A DNA stretch of 64,000 nucleotides from the NCBI RefSeq assembly GCF_001678665.1, contig NZ_LZRP01000001.1:248001-312000 (forward strand). The letters run 5' to 3'. Below the pieces are notes generated by a model that did no database searches, was not told the DNA's origin, and saw only the letters and a program-made list of their open reading frames with translations. Shown here in pieces: positions 1 to 64,000 of the stretch (position 1 is the first letter of the stretch; each line of letters starts with the position of its first letter). The stretch comes from Erythrobacter sp. QSSC1-22B (GTDB taxonomy: Bacteria; Pseudomonadota; Alphaproteobacteria; Sphingomonadales; Sphingomonadaceae). The translations under genes were made by a program, and so were the position numbers.

Positions 1-561
1 GTGCGCGACACTGGCCGCGCCGAGCCACATGTTGGCATGGCTGAGCATGACGCCCTTGGGCAAGCCGGTCGAACCGCTGGTGTAGAGGATCGCGGCGAGT
101 TCCTGCGGATCGCGGGTCGAGAGCGGAAGTGGCGATGCCTTTGCCTCCGCGCTGCTCCAGGCCTCGCCCTCTTCGAGCAAAGCGCAGGCGACAGGCACAT
201 CTGCCGGTTCCAGCGACTTGAGCCGTGCCGCCGTCCCGATCAGCAGCACCGCACCGCTATCGGCGAGGATATGTGCCGCCTGGCTGTGCTTGAGCAGCGG
301 GTTGAGCGGGACATGCACCATCCCGGCGCGCGCGGTGGCGAGCGGGAGCAGGCAGGTGAGTTCGCCCTTGGCGGCCCAGCTGGCCACCCGGTCGCCCGGT
401 GCGGCGCGGCTCGCGAGCCATCCGGCCAGCAGCGCAACACGCTCTCTTAACCCTGCATAGCTAAGGGTATGCGTGCGCAGGACCAGCGCCGGGGCATCGG
501 ATTCACCCTGTTCGGCAAGACTGTCCAGTGGCCGGGGCACGGGATCTGGCGCTAAGGACAT
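1..561 (-). CDS. Acyl-CoA ligase (AMP-forming), exosortase A-associated; partial, 3' end outside window
   Basis: This is the N-terminal 187 codons of an adenylate-forming enzyme, read leftward from an ATG at 561 with an AGGAG five bases upstream; the rest lies beyond the window edge. The AMP-binding signature YTSGSTGLPKG is at residues 160-170, followed by VMLSHAN. The family activates a carboxylic acid as acyl-AMP and transfers it to CoA or a carrier protein. The divergent neighbours (GNAT, acyl carrier protein, two small hydrolases) match the set that accompanies exosortase A in PEP-CTERM/exopolysaccharide loci, so I assign it to that ligase family rather than to beta-oxidation. The substrate cannot be told from sequence. 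The adjacent carrier protein is a plausible acyl acceptor, but this is inference. Confidence 0.82.
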   Translation of the reverse strand, partial: MSLAPDPVPRPLDSLAEQGESDAPALVLRTHTLSYAGLRERVALLAGWLASRAAPGDRVASWAAKGELTCLLPLATARAGMVHVPLNPLLKHSQAAHILADSGAVLLIGTAARLKSLEPADVPVACALLEEGEAWSSAEAKASPLPLSTRDPQELAAILYTSGSTGLPKGVMLSHANMWLGAASVAH

Positions 562-617
562 GGATGCTCCTGGAGGATGCGATGACGGCGGCAACAATGA
601 TGACGGCGAGGGCGACG

Positions 618-1619
618 ATGGCAGGGACGGATCATGTAGCGGTCAGCTATCACGATACCGTTAGCAAACTGCAAGCGCTCGACCACTTGGCGCATAGCCC
701 GTTCGATAGGTCCGACTGGTATGCGCTGCTTGAGCAGTTCGGCAGACACCCGACTATCGCGATGGCCGAGCATGCGGGCGAGACCGCGGCACTTGCGCTG
801 ATGCGAAGCGCCAGCGGCCTCCAGTCCCTCAACCACTGGTTCGCCTTCGCCTGGCGCCCGCTCGCCGCGCCGGGTCCCGCGGGCGATACCCTGTTGCGCG
901 CGATTGCCCGCGACCTGCGCAGCCAGGCACCCTGCGTCACGCTGGACTATCTCCCCGATGAGGACGGCAGCGCCACCCGGCTGCGCGCCGCCTTCCGCGA
1001 AGCAGGCTGGCTGACCCGGCTCGAACCGCGCGACACCAACCATGTGCTCGAAGTCGGCACCCGCGATTTCGCCGCCTATTGGGCGCAGCGTCCCGGACCG
1101 ATGCGGACCACGCTCAAGCGCAAGGCGAAAAAGGTCGAAGTCGAGATCCTTACCCACTTCGATACCCAGGCCTGGCAGGCCTATGGCGATATCTACAACC
1201 GCAGCTGGAAAACCGAAGAGAAGGACGCCGATCTGCTCGAGGCCTTCGCCCGTCGCGAGGGCGCGCTGGGGCATCTGCGGCTTGGCGTCGCGCGGTACGA
1301 GGGAGTGCCGGTGGCGGCACAGTTCTGGACGGTCGAGCACGGCACCGCCTTCATCCACAAGCTCGCCTACGACCAGGACCACGCGAAGCTCTCCGCCGGA
1401 ACCACGCTGAGCGCGGCGCTGTTCGAACATGTCATCGATACCGATCATGTCCAACTGGTCGATTTTGGAACCGGCGAGGATGGCTACAAGCGCGACTGGA
1501 TGGACACCGAGCGGCCGCGTTATCGGCTGACCTGCATCGATCCTTGGCAATTCGCCGCCTGGCGGCTGGTCGCTCGCAAACTCGCCGATCGCCTTGCCTC
1601 GCGCCTGCGACGCGGTTAA
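618..1619 (+). CDS. GNAT-family (CelD/FemAB-like) acyltransferase, exosortase A locus
   Basis: A 333-residue protein. The region around residues 180-315 (LGVARYEGVPVAAQF, then FIHKLAYD, then DFGTGEDGYKRDWM) is typical of the CelD/FemAB-like GNAT fold that transfers acyl or aminoacyl groups in envelope polysaccharide loci. I chose ATG 618, which has GAGGG five bases upstream. ATG 582, with GGAGG upstream, is also possible but leaves only 20 bp to the divergent ligase start and adds a low-complexity Met/Ala/Thr stretch. The gene begins an operon with the carrier protein and two hydrolases downstream, so it may transfer an acyl group delivered by that carrier; that is inference. Confident in the fold, not in the substrate. 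Confidence 0.75.
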   Translation: MAGTDHVAVSYHDTVSKLQALDHLAHSPFDRSDWYALLEQFGRHPTIAMAEHAGETAALALMRSASGLQSLNHWFAFAWRPLAAPGPAGDTLLRAIARDLRSQAPCVTLDYLPDEDGSATRLRAAFREAGWLTRLEPRDTNHVLEVGTRDFAAYWAQRPGPMRTTLKRKAKKVEVEILTHFDTQAWQAYGDIYNRSWKTEEKDADLLEAFARREGALGHLRLGVARYEGVPVAAQFWTVEHGTAFIHKLAYDQDHAKLSAGTTLSAALFEHVIDTDHVQLVDFGTGEDGYKRDWMDTERPRYRLTCIDPWQFAAWRLVARKLADRLASRLRRG

Positions 1620-1669
1620 GCCGCACCGCCTGCAAACCCTACGCCCGTAACCCCACGAAAGCGTCATTC

Positions 1670-1975
1670 ATGTCCGGCCAGACCGCCCTTTCGAGCAATG
1701 CCACCGCGCCCAGCCGCAGCCAGATCGATACCGTGCTGCGCGCGATCCTGCGCGATGTGCTGGGTCTGGACGAAGCGCAGGTCGAGGGTTTCGACGGCGA
1801 CACCGGGTTGTTCGGCCATCTGCCCGAACTCGATTCCATGGCGGTGGCCGGGCTTCTGACCGAGATGGAAGACCGGCTCGACATCGTCATCGAGGACGAG
1901 GATGTCGATGGCGAGATGCTCGAGACCTATGGCGGGTTGCTCGCCTTCGCCGAGGCGAAATCGGTCGAGCGCTGA
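1670..1975 (+). CDS. Acyl carrier protein, exosortase A locus
   Basis: A 101-residue acidic protein with an acyl carrier fold. The phosphopantetheine attachment site is Ser56 in ELDSMAVAGL, preceded by the usual acidic helix-1 region (VLRAILRDVLGL) and followed by helix II and III segments. It has about 17 extra N-terminal residues compared with the roughly 80-residue fatty-acid ACP, so it is a dedicated carrier rather than AcpP. The start is ATG 1670. It lies 50 bp after the GNAT gene and only 2 bp before the next gene, so it is translated within the same operon. Its likely partner for loading is the divergent AMP-forming ligase. Confidence 0.85.
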   Translation: MSGQTALSSNATAPSRSQIDTVLRAILRDVLGLDEAQVEGFDGDTGLFGHLPELDSMAVAGLLTEMEDRLDIVIEDEDVDGEMLETYGGLLAFAEAKSVER

Positions 1976-1977
1976 GC

Positions 1978-2664
1978 TTGGCGATATACGACACCTGGCG
2001 CGCACCGCTCCCGGGCGGGAAGCGCGCCGAAGAGATCGCACTGCGTTTCGATAGGGGCCGCGAACACCGCCTGCTGGTGCTGCCCCCACTGTTCGATGAA
2101 CACAACAAAACCCGCCATCAAACCGTTGAAACCATGCGAAAACTCGATGCTGCGGGGATCGACAGTTTTCTTCCCGACCTCCCGGGCTGCAACGAAAGTC
2201 TCGCACCGCTGGAAAACCAGAGCCTGACGCTCTGGCGCGAGGCTGTGAGCGACGCTCTGATGCATTTCCGCTGCAGCCATCTGCTCGCCATTCGCGGCGG
2301 CGCTCTGCTGGTACCGCAAGGCACCCCGGCCTTCTTCTACGCGCCTGCGCAGGGCAAGCCGCTGCTCCGGGCGATGCTGCGCGCCCGGACCATCGCCGCG
2401 CGAGAGGCGGGGCGCGATGAAAAGACCGAGGCCTTGCTGGTGCAGGGGCGCGAGGATGGTCTCGAACTCGCCGGCTGGCCGCTTGGCGCAACGATGATCC
2501 GCGAGCTCGAAGCCGCTGAACCCGTGATCGGCCCCGAGACGCGGATCGTCGAACAGGTTGAATTGGGCGGCTCGCCGTTATGGCTGCGCGCCGAACCCGG
2601 TGACGATCCGCAGCAGGCCGAGGCGCTCACGCGCATCGTCGCTTCCGGGATGCTCGGCTCGTGA
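1978..2664 (+). CDS. Alpha/beta hydrolase-like protein, 'hydrolase 2, exosortase A-associated'
   Basis: A 228-residue protein starting at TTG 1978, two bases after the carrier-protein stop. It has an alpha/beta-hydrolase outline: strand LLVLPPLFDEHNKTR (32-46), then DLPGCNES, then a strand-turn HLLAIRGGALL where the nucleophile elbow should be. At that elbow residues 105-109 read I-R-G-G-A, with no Ser, Cys or Asp, so a normal catalytic nucleophile is not visible. This matches the small hydrolase family that accompanies exosortase A loci, which I recognise by size, position and partner. Its reaction is unknown. It could be non-catalytic or work with its overlapping neighbour. Confidence 0.72.
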   Translation: MAIYDTWRAPLPGGKRAEEIALRFDRGREHRLLVLPPLFDEHNKTRHQTVETMRKLDAAGIDSFLPDLPGCNESLAPLENQSLTLWREAVSDALMHFRCSHLLAIRGGALLVPQGTPAFFYAPAQGKPLLRAMLRARTIAAREAGRDEKTEALLVQGREDGLELAGWPLGATMIRELEAAEPVIGPETRIVEQVELGGSPLWLRAEPGDDPQQAEALTRIVASGMLGS

Positions 2665-3437
2665 GCCGGCTGGCGCTGACCTTCAACTGCCAGGGCGCGA
2701 CGCTGGCGGGCACGCTCGACACCGCGCCGGGGACTTCGGGTCTGCTGCTGGTGAGCGGCGGCAACGAGATCCGCAGCGGTGCTTTCGCCGGGCAGGCGCG
2801 CTTCGCCGCCGAGATCGCGCGCGCGGGCTTTCCCGTCTTCCGCTTCGACCGCCGCGGCACCGGCGACAGCGAGGGACCCAATCGCGGTTTCCGCAATGAG
2901 TCCGAGGATATCGCCGCAGCGCTCGCCGCCTTCCGTGCGATGACGCCGCAGCTTGGGCGGGTGATCGGGATGGGCAATTGCGATGCGGCCTCGGCGCTGA
3001 TGCTGGCGGGCGGCGCACGCTGCGACGCGCTGGTGCTCAGCAACCCCTGGACGATCGAGGAAAGCTCCGCGGATTCGACACCGCCCGCCGCGGCGATCCG
3101 CGCGCGTTATCTCGCCAAGCTCAAGAACCCGCGCGAAGTGGTGCGACTGCTGTCGGGCGAGGTCGATTTCCGCAAGCTCCTGCGCGGGGTCGCCAAGGCC
3201 GCAACGCCGAAGGCAGCGCCGAGCACGCTCGCGGCAGAGATGCGCGCAGGCCTCGAGAAGTTCGACGGACCGGTGCGCATCCTGCTCGCGGAGGCCGATC
3301 GCACCGCTCAGGTTTTCGCGGAAAACTGGGGTGAGGACGAGCGGATCGTGCGCTGTGCCGGAGCGGGTCACGCCTATGTCGAACCCCACGCTCGGCAATG
3401 GCTGCGCGAGCAGGTCCTCAAGGCGCTTCGCGGCTAG
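2661..3437 (+). CDS. Alpha/beta hydrolase, 'hydrolase 1, exosortase A-associated'
   Basis: A 258-residue alpha/beta-hydrolase starting at GTG 2661, which overlaps the preceding TGA (GTGA, 4 bp). The fold is clear: LLLVSGGNEIRSG (28-40), FRFDRRGTGDSEG (60-72), and the nucleophile elbow G-N-C-D-A at 105-109 with Cys107 in place of Ser. A late acid (LLAEADRTAQ) and His (CAGAGHAYVEP) complete a possible Cys-Asp-His triad, as in dienelactone-type hydrolases. It ends the exosortase-linked operon and converges on the methyltransferase gene with a few overlapping bases. The substrate is unknown; editing or release of the group carried by the ACP is a reasonable guess. Confidence 0.78.
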   Translation: MSRLALTFNCQGATLAGTLDTAPGTSGLLLVSGGNEIRSGAFAGQARFAAEIARAGFPVFRFDRRGTGDSEGPNRGFRNESEDIAAALAAFRAMTPQLGRVIGMGNCDAASALMLAGGARCDALVLSNPWTIEESSADSTPPAAAIRARYLAKLKNPREVVRLLSGEVDFRKLLRGVAKAATPKAAPSTLAAEMRAGLEKFDGPVRILLAEADRTAQVFAENWGEDERIVRCAGAGHAYVEPHARQWLREQVLKALRG

Positions 3438-4627
3438 CGGGTAAACAGGCTGGTCAGCTCGACATGGGTCGACCAGCGGAACTGCCCCACCGGGCGCAAT
3501 TTATCGAGCCGGAACCCGGCCTCCACCAGTGTCTTCGCATCGCGCGCCCAGCTCGAGGGATTGCAGCTCACATAGGCGACCCGCGCGACCTTGCTCGCCG
3601 CGATCGTCGCCACCTGCTCGCGCGCGCCGGCACGCGGCGGATCGAGCAGCACCGCATCGAAGCGGGCCAGCTCGTCGGGCTGGAGCGGGTTGCGGAACAG
3701 GTCGCGATGCACCGCCTCGACTGGCAGCCGCGCCCGCCCCGCCGCAAGCTTGCATGCCAGATGCGCCTCGCGCGCTGCCTCGACCGCGACCGCCTGAGCG
3801 CGTGGGGCCAGTGCGAAGGCGAAGGTACCCAGTCCGGCAAACAGATCGGCCACCACCTTGCTGCCCTCGAGATAGTTCACCGCGTCCTCGACCAGCATAG
3901 CCTCGCCATCGGCGGTGGGCTGGAGAAAACCCGCGGCGGGGAACGGGACCGGCACACCCGAAAGCGTGATCGTCACCGGCTCGGGCTCCCACATCGCCTC
4001 AGGGCCATAGCCCTGATCGAGCGTCAGCCGCGCGAGGCCCTGATCGCGGGCGAAATCCACCACCGCCTCGATCGGCCCCAGCCCGTCGAGCTCGATCCCC
4101 GACAGCAGACAGTCGATCCCCTGATCGGTCAGCGTCAGCGAGACATCGACAGGGTTGCGCCCCGCCATGGGGCCAAGCAGCTTGCGCAAGGGAGCGACCA
4201 TCGCGAACAGTTCGGGCCGCATCACCGGGCATTCGGCGATATCGACGAGACGGTGCGAGCGACCCTCGCGAAATCCGAGCATGAATTTGTGCGTCCGCAG
4301 ACCATGGAGCGTGGCCCGCCTGCGGCTGTGCGGGGGCGAAAGATAGGTCGGGAGCAGTTCACCCACCGCAAGCCCCTGCCCTTGCGCCCCATGTGCCACC
4401 CGGTCGGTGACGAAATCGCGCAGCGCCGCTTCGTCGCAATGCTGCAGCTGGCAGCCGCCGCAGCGCGCGAAATGACGGCAGGGCGGGCTCACCCGGTGCG
4501 GACCGGGCTGGAGCGTGCCATCGGGCAGCAGCACATCGCCCGGCGCAGCGCCCGCGGCGTGGCGGCCGTCGGCGGTGACCCCGTCGCCCTTGGCGGCGAT
4601 CCGGACGATGGTGTCGTTCTCGCTCAC
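3434..4627 (-). CDS. Class I SAM-dependent RNA (uracil-C5) methyltransferase, RlmD/TrmA family
   Basis: A 397-residue TrmA/RlmD-type enzyme that methylates C5 of a uridine in rRNA (or tRNA). An N-terminal OB-like segment is followed by a cluster-type cysteine set (CRHFARCGGCQLQHC, about residues 44-58) as in the [4Fe-4S] RlmD branch. Next come the SAM-binding motif DLFAGLGTFAFAL, DPPRAGA, and the catalytic Cys in YVSCNPSS near the C-terminus. The start is GTG 4627, overlapping the stop of the upstream hydrate-repair gene (GTGA, 4 bp), so it is translationally coupled. The exact target base is not decidable here; 23S U1939-type activity is the usual annotation. Confidence 0.85.
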   Translation of the reverse strand: MSENDTIVRIAAKGDGVTADGRHAAGAAPGDVLLPDGTLQPGPHRVSPPCRHFARCGGCQLQHCDEAALRDFVTDRVAHGAQGQGLAVGELLPTYLSPPHSRRRATLHGLRTHKFMLGFREGRSHRLVDIAECPVMRPELFAMVAPLRKLLGPMAGRNPVDVSLTLTDQGIDCLLSGIELDGLGPIEAVVDFARDQGLARLTLDQGYGPEAMWEPEPVTITLSGVPVPFPAAGFLQPTADGEAMLVEDAVNYLEGSKVVADLFAGLGTFAFALAPRAQAVAVEAAREAHLACKLAAGRARLPVEAVHRDLFRNPLQPDELARFDAVLLDPPRAGAREQVATIAASKVARVAYVSCNPSSWARDAKTLVEAGFRLDKLRPVGQFRWSTHVELTSLFTR

Positions 4628-6015
4628 AGGAAGCGCTCCAAAGCTGGCTGGACCGCCTCGGCGAGCTGTCCCGCGGTGAAGGCGGGTGCGGCGATCGCGG
4701 CGGCTTCGCGGTGCAGATAGACGGCTTCCCCCGCGGCGAGCATGGGATCGCCATGCGTCGCCAGCCGCGCGGCGGCGATCCCGGCGAGCACATCGCCCGT
4801 CCCCGCCGCAGAGAGCCAGCTCGACGCCTGCGGGAAAAAGCGCAGCCGACCGTCGCCGCACAAGATCGTGTCGGGCCCCTTGGCGAGCACCGCGAGGCCC
4901 GTACCCTCGTGCAGCGCGCGGGCGCGGTCGAGCTTGCCATCGCCCGGGATACCAAAGGCATCGCACAACTTGGCGAGCTCGCCCTCGTGCGGGGTGACCA
5001 GCAGCCGCGTGGCATCGCAGCCCTCGAGCAGGTCGGGATCGAGCAGATGGAGCGCATCGGCGTCGAGGACGCATGGCTCGCGCGTATCGAGCACGGCGCA
5101 AAGCCTTCGGCGCGCTTCCTCGTCGCGGCCCAGTCCGGGACCGATCAGCAGCGCGCCGATCCTTTCGTCGGACAGGCGGTCGGCGAGGTTTCCGCCCTCG
5201 ATCACCAGCTCGGCAGGGGCGTCGGGATGCGAGTGGTCGCTGAGCAGTTTCACATAGCCCGCGCCGCTGCGCAGTGCCGCCTGCGCCGCAAGCATCGCCG
5301 CGCCCGGCATGGCGCCCGCGACGATCGCGAGCAGGCCGCGCTTGTATTTGTGCGCATCGGCTGGCGGCGGAGCCAGCGCGGGACGCGGGGCGACGCGCGA
5401 AACTTCGTCCGGAAGATCGAGACCGATCGGTACCAGCCGCCTGGCGCCCATCACGCCCAGCGCCGGCATCAGGAAATGCGCTTGCTTCCACGCCCCCAGC
5501 GCCTGTGTCAGATGGAACTGCGGCACCTCGCCCAGCAGCGCCCCGCTGTCGCTGGCGACCCCGCTGGGGACATCCACCGCGATACGATAGGGGTGCGAGG
5601 CTGCGGCCTGAACGAGGACCTCGGCAAAATTGCCCTCAAGCGGGCGCGAGAGGCCGTAGCCGAACAGGCAATCGACCATGATCGGGTTGGCCAGGCGCTC
5701 GACCGCATGCTGGATGGAACCTTGATAGCTTGCTCGCGCCCTTGCGGCGGTATCGGTACCCGGTTCCACCGGCGCGACCACCGTCACCTCGAGCCCGCGA
5801 GCGCTTAGGCTTTCGGCGATGACATAGCCATCGCCGCCATTGTTGCCCGGCCCGCACAGCACGGTAACCGCTCGACCGGCCGCGATGCGCCAGACATAAT
5901 CCGCCGCCCCCTGCCCGGCGCGCTGCATCAGCTCCCATTCGCTGGTGCCCGCAGCCATCGCCGCAGCTTCGGCGGCGCGCATCGCTTCGACGGTCAGGAC
6001 CGCATCATTCGTCAT
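4624..6015 (-). CDS. nnr: Bifunctional NAD(P)H-hydrate epimerase / ADP-dependent NAD(P)H-hydrate dehydratase
   Basis: A 463-residue two-domain metabolite-repair enzyme. The N-terminal YjeF_N epimerase domain (about 1-205) shows CGPGNNGGDGYV and VDVPSGV. The C-terminal ribokinase-like dehydratase domain shows KYKRG, LIGPGLG, TPHEGELA and the catalytic AGTGDVLAGI. Together they turn damaged NAD(P)HX back to NAD(P)H. The start is ATG 6015 (MTNDAVL), matching the family N-terminus; in-frame codons further upstream lie inside the lipoprotein gene. It overlaps the lipoprotein gene by 11 bp and the methyltransferase by 4 bp, in one leftward operon. The length is normal for the fused form. Confidence 0.95.
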   Translation of the reverse strand: MTNDAVLTVEAMRAAEAAAMAAGTSEWELMQRAGQGAADYVWRIAAGRAVTVLCGPGNNGGDGYVIAESLSARGLEVTVVAPVEPGTDTAARARASYQGSIQHAVERLANPIMVDCLFGYGLSRPLEGNFAEVLVQAAASHPYRIAVDVPSGVASDSGALLGEVPQFHLTQALGAWKQAHFLMPALGVMGARRLVPIGLDLPDEVSRVAPRPALAPPPADAHKYKRGLLAIVAGAMPGAAMLAAQAALRSGAGYVKLLSDHSHPDAPAELVIEGGNLADRLSDERIGALLIGPGLGRDEEARRRLCAVLDTREPCVLDADALHLLDPDLLEGCDATRLLVTPHEGELAKLCDAFGIPGDGKLDRARALHEGTGLAVLAKGPDTILCGDGRLRFFPQASSWLSAAGTGDVLAGIAAARLATHGDPMLAAGEAVYLHREAAAIAAPAFTAGQLAEAVQPALERFL

Positions 6016-6409
6016 TGTCGATGGCCCCATTGTCGAAGGTCCCGTTCGGCCAGCGGTAGCGGTCGCCCGCCACGCGGATTTCGACCGTCTCGCCATCCTC
6101 GAAGGTCTGCGCCGCTTCCGAGCCATCTGCCGCACTCAGGTCGCCGGCATTCAACCGGCGGAAACCGCCATCGGGGTGGCGGATCACCAGCAGCTCGCCT
6201 GCGCGTTCCACCTTGCAGTCCGCGCCCATCTCGGCGCCCGGCCCGACCGCGCAGTCGATCGCGGTCGCACCCTCCACCGCCTGCTCCTGCACATCGCTGC
6301 ACGCAGCCAGCGCGAGCGCAAGCAGGACCGCGCTAGATATCGGCGAACATATGCGTCTCGCTCGCCCCCCCGGGATGCGTGACCGCGCCGCTGCTCGCGG
6401 CTCCGACAT
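6005..6409 (-). CDS. Small putative lipoprotein
   Basis: A 134-residue protein of unknown function. An Arg-rich n-region (RRICSPISS) leads to a hydrophobic stretch and a lipobox LALAAC, so the mature protein should be lipid-anchored in the envelope. The mature part has two Cys (TAIDCAVG and GADCKVE) and a simple beta-like pattern ([27 protein letters not shown]). The start is uncertain: no ATG/GTG/TTG lies between the ilvD stop and the signal peptide, so I used ATG 6409, inside the 3' end of ilvD (77 bp overlap). A start at 6418 is also possible. It is expressed with ilvD and nnr. Confidence 0.65.
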
Positions 6410-8054
6410 TCTGGGCATAGCGCCACAAGGCTCCGGACTGGTAATCATGCCGGCGCGGCTGCCACGCCTTGCGCCGCTCGTCCAGTATCGCCGCATCGAC
6501 ATGGAGGGCGATCGTCCCTGCCTCGGCGTCGATGGAGATGGAATCGCCATCCTCGACCAGCGCGATCGGGCCACCTTCGGCCGCTTCGGGACCGACATGG
6601 CCGATGCAAAAGCCGCGCGTCGCGCCCGAGAAGCGCCCGTCGGTGATCAGCGCGACTTTCTCGCCCATCCCCTGCCCGTAGAGCGCGGCGGTGGTCGAAA
6701 GCATCTCGCGCATCCCGGGACCACCCTTGGGGCCTTCATAGCGAATCACGATCACGCTGCCTTCCTCGATATCGCGCGCCTCGACCGCGGCGAAAGCGTC
6801 CTCCTCGCAATCGAAACAGCGCGCGGGGCCGGTGAACTGCAACCGCGCCATACCGGCGACTTTCACTATGGCCCCCTCGGGCGCGAGCGAGCCCTTGAGA
6901 CCCACCACCCCGCCGGTGGGAGTGATCGGGTCCGAGAAGGCGTAGAAGACCTTCTGGTCAGGGTTCCAGGTGACCTCGTCGATGTTCTCGCCCAGCGTCT
7001 TGCCGGTGACGGTCATGGGCTCGGGGTCGATAAAGCCGCCATCGAGCAGTGTCTTCATCGCCATATAGACCCCGCCCGCCTCGTGCATGTCCTTCGCGAC
7101 ATAGCGCCCGCCGGGCTTGAGATCGGCGATGTAGGGGGTGGATTTGAAGATCTCGGCGACGTCGAACAGGTCGAATGCGATCCCCGCCTCATGCGCCATC
7201 GCGGGCAGGTGGAGCGCGGCGTTGGTCGAGCCACCGGTCGCAGCGACCACGCGCGCGGCGTTCTCGAAGGCGGCGCGCGTGCAGATGTCGCGCGGGCGCA
7301 GATTGTGTTCGAGCAGCGTCATCACCTGACGCCCTGCCGCCATCGCGATTTCCTCGCGCGATTTGTAAGGAGCGGGCGTCATATTGCTGTTCGGCAAAGA
7401 CAATCCGATTGCCTCGCCGACGCAGGCCATGGTGTTGGCGGTGAACTGACCGCCGCAGGCGCCGTGGCCAGGGCAGGCGACCTTCTCTAGCGCGATGAGC
7501 TCCTGCAGCGGGCAGTTTCCCGAGGCATATTGCCCGACCGCCTCGAACACATCGACCACGGTAACATCGTGCCCCTTGTAGGTGCCGGGCAGGATCGAGC
7601 CACCATAGACGAAGATCGACGGCACATTGAGGCGCAACATCGCCATCATCATGCCGGGCAGGCTCTTGTCGCAACCCGCAAAGGCGACCAGCGCGTCGTA
7701 GCAATGGCCGCGCACCGAGAGCTCGACCGAATCGGCGATGACCTCGCGGCTGACCAGCGAGCTTTTCATCCCTTGGTGCCCCATGGCGATGCCATCGGTG
7801 ACGGTGATCGTGTTGAAGCGCCGCGGCATCCCGCCGCCTTCCTCGACACCCTTGCGGCAGATGTTGGCCTGCGGATCGAGCGTGGTGTTGCACGGCGCGC
7901 TGTCGTTGCCCGCGCTGGCAATCCCGACGAAGGGCCGCGCGATTTCTTCCTCGGTCAGGCCCATCGCGTAATAATAGGACCGGTGCGGCGCGCGCTCGGG
8001 GCCGACCGAGACATGGCGGCTGGGCAGGCGGGATTTATCGAAGGTCGCGGTCAT
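6333..8054 (-). CDS. ilvD: Dihydroxy-acid dehydratase
   Basis: A 573-residue IlvD, which dehydrates 2,3-dihydroxy-isovalerate and 2,3-dihydroxy-methylvalerate in valine, leucine and isoleucine synthesis. The Fe-S ligand cysteines are at 55 (SAPCN), 128 (AGCDKSLPG) and 200 ([13 protein letters not shown]), all in conserved contexts; [11 protein letters not shown] and TDGRFSG are typical C-terminal motifs. The start is ATG 8054. It is separated by 83 bp from the formylglutamate amidohydrolase gene upstream and overlaps the lipoprotein gene downstream. No attenuator or leader peptide is evident in the gap. Confidence 0.97.
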
Positions 8055-8137
8055 GAAGGCTCCGGCGCTGAAAGAATATCGCGCCTGCTTTCGCCGCCGC
8101 GACGCAATAATTCAAGCGAAGCGCGAGAAAGACCTTC

Positions 8138-8866
8138 TTATTGCGACTCAAGCGCGAGCAGGGTTCGCCCCGCGACATCGGCAATCAGCGAAGCCCAGCG
8201 CGCCTGCCCGGCCTCGCTGGCGATCTGATCCTGCCGCACCTCGATGGTGAGATAGGGGATCCCCCGCTCCTCGGCGTGGCGATCCATCGTCGCGTTGAGC
8301 TGTTTGCCCGAATAGGGTTGGTTGTCGCCCACCGTCAGCCCCTGCTCGGCAAACAGGCGGATCGCATGGCGCGCGGCGCGATCGTCCTGATTGTAGAGCA
8401 GTGCGACCTCCCATGGTCGCTCCTCCTCGCGCGCTGCGAGCGTGGGGGTGAAGCTGTGCAGCGCCAGCAGTAGCCGGGGAGAGACCTCGTCGATGAATTG
8501 GGCCAGCGCGCTGTGATAAGGCCGGTGATAGGTCGCCAGTCGGTTTTCGAGATTGGCACCGATATTACCGGGGATGAGATACCCGTCGCTTTCGGTCGGG
8601 ACGACGGCAAGTTCGTCCTCGCGGCGATGGAAATCGCAGACGAGGCGGCTGACACAGGCGATATGCGCGGGAATGCCATGCCGTCGCGCAAGCCGGTCGG
8701 CGACACCTTCCACGCCGATATCGATGGCGATATGCTCGTCGAGCAGCGCGTTATCGATCCCCAGATCGATATCTTCGGGGACGAAATTGGACGCGTGATC
8801 GGCAAGGCACAGCAAACCATGCGGGCCCGCCTGGCCCACCTGGCGAAATGGCTTGCCGTCGATCAT
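8138..8866 (-). CDS. N-formylglutamate amidohydrolase family protein
   Basis: A 242-residue FGase-family protein (Zn-dependent amidohydrolase that in histidine degradation splits N-formylglutamate). Visible family features: LCLADHASNFVP near the N-terminus, SRLVCDFHR, a run YLIPGN, YHRPYHSAL, and LALHSFTPTL. I chose ATG 8866 because it overlaps the ispE stop as ATGA; an upstream ATG at 8893 lies inside ispE. No other hut genes are nearby, so the substrate may be another N-formyl or N-acyl amide. It is translated directly after ispE. Confidence 0.88.
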   Translation of the reverse strand: MIDGKPFRQVGQAGPHGLLCLADHASNFVPEDIDLGIDNALLDEHIAIDIGVEGVADRLARRHGIPAHIACVSRLVCDFHRREDELAVVPTESDGYLIPGNIGANLENRLATYHRPYHSALAQFIDEVSPRLLLALHSFTPTLAAREEERPWEVALLYNQDDRAARHAIRLFAEQGLTVGDNQPYSGKQLNATMDRHAEERGIPYLTIEVRQDQIASEAGQARWASLIADVAGRTLLALESQ

Positions 8867-9672
8867 CGCAGCGTCCCTGTCATTTGCCACCATTCGCCAT
8901 GCCTTGCGGCGATCGTCTCGGTTGCAGCGGTGCACTCGTCAGCACTTTCGAACAGCGCAAAGCACGTCGCGCCGGAACCGGACATACGGGTGAGCAAGGG
9001 CGCTGTTCCTTCGAGTGCGCCAAGCACCTCGGCGATCACCGGGCACAATTCGATGGCAGGCTCGGCAAGATCGTTGCGCCCCGCCGATGCGATCTCACGC
9101 GCCGAACCGGTCGGAAGCCTGCCGCGATCCTTGCCATCCCAGGCCGCGAACACCGGCCCGGTGGTCAGCGCGACGCGCGGATTGACCAGCAGGACATGGA
9201 CGCCGGCAAGGCTGTCGCCCGCCAGTTTTTCCAGCTCGGTACCGGTGCCGCGACCGATGCAGGTGCGGCTCTCGACGCAGGCGGGGACATCGGCGCCCAG
9301 CTTCGCCGCGCGTGTCCGCCAGTCGTCGGGCAAGCCGAAGCTCTCGCGGACGATCCGGAACACCGCCCCGGCATCCGCCGAACCGCCCCCTAGCCCCGCC
9401 GCGACGGGCAGGCTCTTCTCCAGCTGGATGTCGAGCCCCCTGGAGCGCGGCAGCACGCCGAGCGCCTTGGTTACCAGATTGCCGAAGGGGGTTCCGAGCT
9501 GGTCGGCAAATTCGCCATGCTGCTGCAGCTTGTCGGTGTCGGCCACCCGCGCGGTCAGCACATCGCCGGCATCGACGAACGCGAACAGCGTTTCGAGCTC
9601 ATGATAGCCATCCTCGCGCCGCGACCGGACGTGCAGCGCGAGGTTGATCTTGGCGTAGGCAATTTCGCGCAT
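8863..9672 (-). CDS. ispE: 4-diphosphocytidyl-2-C-methyl-D-erythritol kinase
   Basis: A 269-residue GHMP kinase catalysing the ATP-dependent phosphorylation step of the MEP isoprenoid pathway. Motifs: AYAKINLALHV at the N-terminus (substrate binding), the ATP-binding loop PVAAGLGGGSADAGA (about 90-104), and the third GHMP motif MSGSGATCFALF near the C-terminus. The start is ATG 9672. The gene is followed by the formylglutamate amidohydrolase gene with a 4-bp overlap. Upstream, an imperfect palindromic repeat separates it from the ETF-quinone oxidoreductase gene. Confidence 0.96.
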   Translation of the reverse strand: MREIAYAKINLALHVRSRREDGYHELETLFAFVDAGDVLTARVADTDKLQQHGEFADQLGTPFGNLVTKALGVLPRSRGLDIQLEKSLPVAAGLGGGSADAGAVFRIVRESFGLPDDWRTRAAKLGADVPACVESRTCIGRGTGTELEKLAGDSLAGVHVLLVNPRVALTTGPVFAAWDGKDRGRLPTGSAREIASAGRNDLAEPAIELCPVIAEVLGALEGTAPLLTRMSGSGATCFALFESADECTAATETIAARHGEWWQMTGTLR

Positions 9673-9682
9673 GGGCTCAGTT

Positions 9683-9759
9683 CGTCATTGCGAGCGGAGC
9701 GAAGCAATCCACGGTCGGGCCATGGATCGCCGCGGGACCTTCGGCCGCTCGCGATGACG
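9683..9759. repeat. Imperfect palindromic (REP-like) intergenic repeat
   Basis: The 77-bp element between ispE and the ETF-QO gene has outer arms CGTCATTGCGAGCGG (9683-9697) and CCGCTCGCGATGACG (9745-9759), complementary except for one base. It continues with GAGCGAAGCAATCC on the left arm. The arm sequence is the type often found scattered in bacterial genomes as an intergenic palindrome. I saw no second copy in this window. Confidence 0.75.
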
Positions 9760-9785
9760 AAAGACTGGAGGGGTGGGCCTTCACC

Positions 9786-11432
9786 TCACATGTTCGGATA
9801 GTTCGGGCCTCCGCCGCCCTCGGGCGTGACCCATTCGATGTTCTGGTTGGGGTCCTTGATGTCGCAGGTCTTGCAGTGGACGCAGTTCTGCGAATTGATC
9901 ACGAAGACGGGCTCCTTGCCCTCCTCCAGCAACCATTCGTAGACTCCTGCCGGGCAATAGCGGGTCGAAGGTCCGGCAAAGACCTCCAGCTCGCTGCGGC
10001 GCTGCAGGTCCATATCGCAGACCTTGAGGTGCACCGGCTGGTTCTCGGCATGGTTGGTGTAACTGAAGGCCACATTGGTCAGCCGGTCGAAGCTCAACAC
10101 TCCGTCGGGCTTGGGGTAATCGATCGGCTTGTAGAGGTCGGCGCGCTGCAGATGGGTGTGATCGGGCTCGTGCTTCATGGTGATCGGCAGGCCGATCTTG
10201 AGAGCGCGCATCCACATGTCCGCGCCCGCCAGCAGCGTGCCGATATCGGCGCCGTATTTGGCCACCGCGGGTTGAGCGTTTTTCACCTTCTTGAGTTCGT
10301 CGGCGATCCAGCTGGAACGGACCGCGGCGTCGTAATCGGCCAGTTCGGTCTTCTCATGCCCCGCAGCGATTGCCGCAGCGATGCTCTCGGCGGCAAGCAT
10401 CCCGCTCTTCATCGCGGTATGGCTGCCCTTGATCCGCGGCACGTTGACGAAGCCTGCCGCGCAGCCGATCAGCGCGCCGCCGGGGAAGGCGAGCTTGGGC
10501 ACCGATTGCCAGCCGCCCTCGTTGATCGCGCGCGCGCCATACGCGACTCGCTTGCCGCCTTCGAGCAGCGCCGCGATTTCGGGATGATGCTTCCAGCGCT
10601 GGAATTCCTGATAGGGCGAGACGTAGGGGTTCTTGTAATCCAGCGCGGTGACGAACCCGAGCGCGACCTGGCCGTCGGCCTGGTGGTAGATGAACCCGCC
10701 GCCCCAGCTCTCGCTTTCGGACAGCGGCCAGCCTTGCGTGTGGATCACCCGGCCCGGAACATGCTTGGCAGGATCGACATCCCACAATTCCTTGACGCCG
10801 AGCCCGTAGACCTGCGGCTGGCAATCGGCTTCGAGATCGAACCGCGCCTTCATCTTCTTGGTGAGATTGCCGCGGACACCCTCGGCGAAGACCGTGTATT
10901 TGGCCTGGATTTCCATCCCGGGCTGGTAATCGGGTTTGTGCGAACCGTCCTCGGCGATGCCCATGTCCTGCGTGAGTACGCCCGCGACCGCGCCGCTATC
11001 GTCGAACAGCACTTCGGATGCCGGGAAGCCCGGGAACACCATCACGCCCAGACCCTCGGCCTGCTCGGCCAGCCAGCGCGACAGATTGCCAAGCGAGCCG
11101 GTGTAATTGCCCTTGTTGGACATGAACGGCGGCATCAGCAGATGCGGCATGTCCCATTTTCCGGCCTTGCTCATCATCCAGTGCAGATTGTCGGTGACCG
11201 GCGTCTTCGCCATCGGGCAATCCATCGTGCGCCATTCGGGTAGCAGCTCGTCGAGCGCCTTGGGATCGACAACCGCACCCGAGAGAACATGGGCGCCGAT
11301 TTCGCTGCCTTTTTCGAGCACGACGATCTCGAGTTCCTCGTTCAGCTGCTTGAGCCGGATCGCCGCTGCCAGGCCCGCTACACCGCCGCCGATGATGACG
11401 ACGTCGCAGGGCATCGATTCACGTTCACTCAT
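9786..11432 (-). CDS. Electron transfer flavoprotein-ubiquinone oxidoreductase
   Basis: A 548-residue flavo-iron-sulfur protein that passes electrons from ETF (fatty-acid and amino-acid oxidation) to the quinone pool at the inner membrane. The N-terminal FAD motif is VVIIGGGVAGLAAAIRLK (about 11-28). The C-terminal [4Fe-4S] ligands lie in RYCPAGVYEW and NCVHCKTCDIKDP, the standard ETF-QO arrangement. The start is ATG 11432, with a purine-rich AGAGAG upstream. It is divergent from the UDG-like gene with 82 bp between starts. The companion ETF alpha/beta genes are not in the window. Confidence 0.95.
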   Translation of the reverse strand: MSERESMPCDVVIIGGGVAGLAAAIRLKQLNEELEIVVLEKGSEIGAHVLSGAVVDPKALDELLPEWRTMDCPMAKTPVTDNLHWMMSKAGKWDMPHLLMPPFMSNKGNYTGSLGNLSRWLAEQAEGLGVMVFPGFPASEVLFDDSGAVAGVLTQDMGIAEDGSHKPDYQPGMEIQAKYTVFAEGVRGNLTKKMKARFDLEADCQPQVYGLGVKELWDVDPAKHVPGRVIHTQGWPLSESESWGGGFIYHQADGQVALGFVTALDYKNPYVSPYQEFQRWKHHPEIAALLEGGKRVAYGARAINEGGWQSVPKLAFPGGALIGCAAGFVNVPRIKGSHTAMKSGMLAAESIAAAIAAGHEKTELADYDAAVRSSWIADELKKVKNAQPAVAKYGADIGTLLAGADMWMRALKIGLPITMKHEPDHTHLQRADLYKPIDYPKPDGVLSFDRLTNVAFSYTNHAENQPVHLKVCDMDLQRRSELEVFAGPSTRYCPAGVYEWLLEEGKEPVFVINSQNCVHCKTCDIKDPNQNIEWVTPEGGGGPNYPNM

Positions 11433-11514
11433 AAGTCTCTCTTTTCGTCGCATTGCGCTTGCCCCTGCCTTGATTGGCGGGGCGCTACAGGTCAAGACCC
11501 TGCCAGGACCCAGG

Positions 11515-12297
11515 ATGACCATGACCGCGATGCATTTGCAGGATTTTTCGAGCCGGGAGGCACTCGCCGGCGCGCTCGCCTGGTGGCGCGAAGCAGGCGT
11601 GGACTGTACCTTCGACGACGAGCCAACCGACTGGCTGACGCAGCCGGAAACTGCGGATGCCGTAGCGGCGCCCAAAGTGGAACCTGTCGCCAAGGCCCCG
11701 CCCCAGCGCAGCGCGATCCAGCGTGCGCTCGAGAGCGAAAGCGGGGGGCTCATCGGCGGCACACCGGACCATTATCCGACCGAGCTCGACGATTTCCGAA
11801 AATTCTGGCTCAGCGAGCCCGGCCTCGACGAACGTGGCCCTTCCGGGCGGGTCGCCCCGCGCGGTGTGGCGGGCGCAAAGCTCATGCTGCTGGTCGCGCA
11901 GCCCGACCCGGAGGATGGCGAACGGCTGCTGAGCGGACCGCAGGGACGGCTGCTCGCCGCAATCTTGCGCGCGATGGGGCTGGCCGAGGATAACACCTAT
12001 TGCGCCAGCGCGCTGCCCCGCCCTGCACCCTTGCCCGACTGGAACGATCTGGCCGCGCGCGGGCTGGGCGAGCTGACCCGCCATCATGTCGCGCTCGCCG
12101 CACCACAGCGGCTGATGGTGTTCGGGCGCGGCCTCGCGCCGCTGCTGGCAGAGAGCGGCGAGCCCTCGCCCACCCTACAGCTCGGCGAACGCGCCATCCC
12201 GGTGATGATCGCGCCGCGGCTCGACCGACTGGCGCGGATGCCCGGCCATCGCAAACAATTCTGGACCAATTGGCTCAAGTGGAGCGCCCATGCGTAA
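11515..12297 (+). CDS. Uracil-DNA glycosylase superfamily-like protein, degenerate active site
   Basis: A 260-residue protein whose second half resembles family-4 uracil-DNA glycosylases. It has a strand LMLLVAQPDPEDGERL, then GPQGRLLAAILRAMGL, then DNTYCASALP, then LVFG-type LMVFGRGLAPLL, then PVMIAPRLDRLARMPGHRKQFW. The catalytic GEAPG motif is replaced by VAQPDPEDG and the usual H-P motif near the C-terminus is lost. The cluster cysteines of family 4 are not seen. It is therefore probably not an active glycosylase. Residues 1-90 are variable and Pro/Ala-rich. The start is ATG 11515. It overlaps the lytic transglycosylase gene by 8 bp, so the two are co-translated. Confidence 0.65.
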   Translation: MTMTAMHLQDFSSREALAGALAWWREAGVDCTFDDEPTDWLTQPETADAVAAPKVEPVAKAPPQRSAIQRALESESGGLIGGTPDHYPTELDDFRKFWLSEPGLDERGPSGRVAPRGVAGAKLMLLVAQPDPEDGERLLSGPQGRLLAAILRAMGLAEDNTYCASALPRPAPLPDWNDLAARGLGELTRHHVALAAPQRLMVFGRGLAPLLAESGEPSPTLQLGERAIPVMIAPRLDRLARMPGHRKQFWTNWLKWSAHA

Positions 12298-14005
12298 GAC
12301 CCTTTTCCTCGCGCTTGCCGGAATGGCCGCCGGTCACGCCTTCCCGGTGCAGGCCAGTCAGGAGAGCATCGCCTATTTCTCGCAAGGCAAGTCGGCGGCG
12401 TTGCCGACGCTGCTGTCGAGCCAGGACCGGCTCTATTACGCCTCGCTGTTCGAGGCGATCGATGCGCGCAACTGGGACCGCGCGGAGATCCTGCTCGGCG
12501 AGCGTGGCGATGGCCCGCTCCATGGAGCGGCGCTGGCCGAATATTTCCTCCACCCCGAAAGCCCGCGGATCCCGATCGAGCGGCTGTCGGACTGGCTCGA
12601 CCGTTACCGCGACCTGCCGCAGGCGGAGCAGATCGCGCGACTGGCGACGACGCGCGGGCTGACCTCGACCCCTTCGCTCCCTCGTACCCGTGATCTGCGC
12701 GGCCAGCCGGGCCTGACCCGCCGCACCCTGCCGCGCGGGATTTCCGACGGGACCATGCCCGACAGCGTCAGCAGTGCGATCCTCAATCGTATCCGCAACG
12801 ACGACCCCGATGGCGCGCGGCTGCTGCTCGACGGGATCGACGCTTCGCTGTCACCGCAGGCGCGCGCCGAATGGCGCCAGCGAGTGGCGTGGAGCTATTA
12901 CATCGAGAACCGCGATGCCGAGGCACTGGCGCAGGCGCGCACCGTGGCCGAGGGCAGCGGGCCATGGGTTGCCGAAGGCGACTGGGTGGCCGGGCTGGCC
13001 GCGTGGCGGCTGAGCGACTGCGCCACCGCAGGCAGCGGCTTCCGCGGCGCCGCCACGGGCTCGACCGATCCCGAGCTGACCTCCGCCGCGCACTACTGGG
13101 CCAGCCGGGCGCTGATCCGCTGCCGCGAACCCGAACAGGCGGGCGAGCAATTGCGCGGTGCCGCACGCTTCACCGAGACGCTCTACGGCATGCTCGCGCG
13201 CGAACAGCTGGGGCAGGCACTGCCCGGCGATCACACACTCCCCGATCTCACTGCGGCGGACTGGCAGCAGCTCGACGGCGAGCAGGCCGCCCGGCTGGCG
13301 GTAATGCTCGCCGAAATCGGGCGCCGCGATCAGGCCTCCGACGCGCTGGTCCACCAGGCGCGGATCGGTGACGCGAGCGATTTCGCGCCGCTGACCCGGC
13401 TCGCGCGCGCGCTCGGCCTGCCCGCAGCGCAGAGCTTCATGGCCTACAACGCGCCCGCCGGGACCGCCGCCCCGCCCTCGCTGCGCTGGCCGGTGACCTA
13501 CCAGACCCCGCGCGGCGGCTGGCAGGTCGATCCGGCGCTCGCCTTCGCGCACGCGCTGCAGGAATCCAACTTCCGCGAGCGGGTGGTGAGCCCGGCCAAC
13601 GCCATCGGGCTGATGCAGATCCGCCCGATCGCCGCGCGCGAATACGCCAGTTCGATCAATCTCAACGCTGCGACCGCCGATCTCAAGGAGCCCGCCACCA
13701 ACCTCGCCTTCGGCCAGCGCGCGCTCGAGGCGCTGAGCCAGTCGAGCGCGACGCAGGGGCATCTGCCCAAGGTGATGGCTGCCTACAACGCCGGGCTGAC
13801 CCCGGTGACGCGCTGGAACGAGGAAGTGCGCGATCAGGGCGATCCGCTGACGTGGATGGAATCGGTCCCCTATTGGGAGACGCGTTCCTATGTCGCGATC
13901 GTGATGCGCAATTACTGGATGTATCTGCGCCAGGCCGATGCCGATGCGCCCAGCCGCACCGCGCTCGCGCAGAACCAGTGGCCGACATTCCCGCGGGAGC
14001 GCTGA
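12290..14005 (+). CDS. Soluble lytic murein transglycosylase-like protein
   Basis: A 571-residue periplasmic enzyme that cleaves the glycan strand of peptidoglycan. It has a signal peptide (MRKTLFLALAGMAAGHA...QAS), a long helical superhelix of about 370 residues as in Slt70, and a C-terminal SLT domain. The catalytic Glu is Glu425 in ALQESNFRE, followed by SPANAIGLMQIRP and MAAYNAGLTPVTRW. The start ATG 12290 lies inside the end of the UDG-like gene. moaB follows after 1 bp, so the three form an operon. Confidence 0.93.
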   Translation: MRKTLFLALAGMAAGHAFPVQASQESIAYFSQGKSAALPTLLSSQDRLYYASLFEAIDARNWDRAEILLGERGDGPLHGAALAEYFLHPESPRIPIERLSDWLDRYRDLPQAEQIARLATTRGLTSTPSLPRTRDLRGQPGLTRRTLPRGISDGTMPDSVSSAILNRIRNDDPDGARLLLDGIDASLSPQARAEWRQRVAWSYYIENRDAEALAQARTVAEGSGPWVAEGDWVAGLAAWRLSDCATAGSGFRGAATGSTDPELTSAAHYWASRALIRCREPEQAGEQLRGAARFTETLYGMLAREQLGQALPGDHTLPDLTAADWQQLDGEQAARLAVMLAEIGRRDQASDALVHQARIGDASDFAPLTRLARALGLPAAQSFMAYNAPAGTAAPPSLRWPVTYQTPRGGWQVDPALAFAHALQESNFRERVVSPANAIGLMQIRPIAAREYASSINLNAATADLKEPATNLAFGQRALEALSQSSATQGHLPKVMAAYNAGLTPVTRWNEEVRDQGDPLTWMESVPYWETRSYVAIVMRNYWMYLRQADADAPSRTALAQNQWPTFPRER

Positions 14006-14006
14006 C

Positions 14007-14534
14007 ATGCGGATCGACGAGAGCCTGCCCTTCAAACCCGTGCGCATCGCGCTGCTGACCGTGTCGGACACGCGCACGCCCGCCGACGACAGCTCGGGCG
14101 ATATCCTCGCCGCGCGGATTGCGGCGGCGGGCCATGTCCTTGCCTCGCGCGAGATCAGCAAGGATTCCAAGAACGAAATCGCCGCGCATCTCCACCGCTG
14201 GATCGACGATCCCGAGATCGATGCAGTGCTCACCACCGGAGGCACCGGGCTGACCGGCCGCGATGTCACTCCCGAAGCGCTCGATCAGGTCAAGGACAAG
14301 GCGATCCCCGGCTTCGGCGAACTGTTCCGCTGGATCAGCTACGAGACCATCGGCACCAGCACGGTGCAGAGCCGCGCCTGCGCAGTGCTGGCGCGCGGGA
14401 CCTATATCTTTGCGCTGCCCGGATCGAACGGCGCGGTGAAGGACGGCTGGGACAGGATCCTGGTCCAGCAACTCGACAGCCGCCACCGCCCCTGCAATTT
14501 CGTCGAACTCATGCCGCGGCTGCGCGAGCGCTAG
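14007..14534 (+). CDS. moaB: Molybdenum cofactor biosynthesis protein B
   Basis: A 175-residue MoaB/Mog-type protein that binds molybdopterin during molybdenum cofactor synthesis. Motifs include ALLTVSDTRTPADDSSG at the N-terminus, TTGGTGLTGRDVTPEAL in the centre, and FALPGSNGAVKDGWD towards the end. The start is ATG 14007, one base after the transglycosylase stop. No other mo-genes are nearby, which is usual for this gene in alphaproteobacteria. Confidence 0.93.
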   Translation: MRIDESLPFKPVRIALLTVSDTRTPADDSSGDILAARIAAAGHVLASREISKDSKNEIAAHLHRWIDDPEIDAVLTTGGTGLTGRDVTPEALDQVKDKAIPGFGELFRWISYETIGTSTVQSRACAVLARGTYIFALPGSNGAVKDGWDRILVQQLDSRHRPCNFVELMPRLRER

Positions 14535-14546
14535 CGTCGACACGAG

Positions 14547-14578
14547 GCGTCATCGTCTAGGGGCGTCATCGTCCAGGG
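14547..14578. repeat. 16-bp direct tandem repeat (two copies)
   Basis: The unit GCGTCATCGTCTAGGG (14547-14562) is followed directly by GCGTCATCGTCCAGGG (14563-14578), one mismatch. It lies in the 70-bp gap between moaB and the exchanger gene, just before the exchanger ribosome-binding site. Confidence 0.8.
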
Positions 14579-14604
14579 GCGGCGGCGCGCACCAGGGGGA
14601 ACGC

Positions 14605-15639
14605 TTGCTCGCCATCGCAACCTATTCGACGCTGACGGTCTGCCTGATCTTTGCGGGCTGCGCGCTGGTCATCGCCCTGCTCGGCTCGAAAATGGCGGGT
14701 TATGCCGATACCATCGCCGATCGCACGCGCTTCGGCGAGGCGCTGATCGGCTCGGTGCTGCTGGGTGCGGGCACCAGCATCGCGGGCATCGTCACCTCGA
14801 CCAGCACTGCGGCAAGCGGCGCCGCCGATCTCAGCGTGTCCAACGCGATGGGCGGGATCGCCGCACAGACGATGTTCCTGGCGCTCGCCGATATCTTCTA
14901 CCGCAAGGTCAATCTCGAACACGCCGCCGCCAGCCCCGTCAATCTCGCGCAGGCGACCACGCTGATCATCCTCGTAACCTTGCCAATCATGGCCTGGGCG
15001 GCACCGCCCTACACAATTCTCGGCATCCATCCGCTGACCCCGGTGCTGGTCGGCGTCTACATCGTCGGCCTGCGCGGCGCGCACCGGACTCACAAGCACC
15101 CGATGTGGCTCCCGCGCCAGACCGATGCTACCCGCGATGAAAATGACGACGATACGACCGATCAACGTTCATTGTGGTTGATCGGCGGCCTGTTCGCAGC
15201 GCTGGTGGTGGTGATCGGCTTCACCGGCTGGCTGGTCGGCGAAGCGGGGATCGAACTCTCGGGCCGGCTCGGCATCTCGCAAGGGGTGGTCGGCGCGCTG
15301 GGAACCGCGATCGTCACCTCGCTGCCCGAACTGGTGACTACCATCGCCGCGGTCCGGCGCGGCGCGCTGCAGCTCGCCATCGGCGGGATCATCGGCGGCA
15401 ATATGTTCGACGCGCTGTTCATCGCTTCCAGCGATATCGCCTATCGCGAAGGCAGCATCTACAACGCCATCTCCGATCGCACCGTCTTCTGGATGGCACT
15501 GGTGGTGGTGATGACCGCCGTGCTGCTGGCGGGGCTGCTGCGCCGCGAACGGCAGGGACCGGGCGGAATTGGCTGGGAATCGGTGCTGCTGCTTGGCCTG
15601 TGGTGCGGTGGCGCGGGGCTGCAGATCATCCTCGGTTGA
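14605..15639 (+). CDS. Sodium/calcium exchanger-family membrane protein
   Basis: A 344-residue inner-membrane protein with the two inverted Na_Ca_ex repeats. The first half shows GSVLLGAGTSIAGIVTS and the second GALGTAIVTSLPELVTTIAAVRRGALQLAIGGIIGGN, i.e. the paired alpha-motifs that form the cation site. A charged loop (about 165-185) separates the halves. About nine to ten hydrophobic segments are visible. The start is TTG 14605 with a strong AGGGGGA seven bases upstream. The transported ion is not certain; Ca2+/Na+ or another cation exchange is the family role. Confidence 0.88.
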   Translation: MLAIATYSTLTVCLIFAGCALVIALLGSKMAGYADTIADRTRFGEALIGSVLLGAGTSIAGIVTSTSTAASGAADLSVSNAMGGIAAQTMFLALADIFYRKVNLEHAAASPVNLAQATTLIILVTLPIMAWAAPPYTILGIHPLTPVLVGVYIVGLRGAHRTHKHPMWLPRQTDATRDENDDDTTDQRSLWLIGGLFAALVVVIGFTGWLVGEAGIELSGRLGISQGVVGALGTAIVTSLPELVTTIAAVRRGALQLAIGGIIGGNMFDALFIASSDIAYREGSIYNAISDRTVFWMALVVVMTAVLLAGLLRRERQGPGGIGWESVLLLGLWCGGAGLQIILG

Positions 15640-15657
15640 GGCTCGACCACGGCTTTT

Positions 15658-15672
15658 GTTCCATGTATGTTC
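15658..15672 (+). promoter_or_regulatory. LexA (SOS) box, GTTC-N7-GTTC
   Basis: GTTC (15658-15661), seven bases, GTTC (15669-15672): a perfect match to the alphaproteobacterial direct-repeat LexA box. It sits 6 bp before the ATG of the radical SAM gene, where bound LexA would block transcription. Only position and sequence support this; no mapped promoter is available. Confidence 0.75.
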
Positions 15673-15678
15673 CTTTCC

Positions 15679-16776
15679 ATGGAGCCCAGCAGTGAGTCGC
15701 CTGTTACCGGCCGCGGCGCGCAATCGCGCAGCGTGCCGACGCGCTTTGGCCTTGCCACCCGCGAGGCCGATGGCGACTGGAGCGACCATATGGCGGCGCT
15801 GGCGCAGAGCGACGGCGGGCCGCCGGTCAAGCTGCGCACGCAGGTGACCGAGGAACAGCCCAAGTCCATTCTGTCGTTCAACCAGTCGCCCGACATCCCA
15901 TTCGACCGCTCGATCAACGCCTATCGCGGCTGCGAGCATGGCTGCGTTTATTGCTTCGCTCGGCCTACCCATGCCTATCACGACCTCTCGCCCGGGCTCG
16001 ATTTCGAGACGCAGCTGTTCGCCAAACCCAACGCCGCCGAACTGCTGCGTGCCACGCTAGCGAAGCCCAAATATCGCCCGAAGCCGATCGCGTTGGGGAC
16101 CAATACCGATCCCTACCAGCCGATCGAGAACCGCTACCGGATCACCCGTGCGCTGCTCGAAGTGTGCCTCGACGCCCGCCATCCGGTGACGATCACCACC
16201 AAATCCGACCGGGTGCTCGCCGATCTCGATCTGCTCGAGGAGATGGCGAGGCGGCGACTGGTGGCGGTGGCAATCTCGGTAACCAGCCTCGACCCGGTCT
16301 TGTCCAGAAAGCTCGAACCACGCGCCGCTTCGCCCGCCAAGCGGCTGGCTGCGCTGGGAAAACTTGCCGAGGTGGGGGTCCCGACGCATTGCTTGGTTGC
16401 CCCGGTGATCCCCGCCATCACCGACGAGTTCATGGAAGAAATCGTCCAGCGCGCCGTGGCGCTGGGGGTGGCGAGTTGCGGCTGGATCCCGCTGCGCCTG
16501 CCGCACGAGGTCGCACCGCTGTTCCGCGAATGGCTGAGCGTTCACTACCCCGAGCGCGGCGACAAGGTGATGAGCATCGTTCGCTCGATCCGGGGTGGCA
16601 AGGACAACGACCCCGACTTCTTCAGCCGCATGAGGCCCACCGGCGTCTGGGCCGACCTGTTCCGCGCGCGCTTTCGCCTGGCTTGCAAGCGCTCCGGGAT
16701 CGGCAAGGGCAAGTTCAAGCTCGATTGCACCCGGTTTCGCGCGCCGGAAATGGGTGGGCAGATGCGGTTGCTTTAG
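15679..16776 (+). CDS. PA0069-family (SPL/photolyase-related) radical SAM protein
   Basis: A 365-residue radical SAM protein. The cluster-binding motif is C85-x3-C89-x2-C92 (GCEHGCVYCFARPTH), followed by a TIM-barrel-like pattern (ALGTNTDPYQPIE, TITTKSD, VAISVTSLD). The family is related to spore photoproduct lyase, which reverses a UV lesion by radical chemistry; the substrate of the PA0069 group is not established. The start is ATG 15679; the in-frame ATG at 15667 would lie inside the LexA box, so I reject it. The SOS box suggests a DNA-damage role. Confidence 0.88.
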   Translation: MEPSSESPVTGRGAQSRSVPTRFGLATREADGDWSDHMAALAQSDGGPPVKLRTQVTEEQPKSILSFNQSPDIPFDRSINAYRGCEHGCVYCFARPTHAYHDLSPGLDFETQLFAKPNAAELLRATLAKPKYRPKPIALGTNTDPYQPIENRYRITRALLEVCLDARHPVTITTKSDRVLADLDLLEEMARRRLVAVAISVTSLDPVLSRKLEPRAASPAKRLAALGKLAEVGVPTHCLVAPVIPAITDEFMEEIVQRAVALGVASCGWIPLRLPHEVAPLFREWLSVHYPERGDKVMSIVRSIRGGKDNDPDFFSRMRPTGVWADLFRARFRLACKRSGIGKGKFKLDCTRFRAPEMGGQMRLL

Positions 16777-16779
16777 TGA

Positions 16780-16818
16780 CCGGTGGCGAGTGGCTTTAGA
16801 CCAGTCTCGTTCCACCGG
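16780..16818 (+). terminator. Hairpin after the radical SAM gene, possible terminator
   Basis: CCGGTGG-CGAG (16780-16790) pairs with CTCG-TT-CCACCGG (16806-16818) with a two-base bulge, beginning 4 bp after the stop codon. No T-run follows, so it is not a canonical intrinsic terminator. Confidence 0.4.
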
Positions 16819-16967
16819 CCCGGGAAGGCTGACATCGAGCCGGGCAGCATAGCCTTGGCGATTTCGCGCTCACCGGCGATCAACCGACGTCGCGGTCTTT
16901 CGAAGATTACAAAGGCACCAATGGCACCTTGCGAAAGCGGCACTGCCGGGCGATATCGAGGTCAGCC

Positions 16968-19109
16968 ATGGCCATCCCGGCATTGAGTTCGAAAGGAACG
17001 GGCATCCCAGATCCAGATCTTCCCGCAAATCCCAAGAAAATGTCGAAGAACCTCAAGCTGTTCGACGTCTATGCCGTCGCAACGGGAGCGATGTTCTCTT
17101 CCGGCCTGTTCCTCCTTCCAGGCATTGCAGCGGCTCAGACGGGTAACTCGGTCTATCTCGCGTATCTGGTCGCCGGGTTGATGATCCTGCCGGCGATGTT
17201 CTGCATGGCGGAACTGTCGACCGCGATGCCGCGAGCGGGCGGAGCGTATTTCTTTCTCGATCGTAGCATGGGCCCGTTGATGGGCACGGTCGGAGGTGTG
17301 GGATCCTGGGTGGCGACGGTGTTCAAGAGCGCTTTCGCCCTGGTCGGGATGGGGGCCTATCTTGCGATCTACATCGACTTGCCGATCACGGTTACGGCCA
17401 TCGTACTGACCGTCGCCTTCGGCCTGCTCAACGTCTTCGGAGCGAAAGAGACGACGCTGCTGCAGCGCATTCTGGTGGGGACGCTGGTGGTGATCCTGAC
17501 CGCCTTCGTCACGATCGGCCTGGCGCGCACGGGAATAGCCGATGTGCTGACGCCCGAGCCGGCGTATGGCGCTTTTTTCCGCGACGGCTTCGGCGGGTTC
17601 TTTGCGACGATCGGGCTTGTCTTCGTATCCTATGCAGGGCTTACCAAGGTCGCCAGCATCTCCGAAGAAATCGAGAATCCCGATCGCAATATCCCCCTGG
17701 GGATGGTGCTTTCGCTCTTCACCGCCACCGTGATCTACACTTTGGGCACGCTGTTGATGGTGACTGTTCTGCCACCGCAGGAACTGTTCGAAAGCCTCAC
17801 GCCCGTGGCGGATGCAGGCGAGGTCTTCCTTGGCGGTTTGCCATACGATCTGGGCGTCACGCTTGTCGTCGTGGCGGCTGTCGCTGCGTTCGCCTCGACC
17901 GGGAATGCCGGGATCATGTCCGCTTCGCGCTATCCCTTCGCCATGGCGAAAGACAAGCTGTTGCCGTCGCGACTGAGCGTGCTGGGCCGCAGCGGCACAC
18001 CGGTGCTGGCCATTGCCGTCACCGTGGTCACCATGATCGCAGTGCTGTTGGTCTTCGACGTCGAGTCGGTGGCCAAGCTTGCCAGCGCATTCCAGCTCCT
18101 GTTGTTCGGACTGGTCTGCCTCGCGGTGATCGTGATGCGCGAGAGCCGGATAGACAGCTATCGGCCGGGGTTCAAAGTGCCGCTTTACCCATGGCTTCCC
18201 CTGATCGGGGTCCTCCTGGCATTCTGGCTGATCCTCGAAATGGGTGCGGTGTCCATCCTGTTCACTGCCCTGCTCGCTGTCGGATGCGGCCTTTACTACC
18301 AGTTCTATGCCTCGAAGCGGGTGAAACGACGCGGCGCGATCTTTCATATGCACCGTCATCTGGGCCACAGCACTTATGAGGGGATCGAGCGCGAGTTGTC
18401 CTCGATCGTCCATGAGAAGACCCAGCCGCAAAACCTGAACTACGAGAGCGTCGTGGCACGCTCGGTGCTACTCGATCGTACGGAGGGGCGTTTCGATCGC
18501 AAGCGGCTTGTCGAAGAGATGGTCGAAGTCGCACAGCAGCGGTTCGGAATGGATGAGAGTGCCATCCGGGCCGTGTTCGAAGGCGAACGGATGGATGTGC
18601 ATGCGATCCGCCCGAACATGTATCTGGCCTACAAATCGGTTCCCGACCTCGAGCAATCCCAGCTTTTCATTTTCCGCTTCGGGGGAGGCGCGACGGTCGA
18701 CATCCTGGGTTCCCGCGATGTCCACACGCTGATGTATCTGATCCTGCCGCAAGAGCCGGCCGGGCTGGACCTGCGGATCGTGGGCCATCTGGCAGAAGTG
18801 GCGCAAAGCGACAAATTCGAAGAGCGCTGGCTTGATGCGAATGACGAAAAGGACCTCACCAAGGTTCTCGTCCGCGACGACCATTTCGTTCGGGATCACG
18901 TTTCCGAAATCCCGGCTCTGTCCTCACAGCTGGACTCCGATCTCGGGGAAATCGAGCTGCCCGGCTCCTGTCTGGTCGTGATGATAGAGCGCGACGGCAA
19001 GCTTATCATTGGAAGAAGCGATTTACGGCTCCAGGAGCGTGACCTCATTTCGATCCTCGGCGAACCAGAGGACTTGAGCCTGCTTTTCGATCCGTCCTAT
19101 CTCGATTGA
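16968..19109 (+). CDS. APC-family permease fused to PTS EIIA-like and TrkA-C-like domains
   Basis: A 713-residue protein. Residues about 25-450 form an amino acid/polyamine/organocation transporter with about 12 membrane segments (for example VYAVATGAMFSSGLFLLPG). A soluble part of about 250 residues follows: an EIIA-like domain (HTLMYLILPQEPAGLDLRIVG) and a terminal TrkA-C/RCK-like piece (LPGSCLVVMIERDGKLIIG, then SDLRLQERDLISILGEP). At the usual EIIA phospho-His position the sequence reads YLAYKSVPD, so the His appears replaced by Tyr. The start ATG 16968 has a GAGG seven bases upstream; ATG 17040 is the alternative. The GC content is lower than in the neighbours (rows at 17101 and 18601 count 37 and 34 of 60), suggesting a different origin. 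The substrate is unknown. Confidence 0.8.
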   Translation: MAIPALSSKGTGIPDPDLPANPKKMSKNLKLFDVYAVATGAMFSSGLFLLPGIAAAQTGNSVYLAYLVAGLMILPAMFCMAELSTAMPRAGGAYFFLDRSMGPLMGTVGGVGSWVATVFKSAFALVGMGAYLAIYIDLPITVTAIVLTVAFGLLNVFGAKETTLLQRILVGTLVVILTAFVTIGLARTGIADVLTPEPAYGAFFRDGFGGFFATIGLVFVSYAGLTKVASISEEIENPDRNIPLGMVLSLFTATVIYTLGTLLMVTVLPPQELFESLTPVADAGEVFLGGLPYDLGVTLVVVAAVAAFASTGNAGIMSASRYPFAMAKDKLLPSRLSVLGRSGTPVLAIAVTVVTMIAVLLVFDVESVAKLASAFQLLLFGLVCLAVIVMRESRIDSYRPGFKVPLYPWLPLIGVLLAFWLILEMGAVSILFTALLAVGCGLYYQFYASKRVKRRGAIFHMHRHLGHSTYEGIERELSSIVHEKTQPQNLNYESVVARSVLLDRTEGRFDRKRLVEEMVEVAQQRFGMDESAIRAVFEGERMDVHAIRPNMYLAYKSVPDLEQSQLFIFRFGGGATVDILGSRDVHTLMYLILPQEPAGLDLRIVGHLAEVAQSDKFEERWLDANDEKDLTKVLVRDDHFVRDHVSEIPALSSQLDSDLGEIELPGSCLVVMIERDGKLIIGRSDLRLQERDLISILGEPEDLSLLFDPSYLD

Positions 19110-19228
19110 CCGCGCAGAGAGCTGTTCGACTGTTTGATTTACCCCGTCGGATTCCCTCGGTGGCCTTGCCCGTCCGCACCGCCCCGCAACTGCGCTCCTG
19201 GCGAGGACGACCTAAACATCGCGCTCTT

Positions 19229-19663
19229 CTAGAACCCCTCGCCCGCCTCGCCCGGCGCGAAGCGCACTAGCCTGCTGTCGATCAGCGCCGCGGTGCGGTT
19301 GACGACCGCCTTCTGGTATTCGGGATCGGTGACCATCTCGAGGAAGGCCCCGGCGGTCGGATATTGCGCGACGAAGCCGTCGTCCCAGCGCATCGCATCG
19401 GGGCCGGTCACTACCGTTTCGAACAATCCGCGCCAGACGATACTGCCGCCCACGCGCTTGAAGATCGGGCCGGAGGTGGCACCGTATTCCTCATAGGCCC
19501 GCCGCCCGCTCCATCCCTTGCCGGCGTTCTCGTGCCCATCGGGATATTCCGCCACATCGCGATATTGCAGCAGGTTGAGCATATGGATCGGCCGGTCGCG
19601 TGGCAGGTCCTTGAAGGCGTCAAAATTGGCGCGGCTCGGGTCGATATAGGTCTCGTTGGACAT
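19229..19663 (-). CDS. DUF1330 family protein
   Basis: A 144-residue protein of the DUF1330 dimeric alpha-beta barrel type; no reaction is established. Family-like segments: PIHMLNLLQYRDVAEY at the N-terminus, then IVWRGLFETVVTGPDAMRWDDGFVAQYPTAGAFLEMV and a short C-terminus. The start ATG 19663 has GAGGAAACCC directly upstream. It lies 40 bp downstream of the fatty acyl-CoA ligase gene in the same direction, so it is probably co-transcribed and may act on a related acyl or hydroxylated metabolite. Confidence 0.8.
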   Translation of the reverse strand: MSNETYIDPSRANFDAFKDLPRDRPIHMLNLLQYRDVAEYPDGHENAGKGWSGRRAYEEYGATSGPIFKRVGGSIVWRGLFETVVTGPDAMRWDDGFVAQYPTAGAFLEMVTDPEYQKAVVNRTAALIDSRLVRFAPGEAGEGF

Positions 19664-19703
19664 GGGTTTCCTCGGTTTCTGCCAATTCGCCGACTGCCTG
19701 CGA

Positions 19704-21302
19704 TCACTCTTTTAGACGGTATTCCGCAAAGCGATCGCGCAGATCTTTCTTGCTGATCTTGCCGGTGGCGGTGTGGGGGATGTCGTCGACAAATTCGACC
19801 GCATCGGGCAGCCACCATTTGGCGACCTTGTCGGCCAGGAATTCGATCACCTCGCCACCTGTCACATCGTGGCCTTCCTTCTTGACCACGAACAGCACCG
19901 GGCGCTCGTCCCATTTGGGGTGGTGGATCCCGATCGCGGCGGCCTCGGCCACCGCCGGATGGCCGACCGCTGCGTTCTCCAGCTCGACCGAGCTGATCCA
20001 TTCACCGCCCGACTTGATCACGTCCTTGGTGCGGTCGGTGATCTGCATGGTGCCATCGGGATGCAGGATCGCGACATCGCCGGTGTCGAACCAGCCGCCC
20101 TCGAGCAGCGCGTCCTCCTCGGCGCGGAAATAGCGCCGGATCACCCATGGCCCGCGGATGTGCAGTGCGCCCGAGCTCTCGCCATCGCGCGGCAGGACCT
20201 GGGTGGGATCGTCGAGGCTGACGGTGCGCAGCTCGACCCCGAAGGTCGGGCGGCCCTGCATCGCGGTCTTGTCGACCTGTTCCTCGAAGGTGAGCTGGTC
20301 CCAATCGTGGGTCGGGCCGCCGACCGTGCCGATCGGGCTGGTCTCGGTCATCCCCCAGGCGTGCTGGACACGGGTGCCGTTCTTCATCAGCCGCTCGATC
20401 ATGAAGCGCGGCGCGGCCGAGCCGCCGATGGTCGCAGCCTTGAGCTTGGGCAGCTCGAGCCCCTTGGCATCGCAATACTGGAAATGCGCCAGCCACACGG
20501 TGGGCACGCCGGCGCTGTCGGTGACGCCTTCAGTCTTCATCAGCTCGTCGAGCACCGCGGGATCGTTGACCGCGGAAAACACGAATTTGATCCCCGCCAT
20601 CGCGCCCGCATAGGGCAGGCCCCAGCTTGCAGCGTGGAACATCGGCACCACGGGGAGCATTACGCTCGAGGCGCTGAAGTTGAACGCCGCGGGTTGGAGC
20701 CCGGCAATGGCGTGAAGCACGGTCGAGCGGTGTTCGTAGAGCACGCCCTTGGGATGCCCGGTGGTGCCGCTGGTGTAACACAGCATGCACGGATCGCGCT
20801 CGTCGCCCTCGACCCATTCGAAATCGCCATCCTGCTGGCCGATCCAGTCTTCGAAGGCCGGCGCGTGCTCATCCGAATCGTAGCAGATGTAGTGCTCGAT
20901 CGTGGTCCAGCGGTCGCGCATCATGTCGACCACCGGCTGGAAGGCCGCATCGTAACACAGCACCTTATCCTCCGCGTGGTTGACGATATATTCGAGCTGA
21001 TCCTCGAACAGGCGCGGGTTCACCGTGTGCAGCACCCCGCCCATTCCGGCTACACCATACCAGCTGACCAGATGGCGCGCGTGGTTCATCGCCAGGCTGG
21101 CAACCCGGTCGCCGGGTTTCACCCCCAGCGCCTGAAGCGCCTGCGCCATTTTCAGCGCGTCGCGGCGGATGCCGTTCCAGTCGGTGCGCGTTTCGCTGCC
21201 ATCGGCCCAGCGCGTGACGATTTCGCGCGTCCCCGCTTCGCGCGCGGCGTGATCGATCACATGCGTTACCCGCATGGTCCAGTCCTGCATGGCTCCCGAC
21301 AT
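19704..21302 (-). CDS. Long-chain fatty acyl-CoA ligase
   Basis: A 532-residue AMP-forming ligase that activates fatty acids with ATP and CoA. The AMP-binding signature is LCYTSGTTGHPKGVLYEHRS (about 175-194), followed by the A5-type motif HAWGMTETSPIG, then GWFDTGDVA, and the C-terminal hinge/Lys region DRTKDVIKSGGEWIS and GKISKKDLRD. The start ATG 21302 has GGAGAGAG upstream; a TTG two codons earlier is unlikely. It leads a two-gene unit with the DUF1330 gene. It is independent of the exosortase-linked ligase at the window start. Confidence 0.92.
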   Translation of the reverse strand: MSGAMQDWTMRVTHVIDHAAREAGTREIVTRWADGSETRTDWNGIRRDALKMAQALQALGVKPGDRVASLAMNHARHLVSWYGVAGMGGVLHTVNPRLFEDQLEYIVNHAEDKVLCYDAAFQPVVDMMRDRWTTIEHYICYDSDEHAPAFEDWIGQQDGDFEWVEGDERDPCMLCYTSGTTGHPKGVLYEHRSTVLHAIAGLQPAAFNFSASSVMLPVVPMFHAASWGLPYAGAMAGIKFVFSAVNDPAVLDELMKTEGVTDSAGVPTVWLAHFQYCDAKGLELPKLKAATIGGSAAPRFMIERLMKNGTRVQHAWGMTETSPIGTVGGPTHDWDQLTFEEQVDKTAMQGRPTFGVELRTVSLDDPTQVLPRDGESSGALHIRGPWVIRRYFRAEEDALLEGGWFDTGDVAILHPDGTMQITDRTKDVIKSGGEWISSVELENAAVGHPAVAEAAAIGIHHPKWDERPVLFVVKKEGHDVTGGEVIEFLADKVAKWWLPDAVEFVDDIPHTATGKISKKDLRDRFAEYRLKE

Positions 21303-21346
21303 TCGCAACTCTCTCCCGTGTTTGCTGCCCGTTGGTGGGCATGCAT

Positions 21347-24300
21347 TCAGGCGACGAGGCGGAGATGACTCCCACCGCGCCGCGTGGTCAGATGCACATT
21401 GGCAAGCCCGGGCACGCTTGCCAAGCGTTCGGCGAGTTCGCCGTCGAGCTGGAACCCGCTGCCGAGCCTTAACGTGGGCTCGATCGCCAGCCCGGTGCGC
21501 AGCGTGGCGATGACCTCGCCGGTGCCGCCGGTTTCCCCGAGCTCCATCTGCAGCGCGGCAAGACCCGCCTCCTCGGTGACATCGAGGCTGAGCGTCATCC
21601 GGGCGCTGCTCGAGACCTGTTCGAGCGGCACCCCGCCGCGCACGGTGATCCGCGGCGGCTCATCGGGGCTCGGGCTGTCGAGCTCGACCTGCAACAGCAG
21701 GCAGGTCTGGTCCTCGGCCCAACGGAGGAAATTCTCGACCAGGCTTTCCTCGAAACAGGCGGCGCTGAACTGGCCGGAGGCATCGGAGAAATCGGCGCGG
21801 ACAAAGGGCTTGCCGCGCCGCGTCGTGCCCTTGTTCACCTTTTCGATCATCGCCGCCATCACCGCCGGCGCGCGTCCGCCCACAGGGGCTGCGCCAGTCA
21901 TCAACGAAGCGTAGCTGCGCGCGCCATTGGCCGAGGCGACCTGACGCCAGGCCTGGACCGGGTGATCGGAAAAATAGAACCCGAAATTGTCGCGCTCATG
22001 CGCCATCATCTGCGCGCGCGGCCACGGTTCGACCTCCTTGAGCCTGAGTGTCTCGCCCTGATGGCTTTCCTCGCCGCCGAACAGCGCCGCCTGCCCGCTC
22101 GAGCGCTCGCGCTCGGCGGCATCGGCCACCGCCAGCAACAGGTCGGCATTCTCGAACACCTTGGCGCGGTTGGGCTCGAGCGAATCGAGCGCGCCGGTGC
22201 AGGCCAGCGCCTCGAGCTGGCGCGAATTCATCGAGCCCTTGGGGAGCCGTCCGAACAGGTCGGACAGGCTCTCGAACGGGCCCGAGGCATCGCGCTCGGC
22301 GCAGATCGCGTCCATCGCCTTGCCGCCGACATTGCGGATCCCCGCCAGCGCATAGCGCACCGCATAGCCATCGTCGGTCTGCTCGACCCCGAATTCGGCG
22401 ACCGAGGCGTTGATGCAGGGCGGCGCGATGGTCACCCCGCCCGGCCGCAGCGGCGAGCGGCGTGCGTCGTCGACGAACACTGCGAGCTTTTCCGACTGGT
22501 GCATGTCGAAACACATCGAGGCGGCGAAGAACTCTTCCGGGTAATGCGCCTTCATCCAGGCGGTCTGGTAGGCGAGCAGCGCATAGGCGGCGGCGTGCGA
22601 CTTGTTGAAACCGTAGCCGGCGAATTTGTCGATCAAGTCGAACAGCTCGTTGGCCTTGCGGGCATCGATCCCCGAGACGGTCTTGCAGCCATCGACGAAG
22701 CGCTGGCGCTGGGCGTCCATCTCGGCCTGGACCTTCTTGCCCATCGCGCGCCGCAACAGATCGGCATCGCCGAGCGAATAGCCCGCGAGGATCTGCGCGG
22801 CCTGCATCACCTGTTCCTGATAGACGAAAATGCCGTAGGTCTCGGCGAGGATTTCCTCCAGTCGGGGGTGCGGGTACTCGATCGGCACCTCGCCCGCCTT
22901 GCGCTTGCCGAACAGAGGGATGTTGTCCATCGGGCCCGGGCGATAGAGCGAGACCAGCGCGATGATGTCGCCGAAATTGGTCGGCTTCACCGCGGTCAGC
23001 GTGCGGCGCATGCCCTCGGATTCGAGCTGGAAGACGCCCACCGTGTGGCCCGATTTCATCAGCTCGTAGACCGCCGGATCGTCGAGCTCGAGCAGCGCGA
23101 GATCGATGCTGACGCCGCGTTTCTCCAGCAGATCGGTCGCCTTCTTGAGCACCGACAGCGTCTTGAGGCCGAGAAAGTCGAACTTGACCAGACCGCTCGA
23201 CTCGACATGCTTCATGTCGAACTGCGTCACCGGCATGTCCGAACGCGGATCGCGGTAAAGCGGCACCAGCTGCGCCAGCGGCCTGTCGCCGATCACAACG
23301 CCCGCGGCGTGGGTCGAGGAATTGCGCGGAAAACCCTCGAGCTGCATCGCCAGATCGACCAGCCGCTTCACATCATTGTCGTTCTCGTATTCGCGGCGGA
23401 AATCGGCCGCACCATTGAGCGTGCGCGGCAGCGTCCACGGGTCGGTGGGATGGTTCGGCACCATCTTGCACAGCCGGTCGACCTGGCCGTAGCTCATCTG
23501 CAGGATTCGGCCCGTATCGCGGAGTACCGCGCGCGCCTTGAGCTTGCCGAAGGTGATGATCTGCGCGACGTGGTCGTGGCCGTATTTGTCCTGGACGTAG
23601 CGGATCACCTCGCCGCGGCGGGTTTCGCAGAAATCGATGTCGAAATCTGGCATCGAAACGCGTTCGGGGTTGAGGAAGCGCTCGAACAGCAGCCCGAGCT
23701 TGAGCGGATCGAGATCCGTGATGGTCAGCGCCCAGGCGACCACACTACCTGCGCCCGAACCACGCCCCGGGCCCACCGGGATATCCTGTTCCTTGGCCCA
23801 TTTGATGAAATCGGCAACGATCAGGAAGTAACCGGGAAAGCCCATCTGGTTGATGATCCCGACCTCGTAGTCGAGCCGGTCGAAATACACCCGCCGCTCC
23901 TCGTCGCTCATCGCGCCGTAGGGCACCAGCCGCGCTTCCAGCCCGGCGCGCGCATCCGAGGCCAGCATCCGCGCCTCGCCCTCGACATCACCCGCGAGGC
24001 TCGGCAGAATCGGCGCGCGGTTGGGCGGCGCGAAGGCGCAGCGCTGCGCAATCACCAGCGTGTTGGCCACCGCTTCGGGGAGATCGGCGAAGCCCTCGTC
24101 CATCATGCTTGCCGATTTGACGAAGCTTTCGGGATTGGAGCGCAGCCGGTCTTCGGCATCGACATGGGTCGATCCGGCGATGCACAGCATGGCGTCGTGC
24201 GCCTTATGCATATGCGGTTCGGCGTAATTAGCTGGATTGGTGGCGACCAGCGGCAGGTCGCGGGCGTAGGCGAGCGCGATCAAAGCATCTTCCGCTGCCA

Positions 24301-24847
24301 TCTCGACCGGATCGCCGCGCCGCGCGAGTTCGATATAGAGCCGCTCGGGGAACAGCGCCTGCAGATGGTCGAGCAACGCCTCGCCGTGGCTGGTCTGCCC
24401 CTCGGCAAGCAGCCTGGTCACCGCGCCCTCGCTGGCGCCGGTGAGCGCGATCAGGCCCTCGGTACGACCAACGAAATCCGCAAGCAGGACATGCGGCTCG
24501 AATTCGAGCGGGCGTTCGAGATGCGCCCTGCTGACGAGGTGACACAGATTGTCGTAGCCGGTCTCGTCCTGCGCATAGAGCGGGAGGTAATCGACCTGCT
24601 TGCCGGTGCTGCCATCGTCGCGCGCGCGCGCGACCCCCAGCAGCGTGCCGATGATCGGCTGGATGCCCTCGTCGAGACACGCCTTGGCGAACATGACCGC
24701 GCCGTAAAGCCCGTTGCGATCGGCCAGCGCGATGGCGGGAAAGCCGCGTTCCCTGGCCAGTTTCGCCATCGCCTTGGGCTCGATCGCGCCTTCGAGCATG
24801 GAGTAGGCGGAGAGAACGCGCAGCGGTACGAAGGGAGCAAAAGGCAT
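21347..24847 (-). CDS. dnaE: DNA polymerase III subunit alpha
   Basis: A 1166-residue replicative polymerase. The N-terminal PHP domain starts APFVPLRVLSAYSMLEG; the first metal-binding His of active PHP domains is absent, so proofreading must come from a separate epsilon subunit. The palm has PGRGSGAGSVVAW and the catalytic acidic motif PDFDIDFCETRRGE. Finger and thumb regions (SSTHAAGVVIGD, VSLYRPGPMDNIP, NKSHAAAYALLAYQTAW) are complete, with a C-terminal OB/tau-binding region. The start ATG 24847 matches the family N-terminus; the frame is open a little further upstream. The size and PHP region fit dnaE1, not the error-prone dnaE2. Confidence 0.97.
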   Translation of the reverse strand: MPFAPFVPLRVLSAYSMLEGAIEPKAMAKLARERGFPAIALADRNGLYGAVMFAKACLDEGIQPIIGTLLGVARARDDGSTGKQVDYLPLYAQDETGYDNLCHLVSRAHLERPLEFEPHVLLADFVGRTEGLIALTGASEGAVTRLLAEGQTSHGEALLDHLQALFPERLYIELARRGDPVEMAAEDALIALAYARDLPLVATNPANYAEPHMHKAHDAMLCIAGSTHVDAEDRLRSNPESFVKSASMMDEGFADLPEAVANTLVIAQRCAFAPPNRAPILPSLAGDVEGEARMLASDARAGLEARLVPYGAMSDEERRVYFDRLDYEVGIINQMGFPGYFLIVADFIKWAKEQDIPVGPGRGSGAGSVVAWALTITDLDPLKLGLLFERFLNPERVSMPDFDIDFCETRRGEVIRYVQDKYGHDHVAQIITFGKLKARAVLRDTGRILQMSYGQVDRLCKMVPNHPTDPWTLPRTLNGAADFRREYENDNDVKRLVDLAMQLEGFPRNSSTHAAGVVIGDRPLAQLVPLYRDPRSDMPVTQFDMKHVESSGLVKFDFLGLKTLSVLKKATDLLEKRGVSIDLALLELDDPAVYELMKSGHTVGVFQLESEGMRRTLTAVKPTNFGDIIALVSLYRPGPMDNIPLFGKRKAGEVPIEYPHPRLEEILAETYGIFVYQEQVMQAAQILAGYSLGDADLLRRAMGKKVQAEMDAQRQRFVDGCKTVSGIDARKANELFDLIDKFAGYGFNKSHAAAYALLAYQTAWMKAHYPEEFFAASMCFDMHQSEKLAVFVDDARRSPLRPGGVTIAPPCINASVAEFGVEQTDDGYAVRYALAGIRNVGGKAMDAICAERDASGPFESLSDLFGRLPKGSMNSRQLEALACTGALDSLEPNRAKVFENADLLLAVADAAERERSSGQAALFGGEESHQGETLRLKEVEPWPRAQMMAHERDNFGFYFSDHPVQAWRQVASANGARSYASLMTGAAPVGGRAPAVMAAMIEKVNKGTTRRGKPFVRADFSDASGQFSAACFEESLVENFLRWAEDQTCLLLQVELDSPSPDEPPRITVRGGVPLEQVSSSARMTLSLDVTEEAGLAALQMELGETGGTGEVIATLRTGLAIEPTLRLGSGFQLDGELAERLASVPGLANVHLTTRRGGSHLRLVA

Positions 24848-24940
24848 GGCACGGATATGCGCTGCCGGCGCGGATTCGCCAAGGGAGCGGCGGCGGTTTT
24901 CCGGCATCGCAGCCAGCAACCAGCCGCGCCAATATTCAGG

Positions 24941-25270
24941 TCAGACTTCGTCGGTCGCCCTGATCTTGCGCCGCGTATCGCGCACCGTCGACCAGGCGCC
25001 GTAGAGGATCAGCGCGGCGAGAAAGATCCACACCCACAGCGGGATGTCCTGGCCGAAGATTCCCAGATAAATATAGGCGGAGACGAAGAAGAACCCCGCC
25101 AGCATGGTCGGCAGCACGGTCGAGCGACCGGCGCGCGCGCGCTTCACCAGCCAGGCGATCGAGCCGAGAAAGAACGGGATTGCGCCGATATAGATCGCCC
25201 CGAAAACATAGGGGTTCACATTGTATTGCCCGCCGAGCGACAGCAGCCAGTCGTTGAAGGCTTCGAGCAT
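24941..25270 (-). CDS. Small membrane protein of unknown function
   Basis: A 109-residue protein with three hydrophobic segments (VNPYVFGAIYIGAIPFFLG; LPTMLAGFFFVSAYIYLG; PLWVWIFLAALILYGAW) separated by a basic loop KRARAGR, so probably an inner-membrane protein with three helices. I do not recognise a named family. The start ATG 25270 has AGGAG seven bases upstream. It lies 39 bp after the glutathione peroxidase gene in the same orientation, suggesting co-expression. Confidence 0.75.
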   Translation of the reverse strand: MLEAFNDWLLSLGGQYNVNPYVFGAIYIGAIPFFLGSIAWLVKRARAGRSTVLPTMLAGFFFVSAYIYLGIFGQDIPLWVWIFLAALILYGAWSTVRDTRRKIRATDEV

Positions 25271-25309
25271 GGGTTTCTCCTGTGGCCCATTCGGCGCCAC
25301 GCAATCCGG

Positions 25310-25789
25310 TTAGAGCAGCGCTTCGATATCCGCAGCTATACCAGCGGGCTTGTCGCTGGGGCCGTAGCGCCTGACCACCTTGCCGTCGCGGTCGATCAGG
25401 AATTTGGTGAAGTTCCACTTGATCGCTTTGGAGCCCAGCACGCCCTTGGCCTCGCGCTTGAGCCAGTCGAACAGCGGACTGGCGCCGGGTCCGTTGACCT
25501 CGACCTTTTCCATCAAGGGGAAGGTGACGCCGAAATTGACCTTGCAGAATTCGCCGATTTCTTCGGCAGAGCCCGGTTCCTGCCCGCCGAACTGGTTGCA
25601 GGGGAAGCCCAGCACCTCGAAACCGCGATCGCCGAAATCGCGGTAAAGCTCCTCCAGCCCGTCATATTGCGGGGTGAAGCCGCATTTGCTCGCGGTGTTG
25701 ACCACCAGCAGCACCTTGCCCAGCTTCTCGCCAAGGTCGAGCGGCTCGCCGCGATTGGTGGTGACCGTGAAATCGGCGATGCTGGTCAT
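25310..25789 (-). CDS. Glutathione peroxidase family protein
   Basis: A 159-residue thiol peroxidase that reduces hydroperoxides with glutathione or thioredoxin. The peroxidatic Cys is Cys36 in NTASKCGFTPQY. The other catalytic-tetrad positions are in FPCNQFGGQEPG (Gln) and KWNFTKFLID (Trp, Asn). The length is usual for the bacterial BtuE-type enzymes. The start is ATG 25789. It lies 10 bp after the small hypothetical gene upstream. Confidence 0.95.
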   Translation of the reverse strand: MTSIADFTVTTNRGEPLDLGEKLGKVLLVVNTASKCGFTPQYDGLEELYRDFGDRGFEVLGFPCNQFGGQEPGSAEEIGEFCKVNFGVTFPLMEKVEVNGPGASPLFDWLKREAKGVLGSKAIKWNFTKFLIDRDGKVVRRYGPSDKPAGIAADIEALL

Positions 25790-25799
25790 CGAAACGCGC

Positions 25800-26078
25800 T
25801 CATCCTTGCGGGAAATCCTTGCGCTGGGCCAGCGAAGCGACTTCCTCGGCGTGAAATTCGCGATCGCCGGCCTTCTCGATGTAATAGCTGCTGCGCTCCG
25901 TTTCGGGGAGCATCATCATGTGGCGTATAATCTCGGCGAATGTACCGGAACGCAAGCCCTTGGCACTATCCAGCAGGCTATTGTTTTCACCGACCCGGTG
26001 AAGCGAGGCGCGGTCGTCCCACTGGATGCCTTCGCGGTGCGTATCGTGGGCGTGAAATGTGCTTGGATGGTCAGTCAT
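25800..26078 (-). CDS. Conserved small hypothetical protein
   Basis: A 92-residue soluble protein with no signal or membrane segment and no domain I recognise. It is His-rich at the N-terminus (STFHAHDTHREG) and acidic towards the end (KAGDREFHAEEVASLAQ). A hydrophobic Met-rich patch is RHMMMLPETERSSYYIE. The start ATG 26078 has GGGAG six bases upstream. It sits between lolD and the glutathione peroxidase gene in the same orientation. Confidence 0.7.
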   Translation of the reverse strand: MTDHPSTFHAHDTHREGIQWDDRASLHRVGENNSLLDSAKGLRSGTFAEIIRHMMMLPETERSSYYIEKAGDREFHAEEVASLAQRKDFPQG

Positions 26079-26126
26079 TCGATGCTCCCTTTGGCCGGTC
26101 TAACGCCCGACCCGCGCTGTGGGTCC

Positions 26127-26801
26127 TCAATCCAGCCGACCTTCGTGCAACCGCAGCACCCGGTCCATCTTCGCCGCCAGCCGCTCGTTGTGCGTCGCGA
26201 CCAGCGCGGCGCTGCCTTCGCCGCGAACCAGCTCGAGGAATTGCGCCAGCACCTTGTCGCTGGTCGCCTCGTCGAGATTGCCGGTGGGTTCGTCGGCCAG
26301 CACCAGCGTAGGGCGATTGGCCAGCCCGCGCGCCACCGCGACGCGTTGCTGCTCGCCGCCCGAAAGCTGGCTGGGCCGATGCGTCAGCCGGTGACCCAGC
26401 CCGAGCGCGGTGAGCAGCTCCTCGGCCCGCACCTGCGAATCGGCGCGCGAGCGATTGGCGATCATCTGCGGCAGGACGACATTCTCGCGCGCGTCGAAAT
26501 CGGGCAGCAGGTGGTGGAACTGGTAGACGAAGCCCAGATGGTCGCGGCGCAGCAGCGTTCGCGCATGGGCATCCTTCTGGTCGACCGGCTTGCCCGCAAT
26601 GCGGATTTCGCCGCCGAAGCCGCCTTCGAGCAACCCGACCGCCTGCAACAGCGTCGACTTGCCCGAGCCCGAGGGACCGAGCAGCGCGACGATCTCGCCG
26701 GGCTGGATCGCCATATCCACGCCGCGCAGCACGTCGATCCGCACCCCGCCCTGTTCGAAGCTGCGGGTCAGCCCGCGCAATTCGAGGACCGGCTCATTCA
26801 T
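26127..26801 (-). CDS. lolD: Lipoprotein-releasing system ATP-binding protein
   Basis: A 224-residue ABC ATPase that powers release of lipoproteins from the inner membrane to the carrier LolA. Motifs: Walker [12 protein letters not shown] (about 41-51), signature [14 protein letters not shown], Walker [13 protein letters not shown] and the H-loop VATHNERL. It overlaps the permease gene by 8 bp, which makes a LolD/LolC-type unit clear. The start is ATG 26801. Confidence 0.95.
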
Positions 26802-28035
26802 AACGCAACACCTGCACCGGATCGGTCCCCGAGGCCTTGAGCGCCGGGTAGAGCGTGGCGAGGAAGCTGAGCCCCAATGCCAGCAGCACGATCATCGCGA
26901 TCTCGACCGGGTCCGCCTGCGCGGGCAAAGTCGAAAGGAAGCGCACCTCCGGGTCCCACAGGTCCTGCCCGGTTACCAGTCCGATGAACTCGACGATCGG
27001 CTGGCGGAAATAGAGCACGATCGTGCCGAGGATCAGCCCGGCGACCGTGCCGATTGCGCCGACGGTAAAGCCGGTGGTGACGAATATCTTGAGCAGACTT
27101 CGCCGCGTCGCCCCCATTGTGCGCATGATCGCGATGTCGCGGGTCTTGGCGCGCACCAGCATCACCAGGCTGGAGAGAATGTTGAATGCGGCCACCAGCA
27201 CCATGAAACTGAGCGCAAAGGCCATCGCCACGCGCTCGACCTGAAGGGCTTCGAACAAAGTGGAATTGATCGTCTTCCAGTCGGAGACCACCGCCCTGCC
27301 CGCGACTGCTTCCGCCACCGGTTGGAGGATTTGCCCGACATTGTCAGGGTCGTCGACCGTCACCTCGATCATGCTCACGATATCGCCCAGCAGCAGCAGC
27401 GTCTGGGCATCCGCCATCGGCATGATGACGAAGGCCTGGTCGTATTCGTAAATACCCACCTCGAAGATCGCGGAGACGGTGTAGCCGACCTGTCGTGGCA
27501 CGGTCCCGAATGGAGTCGAGCGACCCTGCGGGTTGATGATCGTGATGGTGTCGCCCACCCGCGCGCCGATGTTCTGCGCCAGCCGCACGCCGATCGCGAC
27601 ATTGCTGGCGCCGGCGCGCAACGCGCTGATATCGCCGCTCACCACATTGGGGGTCATCCCCTGAATGTCCTCGGCGGTGTTGCCGCGCACCAGCACCGCC
27701 TCGACCCGGCCGTTGAAGCTGGTCAACAGCGGCTGCTCGATCAGCGGCGAGGCATCGACGACGCCAGGGGTCGAGCGCACTTTCTCGAGGATATCCTCCC
27801 AATCGTCCATCCGCCCGCCATAGGCCTGGACGATGGCATGGCCGTTGAGCCCGACGATCTTGTCGAGCAGTTCGGCGCGAAACCCGTTCATCACGCTCAT
27901 CACGATGACCAGCATCGCGACCGACAGCATCACCACACCCACCGAAATCCCGGCGACGAGCGCAATGAAGGCCTCGCTCTTGCCGGGCAGCAAATAGCGT
28001 TTGGCGATGGTCCATTCGAAGGGAGAAAGCAGCAA
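26794..28035 (-). CDS. lolC: Lipoprotein-releasing ABC transporter permease, LolC/LolE family
   Basis: A 413-residue inner-membrane permease with the FtsX-type layout: a first membrane helix ([27 protein letters not shown]), a periplasmic domain of about 210 residues, then three membrane helices at the C-terminus. The N-terminal [16 protein letters not shown] is characteristic of LolC/E. The start is TTG 28035; no better start is near. With a single permease gene the complex may use one homodimer (LolF-type) or find its partner elsewhere. It is divergent from purF across 215 bp. Confidence 0.92.
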
Positions 28036-28250
28036 GATCGGGGTTTCGCCAGGCGGTTGCAGGAGAGCAGCGCTCTAGGCAGGCTTTGCTTTCGCTGCAA
28101 TGAAATCCCGGTGGTTTCCGCATTCGCTCGCGCGTCGCGGCGTCCGGGTGGATCATGCACGACCCATCGCGCTAGCCTTGTAATCGGAGCGTAATATCGC
28201 CATTGGACCTGCGAGCGGACGGCCCGGCGGCCACCCCATATAGGCGAGCG

Positions 28251-29723
28251 ATGAACCTCACCCATCCCTTCCACGATGCGGACGGCGACAAGCTGCGCGA
28301 AGAGTGCGGCGTGTTCGGCGCCATCAATGCCACCGATGCCTCCGCGGCAACGGCGCTGGGCCTCCACGCGCTGCAGCACCGCGGACAGGAGGCGGTCGGG
28401 ATCACCTCCTTCGACGGACAGGAATTCTACAGCCGCCGGGGCCTTGGCCATGTGGCGGACAATTTCTCCGGACAGGACGCGATCGCCGAACTGCCGGGGA
28501 TGATGGCCGCGGGGCATGTCCGCTATTCCACCACCGGCGGCGCCGGTCTGCGCAACGTCCAGCCGCTCTATGCCGATCTGGCGGGCGGCGGTTTTGCGGT
28601 GGCGCACAATGGCAATATCTCCAACGCCGGGACCTTGCGCGAGGATCTGGTGCGCCGCGGGTCGATCTTCCAGTCGACCAGCGACACCGAGGTGATCATT
28701 CACCTCGTCGCCACCAGCCGCTATCCCACCATTACCGACCGGCTGATCGATGCGCTGCGGCTGCTCGAGGGTGCCTATGCGCTCGTCGTCATGACCCCGG
28801 CCGGGATGATCGCCTGCCGCGACCCGCTGGGTATCCGCCCACTGGTGATGGGCCGGATCGGCGACGCCACGGTGTTTGCCAGCGAAAGCGTCGCCTTCGA
28901 CGTGATGGGCGCCGAACTGGTGCGCGAGGTCGAACCGGGCGAGCTGATCAAGGTGGATTTCGACGGCAATGTCGATTCGCTCCACCCCTTCGGCAACCAT
29001 TCGCCGCGCCCCTGCATCTTCGAGCATGTCTATTTCAGCCGCCCCGACAGCATCTTTGCCGGGCGCAGCGTCTACGAGGCGCGCAAGGCGATTGGCGCGC
29101 AGCTGGCGGTGGAAAGCCCCTGTGAGGCCGATCTGGTGGTGCCCGTCCCCGACAGCGGCGTCCCCGCGGCGATCGGCTATGCCCAGCAATCGGGGGTGCC
29201 GTTCGAACTGGGGATCATCCGTTCGCATTATGTCGGGCGGACCTTTATCCAGCCGTCGGATGGCGCGCGTCACGCCGGGGTCAAGCGCAAGCACAACGCC
29301 AATCGCGCGCTCGTGGCGGGTAAACGCATCGTGCTGATCGACGATTCGATCGTGCGTGGCACCACCAGCCTCTCGATCGTCGAGATGATGCGCGATGCCG
29401 GCGCCACCGAAGTGCATTTCCGCGTCGCCAGCCCGCCCACCGCGCACAGCTGTTTCTACGGCGTGGATACGCCAGAACGCTCCAAGCTGCTGGCCGCGCG
29501 GATGGATCTGGAACCGATGCGTCAATTCATCAAGGCCGACAGCCTCGCCTTCGTCTCGATCGACGGGCTCTATCGCGCCGTCGGCGACAAACCGCGCGAC
29601 TCGGCCTGCCCGCAATTCTGCGACGCCTGCTTCACCGGCGACTATCCCACCTCGCTGACCGATATCGCCCGGCGCGACGATGCGCAGGGCCAGCTCTCGC
29701 TGCCGGTCGGAAAGGTCGCGTAA
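28251..29723 (+). CDS. purF: Amidophosphoribosyltransferase
   Basis: A 490-residue enzyme that makes phosphoribosylamine from PRPP and glutamine, the first step of purine synthesis. An 18-residue propeptide precedes the N-terminal nucleophile Cys19 (EECGVFGA). The glutaminase domain shows LQHRGQEAVGI and GHVRYSTTGG. The PRPP site is VLIDDSIVRGTT. Cysteines near the C-terminus (CPQFCDACFTGDYP) resemble the [4Fe-4S]-containing class. ATG 28251 fits the propeptide; the longer open frame upstream has no family similarity. The next gene overlaps its stop by one base. Confidence 0.97.
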   Translation: MNLTHPFHDADGDKLREECGVFGAINATDASAATALGLHALQHRGQEAVGITSFDGQEFYSRRGLGHVADNFSGQDAIAELPGMMAAGHVRYSTTGGAGLRNVQPLYADLAGGGFAVAHNGNISNAGTLREDLVRRGSIFQSTSDTEVIIHLVATSRYPTITDRLIDALRLLEGAYALVVMTPAGMIACRDPLGIRPLVMGRIGDATVFASESVAFDVMGAELVREVEPGELIKVDFDGNVDSLHPFGNHSPRPCIFEHVYFSRPDSIFAGRSVYEARKAIGAQLAVESPCEADLVVPVPDSGVPAAIGYAQQSGVPFELGIIRSHYVGRTFIQPSDGARHAGVKRKHNANRALVAGKRIVLIDDSIVRGTTSLSIVEMMRDAGATEVHFRVASPPTAHSCFYGVDTPERSKLLAARMDLEPMRQFIKADSLAFVSIDGLYRAVGDKPRDSACPQFCDACFTGDYPTSLTDIARRDDAQGQLSLPVGKVA

Positions 29724-30448
29724 TGACGGAACAGGCGAAACCGCTTGCGGGAAAAACTGCGCTCGTAACCGGCGCGAGCAAGGGCATCGGCGCCGCGACC
29801 GCCTTGGCGCTGGCCGAGGCCGGCGCTCATGTCGTGCTGACGGGGCGCGACGTCCGTTCGCTCGAGCAGGTCGAGGATCGCATCCACGCGGTCGGCGGCA
29901 GCGCGACCATCGCCCCGGTCGATTTCGAGGAGAACGACGGGATCGCCCGCCTCGCGCAGGCGATCTCCGGGCGCTGGGACGTGCTCGACATCCTCGTCAT
30001 CTCCGCCGCCTTCCTGCCCACGCTGAGCCCGGTCACACAGATCGATCGCAAGGAATTCGGCAGGGCAGTGACGGTCAACATCCTCGCCACCCAGGCGCTG
30101 CTCGCGGCGTTCGATCCGCTGCTCAAGCGCGCCGAGGCAGGCCGCGTCATCGGGCTGACCAGCAGCGTCGGCGCCGATCCGCGCGCCTATTGGTCGGCCT
30201 ATGGCTCGACCAAGGCGGCGTTCGACAATCTGCTCGAATCCTACGCCCGCGAGGTCGAGAAGATCGGCAATATCCGCGTCGCCATCCTCGATCCCGGCGC
30301 CACCCGCACCAGCATGCGCGCCAAGGCCTATCCCGGCGAGGACCCCAAAACCGTCAAGGAGCCAGGCGTGGTCTCCGCCCGGATCGTCGAGCTGGTGGTT
30401 AATGGCTACGAGACCGCACACCGAGAGCGCGTGGCGGAGCCCGGTTAA
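29723..30448 (+). CDS. SDR-family oxidoreductase
   Basis: A 241-residue short-chain dehydrogenase. The cofactor motif is TGASKGIGAATA (about 17-28). The catalytic region is LTSSVGADPRAYWSAYGSTK, with Tyr and Lys as YxxxK. The N-A-G position reads VISAAFLP, a deviation from the usual NNAG. The start ATG 29723 overlaps the purF stop by one base (TAATG), so its translation is coupled to purF. Substrate unknown. Confidence 0.88.
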   Translation: MTEQAKPLAGKTALVTGASKGIGAATALALAEAGAHVVLTGRDVRSLEQVEDRIHAVGGSATIAPVDFEENDGIARLAQAISGRWDVLDILVISAAFLPTLSPVTQIDRKEFGRAVTVNILATQALLAAFDPLLKRAEAGRVIGLTSSVGADPRAYWSAYGSTKAAFDNLLESYAREVEKIGNIRVAILDPGATRTSMRAKAYPGEDPKTVKEPGVVSARIVELVVNGYETAHRERVAEPG

Positions 30449-30553
30449 CCAGCCGCGCTAGCGATTTGACAAGCAAGTTCCCCGACAAGTGACGGGCCTG
30501 GCGGGTGGACCGAATTCCGCCCACCAGCCCTTTCGGATCGAGGACGGGCGACC

Positions 30554-30892
30554 ATGACGACCAACGCCTTTGAGGACAGCTACCAGCGCGCCGCTCAGGA
30601 AGACCGCTGCGGCCCGCGCACCCGGCTGGCCATTCCCTCACAATTGCGCGCTTCGGGCGGGCGCGGTTTTCGCACCTTCGTGCAGGATTTGTCGATCTCG
30701 GGCTTTTCCGCCGCTGCGATCAACCGGATGCACGAAGGCCAATTGTGCTGGCTGACGATGCCCGGCTTGCAATCGATGCAGGCTCAGGTCGTCTGGTGGC
30801 AGGACTGCACCGTCGGCTGCGCCTTCACCGAGTTGCTCAGCCCGATCGTCCACGACGACATCATCGCGCGGTATCGCGGCGACGGGGGCTGA
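30554..30892 (+). CDS. PilZ domain protein
   Basis: A 112-residue single-domain PilZ protein, a likely cyclic-di-GMP receptor. Both binding motifs are visible: an Arg-rich RCGPRTR (about 18-24) and DLSISGFS (about 45-52, the D/N-x-S-x-x-G motif). No output domain is attached, so it would act through a partner. The start is ATG 30554, 105 bp after the SDR gene. The gap holds an imperfect hairpin around 30500-30530. Confidence 0.9.
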   Translation: MTTNAFEDSYQRAAQEDRCGPRTRLAIPSQLRASGGRGFRTFVQDLSISGFSAAAINRMHEGQLCWLTMPGLQSMQAQVVWWQDCTVGCAFTELLSPIVHDDIIARYRGDGG

Positions 30893-30913
30893 CCCCGCCG
30901 CCGCATTTCCAGC

Positions 30914-32116
30914 CTATTCGAGTGCTGCCAGCTTGGCGGTGATCCCGAGCCACCGGCGCCGCAGATCGCCGCTGCTCGCGGTCGGCCAATTGCTGACGAT
31001 CGCGACCACGATGTCCTTTTCGGGCACCAGCGTGATCGACTGGCCGAAAATCCCCTGCGCGCCGAAATTGCCGCCGGGATAGGTCCACCACTGATAGCCA
31101 TAGCCGAAGCCCTGCCCGCCGAAATCGACCTGCTGCGCGCCCGCCTCGCCGAACCAGCCGACCGGCACGACGTCGCCGCCGCCCTCGAGCGCAAACTGGC
31201 CGAAGCGCGCGTAATCCGCCAGCCGCAGCGACAGGCAGCAGCCGCCGACATTGCCACCGCGCGGATCGGTCATCCAGAACATGTCGCCCTCGAAGCCCGC
31301 GGCATCGACGATGTTCTCCTTGGCATAGCCCGCCAGCGACATGCCGACCGCGTTCTCGACCAGCAGGCCAAGCAGATTGGTCTCGCCGGTCTTGTAGACC
31401 CATTTCTCGCCCGGAGGCGCTTCGCGCGGCAATGCGCGCATCTGCGCGACGATGGCATCTGGCCCATGTTCGAGGACGAAGCGATTGAGCTGCGCGACAT
31501 CGCTGGCAGGATCGCTGTAATCTTCGTTCCATGCGACGCCCGAGGTCATGGTGGCGAGTTGGCGGACCGAGACCTCGTCATAGGCCGAGCCGACCAGCCC
31601 GGGCACATATTGCGTCACCGGATCGTCGAGGCTGGCGATATGGCCGTCGCGCAAGGCGGCGCCGAGCAGGGTCGAGGTGAAGCTTTTCGCCACCGAGAAG
31701 CTGGTCCAGCGCTGCTCGGGTCCGAAGCCGGGGGCATAGTCCGCGAAGCGGACCGCCCCGGCCTGGAGCACCATCACCCCGACCGCACCGGTGCCTTCCA
31801 TCGCGCTGCGAATTTCGGTGGCGAGGCCCGCGGGCAAGGCCGCGCCCGTGGGCAGCGCGCGCGGGCTCGGATCGGCAGCGACTTCGTGGCCAGCGAACCA
31901 GCTCTCCATATCGCGGAAGCGCGCCAGCCGCGTCGCATCGTCCCAGAACAGCACCTGCAGTTCATCGGGCGCAGGCGTGATCGCGGGCAGCCGCATCACC
32001 GCCGCATCGCCCGAGGGAAGCATGGCGCCCTCGGCGGGCCGCGAACCCGTGTCCACCGTCGCGCAGGAAGCCAGCAGCAATGCCGCCAACCCGCTCGAAA
32101 TCATCCGTTTCCTCAT
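30914..32116 (-). CDS. Serine hydrolase lipoprotein, class C beta-lactamase-like
   Basis: A 400-residue periplasmic lipoprotein; the signal peptide ends in the lipobox LLLASC (about residue 18). The serine-hydrolase fold of the class C/esterase type shows S-x-x-K as SFSVAKSFTS, and the second Tyr motif as YKTGETN, with a late GIFGQSI stretch. Substrates in this family range from esters to peptides and the real one is not known. The start ATG 32116 overlaps the CFA-synthase-like gene's TGA (ATGA). It is the last gene of a long leftward run. Confidence 0.85.
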   Translation of the reverse strand: MRKRMISSGLAALLLASCATVDTGSRPAEGAMLPSGDAAVMRLPAITPAPDELQVLFWDDATRLARFRDMESWFAGHEVAADPSPRALPTGAALPAGLATEIRSAMEGTGAVGVMVLQAGAVRFADYAPGFGPEQRWTSFSVAKSFTSTLLGAALRDGHIASLDDPVTQYVPGLVGSAYDEVSVRQLATMTSGVAWNEDYSDPASDVAQLNRFVLEHGPDAIVAQMRALPREAPPGEKWVYKTGETNLLGLLVENAVGMSLAGYAKENIVDAAGFEGDMFWMTDPRGGNVGGCCLSLRLADYARFGQFALEGGGDVVPVGWFGEAGAQQVDFGGQGFGYGYQWWTYPGGNFGAQGIFGQSITLVPEKDIVVAIVSNWPTASSGDLRRRWLGITAKLAALE

Positions 32117-33420
32117 CGACTCTCTCCCTCGTTATCGTTGATCAAAGTAACCTGATGGACATCGATCCCGCCCCCGCGGAACCCGCCCTCGCAATACATC
32201 AGATAATAGCGCCACAGAGCGACGAAGCCCGGGTCGAACCCGGGCGGCAGGCGGTGCTCAGCGACGGCGCGATCGAAATTTGCGCGCCAGAGCCTGAGCG
32301 TCTCGGCGTATTGCTGTCCGAAATCGCTCTGGTCGGTCCAGCGCAGCCCGCGCTGCTCCGCCAGCCTCTGGAACTCGCTGGTGCGGATCAGCAGACCGCC
32401 GGGAAAGATATAGGCCTGGATGAAATCGGCGCTGGCGGCGTAGGCGTCGAACAGATCGTCGCGCATCGCGATATACTGGATGGCGGCGCGCCCGCCGGGT
32501 TTCAGATTGCGCGCGAGACAATCCATGAAGGTCGGCCAGTATTCGCGGCCCAATGCCTCGACCATCTCGACGCTCACCACCGCGTCGTAGCACCCGTCGG
32601 TGTCGCGGTAGTCCTGCAGCCGGAAATCGGCCCCATCCGGGTGGTGCGCCCGCGCCCAGTCGAGCTGCTCAGCCGAGAGACTGATCGCGGTCACATCAGC
32701 GCCACCGCGGGCAAGGTGGCCCGCCAGCCCGCCCCAGCCGCAGCCGATCTCGAGCACTTTTGCGGGTTTGCCCAGCCGCTGCTCGAGCGCGGTCCATTTG
32801 CGCCGCTGCGCCGCTTCGAGATCGCCATCGCTTGCGTCGATGGCCGAGGAATAGCTCATCGTCGGATCGAGCCACTGGGCGTAGAAATCATTGCCGAGAT
32901 CGTAATGCGCGGCGATATTCTTCTGCGCGCCGGCATGGGTGTTGCGGTTGACCAGATGCGCCAGCCGGAGCGCGTGGCGGAACGGCCCCTTGGCGCGGCC
33001 GGTGTCGCCCAGCCGCTCGGCATGCTGCATGAACAACGCGAACAGCGGCACCGGATCGGGGCTCCACCATTCGCCCGCTTCCCAGGCCTGATACCAGCCG
33101 ACCGACCCGTTGGAAGCCAGCCGCACCAGCGCGTTCCAGCTGCGCAGCTCGACCGTGCATTCGAACCCCGGCGCGCGCCCTCCCAGCAGCCGCGGCGTGC
33201 CGTCGGGCAACGTTCCGTGGATCGTGCCTTCGGTGATGGCGGCGTCGATCCGGGCGAGCAATTTTCCCAGCGCGGGCGCAGTCAGCCGAGCGAGCAGGCC
33301 GGGCTTGCGGGCGAAGCGCTGCGCACCCTCCAGCAGTCCTTGGCCGCGATCCTGGCCGCGGTCATGGCCAGGGTCGCTTCGGTGCGGTGCGCTGTGCTCG
33401 CTGATGGTCGGCATTTCCAT
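32113..33420 (-). CDS. Cyclopropane-fatty-acyl-phospholipid synthase-like methyltransferase
   Basis: A 435-residue SAM-dependent enzyme that adds a methylene group to unsaturated lipid chains. The SAM motif is VLEIGCGWGGLAGHLA. Family motifs include NIAAHYDLGNDFYAQWLDPTMSYS, VSVEMVEALGREYWP and the C-terminal LMYCEGGF with its Cys. The N-terminus carries a Gly/Gln/Arg-rich tail (HDRGQDRGQG). The start is ATG 33420. It lies 38 bp after the photolyase gene and overlaps the next gene by 4 bp. Membrane cyclopropanation is a stress response, which fits with the photolyase. Confidence 0.93.
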   Translation of the reverse strand: MEMPTISEHSAPHRSDPGHDRGQDRGQGLLEGAQRFARKPGLLARLTAPALGKLLARIDAAITEGTIHGTLPDGTPRLLGGRAPGFECTVELRSWNALVRLASNGSVGWYQAWEAGEWWSPDPVPLFALFMQHAERLGDTGRAKGPFRHALRLAHLVNRNTHAGAQKNIAAHYDLGNDFYAQWLDPTMSYSSAIDASDGDLEAAQRRKWTALEQRLGKPAKVLEIGCGWGGLAGHLARGGADVTAISLSAEQLDWARAHHPDGADFRLQDYRDTDGCYDAVVSVEMVEALGREYWPTFMDCLARNLKPGGRAAIQYIAMRDDLFDAYAASADFIQAYIFPGGLLIRTSEFQRLAEQRGLRWTDQSDFGQQYAETLRLWRANFDRAVAEHRLPPGFDPGFVALWRYYLMYCEGGFRGGGIDVHQVTLINDNEGESR

Positions 33421-33458
33421 TGCCGGGTCCTATCGCGCCGCGTGGCGCGACAGGCAAG

Positions 33459-34853
33459 CTACTCGCCCCGACTGTCCCGATATGCGTTGAGCGCCCGCTC
33501 GCGTGCGGCCTTGTGCTCGATGATCCGCGAAGGATACTTGCCGCGCTTCCCCTCGGGCGGATCGTGAATATCGGCGTCCGACAGATGCGCCAGTTCGGGG
33601 ACGAATTCGCGGATGTAATCGGCCGCCGCAAATTTCGCGCTCTGCGTCAGCGGCGCCATGATCCGCACGAACATGTTGCTGTCGACCCCGGTACCCGAGA
33701 TCCACTGCCAGTTGACGCCGTTGTTGCCGTAGTCGGCATCGACGAGGCAGTCCCAGTACCATTGCTCACCGTGCCGCCAGTCAATGAGCAGGTGCTTCAC
33801 CAGGAAGCTCGCCGCGATCATACGAACGCGGTTGTGCATCCAGCCGGTCTGCCACAACTGGCGCATCCCGGCATCGACGATCGGGTAGCCGGTGCGGCCC
33901 TGCTGCCAGGCGCGCAGATCGTCCTCGATGAGATGGCCGCGGTTGGGATTGCGCCAGACCTCGCCATAGCCCTCGCGATAGCCTGTGCGCCCATAATCGG
34001 GGAACTGGTCGATCACGTTCTGCGCATAGTCGCGCCAGATCAGCTCCTTGGCGAAGGTCTGCCAGCCCTGCCCGCGCCGACCCTTGAGCGCATGCCAGAC
34101 CTGCGCCGGGCTGATCTCACCCCAGTGAAGGTGCGGCGACAACCGGCTCGAACCATCGTTGGAGGGCAGGTTGCGCGCCTCGTCGTATTCCGCGACCCAA
34201 TCGCTCCATTGCGTCAGCCGTTCGTGCGCGGCGCTCTCGCCGACCTGCCAGAAGTCGCGGATCCCGCCCGCCCAATCCGGGTCGGTTGGCAAGAGGTCCC
34301 AGTCGGCCGGCGCGTCGCCCTCGGGCCACTCATCGGGAGCGCTTATGATATCTGGCTCGCCCAGCGTGTCGCGCGGCGGCATCCGCTCGAGCATCGACTT
34401 CGAGAACGGCGTGTAGATCTTGTAGGGATCGCCCGACCCGGTGGTCACCGCGCCGGGCGGGAGCAGGTAATTGCCGTCGTAGAGCCTGAGCGCGGCGTCC
34501 TCGCCCAGCGCGTCGCGCAATTCATCCTCGGCTTCCTTCCACCACGGTTCGTAATGGCGGATCGCATGGACGCACCGCGCGCCGGTCTGCGCCGCGATGG
34601 CGGCGAGTATCTGCGGCGCATCGCCGCGGCGCAGCACGATCTGCGAGTGGCGCGAGGCCAGGCTGCGCGAAAGGCTGTCGAGCGAGTGATGCAGCCAGAC
34701 CCGCGATGCCCCGCCATAGGCGTGATCGCCCGCGCGGTGGTCGTCGAGCACGAACACCGGTATCACCGGCCCGGCCTGCGCGGCGGCGTGCAGCGCGGGC
34801 TGGTCGGCGAGGCGCAGATCGCGCCGCAGCCAGACGATCTGCGGGGCGCTCAT
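33459..34853 (-). CDS. phrB: Deoxyribodipyrimidine photo-lyase
   Basis: A 464-residue flavoprotein that repairs UV cyclobutane dimers with blue light. The N-terminal antenna domain starts IVWLRRDLRLADQPAL. The C-terminal FAD-binding domain shows SRLSPHLHWGEISP, GYPIVDAGMRQLWQTGWMHN and DADYGNNGVNWQW. All three are complete. The start ATG 34853 overlaps the stop of the YdjM-like gene as ATGA, so the two are co-translated. It is the second gene of a leftward cluster that continues with the CFA-synthase-like gene. Confidence 0.96.
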   Translation of the reverse strand: MSAPQIVWLRRDLRLADQPALHAAAQAGPVIPVFVLDDHRAGDHAYGGASRVWLHHSLDSLSRSLASRHSQIVLRRGDAPQILAAIAAQTGARCVHAIRHYEPWWKEAEDELRDALGEDAALRLYDGNYLLPPGAVTTGSGDPYKIYTPFSKSMLERMPPRDTLGEPDIISAPDEWPEGDAPADWDLLPTDPDWAGGIRDFWQVGESAAHERLTQWSDWVAEYDEARNLPSNDGSSRLSPHLHWGEISPAQVWHALKGRRGQGWQTFAKELIWRDYAQNVIDQFPDYGRTGYREGYGEVWRNPNRGHLIEDDLRAWQQGRTGYPIVDAGMRQLWQTGWMHNRVRMIAASFLVKHLLIDWRHGEQWYWDCLVDADYGNNGVNWQWISGTGVDSNMFVRIMAPLTQSAKFAAADYIREFVPELAHLSDADIHDPPEGKRGKYPSRIIEHKAARERALNAYRDSRGE

Positions 34854-35773
34854 GGCGCGGTGCGAACCTGCGGGCAGGCCGCGGCGGGGATTTGCACCGA
34901 GAAACGGTCACCCGCCCTGGGATCGGAGAACCGCGCATCGCGCAGCCACAGCGTGCCATCCTCGCGCGGTTCGACGAAGGGCACGCGCGACCAGAACAGG
35001 AAGGCGTCGATGTCCCTGTTCTCGCGGCGGGCCTGCGTGAAATCGCAACCGTCGATCGGCACCCCGGCGAGCGTGCGCCGGTCGGTCATGTATAGCCCGT
35101 TGCCGCCCGAGATCATCTCGCGCGACAGCGAGAACAGCGGCGGCGGGCTGGCGATCACCACCTCGGTCCCGACCGGGCTGGCAACCAGTGCCGCCTCGGC
35201 GCGCGCGGTGATCCAGCCGTTGACCCCGATATAGAGCGCCGCCACGCTCAGCGCGATCCGCGCAGGGCGCCGCCATTCGCCGCCGCGCTTCTCACGCCGC
35301 AGCGAGAACCAGGTCGCAAACCCCATCAGCAGCCACAGCCAGATGTCGATGATGAACAGGACATCGCCATAATACCAGGTGCTCGAGAACGGTTCGAGCA
35401 GGCGGATCCCGTAGACGTTGAGCCAGTCGAGCGCCGGATGCGAGAGGCAGGCGATCAGGCTGAGCGCGTAGAGCCAGCCGAAATGCACCGGCAGGCGCGT
35501 ATCGGGCCGCTTGCCCCGCCCCGCCTGCCAGCGGTCGTACCAGTAGAGTCCGCCCGCAAGCAGCAGCGGCGGCAGCACCAGCGCAATCGGGCCGTGGGTG
35601 ATCCCGCGGCGGAAGCCGAGATGCTCGACCCCGTCGAGCCAGAAGAAGCACGCCGCGTCGATATCGGGGATATTCGCCCCGATGATCAGCGCCGGCATGG
35701 CGAGCCCGGTCTTGCGCTTGAGCCCCGCCTGCCCGATCAGCGCGCCGACGAGAGAATGAGTGAGGTTATCCAT
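34850..35773 (-). CDS. Membrane-bound metal-dependent hydrolase, YdjM family
   Basis: A 307-residue inner-membrane protein of the YdjM (DUF457-like) family, annotated as metal-dependent hydrolases; no reaction is established. Family hallmarks: DNLTHSLVGALIGQAG at the N-terminus, GANIPDIDA, RRGITHGP and CLSHPALDWLN, i.e. His and Asp residues lining a membrane site. About four to five hydrophobic segments are followed by a soluble C-terminal part. The start is ATG 35773, 12 bp after the korB stop. It overlaps phrB by 4 bp. Confidence 0.88.
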   Translation of the reverse strand: MDNLTHSLVGALIGQAGLKRKTGLAMPALIIGANIPDIDAACFFWLDGVEHLGFRRGITHGPIALVLPPLLLAGGLYWYDRWQAGRGKRPDTRLPVHFGWLYALSLIACLSHPALDWLNVYGIRLLEPFSSTWYYGDVLFIIDIWLWLLMGFATWFSLRREKRGGEWRRPARIALSVAALYIGVNGWITARAEAALVASPVGTEVVIASPPPLFSLSREMISGGNGLYMTDRRTLAGVPIDGCDFTQARRENRDIDAFLFWSRVPFVEPREDGTLWLRDARFSDPRAGDRFSVQIPAAACPQVRTAP

Positions 35774-35785
35774 ATGAAACCAAAC

Positions 35786-36820
35786 TCAGACCTGTTCGTC
35801 CTCCGCTGCATCCACGGTCCAGGTCTGCCCTGTCGCGAGCAGTTTCGCCAGGTCGGGCTGCTTGCCTTCGCTCGCCTGCGCGCGTTCGGCGATCACCGCG
35901 TCCTCGAAGGTCGGGCGTGGGTGGTCGTAGAGCACGCCCAGCGCCATCGGGAAGGGGCCGAACGGCATCTCGACCAGCATATGCGCCAGCGAGCGATTGC
36001 GAACGTCGTGGACCACCACGCCCGCCGCCTGCCAGTCGCCATCGGTCACATCGACCACCGTGAGCGCCAGATTCACCGCGTCGAGCGCCAGTCCCTTGGT
36101 CCCGCCGGCGAACAGCATCGGCTCGCCGTCTTCCAGCCACAACTGCCGGGCTTCGGCACCCTTGGGCGCGGCGAAATCGTCGAACACGTCCTTATTGTAG
36201 ACGATGCAGTTCTGGAAAATCTCGATGAAGGCGGCGCCCTTGTGGGCATGCGCCGCGATCAGCACTTCGGGCAGCTTTTTCGAGACGTCGAAGCCGCGCG
36301 CGACGAAGCGCGCGCCGCTGCCCAGCGCGAAGGCGGCGGGCTTGGCGGGATGGTCGTAGCTGCCCAGCGGGGTCGAGGGCGAACGCGTGCCCTCGCGGCT
36401 GGTGGGCGAGGCCTGGCCCTTGGTGAGGCCGTAGATCTCGTTGTTGAACAGCATGATCTGCATGTTCACATTGCGCCGCAGCACATGCATCATGTGGTTG
36501 CCGCCGATCGACAGCCCGTCGCCGTCGCCAGTCACCAGCCAGATATCGAGCTCCGGATTGGCGAGCTTGATCCCCGTCGCCACCGCCGGCGCGCGGCCAT
36601 GGATGGTGTGGAAGCCATAGCTCTCGATGTAATAAGGAAAGCGGCTCGAACAGCCGATGCCCGACACGAAAACCGTGTTCTTGGGATCGCAGCCCAACTG
36701 CGGCAGCGTGCGCTGGACCGCTTTCAGGATCGCATAATCGCCGCAACCGGGACACCAGCGGACCTCCTGGTCGGTTTCCCAGTCCTTCATGGTGGTGGTG
36801 ATGGGGGTCATGTCGTTCAT
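35786..36820 (-). CDS. korB: 2-oxoacid:ferredoxin oxidoreductase, beta subunit (KorB type)
   Basis: A 344-residue thiamine-diphosphate subunit of a 2-oxoglutarate (or other 2-oxoacid):ferredoxin oxidoreductase. The N-terminal cluster ligands are in RWCPGCGDY and SGIGCSSRFPYY. The ThDP-Mg site is GDGDGLSIGGNHMMH followed by LFNNEIYGLTKGQ. It pairs with korA, 73 bp upstream. The start is ATG 36820. The reaction releases CO2 and reduces ferredoxin; the direction in vivo is not decidable. Confidence 0.94.
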   Translation of the reverse strand: MNDMTPITTTMKDWETDQEVRWCPGCGDYAILKAVQRTLPQLGCDPKNTVFVSGIGCSSRFPYYIESYGFHTIHGRAPAVATGIKLANPELDIWLVTGDGDGLSIGGNHMMHVLRRNVNMQIMLFNNEIYGLTKGQASPTSREGTRSPSTPLGSYDHPAKPAAFALGSGARFVARGFDVSKKLPEVLIAAHAHKGAAFIEIFQNCIVYNKDVFDDFAAPKGAEARQLWLEDGEPMLFAGGTKGLALDAVNLALTVVDVTDGDWQAAGVVVHDVRNRSLAHMLVEMPFGPFPMALGVLYDHPRPTFEDAVIAERAQASEGKQPDLAKLLATGQTWTVDAAEDEQV

Positions 36821-36893
36821 GATGTGGGTTCTTCAATTGCGATTGGGTTCGGTCCGACGACCGCGTCATCCGGGCGAACAGGAGCCGAGCTGC

Positions 36894-38888
36894 TCACGCC
36901 AGAGATCCGGTATTCGGCAGCTGCTGGTCGTTGGCGGGGACTTCGCCGCCCTCGTTGCCCGGTATCCCGTCGAAATACTTCTCGATCGCCGCTTCGAGCT
37001 CGGCGATCTGGAACGGTTGGCCACTGGTCTTGGTCAGCGGACGGGCATCGATCAGATATTGATCGCGCAGCACGGTCTTGAACTGGCCGGTGTTCATCTC
37101 GGGCACCAGCACATGGTCGAACCCGCGCAGCAGCTCGCCGAGATTTTCGGGCAGCGGCCAGATATGGCGGACGTGGATATGCGCGACCTTGCGGCCCTTG
37201 GCGATACTGCGGCGCACCGCCTGTAGGATGGGCCCGTAGGTGGAGCCCCAGCCGACAACCGCGAGCGTCCCGCCGGGCTCGCCCAGCGCGATCTCTTGAT
37301 CGGGGCGGTCGACACCCAGCACCTTGTCGCGGCGGGCATCGGTCATCGCCTGATGGTTGTCGGGCGAATAGTCGATGTGGCCGGTGCCCTGCGCCTTCTC
37401 GATCCCGCCGATGCGATGCATCAGCTCGGGCGTGCCGGGCCGGATCCACGGCCGCGCGCCCTTGGCATCGCGCGCATAGGGCTGGACTACGGACTGATGG
37501 GTATCGCCCTTGGACCCGGCACCTGCGGCATCCACCCCGCCCTGCCCCGCAAGCCCGAGGCTGTCCGCATCGGCGAAGGTCACCGGGAAGGGAGCGAAGG
37601 TCTCGGGATCGGGCACTTTCCACGGCTCGGCGGCATTGGCGATATAGCCATCGGTCAGCAACATCACCGGGGTCATGTATTGCACCGCGATGCGGCAGGC
37701 CTCGATCGCGCATTCGAAAGAATCCGACGGGCTGCGGGCGGCAATCACCGGCATCGGTGCATCGCCGTTGCGGCCATAGACCGCCTGATAGAGATCGCTC
37801 TGCTCGGTCTTGGTCGGCAGCCCGGTCGAGGGGCCGCCGCGCTGCGAATTGACGATCACCAGCGGCAGCTCGGTCATGATGGCGAGCCCCATCGCCTCGG
37901 TCTTGAGCGCGATGCCCGGACCCGATGAGCTGGTGACGCCGAGGCTGCCGGCATAGCTCGCGCCGATCGCGGCGCAGATCGCGGCGATCTCGTCTTCCGC
38001 CTGGAAGGTGGTGACGCCGAATTCCTTGAGCCGCGCGAGATGGTGGAGGATCGCGCTGGCAGGCGTGATCGGATAGCCGCCGAAGAACATCGGCAGCTTG
38101 GCCAGCTGCGCGCCCGCGACCAGCCCGAGCGAAACCGCCTCGGCGCCGGTCACCGTGCGATAGAGACCCGGCTCGCTGAGTACTGGCGGAATGTGCAATT
38201 GCTTGATCGGGCCCGACAGCTCGGCGGTCTCGCCATAGGCATGACCGGCATCGAGCGCGGCGATATTGGCGTCGGCGATATCGGGGTTGCGGCGGAATTT
38301 CTGCTTGAGCCACTCGTGGATCGGCGCGCGGTCGCGGTCGAACAGCCACAGCGCGAGGCCCAGCGTCCACATGTTCTTCGAACGCAGCGCGTCCTTGTTG
38401 CCCAGCCCGTAAGGCTTGACCGCCTCGATCGTCTTCTCGCTGATGTCGAAGGCGAGCAGGTCGAATTTCGCCAGGCTACCGTCTTCCAACGGATTGGAAT
38501 CGTAGTGCGCCTTGTCGAGATTGCGTTTGGTGAAGGCGCCGGTGTCGGCGATCACCAGCCCGCCCGGCTTGAGCGCGGCAATATTCACCTTTAGCGCCGC
38601 CGGGTTCATCGCCACCAGCACATCGGGGGCATCGCCCGCGGTGTTGATCTCGCGGCTGCCGAAATTGATCTGGAAGGCCGAGACGCCGAACAGCGTGCCG
38701 GTGGGCGCGCGGATTTCGGCCGGGAAATCGGGGAAGGTCGCCAGATCATTGCCCGCCAGCGCGGTCGACAGGGTGAACTGTCCCCCGGTCAGCTGCATGC
38801 CGTCACCGCTGTCGCCGGCGAACCGGACCACAACGGCTTCGGGAGTGTCTGAAATGCCGTCCTGCGGCGCGGTGGCGGCAGTTGCCAT
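36894..38888 (-). CDS. korA: 2-oxoacid:ferredoxin oxidoreductase, alpha subunit with fused gamma domain (KorA type)
   Basis: A 664-residue protein. The gamma domain is N-terminal (about 1-200: VVVRFAGDSGDGMQLTGGQF...PAEIRAPTG) and the alpha domain follows (GGYPITPASAILHHLARL, QAEDEIAAICAAIGASYAG, SSSGPGIALKTEAMGLA). This gamma-alpha fusion is the usual form in aerobic bacteria. The protein binds the 2-oxoacid together with KorB. The start is ATG 38888. It is the first gene of the leftward run that contains the photolyase. Confidence 0.94.
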   Translation of the reverse strand: MATAATAPQDGISDTPEAVVVRFAGDSGDGMQLTGGQFTLSTALAGNDLATFPDFPAEIRAPTGTLFGVSAFQINFGSREINTAGDAPDVLVAMNPAALKVNIAALKPGGLVIADTGAFTKRNLDKAHYDSNPLEDGSLAKFDLLAFDISEKTIEAVKPYGLGNKDALRSKNMWTLGLALWLFDRDRAPIHEWLKQKFRRNPDIADANIAALDAGHAYGETAELSGPIKQLHIPPVLSEPGLYRTVTGAEAVSLGLVAGAQLAKLPMFFGGYPITPASAILHHLARLKEFGVTTFQAEDEIAAICAAIGASYAGSLGVTSSSGPGIALKTEAMGLAIMTELPLVIVNSQRGGPSTGLPTKTEQSDLYQAVYGRNGDAPMPVIAARSPSDSFECAIEACRIAVQYMTPVMLLTDGYIANAAEPWKVPDPETFAPFPVTFADADSLGLAGQGGVDAAGAGSKGDTHQSVVQPYARDAKGARPWIRPGTPELMHRIGGIEKAQGTGHIDYSPDNHQAMTDARRDKVLGVDRPDQEIALGEPGGTLAVVGWGSTYGPILQAVRRSIAKGRKVAHIHVRHIWPLPENLGELLRGFDHVLVPEMNTGQFKTVLRDQYLIDARPLTKTSGQPFQIAELEAAIEKYFDGIPGNEGGEVPANDQQLPNTGSLA

Positions 38889-39065
38889 CCGGAAATTCCT
38901 TATCGCGCGCCGCGCGTGTGCGGCGCTGGTGTCATTCGAGAGCCGGACCTAGGAGCCGCCCCCTGCTCTCGCAATCAAGTTTTTCTCCGTCGACGACAAA
39001 ATCGCGGCTGGCAAAGCCTTAGCGAGCCGCTAAGCCTAGGGGAAAGAGAACAGGGAGAGTGGATT

Positions 39066-40019
39066 TTGGCCAAGAGCGAACATTACGTGCGCGACGATGT
39101 GCGCGGATTTCTCGGCATGCTCGAGCAGATGGGCGGCAAGGGCGTCGAGGAAGTCGGCGCGGTCGAGGGACGCGAGCAGATGCGCGCGATGAAATCGGTG
39201 GCGGAGGTCGACAACCGCGAACTCGCGATTCACCGCGACCTCACCTGCCCCGGACCCGACGGCGATATCCCGCTGCGGCTCTATGACACGAAAGAAACCC
39301 GCGACGCCGGGCCTTGCGTTGTCTTCATCCATGGCGGCGGCTTCGTGATCGGCGATATCGAGGTTTACGATTCGCTGTGCAGCGAGATCGCCTACCAGCT
39401 CGACCTGCCGGTGGTCTCGGTCGAATACCGGCTCGCGCCCGAGCACCCCTTCCCCGCCGCGCCGGACGATTGCGAGGCGGCAGCGCGCTGGATCGCCTCC
39501 TCGCCAGCCGAGCTGGGCCTGCGGGTCACCGGTCTGGTCATCAGCGGCGACAGCGCGGGCGGTAATCTCACCATCGTCACCACCAACCAGCTGGTCAACG
39601 AGCCCGCCGCGGTGCCGGTGCTGGTGCAGGCGCCGATCTACCCGGTCGCCAGCGACATCACCGATCACAGCAGTTTCGCGCTGTTCAACGAAGGCTTCCT
39701 GCTGACGGGCGCGGCGATGGCCTGGTTCACCCAGCAATATGGCGGCGATGCGAAAGACCCGCGGCACACCCCGATGGTCGGCGATTGCGCCAACACGCCG
39801 CCAACGGTGATCTGCACCGCTGGGCTCGATCCCTTGCGCGATTCGGGTCGCGAATACGCCGCGCATCTGATCCAGCAGGGCACCGAGGTGAGCTATTTCG
39901 AATTTCCCGGGGTGATCCACGGCTTCGTCACGCTGCGCAAGGCGATCCCCAGCGGTCAGGCCGATCTTGAGGCCTTCCTCGGTGCGATCAAGGTCAAGCT
40001 GGCGCGGATTACCCGATGA
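39066..40019 (+). CDS. Alpha/beta hydrolase (esterase), HSL family
   Basis: A 317-residue esterase of the hormone-sensitive-lipase group. Oxyanion motif FIHGGGFVIGD, nucleophile GDSAGGN, acid in AGLDPLRD and His in GVIHGF are all present. The start is TTG 39066 with a strong GGGAGAG upstream; no family similarity is seen before it. The N-terminal helix region (DDVRGFLGMLEQM) is the usual cap. It is divergent from korA over 177 bp, and rppH follows with an ATGA overlap. Substrates are short acyl esters by family. Confidence 0.92.
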   Translation: MAKSEHYVRDDVRGFLGMLEQMGGKGVEEVGAVEGREQMRAMKSVAEVDNRELAIHRDLTCPGPDGDIPLRLYDTKETRDAGPCVVFIHGGGFVIGDIEVYDSLCSEIAYQLDLPVVSVEYRLAPEHPFPAAPDDCEAAARWIASSPAELGLRVTGLVISGDSAGGNLTIVTTNQLVNEPAAVPVLVQAPIYPVASDITDHSSFALFNEGFLLTGAAMAWFTQQYGGDAKDPRHTPMVGDCANTPPTVICTAGLDPLRDSGREYAAHLIQQGTEVSYFEFPGVIHGFVTLRKAIPSGQADLEAFLGAIKVKLARITR

Positions 40020-40501
40020 CTAGCGAACCTCGGGAGCTGGGTTACCGCCCCTGCGTCGGGGTGATGCTGGTCGACGCCCGGGGCCGTGTCTTCGTCGGGC
40101 GGCGGATCGACAACAAGGAAGGCGACTGGTGGCAGATGCCGCAGGGCGGCGTCGACGAGGGCGAGGACCTCGAGGACGCAGCGCTGCGCGAGCTGGGCGA
40201 GGAAACCGGTGCCCGGCCCGAGCACATCACCCTTCTCAAGCGGATGGACGAAGCGATGCGCTACGATCTGCCCGAGGAGCTGATCGGCAAGCTGTGGGGC
40301 GGCAAATACCGCGGACAGGAGCAGGTCTGGTATCTCGCGCGCTTCACCGGGACCGACGAGGATATCGACCTCGAGGCGCATGATCCGCCCGAATTCTGCG
40401 ACTGGAAATGGGTCGATCCCGAGCAGCTTCCCGAGCTGATCGTGCCGTTCAAGAAGCGCGTCTACTGCACCGTGCTGGAAGCCTTTCGCGAGCTCGTTTG
40501 A
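40016..40501 (+). CDS. rppH: RNA pyrophosphohydrolase
   Basis: A 161-residue Nudix hydrolase that removes pyrophosphate from the 5' triphosphate of mRNAs and starts RNase E-dependent decay. The Nudix box GGVDEGEDLEDAALRELGEETG (about 43-64) is complete, preceded by WWQMPQ, the RppH-type context. The start ATG 40016 overlaps the esterase stop (ATGA). Size and motifs match alphaproteobacterial RppH. Confidence 0.94.
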   Translation: MTSEPRELGYRPCVGVMLVDARGRVFVGRRIDNKEGDWWQMPQGGVDEGEDLEDAALRELGEETGARPEHITLLKRMDEAMRYDLPEELIGKLWGGKYRGQEQVWYLARFTGTDEDIDLEAHDPPEFCDWKWVDPEQLPELIVPFKKRVYCTVLEAFRELV

Positions 40502-40529
40502 ACGCGGCCAGCATGCCGGGCAGTCGAGC

Positions 40530-41036
40530 TCAGTTGGACTGAACCACCTCGGTATCGGGCAGCACGGCTTCGGCGGTCAGCACGCGTTCTTTGGGGCCTT
40601 GGGCGATCGATTGCGCCAGCAGCTGCGTTTCGGGACAGGCTTCGCCGCACAGCGATTCTAGCTTGGCGAGGTTGAGGCGCGCCTTCTCGACCGCGCCCTT
40701 TTCGACCAGTGCTGCACCCTCGCCCGAAATCGCCGCGAAATTGCCCGGATCGCGCGTCAACGCTTCGCGGTAATAACGGATCGCCTTGCCCTGCAGATCG
40801 TCGCTGCGTGCGGCGCGGGCGAGTTCGAGGAAAATCGGGGTGTAGCCGGGATCCACCGCCAGCGCGGCTTCGAAGGAATCGATCGCAACTTGCGTCTCGC
40901 CGGCGTCCATGGCGGCGCGGCCCTCGGCGATCAGCATTGCTGCGCGTGGGGCCGGATCGCGGTCGGCGCCAAAGCTCGCACTCGCGGTCATCACGAGGGC
41001 CAGCGAAAGGGCAGCGGCGGCGGGGGCAAAGCGCAT
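40530..41036 (-). CDS. TPR-repeat exported protein of unknown function
   Basis: A 168-residue protein with a cleavable signal peptide (LSLALVMTASASFGA). The mature part has tetratricopeptide-type helices (AEGRAAMDAGETQVAIDSFEAALAVDPG; KAIRYYREALTRDPGN), so it is probably a periplasmic scaffold. Two Cys sit in a short C-terminal segment (SLCGEACPE). The start ATG 41036 has GGAG upstream; a longer frame upstream extends into a divergent sequence with no similarity. It converges on rppH, 28 bp away. Confidence 0.8.
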   Translation of the reverse strand: MRFAPAAAALSLALVMTASASFGADRDPAPRAAMLIAEGRAAMDAGETQVAIDSFEAALAVDPGYTPIFLELARAARSDDLQGKAIRYYREALTRDPGNFAAISGEGAALVEKGAVEKARLNLAKLESLCGEACPETQLLAQSIAQGPKERVLTAEAVLPDTEVVQSN

Positions 41037-41104
41037 GATAGTCTCCAGGGTGCCGATATGGCGGGAATGAGCTTGGTCAGCCATCATACCCCTGATTATC
41101 ATGC

Positions 41105-42277
41105 CTAAGCTGCACAGGCGATGAAAAATCCGTCGGTGCCGTCGTTCAACGGGGTCAGTCGCGTCCCCTTCCCCCGCTCGCGGCCGAGCGGGAGAGCCAG
41201 CGGCTGCGCCGCAAGTTGCGGATGGCGCGCAAGCAATGCGTCGACCTGCTCCGCGCCCTCGGCATCGAACAGCGAGCAGGTAACATAGACCAGCCGCCCG
41301 CCGGGCTTCAGCAGCCCGACCGCCAGATCGACGATATGCGCCTGCAAGTGCACCAGCCGCGCCAGTTCGTCTTCGTCGAGCCGCCAGCGCGCCTCGGGGT
41401 TGCGGCGCCAGGTCCCGGTCCCCGAGCAGGGCGCATCGACCAGCACCGCATCGGCCTGTCCGGCAAGATCGCCCAGCGCCTCCATCTCGCGGCCCGGATC
41501 GAGGAGGCGGGTCTCGATCAGGCTGGCCCCGGCACGATTCGCACGCGGAGCAAGCCGCGAGAGGCGGTTGCGGTCGGTGTCGGCGGCGATCAATCGGCCC
41601 TGATTGTCCATCGCGGCGGCCAGCGCGAGCGTCTTGCCACCACCCCCGGCGCACAAATCTATCACCGTTTCGCCCGGCTGCGCGCCGAGCGCGAGACAGG
41701 CGAGCTGCGAGCCGGTGTCCTGCACCTCGATCAACCCGTCGGCCCATTGCGGCCATTGCTCGACCGCGGTCCCCGTCGCGACCCGCAACCCGTGCGGCGC
41801 GGCGGTGGGCTCGACGGGTTCGGGCAATTCGAGCGTGGCACGCTCGGCCTTGAGCGTGTTGACCCTGATGTCGAGCGGCGCGCGGCCAAGCAGCGCTTCG
41901 GCTTCCTCGCCTTCGACGCCGGAGCGCGCGAGCCGCTCGACAACCCAGTCGGGCGCGACCCCGCCGGCTGCGGGCTTTTCACCCGCGCCGATGGCGGGCG
42001 GGCCGTAGTTGGAGCCGTCAAATAGTGGCGCGATGGCGGGGTCGGTCTCGGCCAGCCGCAGCAGCGCGGAGCGGCCATTTGCCGGTACCGGCCCGCAGGC
42101 GCGGATGGTGCGATAGACCAGCTCGCGAATCGCGCGGCGGTCCTTGGATCCGGCAAAGCGGTTGGAGCGGAACCAGTCGGCGAGGATACGGTCGGCGGGC
42201 GCACCCTTGCCCCGCGCAGCAGCGATGATCGCGTCGAGCAGTTCGATCGCGGTCTGGACGCGGGCGGCAGGTGTCAT
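41105..42277 (-). CDS. RsmB-type 16S rRNA (cytosine-C5) methyltransferase
   Basis: A 390-residue NOL1/NOP2/Sun-family RNA methyltransferase. A NusB-like N-terminal part is followed by the SAM site DLCAGGGGKTLALAAAMDN, the conserved VDAPCSGTGTWRRNPE with its release Cys, and the catalytic Cys in VYVTCSLFDAEG. The usual target is C967 of 16S rRNA by the RsmB annotation, not proven here. It is 18 bp downstream of guaB, so it is probably co-transcribed with it. The start is ATG 42277. Confidence 0.92.
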   Translation of the reverse strand: MTPAARVQTAIELLDAIIAAARGKGAPADRILADWFRSNRFAGSKDRRAIRELVYRTIRACGPVPANGRSALLRLAETDPAIAPLFDGSNYGPPAIGAGEKPAAGGVAPDWVVERLARSGVEGEEAEALLGRAPLDIRVNTLKAERATLELPEPVEPTAAPHGLRVATGTAVEQWPQWADGLIEVQDTGSQLACLALGAQPGETVIDLCAGGGGKTLALAAAMDNQGRLIAADTDRNRLSRLAPRANRAGASLIETRLLDPGREMEALGDLAGQADAVLVDAPCSGTGTWRRNPEARWRLDEDELARLVHLQAHIVDLAVGLLKPGGRLVYVTCSLFDAEGAEQVDALLARHPQLAAQPLALPLGRERGKGTRLTPLNDGTDGFFIACAA

Positions 42278-42295
42278 CGCGCTGGCCGGTGGGGG

Positions 42296-44171
<1,876 letters not shown>

Positions 44172-44176
44172 CGAAA

Positions 44177-44932
<756 letters not shown>

Positions 44933-45021
44933 ATCGACCTCCAGGCGTTAATCGGTGTTTCACGCCGCATCGCGCAAGCCAGGCGCGCTGTCCAGCGGCG
45001 AACTTTGGGGGAAATTACGAC

Positions 45022-45876
45022 ATGCGGCTCAATCCGTTCAACACCGGCAATATCAACGTGCGATCGAGCGGCGGTGCCGGGATGCCCGGAGGCAAGGCGG
45101 GCGGTCTGGGTTGCGGAACCATCATCCTCGCCGCGATCGGCTATTTCGTGTTCGGGCTCGATCCGATGCAGACCGCCGCCACGGTCGAGAGCGTTCAGCA
45201 GGGTTCACAGCAGGCGGGCCCCGCGAACACCGACGAGCAGGCGGTATGCACCGCCAGCGAATACGCGACCGAGGCTTGCAACGCGCTCGATTCGCTCAAC
45301 AGCACATGGGGGCGCACCTTTCAGGAGCAGGGCTTCACCGACAGTTTCCGGCAGCCCACCCTCGATCTCTACAGCGCCGGCGTGAGCACCGCCTGCGGCA
45401 GCGGCAGCGCGGCGATGGGCCCGTTCTATTGCCCCGCAGATGAGACGATTTATATCGACACCAGCTTCTACGACGAGCTCGCGCGGATGGCGGGCAACAG
45501 CGGCGATTTCGCCCGCTACTATGTTCTGGCGCATGAATACGGCCACCATATCCAGACGCTGACTGGCGTATCGGGCCAGATCCGCAGCGCGCAGCAGCAG
45601 TCCCCGGGCGATTCCAATGCGTTGCAGGTGCTGATGGAACTACAGGCGGACTGCTATGCTGGCGTGTGGGCAGGAAAGAATCGCAACCTTATCGAACCGG
45701 GCGATATCGAGGAAGGCATGGAAGCGGCCGCGGCAATCGGCGACGACCGGCTTACCGGCGGCCGGGTGAGCGAGGAAAACTTCACCCACGGCACCAGCCA
45801 GCAGCGCAGTCAGGCGCTTCGCCTTGGACTGCGCGGCGACGACCGCGCTTGCGATGCGATCACCCAGATCGGCTGA
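45022..45876 (+). CDS. Neutral zinc metallopeptidase, YpfJ family
   Basis: A 284-residue protein with one membrane segment (GLGCGTIILAAIGYFVFGL, about 27-45) and a periplasmic Zn-peptidase domain. The zinc motif is H171-E-x-x-H175 in LAHEYGHHIQ and a further Glu is in MELQADCYAG. The N-terminus is Gly-rich and Cys pairs suggest disulfides outside the cytoplasm. Family role is unknown. The start is ATG 45022; it is divergent from bdhA. Confidence 0.92.
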   Translation: MRLNPFNTGNINVRSSGGAGMPGGKAGGLGCGTIILAAIGYFVFGLDPMQTAATVESVQQGSQQAGPANTDEQAVCTASEYATEACNALDSLNSTWGRTFQEQGFTDSFRQPTLDLYSAGVSTACGSGSAAMGPFYCPADETIYIDTSFYDELARMAGNSGDFARYYVLAHEYGHHIQTLTGVSGQIRSAQQQSPGDSNALQVLMELQADCYAGVWAGKNRNLIEPGDIEEGMEAAAAIGDDRLTGGRVSEENFTHGTSQQRSQALRLGLRGDDRACDAITQIG

Positions 45877-45896
45877 CGATCCAAGCGAAAAGCAAC

Positions 45897-45923
45897 CCGT
45901 CGCGAGCGCTCTGCTCGCGGCGG
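45897..45923. terminator. Hairpin between convergent genes, possible bidirectional terminator
   Basis: CCGTCGCGAGC (45897-45907) pairs with GCTCGCGGCGG (45913-45923), 11 bp with one G-U pair and a 5-base loop. It lies in the 57-bp gap between the zinc peptidase (+) and the M56 gene (-). Reading leftward a TTTT follows after a few bases; no strong T-run exists rightward. Confidence 0.55.
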
Positions 45924-45933
45924 AGCCGGGCGA

Positions 45934-47559
45934 TCAGTCACTGAGGTCGGCAATTTCCTCGTCGATCGACCGCAGCGCTTCTGTGCGGGTTTCGGGCGTA
46001 AGATTGCGCCCGGTCGCAAGTGCCGATCGTGCCGTACGCAGCGCTCCCAGTGCAAGCTTTTCGGCGTTGGCTTCGCACACATACATCGTGGTGCCCCCAT
46101 CCGCGTTTTGCTGTGTGGTCACGTAATTGGTCGAGTCCTTGCATGCCATCACGATGCGTGGCGCCTCAGCCCGCGCCTGCGCGGCGGCGGCATTCGCTTC
46201 GGCGACGGCGATGCTGATGTCACGGCGCATCTGACCATTCTCAGCCAGATCGCGGCGCAATTGCTCCATCTCCCTGCGAAGCTCGCCATCCTCGGCAGGC
46301 TGCGCGCGGGTTTCCCTGAGGTGCTGCCTTGCGGCCTTGCGCTCGGCCGGGGTCAGCTCGCTCCAGTTCTTGCCGTTCCAGCTGATCCGCTGGTTGACGA
46401 CGCTCTGGCCATCCGTGGTTTCGATGCTGCGTTCGATCTCGAGCATTTCCGTCTCGGCAGTCTCCAAACCCCGTTCTGCTTCTCTGAAACCTTGTTCGAT
46501 CGCGGTGAATTCCTGTTCGACCCCGACATCGGGGATCGGCGGCGCAGCGGGCGCTTCCGGAGCGGCTGGCGTGCCCCGTGCAGCGGGCGGCTCGGATGGA
46601 GCCGTAACTTGCGAGTAGGAAACGGTCGCCGTCAGCGGCAGCGCCAGCAGCGCGGCAGCAATACCAGCGCGACCGGCAAAGCGGCGGCGGGGAGAAATAT
46701 CGGCCATGGTCAGGCTCCTCAAACGTTGGATGATCGATTTGTCGCCCAGTACCGGACAGGCCATCGGCGCTGCCAGCGCCAGCCGCGGCACGGCGCCTGC
46801 AGTGGCAGCGAACCCGGCGATGATATCGGCGTAGGCGGCGCGTTCCTCGCGGCTCCGCGCGGCGACCACGCGGGCATCGCAGGCGGCCTCCTGATCACGC
46901 CGCAGCGCGGTCCAGCCCACCCAGCCCAATGGATTGAACCAATGCAGCGCAAACAGCGGCTGGACCAGCACATTGGCGAGCAAATCGTGCCCGCGATGAT
47001 GCGCGAGTTCGTGCGCGATGGCGAGATCGCGGCGGCAGCGATCGCGTTGCGCCATGAAGCCCACCGGCAGCGCCACCACCTTGTCGAACACCCCGAAAGC
47101 CACCGGGCCGCGCGTTGCCGCGGTCTCGATCAGCCGCACCCGGCCTACCTCGCCCACCGGCTTCGCTCGCTCGAGCAATTCGCGGCGCATGGCGAAATAC
47201 AGCGTGAACCGCCGCACCAGGAATATCATGGCGCCTGCCAGCCACAGGACGAGCACGGGCATGAGCCAGTCGATGGGCGCGGGCAGCGCCGCCAACGGCG
47301 CCGCCGCCTCGCTGGCGAGCGTCGTAAGCGCCGGAGCTGCATCGGCCCCGGCCATGTCGGAGAGCACCGGTGCCGCTTCTGTCCGGCTCAGCCAGCCAGG
47401 AAGGGTGATCGGCGGCATAACCAGTCGAAGCAACGGCAGCGCCCACAGCGCATAGGCTGCAGAAGCCCCGAAATGGCGCGCCACCGGCCGACGCAGCATC
47501 AACACCAGCGCGATCAGCGCCCCGGTCCACAGCAGCGAATCGAGCAGATACTGGGTCAT
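45934..47559 (-). CDS. M56-family (BlaR1-like) membrane metallopeptidase with coiled-coil C-terminus
   Basis: A 541-residue protein. Several N-terminal membrane helices surround a cytoplasmic M56 peptidase domain with H183-E-L-A-H187 (AHELAHHRG). After a last helix (GIAAALLALPLTATVSYSQ) comes a Pro/Ala-rich linker. A long coiled coil follows (FTAIEQGFREAERGLETAETEM), then a Cys pair at 473 and 495. The penicillin-binding sensor domain of BlaR1 is absent. Such proteins cleave the BlaI-type repressor when a signal is sensed; here the signal is unknown. The start ATG 47559 overlaps the blaI stop (ATGA). Confidence 0.88.
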   Translation of the reverse strand: MTQYLLDSLLWTGALIALVLMLRRPVARHFGASAAYALWALPLLRLVMPPITLPGWLSRTEAAPVLSDMAGADAAPALTTLASEAAAPLAALPAPIDWLMPVLVLWLAGAMIFLVRRFTLYFAMRRELLERAKPVGEVGRVRLIETAATRGPVAFGVFDKVVALPVGFMAQRDRCRRDLAIAHELAHHRGHDLLANVLVQPLFALHWFNPLGWVGWTALRRDQEAACDARVVAARSREERAAYADIIAGFAATAGAVPRLALAAPMACPVLGDKSIIQRLRSLTMADISPRRRFAGRAGIAAALLALPLTATVSYSQVTAPSEPPAARGTPAAPEAPAAPPIPDVGVEQEFTAIEQGFREAERGLETAETEMLEIERSIETTDGQSVVNQRISWNGKNWSELTPAERKAARQHLRETRAQPAEDGELRREMEQLRRDLAENGQMRRDISIAVAEANAAAAQARAEAPRIVMACKDSTNYVTTQQNADGGTTMYVCEANAEKLALGALRTARSALATGRNLTPETRTEALRSIDEEIADLSD

Positions 47560-47939
47560 CGCCGCAGCTCCTTCAGCAGGGATTCCATCTCGGCGAGATC
47601 ATCCTCGGTGAGCGCCTCGCTCTGCGCCAACTGCGCGAACAGCGACGAGGGACGCCCGCCGAACAAGCGGTCGACCAGCCGCTGCGATTCGCCGCCGACA
47701 TAGGCCGAACGCGCGATCAGCGGACGGTAGAGAAAACGGCGGCCATCGGGCTCGGTCGCCACCGCGCCCTTGGCGACCAACCGCGAGAGCAGCGTCTTGA
47801 CCGTGGCGATCGTCCAGTCGCGGTTCGTGCAGATGGCATCGCAGACATCGGCGGCGGAGCGCGGGCTCTGGCCCCATAACACCTCCATCACCGCGTGTTC
47901 GGCATCGGATATGCGCTCTCCGGCAGGGTCGCTCGGCAT
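47556..47939 (-). CDS. BlaI/MecI-type transcriptional repressor
   Basis: A 127-residue winged-helix repressor. ISDAEHAVMEVLWGQSP and WTIATVKTLLSRLVAKGAV are family hallmarks (helix-turn-helix and the wing side), and the C-terminal part is the dimerisation domain. Its partner, the M56 peptidase, overlaps by 4 bp. Two operators lie just upstream of its start, consistent with autorepression. No beta-lactamase gene is adjacent, so the regulated targets are likely elsewhere. The start is ATG 47939. Confidence 0.93.
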   Translation of the reverse strand: MPSDPAGERISDAEHAVMEVLWGQSPRSAADVCDAICTNRDWTIATVKTLLSRLVAKGAVATEPDGRRFLYRPLIARSAYVGGESQRLVDRLFGGRPSSLFAQLAQSEALTEDDLAEMESLLKELRR

Positions 47940-47967
47940 GATCTAATCTCTCATTACGGCTTCTCGA

Positions 47968-48000
47968 CTACATCTGTAGATGATTCGACTACACGTGTAA
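47968..48000 (-). promoter_or_regulatory. Two tandem BlaI-type operators (TACA-N2-TGTA)
   Basis: CTACATCTGTAG (47968-47979) and CTACACGTGTAA (47989-48000), each containing TACA-NN-TGTA, lie 29 and 50 bp upstream of the blaI start. Their centres are 21 bp apart, two helical turns. The direct repeat TCGACTACA (47964 and 47985) reinforces this. They match the known BlaI/MecI recognition pattern. Confidence 0.8.
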
Positions 48001-48044
48001 ACACGCTTTGCAAAAGCGCCAATCCAGCCCGGCTTCGGCCAAAC

Positions 48045-48077
48045 AAAAAAGGCCGGAGCGTTTCCGCCCCGGCCTTT
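48045..48077 (-). terminator. Intrinsic terminator of the sdh operon
   Basis: Reading leftward, AAAGGCCGG pairs with CCGGCCTTT (48069-48077 with 48048-48056, 12-base loop) and is followed by a T-run (48045-48050). It begins 27 bp after the sdhA stop codon. Confidence 0.9.
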
Positions 48078-48103
48078 CATGAAACCCTTCGAGGCGCTCC
48101 GCC

Positions 48104-49933
48104 TCAGTACACCCGCGCCTTGGGCACGATATATTCCACGTCTTCGGTCAGCGTGAACTCGTGGACCGGGCGGTAGTCGATAGCGATATTGCCACCCTTG
48201 CCGCCCCAGCCGTCGAACGTCGCAATCGTGTGCTTCATCCAGTTGGCATCGTCGCGATCGGGGAAATCCTCATGCGCATGCGCGCCACGGCTTTCCTTGC
48301 GGTTCGCGGCCGAGGCCATGGTGACATTGGCCTGCGCCATCAGATTGTCGAGCTCGAGCGTCTCGATGAGGTCGCTGTTCCAGATCATCGAGCGGTCGGT
48401 GACATGGATGTCCTCCATCCGCTTGTTGACCTGCGCGAGCGCCTCGACGCCCTGCGACAGCAGCTCGGTGTTGCGGAACACCGCGGCGTGCTTCTGCATA
48501 CCCTTCTGCATTTCCGCGCGCACCTCGGCGGTGGGTGAACCGCCATTGGCATGACGGAAATGGTCGAGCCGGGTCAGCGCCAGATCGGCGCTGTCGGCGG
48601 GCAGCTCGGCATGGCTCGAGCCGGGCTTGATCAGATCGTTGAGCCGGTGACCGGTCGCGCGGCCGAACACCACCAGATCGATCAGCGAATTCGACCCAAG
48701 GCGGTTGGCGCCATGGACCGAGACGCAGGCCGCCTCGCCCACCGCGAACAGGCCTGGGACGATCTTCTCGGGATCGGCCGGATCGCCCGCCATCACTTCT
48801 CCGTGATAATTGCAGGGGATGCCGCCCATGTTGTAATGCACCGTCGGGGTGACGGGCAGCGGCTGGCGCGTGAGATCGACGCCGGCGAAGATCTTGCCGC
48901 TCTCGGTGATGCCCGGGAGGCGTTCGGCGAGAATCGCGGGATCGATATGGTCGAGGTGGAGGAAGATGTGATCGCCCTCCGCGCCCACGCCGCGCCCTTC
49001 GCGCATTTCCAGTGCCATCGAACGGCTGACGACATCGCGGCTGGCGAGATCCTTGGCCGAGGGGGCATAGCGCTCCATGAAGCGCTCGCCCTCGGAATTG
49101 GTCAGATAGCCGCCCTCGCCGCGCGCACCCTCGGTGATCAGCACGCCTGCGCCGTAAATCCCGGTGGGGTGGAACTGGACGAACTCCATGTCCTGCAACG
49201 GCAGCCCCGCGCGCAGCACCATGCCTCCGCCATCGCCGGTGCAGGTGTGCGCGCTGGTGGCGGTGAAGTAGCAGCGGCCATAGCCGCCGGTCGCCAGCAC
49301 CACCGAATGCGAACGGAAGCGATGGATCGTCCCGTCGTCGAGACACATCGCGATCACCCCGACGCACTTGCCGCCGCTCATGATCAGGTCGAGCGCGAAA
49401 TATTCGATGAAGAAGTCCGCGGCGTATTTCAGGCTCTGCTGGTAGAGCGCGTGGAGCATGGCATGGCCGGTGCGATCGGCGGCGGCGCAGGTGCGCTGCA
49501 CCGGCGGGCCTGCGCCCATGTTCTGCATGTGGCCGCCAAAGGGCCGCTGGTAGATCGTGCCGTCCTGGTTGCGACTGAAGGGCACGCCCGCGTGCTCGAG
49601 CTCGTAGACCGCCTGCGGCGCCTCGCGAACCATATATTCGATCGCGTCCTGATCGCCGAGCCAGTCGGAGCCCTTGACCGTGTCGTACATATGCCACGAC
49701 CAGTGGTCTGGGGTGTTGTTGCCGAGGCTGGCGGCGATCCCGCCCTGCGCCGCGACGGTGTGCGACCGGGTGGGGAAGACCTTGGAGATATTGGCGGTCT
49801 TGAGCCCGGCCTCGGCCGCGCCCATGGTGGCGCGCAGCCCCGATCCACCGGCCCCGACAACGACGACGTCGTAGGTGTGCTCGATGATCGGATAGGCGCG
49901 GTCGCCGATGGTGAAACTATCGGTGCTAGCCAT
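48104..49933 (-). CDS. sdhA: Succinate dehydrogenase flavoprotein subunit
   Basis: A 609-residue subunit of complex II that oxidises succinate. The FAD motif is [19 protein letters not shown] (23-41). The covalent FAD attachment His is His58 in [11 protein letters not shown]. Active-site segments are [23 protein letters not shown] and [18 protein letters not shown]. The start ATG 49933 overlaps the sdhD stop by one base. It is the last gene of its operon, ended by a strong terminator; the iron-sulfur gene sdhB is not here. Confidence 0.97.
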
Positions 49934-50367
49934 CAGGCAGCTCCTGCAAAAGCGAGACGGGCGATGCAGACCAGCGCGAACACGCCGCCCCCGATCGCGA
50001 CGAAATTGAGCGCAGCCAGCGCGGCGAATTTGTTGCCCGAGGTGTGGACGTAATCCTCGATCACGACCTGCAGTCCCAGCCGCGCGTGCCAGAACACGCT
50101 GATCACCAGCAGCGCCAGCGCGGTCGCGACCAGCGGCTGCGAAACCCAGCCCGCCATCGCGGCGTAATCATAGGCCGGGAGCAGCGCCATGCTGACCACC
50201 AGGAAGGTCATCAGCACCAGATTGCCGATCGCGGTCAGCCGCTGGACCAGCCAGTGGTGCGCGCCGCCATGCGCGGAGCCGAGGCCGCGAACCCGGCCGA
50301 TGGCCGTGGTCTTGCTGCCGTAGCGTTCGAGTGTGGTTTCTTTGCCCATGGTCGAGGAATCTTTCAC
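49933..50367 (-). CDS. sdhD: Succinate dehydrogenase membrane anchor subunit
   Basis: A 144-residue (or 138-residue) small membrane subunit with three helices ([64 protein letters not shown]). His in [17 protein letters not shown] is the usual heme ligand region. The start is either GTG 50367, overlapping the sdhC stop as GTGA, or ATG 50349. The ATG gives the more typical [12 protein letters not shown]-terminus. It anchors SdhA (and SdhB) to the membrane. Confidence 0.93.
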
Positions 50368-50744
50368 TTGAGGAACACGACGGCCCAGAACGCGATCGTC
50401 AGCAGCACGCCCGCAGCGATCACGACATAGGAGCCGGTCTTGTTCCGCTCGATCTCGTAGCCCGCACCGATGTCGAGCACGAAATGGCGCAGACCCGAGC
50501 TCATGTGGTTGAAGAAGGCCCAGGTAAGCCCGATCAGAACCAGGATCCCGATCGGACTGCCTATCACCCCGGCAAAGGTTTCGTAAGCCTCAGGACCAGA
50601 GGCCAGTGCGGCCAGCCACCAGATCAAAATCCCCAGCCCGACCGTGGCCATGCCCGAGCCGGTGGCGCGGTGGAGGATCGAGACCAGCATATGCGGGCCC
50701 CATTTCCAGATCTGCAGATGCGGTGAAAGCGGGCGGTCGGCCAT
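50364..50744 (-). CDS. sdhC: Succinate dehydrogenase cytochrome b556 subunit
   Basis: A 126-residue membrane subunit of complex II. RPLSPHLQIWKWGPHM at the N-terminus and SILHRATGSG are family hallmarks; HMSSGLRHFVLD carries the heme-ligand His. Three membrane helices are present. The start is ATG 50744. It is the promoter-proximal gene of sdhC-sdhD-sdhA. Confidence 0.95.
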   Translation of the reverse strand: MADRPLSPHLQIWKWGPHMLVSILHRATGSGMATVGLGILIWWLAALASGPEAYETFAGVIGSPIGILVLIGLTWAFFNHMSSGLRHFVLDIGAGYEIERNKTGSYVVIAAGVLLTIAFWAVVFLK

Positions 50745-50827
50745 AATTTGTGTCCGGTGGGTGGAAATTGGAGGCCCTCCTTAGCGGACATAGCGCGCGA
50801 GACAAGGCACGTCCCCTCGACAAATGG

Positions 50828-50839
50828 CGCAAATTTGCG
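50828..50839. promoter_or_regulatory. Perfect 12-bp palindrome, possible operator
   Basis: CGCAAATTTGCG lies in the divergent sdhC/SDR gap, 13 bp before the SDR ATG. It is a perfect inverted repeat. I do not know which regulator would bind; chance occurrence is possible. Confidence 0.35.
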
Positions 50840-50852
50840 AATAGGCGCTTGC

Positions 50853-51578
50853 ATGACTTGCATCCTACTTACCGGATCGAGCCGCGGGATCGGCGCGGCG
50901 GCCAAAACGACGCTCGAGGCGCGCGGCGCCAAGGTCGTCGGCCAGGCGACCACCAGCGCCTCGGCCGACACCGTGCCCGCCGACTTCACCCAACCTTTCG
51001 CTCCTCACGAATTGTGGCAGGAGGCGCTGGCCCGCGCAGGCGGCGAGATCGACGTTCTGGTCAACAACGCCGGACTGTTCGCGCCCAACCCGATCGACGC
51101 CACCGACCTTCACTGGCTCGCCGCTTTCGAAGACACGATGCGGATCAACCTCACCGCCGCGGCGCAGCTTTCGCGCTTCGCCGTGCGCCACTGGCAGGAG
51201 CGCGCCGCCAATGGCGACAACCGCGGCGGGCGGATCGTCCATATCGCCAGCCGCGCGGGCCAGCGCGGCGATAGCCCGGCGCATTGGCACTACGCCGCGA
51301 GCAAGGGCGCGATGCTGGCGCTGCACAAAACCATCGCCCGCGCCTATGCCGGCGAGAACATCCTCAGCTTTGCGATCGCACCGGGCTTCACCGACACCGC
51401 GATGGCGGGCGACTATCTCGACAGCCGCGGCGGCCCCGGCCTGCTTGCCGACATTCCGCTGGGCCGCGTCGCCGAGCCCGAGGAAATCGCGGCGATGATC
51501 GCGTTCTGCGCGCTCGACGCGCCGCCCAGCATGACCGGAACCACGCTCGACGCCAATGGCGCGAGCTATGTCCGGTAG
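50853..51578 (+). CDS. SDR-family oxidoreductase
   Basis: A 241-residue short-chain dehydrogenase. TGSSRGIGAAAK near the N-terminus binds NAD(P)H. NNAGLFAPN, then HIASRAGQRGDSPAHWHYAASKGAML with Tyr and Lys, form the catalytic region. The start ATG 50853 directly abuts the cofactor motif; the frame is open further upstream but only with unrelated sequence. prmA starts 10 bp downstream, so they are co-transcribed. Substrate unknown. Confidence 0.9.
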   Translation: MTCILLTGSSRGIGAAAKTTLEARGAKVVGQATTSASADTVPADFTQPFAPHELWQEALARAGGEIDVLVNNAGLFAPNPIDATDLHWLAAFEDTMRINLTAAAQLSRFAVRHWQERAANGDNRGGRIVHIASRAGQRGDSPAHWHYAASKGAMLALHKTIARAYAGENILSFAIAPGFTDTAMAGDYLDSRGGPGLLADIPLGRVAEPEEIAAMIAFCALDAPPSMTGTTLDANGASYVR

Positions 51579-51588
51579 GAAGTACTCG

Positions 51589-52494
51589 ATGACAGACAGC
51601 TGGAAACTATCGGGCGCGGTGTCGCGGGTCGGGGCGCAGGATGCGCTCGATCGACACGCGCAGGACGACGGGTGGGATCCGCATATCGTCCTTACCGCGC
51701 ATGAAATCGCGGAAGCCCGGCCCGAGGAATGGATGCTGGAGGCCTGGCTTCCGCGACGCCCCTCGACGGCGGACAAGCGCGCCATCAACGCATTGTTCGC
51801 TGTGGATCCGCCTCGGTTCAAGGTGGAGAAACTGCCCCCGACAGACTGGGTCAGCCTCAGCCAGCAGGGGGTCGAGCCGATCCGCGCCGGGCGCTTCCAC
51901 ATCCACACCCCCGATCACGGGGCCGACCCCGCCGCAGTCAATTTCGAGATTCCCGCGAGCCAGGCCTTCGGCACCGGCCAGCACGCCACGACTGCGGGTT
52001 GCCTCGCGATGCTCGACCGGATGAAGCGCGAAGGCGTGATTGTCCGCAACCACGCCGATATTGGTACCGGCACCGGGCTGCTGGCCTTTGCCGCGATGCA
52101 TCTGTGGCCGATGGCTTATGCCACCGCTTCGGATATCGATCCGGTCTGCTTCGAGGTGATCCTCAGCAACGCGCACAGCAACGATGTGCCCTTGGGCGAG
52201 GGTCCGGGCGCGCTGATGCCGACAATCGCCGACGGAATGGACGACCCGCTGCTGAGTTCGCGCGGGCCCTACGATCTGCTGATCGCCAATATCCTCGCCG
52301 GTCCGCTGGTCGCGCTGGCGCCCGAATTCGCCGCCGCCACCGCGCCCGGCGGCCATGTGGTGCTGGCGGGTCTGCTCGAGACGCAGGAAAACGAGGTCCG
52401 CGCCGCCTACCGCCGACAGGGAATGCGGCTGGCGCGGCGGCTGGTGAAGGGGGACTGGTCGATCCTATGGCTCAGGAACAGCCGCATCCGCTGA
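51589..52494 (+). CDS. prmA: Ribosomal protein L11 methyltransferase
   Basis: A 301-residue methyltransferase that modifies ribosomal protein L11. The SAM segment is HADIGTGTGLLAFAAMHLW, preceded by the family motif ASQAFGTGQHATTAGCL, with NILAGPLVALAPEF as the NPPY-like segment (N-I-L-A). The N-terminal substrate-recognition part is present (1-100). The start is ATG 51589 with AGGAAG upstream. It overlaps the next gene by 28 bp. Confidence 0.92.
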   Translation: MTDSWKLSGAVSRVGAQDALDRHAQDDGWDPHIVLTAHEIAEARPEEWMLEAWLPRRPSTADKRAINALFAVDPPRFKVEKLPPTDWVSLSQQGVEPIRAGRFHIHTPDHGADPAAVNFEIPASQAFGTGQHATTAGCLAMLDRMKREGVIVRNHADIGTGTGLLAFAAMHLWPMAYATASDIDPVCFEVILSNAHSNDVPLGEGPGALMPTIADGMDDPLLSSRGPYDLLIANILAGPLVALAPEFAAATAPGGHVVLAGLLETQENEVRAAYRRQGMRLARRLVKGDWSILWLRNSRIR

Positions 52495-53195
52495 AGCGCT
52501 GGCGGGTGTGGCTGGCGGGCGTGGCGCTCGCCCCCCTGCTGATCACCGCCGTCTTCCTGCTCGCCGCCTGGATCGGTGCCGCGCTGCCGCGCAATCCCGA
52601 CTGGACCGAGCCGGAACGGGGCATAACCATCATGATCGAGACCAATGGCGTCCACACCGGTATCGTCATGCCGGTGGTCAGCCCGGTCAAGGACTGGCGC
52701 ACGACCTTCCCATCCGCCGGCCAGCCGCGCCCCGACGGGCAGCTGCCCACGCATATCGCGATCGGCTGGGGCGAGAAGGAGGTGTTCCTCAACACCCCGA
52801 CGTGGGGCGATCTGAAATTCGCCACTGTGGTGCGGATCGTCCTGCATGGCGGCGAGGGGCTGATGCGGGTGGGCCATTACGTTCGCCCGATAGCCTCCGC
52901 ACACCATCGTCCCGTCACCTTGCGCGTGGAGGAATACGCGCGGCTGGTCGCACGCGTCGAGGCAGCGCTCCCAGCGCTGCCGCCCGGCGCCACGCGGCAA
53001 AACTACGCCAGTTACGAAGCTGGGTCGCGCAATTACGACGCCGCCGGGCGCTATACGCTCACCAACACCTGCAACCAGTGGGTCGGCGATGTGCTCGCCC
53101 ATGCGGGCATGACTATGGGGGTGTGGACACCGCTGGCCGGCGGGCTGATGCAGTGGGTCGATGAGCCCGATCCGGCAGCGCTCACCCTGAGCTGA
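52467..53195 (+). CDS. DUF2459 (TIGR02117-like) family protein
   Basis: A 242-residue protein of unknown function. One N-terminal membrane segment (VALAPLLITAVFLLAAWIGAAL) is followed by an exported domain with the family features ETNGVHTGIVMPVV, AIGWGEKEVFLNTPTW, and TNTCNQWVGDVL. The Cys-His-rich NTCNQW and GVHTG resemble a papain-like fold, but no catalytic role is proven. The start is ATG 52467, inside prmA. Confidence 0.85.
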   Translation: MAQEQPHPLKRWRVWLAGVALAPLLITAVFLLAAWIGAALPRNPDWTEPERGITIMIETNGVHTGIVMPVVSPVKDWRTTFPSAGQPRPDGQLPTHIAIGWGEKEVFLNTPTWGDLKFATVVRIVLHGGEGLMRVGHYVRPIASAHHRPVTLRVEEYARLVARVEAALPALPPGATRQNYASYEAGSRNYDAAGRYTLTNTCNQWVGDVLAHAGMTMGVWTPLAGGLMQWVDEPDPAALTLS

Positions 53196-53261
53196 CCGGA
53201 ACAACGCCCTGCCCTCGCCCATTCAGCTCCCGACAGCGATAGCGAATTCGAAAGGGCAGAC

Positions 53262-53933
53262 ATGACCAAGACACTTCTCATCACCGGCGCCTCCACCGGA
53301 ATCGGCGCCGCCAGCGCGCGGGCAGCCGCTAAAGCGGGCTGGAACGTCGCGCTGCTGGCGCGATCGGGCGACAAGCTCGACAAACTCGCAGCCGAGATCG
53401 GCGATGCCGCGCTGGCACTGGAATGCGACATCACCGACCGCGCCGGGCTCGACAATGCGGTCGAGCAGACCGTCGCGCGTTTCGGCGGGCTCGACGCGGT
53501 CTTCGCCAATGCCGGGATGGGTGTCGGCAAAGCCGGGGTCGAGAACGGCGATCCCGAAGAATGGCACAAGATGATCCACCTCAACGTGCTCGCGGTGCTG
53601 CAGACCGCCCACGCCACCTTGCCGCACCTGCGCAAGACGCAGGGCCATTTCGTGGTCACCGGCTCGAAGGCGGGCCGCGACCATCTCAAGGGTTCGGTCT
53701 ATGGCGCGACCAAATGGTTCGTCCACGGGCTGGCGGGCAATCTCGCCGAGGAAATGCGCGAATGGGGCGGCCGCTGCACGGTGATCTCGCCCGGCATGGT
53801 CGACACGCCGTTCTTCGACGAAGCCAAGCCCGAAAAGCTTCAGCCGGAAGATGTCGCCGATGCGCTGGTGTTCGCGCTGTCGCAGCGCAAGACCTCCGCG
53901 ATCCGCGAGATCCACCTGATGCCCAACGACTGA
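53262..53933 (+). CDS. SDR-family oxidoreductase
   Basis: A 223-residue short-chain dehydrogenase. TGASTGIGAASARAA is the cofactor motif and FANAGMG is the NNAG variant. The catalytic segment is VTGSKAGRDHLKGSVYGATKWFVHG, with Tyr and Lys as YGATK. The start is ATG 53262, 66 bp after the DUF2459 gene. Substrate unknown; the group includes many small-alcohol dehydrogenases. Confidence 0.9.
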   Translation: MTKTLLITGASTGIGAASARAAAKAGWNVALLARSGDKLDKLAAEIGDAALALECDITDRAGLDNAVEQTVARFGGLDAVFANAGMGVGKAGVENGDPEEWHKMIHLNVLAVLQTAHATLPHLRKTQGHFVVTGSKAGRDHLKGSVYGATKWFVHGLAGNLAEEMREWGGRCTVISPGMVDTPFFDEAKPEKLQPEDVADALVFALSQRKTSAIREIHLMPND

Positions 53934-53980
53934 CCGCCGAGCAATGGCGCCGCCGGGACTGGTACCGCCGGGACTGGCGC

Positions 53981-58994
<5,014 letters not shown>

Positions 58995-59288
58995 TACGCG
59001 CGCTTCTAGCCAATCGTCAGCCGCGCGTCACTGGCGCAAACGCGCGGCATTCACAGGCCAAGCGATTCCGGTAGAGGTGCCGCAAAGTCGGTGCGCTTGT
59101 CTTGATGACCAGACGGTCCACCGCTGGACCGCGAGCGGATTCCTCCATACGTCCGTGCGCGAATGCGGCGAGCCGTGCGCGACTTACGGCATTGCCTGCT
59201 CGTGCCATCCCGTGGTTCACCTGCGTGCAATCCGTCATGCGCGAAAGCCGCGCCAATCCACCGATCCGTATCCAAAGGAAAACGCCTC
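58995..59288. other. 294-bp intergenic region between recN and outer membrane protein gene
   Basis: This is the largest gap in the window. It contains divergent start sides for recN (-) and the porin-like gene (+). Two short open frames on the - strand (59017-59256 and 59051-59314) have no recognisable similarity and weak starts, so I did not call them. No tRNA-like fold or strong repeat was seen. Confidence 0.5.
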
Positions 59289-59891
59289 ATGAAGACGCTC
59301 ATCACCGCCGCCATTCTTGCTGCCAGTCTGGTCGCTACCCCTGCCTTCGCGCAGGCGGCGGCGCCGGGCGGGCTCTATGTCGGCGCACTCGCCGGCTATG
59401 AGGGTATCGATGTCGAGGCCTCGGATGGCTCGGCCAGCGCCAGCGCCGACGCCGCGGTCTACGGCGTCACCGCGGGTTACGATCTCAGCCTCGGCAGCGC
59501 CTTCGTCGGGGTCGAGGGCGAATATTCGACCAGCGGCGGTTCGACCGAATTCCCCGACAGCTTCGGCGGCGCGCGCGACGGGCTCGAGGCCGGCGGGCAG
59601 TATTACATCGGCGCACGCGCCGGGTTTGCGCTCACCCCGGGAATCGCCGCCTATGGCAAGCTGGGCTACACCTCGCTCGACACCAGTGCCTTCACCAGCG
59701 CGGGCTCGCTAAACGAGCTCGAGGGCAATGCCGATGGCGTGCGCTTCGGCGGCGGTGTGCAGGTGCAACTGCCCGGCCCGCTCGAGGCGCGGCTCGAATA
59801 TCGCCGCTCCAATTACAAGAACGTCAACGATTCGGTGTTTGGCGATGCCAGCACGGATCAGGTCGTTGCCGGGGTCGGCCTGCGGTTCTAG
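59289..59891 (+). CDS. Outer membrane beta-barrel protein (porin family, OmpA/Omp25-like)
   Basis: A 200-residue secreted protein. The signal peptide MKTLITAAILAASLVATPAFA is followed by an eight-stranded barrel pattern of alternating residues (GGLYVGALAGYEGIDV, VYGVTAGYDLSLG) and ends in the terminal aromatic GVGLRF, as required for BamA insertion. The start ATG 59289 has AAGGAAAACGCCTC upstream. It is the small Omp25/Omp31-type barrel common in this class. Confidence 0.85.
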   Translation: MKTLITAAILAASLVATPAFAQAAAPGGLYVGALAGYEGIDVEASDGSASASADAAVYGVTAGYDLSLGSAFVGVEGEYSTSGGSTEFPDSFGGARDGLEAGGQYYIGARAGFALTPGIAAYGKLGYTSLDTSAFTSAGSLNELEGNADGVRFGGGVQVQLPGPLEARLEYRRSNYKNVNDSVFGDASTDQVVAGVGLRF

Positions 59892-59922
59892 GTTCCGCGC
59901 CCCGACCTGCCACCGCCGGTTC

Positions 59923-59955
59923 GCGCCCCCCTGTCCGATAAGGCCAGGGGGGCGC
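59923..59955. terminator. Perfect 11-bp hairpin between convergent genes, likely bidirectional terminator
   Basis: GCGCCCCCCTG (59923-59933) pairs exactly with CAGGGGGGCGC (59945-59955), 11-base loop. It lies between the porin-like gene (+) and the TonB receptor (-). Strong stem, no clear T-run. Confidence 0.7.
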
Positions 59956-59969
59956 AAAACCGGATTTTC

Positions 59970-62786
59970 CTAGAACAGCTTGCGCAGTTCAATGCCGAGA
60001 TAGCGGCCGGTCGGGTCGATCCGCAGCGGGTCGTAGGCGAGCGGCGTCACGCCATTGGCGTCCACCACATTGCGGCGGGCGTCGAAGATGTTGTCGACGT
60101 TGAGCGAGACCCGCAAGCCGTCAAACACGCCCGATTCGGCACCGGTCACCTCGCCCAGATCGGCGAACAGCCGGAGGTCGAAAGTGGCGAGATCGCCGAA
60201 GAACAGATCGGTGCTGCCGGGCAGTTCGCCGCCGCGCAGTTCGCTGCCGCCGACGTAATTGCCCGAGACGCGCATCCCGTAGCCCTGCCAGAACAGCCCG
60301 CCCTCGAGCCGCGCGCTGTAGACCGGCACGCCGCCGCCACCGAGGACGAAGCCGTCGCGCTGGTCGAGCACCGGGCCGTTGGTGCCGACGATCACTTCGT
60401 TCTCGAGCGCGAAATTATGCGTCAGGCTGAGGAAGTAGCGCGGACGGGTATCCGGGTTCTCACCGCCACCCATGCCGGGGATGCCGCCGCCGCCGCCGCG
60501 TCGTCTGCCCGGCTGGGCGGCCGCGCCGCCCTCACCTGCCGCCGCGCCATCGGCGCTGCACAGCCGCTCGCGCAATTGCGCCAGTCGATCGGGATCGATC
60601 TCGCCCGCCTCGTTGCGCAGCCGTGCGAGCATTTCCTCGGGCAGTCCTTCGAGATTGGGCGGATCGGCGCAGACCGCGGCACGCATCGCCTCCATCCTCT
60701 CCCCGCCGCGCTCGACTTCGGCGCCGCAGAACCGCTCGCGCAGCTGGGCGATGCGTTCGGGGGGAATGGTGCCGTCGGGGCCGCGCAGCCGCTCCAGCAA
60801 CGCTTCGGGCAGACCGGTGAGGTCGGGAGTCTCGCCAACGGGTGTAGCGCAGAAGCGAGTTCGCATCGCTTCCATGCCCTCACGGCCCATCGTGATAGTC
60901 GCGCCGCCCGGCCCGCCTGCTGCGCCCGGACCGCGCCCACCGCGGTTGGCGGCGCCAGCGGGCGGAGAATCGGGCACTTCAGGCTCGGCGCCGATCCGGC
61001 CGCTGGTGTTGATCCCGAAGGACAGCACCTTGCTGCGGGTCTCGATCAGCGTGATCGGACGGCGGTCGAGCGCGATCAGCTGGCCTGCGCCATCGCGCGT
61101 CACCCGGTCGGGGAAAGCCGCCTCGAACGCCGGGCTCAGACCCGGCGCGCTGGAGGTGACATCGTTCGAGCGGTTGATCGCGTAGTCGAGCTGAAGCCGC
61201 GTATTTTCTATGAAAGGAAGGTCCCAATTGGCCGAGAACTTCCAGTCGGCCTGGGTTTCGGCCACCAGCGCGGGATTGCCGCCGGTGACGACCGTCGCCA
61301 GCACGCTCTCGCCGGTCGTGAAGTCGAACACCGGCACGTTGAAATCGACCACTTGCGGATCGCCCAGCGCGTTGAGGCCCGGCGCAACTTCGCGCCAGAT
61401 CCGTGTGGCCGAGAGGTTGAGCCGTTCGAAGGGCTGCCAGTTGAGACCCAGGCTCCAGTCGGTCAGCGTGCCGAAATCCGACAATTCGTTGATGCCGGCC
61501 TGGCCCGTCAGCGAGATCGAACCGATGGCGTCGGCGAAACCTTCGCGGCGGCTGGTAAGCGGCACCACCACATTGATCCCGGCGGAAAGATCGCCCCGCG
61601 TCAGCCGGCTGTCCTGCGCGCTGCGGGTGTCGGTGCTGGAGATACGGTTCCAGTTATAGCCGACATCGAAGGTGGTCGCGACATCGCCCGCGGGGAGATA
61701 GACCGGCGAACCGGTTACCGTCGCGAGCGTGCTCGTGCCCCACAGCGTGGAACGCGCGGTGTCGACCCCGCCACCCGCGCGGCGGTCGATCCGGGTGCGG
61801 CTGTTGGCGCGGCTTGCATCGAAGGTAGCTGTGAGGTTCCAGCCTTCGCCCAGAGGCCGGTTGTAGCTGCCCGAGCTGGCGAGCGAATTGCTGGCGATAT
61901 TGCGTTCGAGCGGATCGGTCAGCAGCACGGTGTCGAGCCCCGAGAGGCTGCGGCGCTCGTTGTAGGCGCCGGTGACGTTCAAGCTGATCGAGGAGCCGCT
62001 ATCGATGAACGCCTTGGCGTAATTGGCGGATGCCTCGATCCCGGCGCTGTCGGCAACCAGGCTGCGGAATTCGCGCGGATCGGGACCTCCGGCGACGCCG
62101 CCAGGTGAGCCGTCGATCAAGGGAAGGTCCCGCTCCGCCTCGGTCAGCAGGCTGGTGTCCTCGAACTCGAGGTTGAAGTTGATCCGCGCGCCGTCGCTGA
62201 TGGTCAGCAGCGAGAATTCCTGCTCGTTCTGCGAATAGCCGCCGATACCCGGCTGGCCGTATTCGAGTTCGATCTCGCGGCTGGAAAAATTGTTCTTGAG
62301 GATGAAATTGACCACCCGCCTGTCGGGCGAATAGCCGAACCGCTGAGCCACCTCCTCGGGGAAGACCTCGACCTTCTCGATCGCCTCGGGAGGGTAGGAG
62401 CGGAATTCACGGAAGGAGCCAATCCGCACCCCGTTCACGAGGAAGATCGGACGACCGCCGCCGCCGCGTCCCCGCGCGCTTCCGGTAGCGGGTTCGATCG
62501 CCTGTAGAAGATCGTCGATCGAGCCGGCGCCGAGCGCGGCGATATCCTCGGCGTCGAGTTCGAGCACCGGCGGCTGTTCGACATCGAGCGCGCCACGCTG
62601 GCGGGCACCGGTGACGACGATCTCGTTGCCGACCATCGGCGCATCGGCCTGCGGATCATTGTTCTGGACTTCGGGAGCGGGCGCCTGGGGCATGTCCTGA
62701 ACGGCCATATCCTGAGCCGAAACAGGCGCGGACAGAGGCAGGGCGCTGGCGAGCGCCAGAACAGAAACCGTCGATGCGAGACGCAA
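59970..62786 (-). CDS. TonB-dependent receptor with duplicated Cys-bounded insert
   Basis: A 938-residue outer-membrane receptor. A signal peptide (SALPLSAPVSAQD) and a plug domain (EIVVTGARQRG; FLVNGVRIGSFREF; EEVAQRFGYSP) precede a barrel ending in terminal Phe (GIELRKLF). Residues about 625-770 form an insert not found in a normal barrel: two related segments of about 40-55 residues. The first is bounded by Cys646 and Cys687, the second by Cys706 and Cys743, with Gly/Pro-rich linkers on both sides. The start is TTG 62786 with AAGG upstream. The ligand is unknown. Confidence 0.88.
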   Translation of the reverse strand: MRLASTVSVLALASALPLSAPVSAQDMAVQDMPQAPAPEVQNNDPQADAPMVGNEIVVTGARQRGALDVEQPPVLELDAEDIAALGAGSIDDLLQAIEPATGSARGRGGGGRPIFLVNGVRIGSFREFRSYPPEAIEKVEVFPEEVAQRFGYSPDRRVVNFILKNNFSSREIELEYGQPGIGGYSQNEQEFSLLTISDGARINFNLEFEDTSLLTEAERDLPLIDGSPGGVAGGPDPREFRSLVADSAGIEASANYAKAFIDSGSSISLNVTGAYNERRSLSGLDTVLLTDPLERNIASNSLASSGSYNRPLGEGWNLTATFDASRANSRTRIDRRAGGGVDTARSTLWGTSTLATVTGSPVYLPAGDVATTFDVGYNWNRISSTDTRSAQDSRLTRGDLSAGINVVVPLTSRREGFADAIGSISLTGQAGINELSDFGTLTDWSLGLNWQPFERLNLSATRIWREVAPGLNALGDPQVVDFNVPVFDFTTGESVLATVVTGGNPALVAETQADWKFSANWDLPFIENTRLQLDYAINRSNDVTSSAPGLSPAFEAAFPDRVTRDGAGQLIALDRRPITLIETRSKVLSFGINTSGRIGAEPEVPDSPPAGAANRGGRGPGAAGGPGGATITMGREGMEAMRTRFCATPVGETPDLTGLPEALLERLRGPDGTIPPERIAQLRERFCGAEVERGGERMEAMRAAVCADPPNLEGLPEEMLARLRNEAGEIDPDRLAQLRERLCSADGAAAGEGGAAAQPGRRRGGGGGIPGMGGGENPDTRPRYFLSLTHNFALENEVIVGTNGPVLDQRDGFVLGGGGVPVYSARLEGGLFWQGYGMRVSGNYVGGSELRGGELPGSTDLFFGDLATFDLRLFADLGEVTGAESGVFDGLRVSLNVDNIFDARRNVVDANGVTPLAYDPLRIDPTGRYLGIELRKLF

Positions 62787-63013
62787 GGGGTGTACCTTTC
62801 AAGAAATCGTATCTGGCCGCCCCCGCTGAATGCAGCAATGCGGCAGGACGCATTGCGACACAACCACCCAGGCTGTCGCGAAATGTAACCGGTCGGTATC
62901 GGTTCGTCGTTGGTCTAAAAGCGCCAAGGCTTTCCTTTTGCCCGGCGCAGCGCTAAAGGGCGCGACCCGGAGGGCAATCGTGCCCGCATCCGTATCACGA
63001 ACCAAGGAACACC

Positions 63014-63259
63014 ATGGCCAAAGAAGAACTCCTCGAAATGCGCGGCAGGGTGGTCGAATTGCTGCCCAATGCGATGTTCCGGGTAGAGCTTGAAAACGGC
63101 CATGAGGTGCTCGGCCACACCGCCGGCAAGATGCGCAAGAACCGCATCCGCGTGCTGGTGGGCGACGAGGTGCTGTGCGAACTGACCCCCTACGACCTGA
63201 CGAAAGCGCGGATCACCTACCGCTTCATGCCGGGTCGCGGCGGCCCCGGGCCGCAATAA
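63014..63259 (+). CDS. infA: Translation initiation factor IF-1
   Basis: An 81-residue S1-like protein that helps initiation on the 30S subunit. The OB-fold ([35 protein letters not shown], given here in part) is complete and [12 protein letters not shown] ends it. The C-terminus is about nine residues longer than the usual 72-residue form. The start ATG 63014 has AAGGAACACC upstream. It is followed by maf 13 bp later, then the ribonuclease gene. Confidence 0.96.
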
Positions 63260-63272
63260 CGCGCCGCGCCGC

Positions 63273-63869
63273 ATGAGCGCGTCCGCCTCTCCGCTCCGAC
63301 TCACCCTCGCCTCCGCCAGCCCGCGCCGCCGCGAATTGCTGGCGCGGCTGGGCGTGGCGCCAGATGCGGTGATCGCTGCCGACATCGATGAAACCCCGCA
63401 AAAGGCCGAGCTGCCGCGCGACTATGCGCAGCGCATGGCGCGCGAGAAGGCGCTGGCGGTTGTCGCCGCCACTGTCATCGAGGGCCATGTGCTGGCGGGC
63501 GACACCGTGGTCGCCGCCGGACGCCGGATTCTGCCCAAGGCCGAGGACGAAGCGACGGCGCGCCGCTGCCTCGAACTGCTTTCGGGCCGCCGCCACCGCG
63601 TGCTCTCCGCGATTGCCCTGCGTGCGCCCGACGGGAGTTTGCGCGAACGGCTGAGCGAGACCGCGGTCAAGTTCAAGCGTCTCTCCGCCGAAGAGATCAC
63701 AGCCTATCTCGCGAGCGGCGAATGGGAGGGCAAGGCTGGCGGCTACGCGATCCAGGGTAGCGCCGAGGGGCTGGTCTCCTGGCTCCAGGGCAGCCATTCC
63801 GGAGTGGTCGGCCTGCCGCTGTTCGAGACCCGCGCGCTGCTCAAGGCGGCGGGCTTTGCGCTTGGCTGA
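63273..63869 (+). CDS. Maf family nucleotide pyrophosphatase
   Basis: A 198-residue Maf-type NTP pyrophosphatase that hydrolyses noncanonical or m5-type nucleotides. The N-terminal [16 protein letters not shown] and [26 protein letters not shown] and the C-terminal [28 protein letters not shown] are standard. The start is ATG 63273, close behind infA. Whether it is the YceF- or YhdE-type is not clear from sequence. Confidence 0.92.
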
Positions 63870-63892
63870 GCGCGTTCAGTGAGCTGTTCCTC

Positions 63893-64000
63893 ATGACCTG
63901 GTACGTCGAGCGGGGCATTGCCGAAGAGCGCGCCGTCCTGATCGAGCGCGGCCGTGTCGTCGCTGGACGGCTGCACTGGCCCGGTGCGCTCACCGCGGGC
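63893..64000 (+). CDS. Ribonuclease E/G family protein, N-terminal fragment; cut by the window end
   Basis: Thirty-six codons from ATG 63893 to the window edge ([17 protein letters not shown]...). The opening [20 protein letters not shown] resembles the N-terminus of Sphingomonadales ribonuclease E/G-type proteins. In this order infA-maf-ribonuclease is a common arrangement in these bacteria. Only the first residues are visible, so the assignment rests mainly on context. Confidence 0.6.

Follow-up and report, generated by a model that had tools for sequence, protein, structure and literature searches.

A duplicated, cysteine-paired helical module at a predicted periplasmic turn of a TonB-dependent receptor

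The receptor gene and its surroundings

The features described here lie near one end of the window (the whole stretch of DNA that was analysed, 64,000 nucleotides long) and are collected in Table 1. The central one is a reverse-strand frame, open from a TTG codon, whose product has an N-terminus that by eye resembles a signal peptide. A Pfam scan of the product at E<=1 returned the Plug family alone, at 22.5 bits against a gathering score of 23.9 and with E 1.7e-4, just under the cut-off, and an NCBIfam scan gave no match at E<=1. When the full-length protein was modelled with AlphaFold (42 sequences), a plug and a barrel were obtained (mean pLDDT 82.5, pTM 0.72), and a Foldseek search of the PDB with this model yielded 230 matches at E<=0.001, with PirA, Cir, FepA, PfeA and BtuB foremost; judged by title, the best 50 of the 230 consist entirely of TonB-dependent or SusC-type receptors. 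Model and Foldseek matches thus show the plug-in-barrel fold of this class, and judged by them the product is a TonB-dependent receptor, a known kind of protein. The segment EIVVTG, ahead of the plug, is what we take to be a TonB-box-like motif. A genome search with the receptor found one match in the window's own genome.

The neighbourhood was compared across 80 loci from named genomes, which by their titles are mostly Erythrobacteraceae with some Novosphingobium. The divergent infA gene adjoins the receptor in 80/80 of these loci, and the gene beyond it, which we take to be of maf type, is present in all except L062, where the stretch stops at a contig edge. Genes downstream of the receptor vary among loci; they presumably include an alpha/beta hydrolase, a flavoprotein and a permease. 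The neighbour-gene analysis that a preliminary description of this DNA had proposed thus brought out infA and maf as constant companions, and the immediate neighbours lend no support to signalling through an anti-sigma factor.

Two further frames in the window deserve mention. A small outer-membrane beta-barrel gene (59283-59891, forward strand; Pfam OMP_b-brl, E 1.6e-20) converges on the receptor gene and has no match in the examined flanks of the 80 named loci. A 907-residue open frame (54694-57417, forward strand) runs antisense to a frame at 55213-57333 that we take to be ligA-like; the 907-residue frame is probably an artefact of high GC content.

Table 1. Features of the receptor locus (positions in the window).
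Feature	Residues	Position	Strand	Basis
TonB-dependent receptor gene	938 aa	59970..62786	-	TTG start as listed, stop included
Barrel strands 17-22 (predicted), C-terminal Phe	783-938	59973..60440	-	model
Gly-rich linker 2	747-782	60441..60548	-	747-777 predicted disordered, pLDDT <50
Unit 2, Cys706 and Cys743	689-746	60549..60722	-	sequence, model, unit alignment
Unit 1, Cys646 and Cys687	634-688	60723..60887	-	sequence, model, unit alignment
Gly-rich linker 1	598-633	60888..60995	-	607-633 predicted disordered, pLDDT <50
Barrel strands 1-16 (predicted)	167-597	60996..62288	-	DSSP of model, manual count
Plug region	about 62-166	62289..62603	-	Plug match 77-142 and model
TonB-box-like segment EIVVTG (presumed)	55-60	62607..62624	-	sequence; conserved in alignment of relatives
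infA, divergent neighbour		63014..63259	+	Pfam eIF-1a, E 4.4e-27
Presumed maf-type gene after infA		63273..63869	+	79/80 named loci

A repeated helical module interrupts the barrel

The receptor carries an insert of two related units between Gly-rich linkers of about 36 residues each, and the four cysteines of these units (646, 687, 706 and 743) are the sole cysteines of the protein. Global alignment of unit 1 with unit 2 (BLOSUM62) scored 145, while 2000 shuffles of unit 2 gave a mean of 14.6 (sd 5.8) and a maximum of 46. The preliminary description had noted a duplicated, cysteine-bounded module in residues of about 625-770: its cysteine positions are exact, the unit similarity lies far above the shuffles, and the Gly-rich linkers are indeed present, with boundaries narrowed to about 598-633 and 747-782. 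The ordered module is narrower, residues 634-746. The full-length model shows six helices within residues 635-743, three to each unit (635-647, 661-667 and 676-687 in unit 1; 689-706, 717-723 and 732-743 in unit 2), with every cysteine at or beside the C-terminal end of a helix, and pLDDT block means of 65 at 631-640 and 80-93 at 641-740. Modelled alone, the module reached a pLDDT of 77.6 and a pTM of 0.44, moderate values only, which we count against the preferred explanation given below. The full-length model nonetheless agrees with the earlier view that the segment stands outside the standard plug and barrel, as a helical domain and not as ordinary loops, and the repeat is not absent from relatives, 78/102 receptors having four cysteines in the insert. 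The insert is most likely a real, folded accessory domain of the receptor.

To place the insert we counted strands by hand on the DSSP assignment of the model, which gives 16 strands over residues 167-597 and 6 over residues 783-937, so that the insert would separate strand 16 from strand 17 in a barrel of 22 strands, at turn T8. This count assigns the short strands 479-488 and 493-501 to an extracellular hairpin, and it includes 562-564, 570-574, 806-808 and 907-909 in the loops. The C-terminus of the TonB-dependent receptor fold is periplasmic and the number of strands that follow is even (six), so the insert should be periplasmic as well; the label T8 depends also on the count of 16 preceding strands. 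The other even-to-odd turns of the model span 2 to 14 residues, compared with about 185 at T8, and the longer loops other than T8 all run from an odd to an even strand. A periplasmic turn had already been suggested from strand counting on the sequence, and the full-length model, with 16 strands before and six after, agrees; the proposal that the insert hangs from a predicted periplasmic turn is thus supported.

Cysteines in the insert come in pairs

A family-wide search returned receptor matches in 253/298 genomes at E<=1e-30, the weaker of which may be paralogues. In a first count, 102 of 110 receptors covered the insert and eight were dropped as incomplete or masked (one of these, L096, has a single cysteine next to a masked stretch). 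The insert holds four cysteines in 78 of the 102, two in 16 and none in 8; outside the insert there is no cysteine in 81, one in 16 and two in 5. The stretch between paired cysteines is either 37-47 or 59-63 residues long. We then enlarged the set by 40 further loci, selected among the hits of the family-wide search, and removed partial rows and rows more than 97% identical, which left 124 of 150, and called a unit short when its cysteines lie at most 48 residues apart and long when they lie further apart, a cut chosen in this analysis. Two short units were found in 54 receptors, two long units in 22, one long unit in 15, one short unit in 5 and no unit in 28; summed up, short units (one or two) occur in 59 receptors, long ones (one or two) in 37 and neither in 28. 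The number of insert cysteines is 0, 2 or 4 in all 124, with no odd count, and 20 receptors combine one unit with exactly two insert cysteines. In the 28 module-free receptors (for example L012, L014, L015, L161 and L163-L171) T8 is still an extended loop, of 26-106 residues and on average 41% Gly. Among the 40 further loci, 29 have infA within the examined stretch; the other 11 are all module-free and less than 39% identical.

Disulfide closure of each unit is likely because the cysteine counts are even, single-unit receptors with two cysteines occur, and DsbA-like and DsbB genes are present: the window's genome has four Thioredoxin_4 (DsbA-like) matches and one DsbB match above the cut-off. 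The 20 single-unit receptors argue for pairing within a unit. On the other side, 21/102 receptors have one or two cysteines outside the insert, where other pairings would be possible, and we count this against the preferred explanation. A top-down study of Novosphingobium aromaticivorans reports disulfide formation in periplasmic proteins, with even cysteine numbers in 53 of 55 proteins, 33 of them having zero (PMC3608174). Its Table 1 also lists Saro_3075, a TonB-dependent receptor, as a proteolytic fragment with the signal peptide removed, in the periplasmic extract (PMC3608174). Together with the Dsb genes, the N. aromaticivorans data make oxidised cysteine pairs plausible for a periplasmic domain.

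Among the searched genomes the module is confined to one family

A profile of the short unit matched 76/249 genomes of the window's family at E<=0.001, and the hit fell inside the receptor frame in 30/30 of the loci checked among these. The long-unit profile matched 82/249 at E<=0.01; six of the 82 gave weak hits only (E 0.001-0.009), in other frames, and were counted as chance. Class-wide, the short-unit profile matched 17/337 genomes at E<=0.01, 4 within the family and 13 outside it (E 1.9e-4 to 0.008). A first local search recovered 10 of the 13 outside loci, and a second, which reads through stops, covered all 13: in 12 the best stretch lacks a cysteine pair 30-65 residues apart, and in the last (L151) the pair lies in a stop-broken frame at 13.7 bits, which we took as chance. 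All matches of the long-unit profile class-wide (4/337) and of the short-unit profile phylum-wide (7/398) were in the family. No convincing copy was therefore found outside the family in 337 genomes class-wide (both profiles) or 398 phylum-wide (short unit), though a weak copy could be missed because each genome contributes no more than 16-26 scored candidates. A search for the module in other proteins, as had been called for, thus led back to the receptors of a single family.

Known domains gave little. Pfam had no match to the window module at E<=10, and for 21 long units its matches were scattered, the best being WH_MCM3_C (E 3.1e-4, 4/21) and the next families reaching 0.0067 and 0.0099; we treated all of these, WH_MCM3_C included, as chance. 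Sequence profiles of the PDB held no convincing relative of the short tandem (best E 2) or of the long unit (best E 0.14). With the module model, Foldseek returned 40 matches at E<=10 and none at E<=0.001, and VIA-align reached a best Z of 2.3 among 152 chains. These missing matches are no evidence of a new fold. Among the matches listed by a search of the open-access literature none describes such an insert, which does not imply absence elsewhere.

The module is old, often absent and under purifying selection

Compared across species in 52 proteins with two short and 17 with two long units, equivalent units have mean likenesses of 0.51-0.56, while units 1 and 2 within one protein average 0.46 (two short) and 0.43 (two long). 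Since equivalent units are more alike across species than the two units of one protein, the duplication is old. A tree of the 124 receptors, made with the insert columns removed, requires at least 11 changes between presence and absence of the module and at least 25 among the five states. By the former the module is dispensable in many lineages, which we count against the preferred explanation. Rows set as outgroup have no module and a Gly-rich loop in its place. That the clade's ancestor gained the module once and that repeated losses followed is our own reading; the change count cannot separate gain from loss.

For selection we used 210 pairs from 21 relatives chosen in the window's clade, two of which (L004 and L040) are near duplicates. 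The median pN/pS was 0.23 for the module, 0.22 for the plug, 0.38 for the barrel and 0.50 for the linkers, and the five closest pairs, two of which share a near-identical member, gave dN/dS of 0.02-0.05 for the module. By these sequence ratios, selection on the module is purifying and resembles that on the plug. Some divergent pairs, in which the module is the less conserved part, count against the preferred explanation: L031/L002, with an identity of 0.66 in the module and 0.82 in the barrel, and L001/L031, with 0.47 and 0.62 and a module dN/dS of 0.70.

As a separate observation, three Qipengyuania receptors (L056, L075, L082) and one from the window's genus (L185) share about 43-45% identity with the window's receptor and group with Parerythrobacter, although their infA is 99-100% and their maf 80-82% identical. 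This suggests that the receptor allele was replaced at a fixed locus.

A possible docking arm, and the alternatives

We propose that one or two three-helix units, with cysteines ending the first and third helix, would hang into the periplasm from T8 on flexible Gly-rich tethers. Most likely a disulfide is made within each unit after export, by the DsbA/DsbB system, and the module would most likely serve as a docking arm that keeps a periplasmic partner beside the barrel mouth, candidates being the TonB part of the energy system and the cell wall. The module's place, its tethers and its conservation point towards such a docking role, and we give about an even chance to the reading that a disulfide-braced periplasmic accessory domain on tethers docks a partner, for which the TonB side and the cell wall are candidates. 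What the sequences and the model show is the repeat, the even cysteine counts, a predicted fold and placement, the conservation of the module, purifying selection on it and its restriction to one family among the searched genomes; the disulfides, the docking role and the partner are what we infer. TonB is the first guess because of the T8 position, and the cell wall the second. The legend of a figure of the FhuA-TonB complex labels the periplasmic turns T8 and T9 (PMC11658791). Because T8 is labelled in this contact figure, the TonB side is proposed as partner; nearness of T8 to TonB would hold by analogy with FhuA, with a numbering that comes from our manual strand count. Relatives with two, one or no unit suggest an optional docking part, and since orthologues that lack the module persist, the barrel probably functions in its absence.

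A stronger form of this proposal, which we find doubtful, makes the module a disulfide-braced helical control arm of a new class, which would act from T8 either by capturing or gating TonB or by locking the receptor onto the cell wall; its history would be a single gain in the ancestor of Erythrobacteraceae and Novosphingobium with later duplication, lengthening and repeated loss, the receptor core staying beside infA throughout.

A cell-wall tether is unlikely; here peptidoglycan binding, by the module or by its linkers, would anchor or position the receptor, and TonB would not be involved in the contact. The predicted periplasmic place and long flexible tethers would suit such a tether, as would the T8 loop of the 28 module-free receptors, with a median net charge of +4. 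However, Pfam found no peptidoglycan-binding family in the window module or the 21 long units, most modules have an acidic net charge (median -4.5 in the 54 receptors with two short units), and where a module is present its linkers carry almost no net charge (medians 0 to +2; both window linkers -1); the near-neutral linkers of the window receptor do not favour the cell wall.

Less probable still is that the units receive a ligand leaving the barrel and pass it on. A module at the periplasmic side is well placed for this and the two ranges of inter-cysteine length (37-47 or 59-63) could reflect changed ligands, but no Pfam match to the window module or the 21 long units suggests a ligand, and module-free receptors persist. 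A nearly neutral spacer, in which a helical duplication is tolerated in a freely varying loop, seems to us quite improbable: in its favour the 124 receptors require no fewer than 25 changes among the five states, and against it stand the absence of odd cysteine counts in all 124, purifying selection like that on the plug and the confident fold in the model. Finally, a signalling domain that an anti-sigma factor would read, working like the N-terminal one of FecA or FpvA, is very improbable, since despite the parallel of an optional tethered periplasmic domain in FecA and FoxA (PMC11658791) Pfam finds the Plug alone at E<=1 and no signalling domain, the predicted domain lies within the barrel and not at the N-terminus, the adjacent genes are infA (80/80) and maf (79/80) with no sigma or anti-sigma gene next door, and none of the varying downstream genes examined looks sigma- or anti-sigma-like by eye.

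Comparison with known systems

Two small helical motifs were compared with the module. EF-hand pairs of the calmodulin type likewise show helix-loop-helix with a DGxI-type loop, and among the weak matches of the long-unit profile is a calcium-dependent protein kinase (E 0.14). Acidic residues are expected at positions 1 and 12 of an EF-hand loop; both are missing from the consensus L-x-G-E-D-G-x-I-D-P-E-R, which fits the pattern at positions 5, 6 and 8 and no others. Calmodulins appear in the Foldseek rows at E 2.1 or worse only, and the two VIA-align rows shown are not EF-hands. SHOCT domains are short hairpins of helix, Gly-containing turn and helix that resemble the module; one of the 21 long units matched SHOCT (E 0.057), which we took as chance, and the window module did not at E<=10.

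In its plug-in-barrel fold the receptor is like the 22-strand receptors PirA, FepA, PfeA, Cir and BtuB. If the docking proposal is true, a folded, conserved, cysteine-paired domain set into a barrel turn, on the side where TonB is expected to dock, would offer a further means of regulating or tethering such transporters, and the series of presence and absence at one orthologous locus makes its role testable by deletion. The nearest parallel is with FecA, FpvA and FoxA, in which an optional periplasmic accessory domain is likewise carried on a flexible tether, and periplasmic accessory domains of TonB-dependent receptors are described, in the relevant part of this source, at the N-terminus (PMC11658791). 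A FecA-type signalling domain was not found ahead of the TonB box of the window receptor (Pfam E<=1; residues 1-61 have pLDDT <50), and the module, in contrast to the N-terminal signalling domains of FecA, FpvA and FoxA, has neither a matching Pfam model nor an adjacent sigma or anti-sigma gene. It differs from their domains in being placed at the predicted turn T8, in the barrel sequence, in being predicted all-helical and in having cysteine pairs; what is new here is an unnamed cysteine-paired accessory domain at an unusual site, seen in one family only among the genomes covered.
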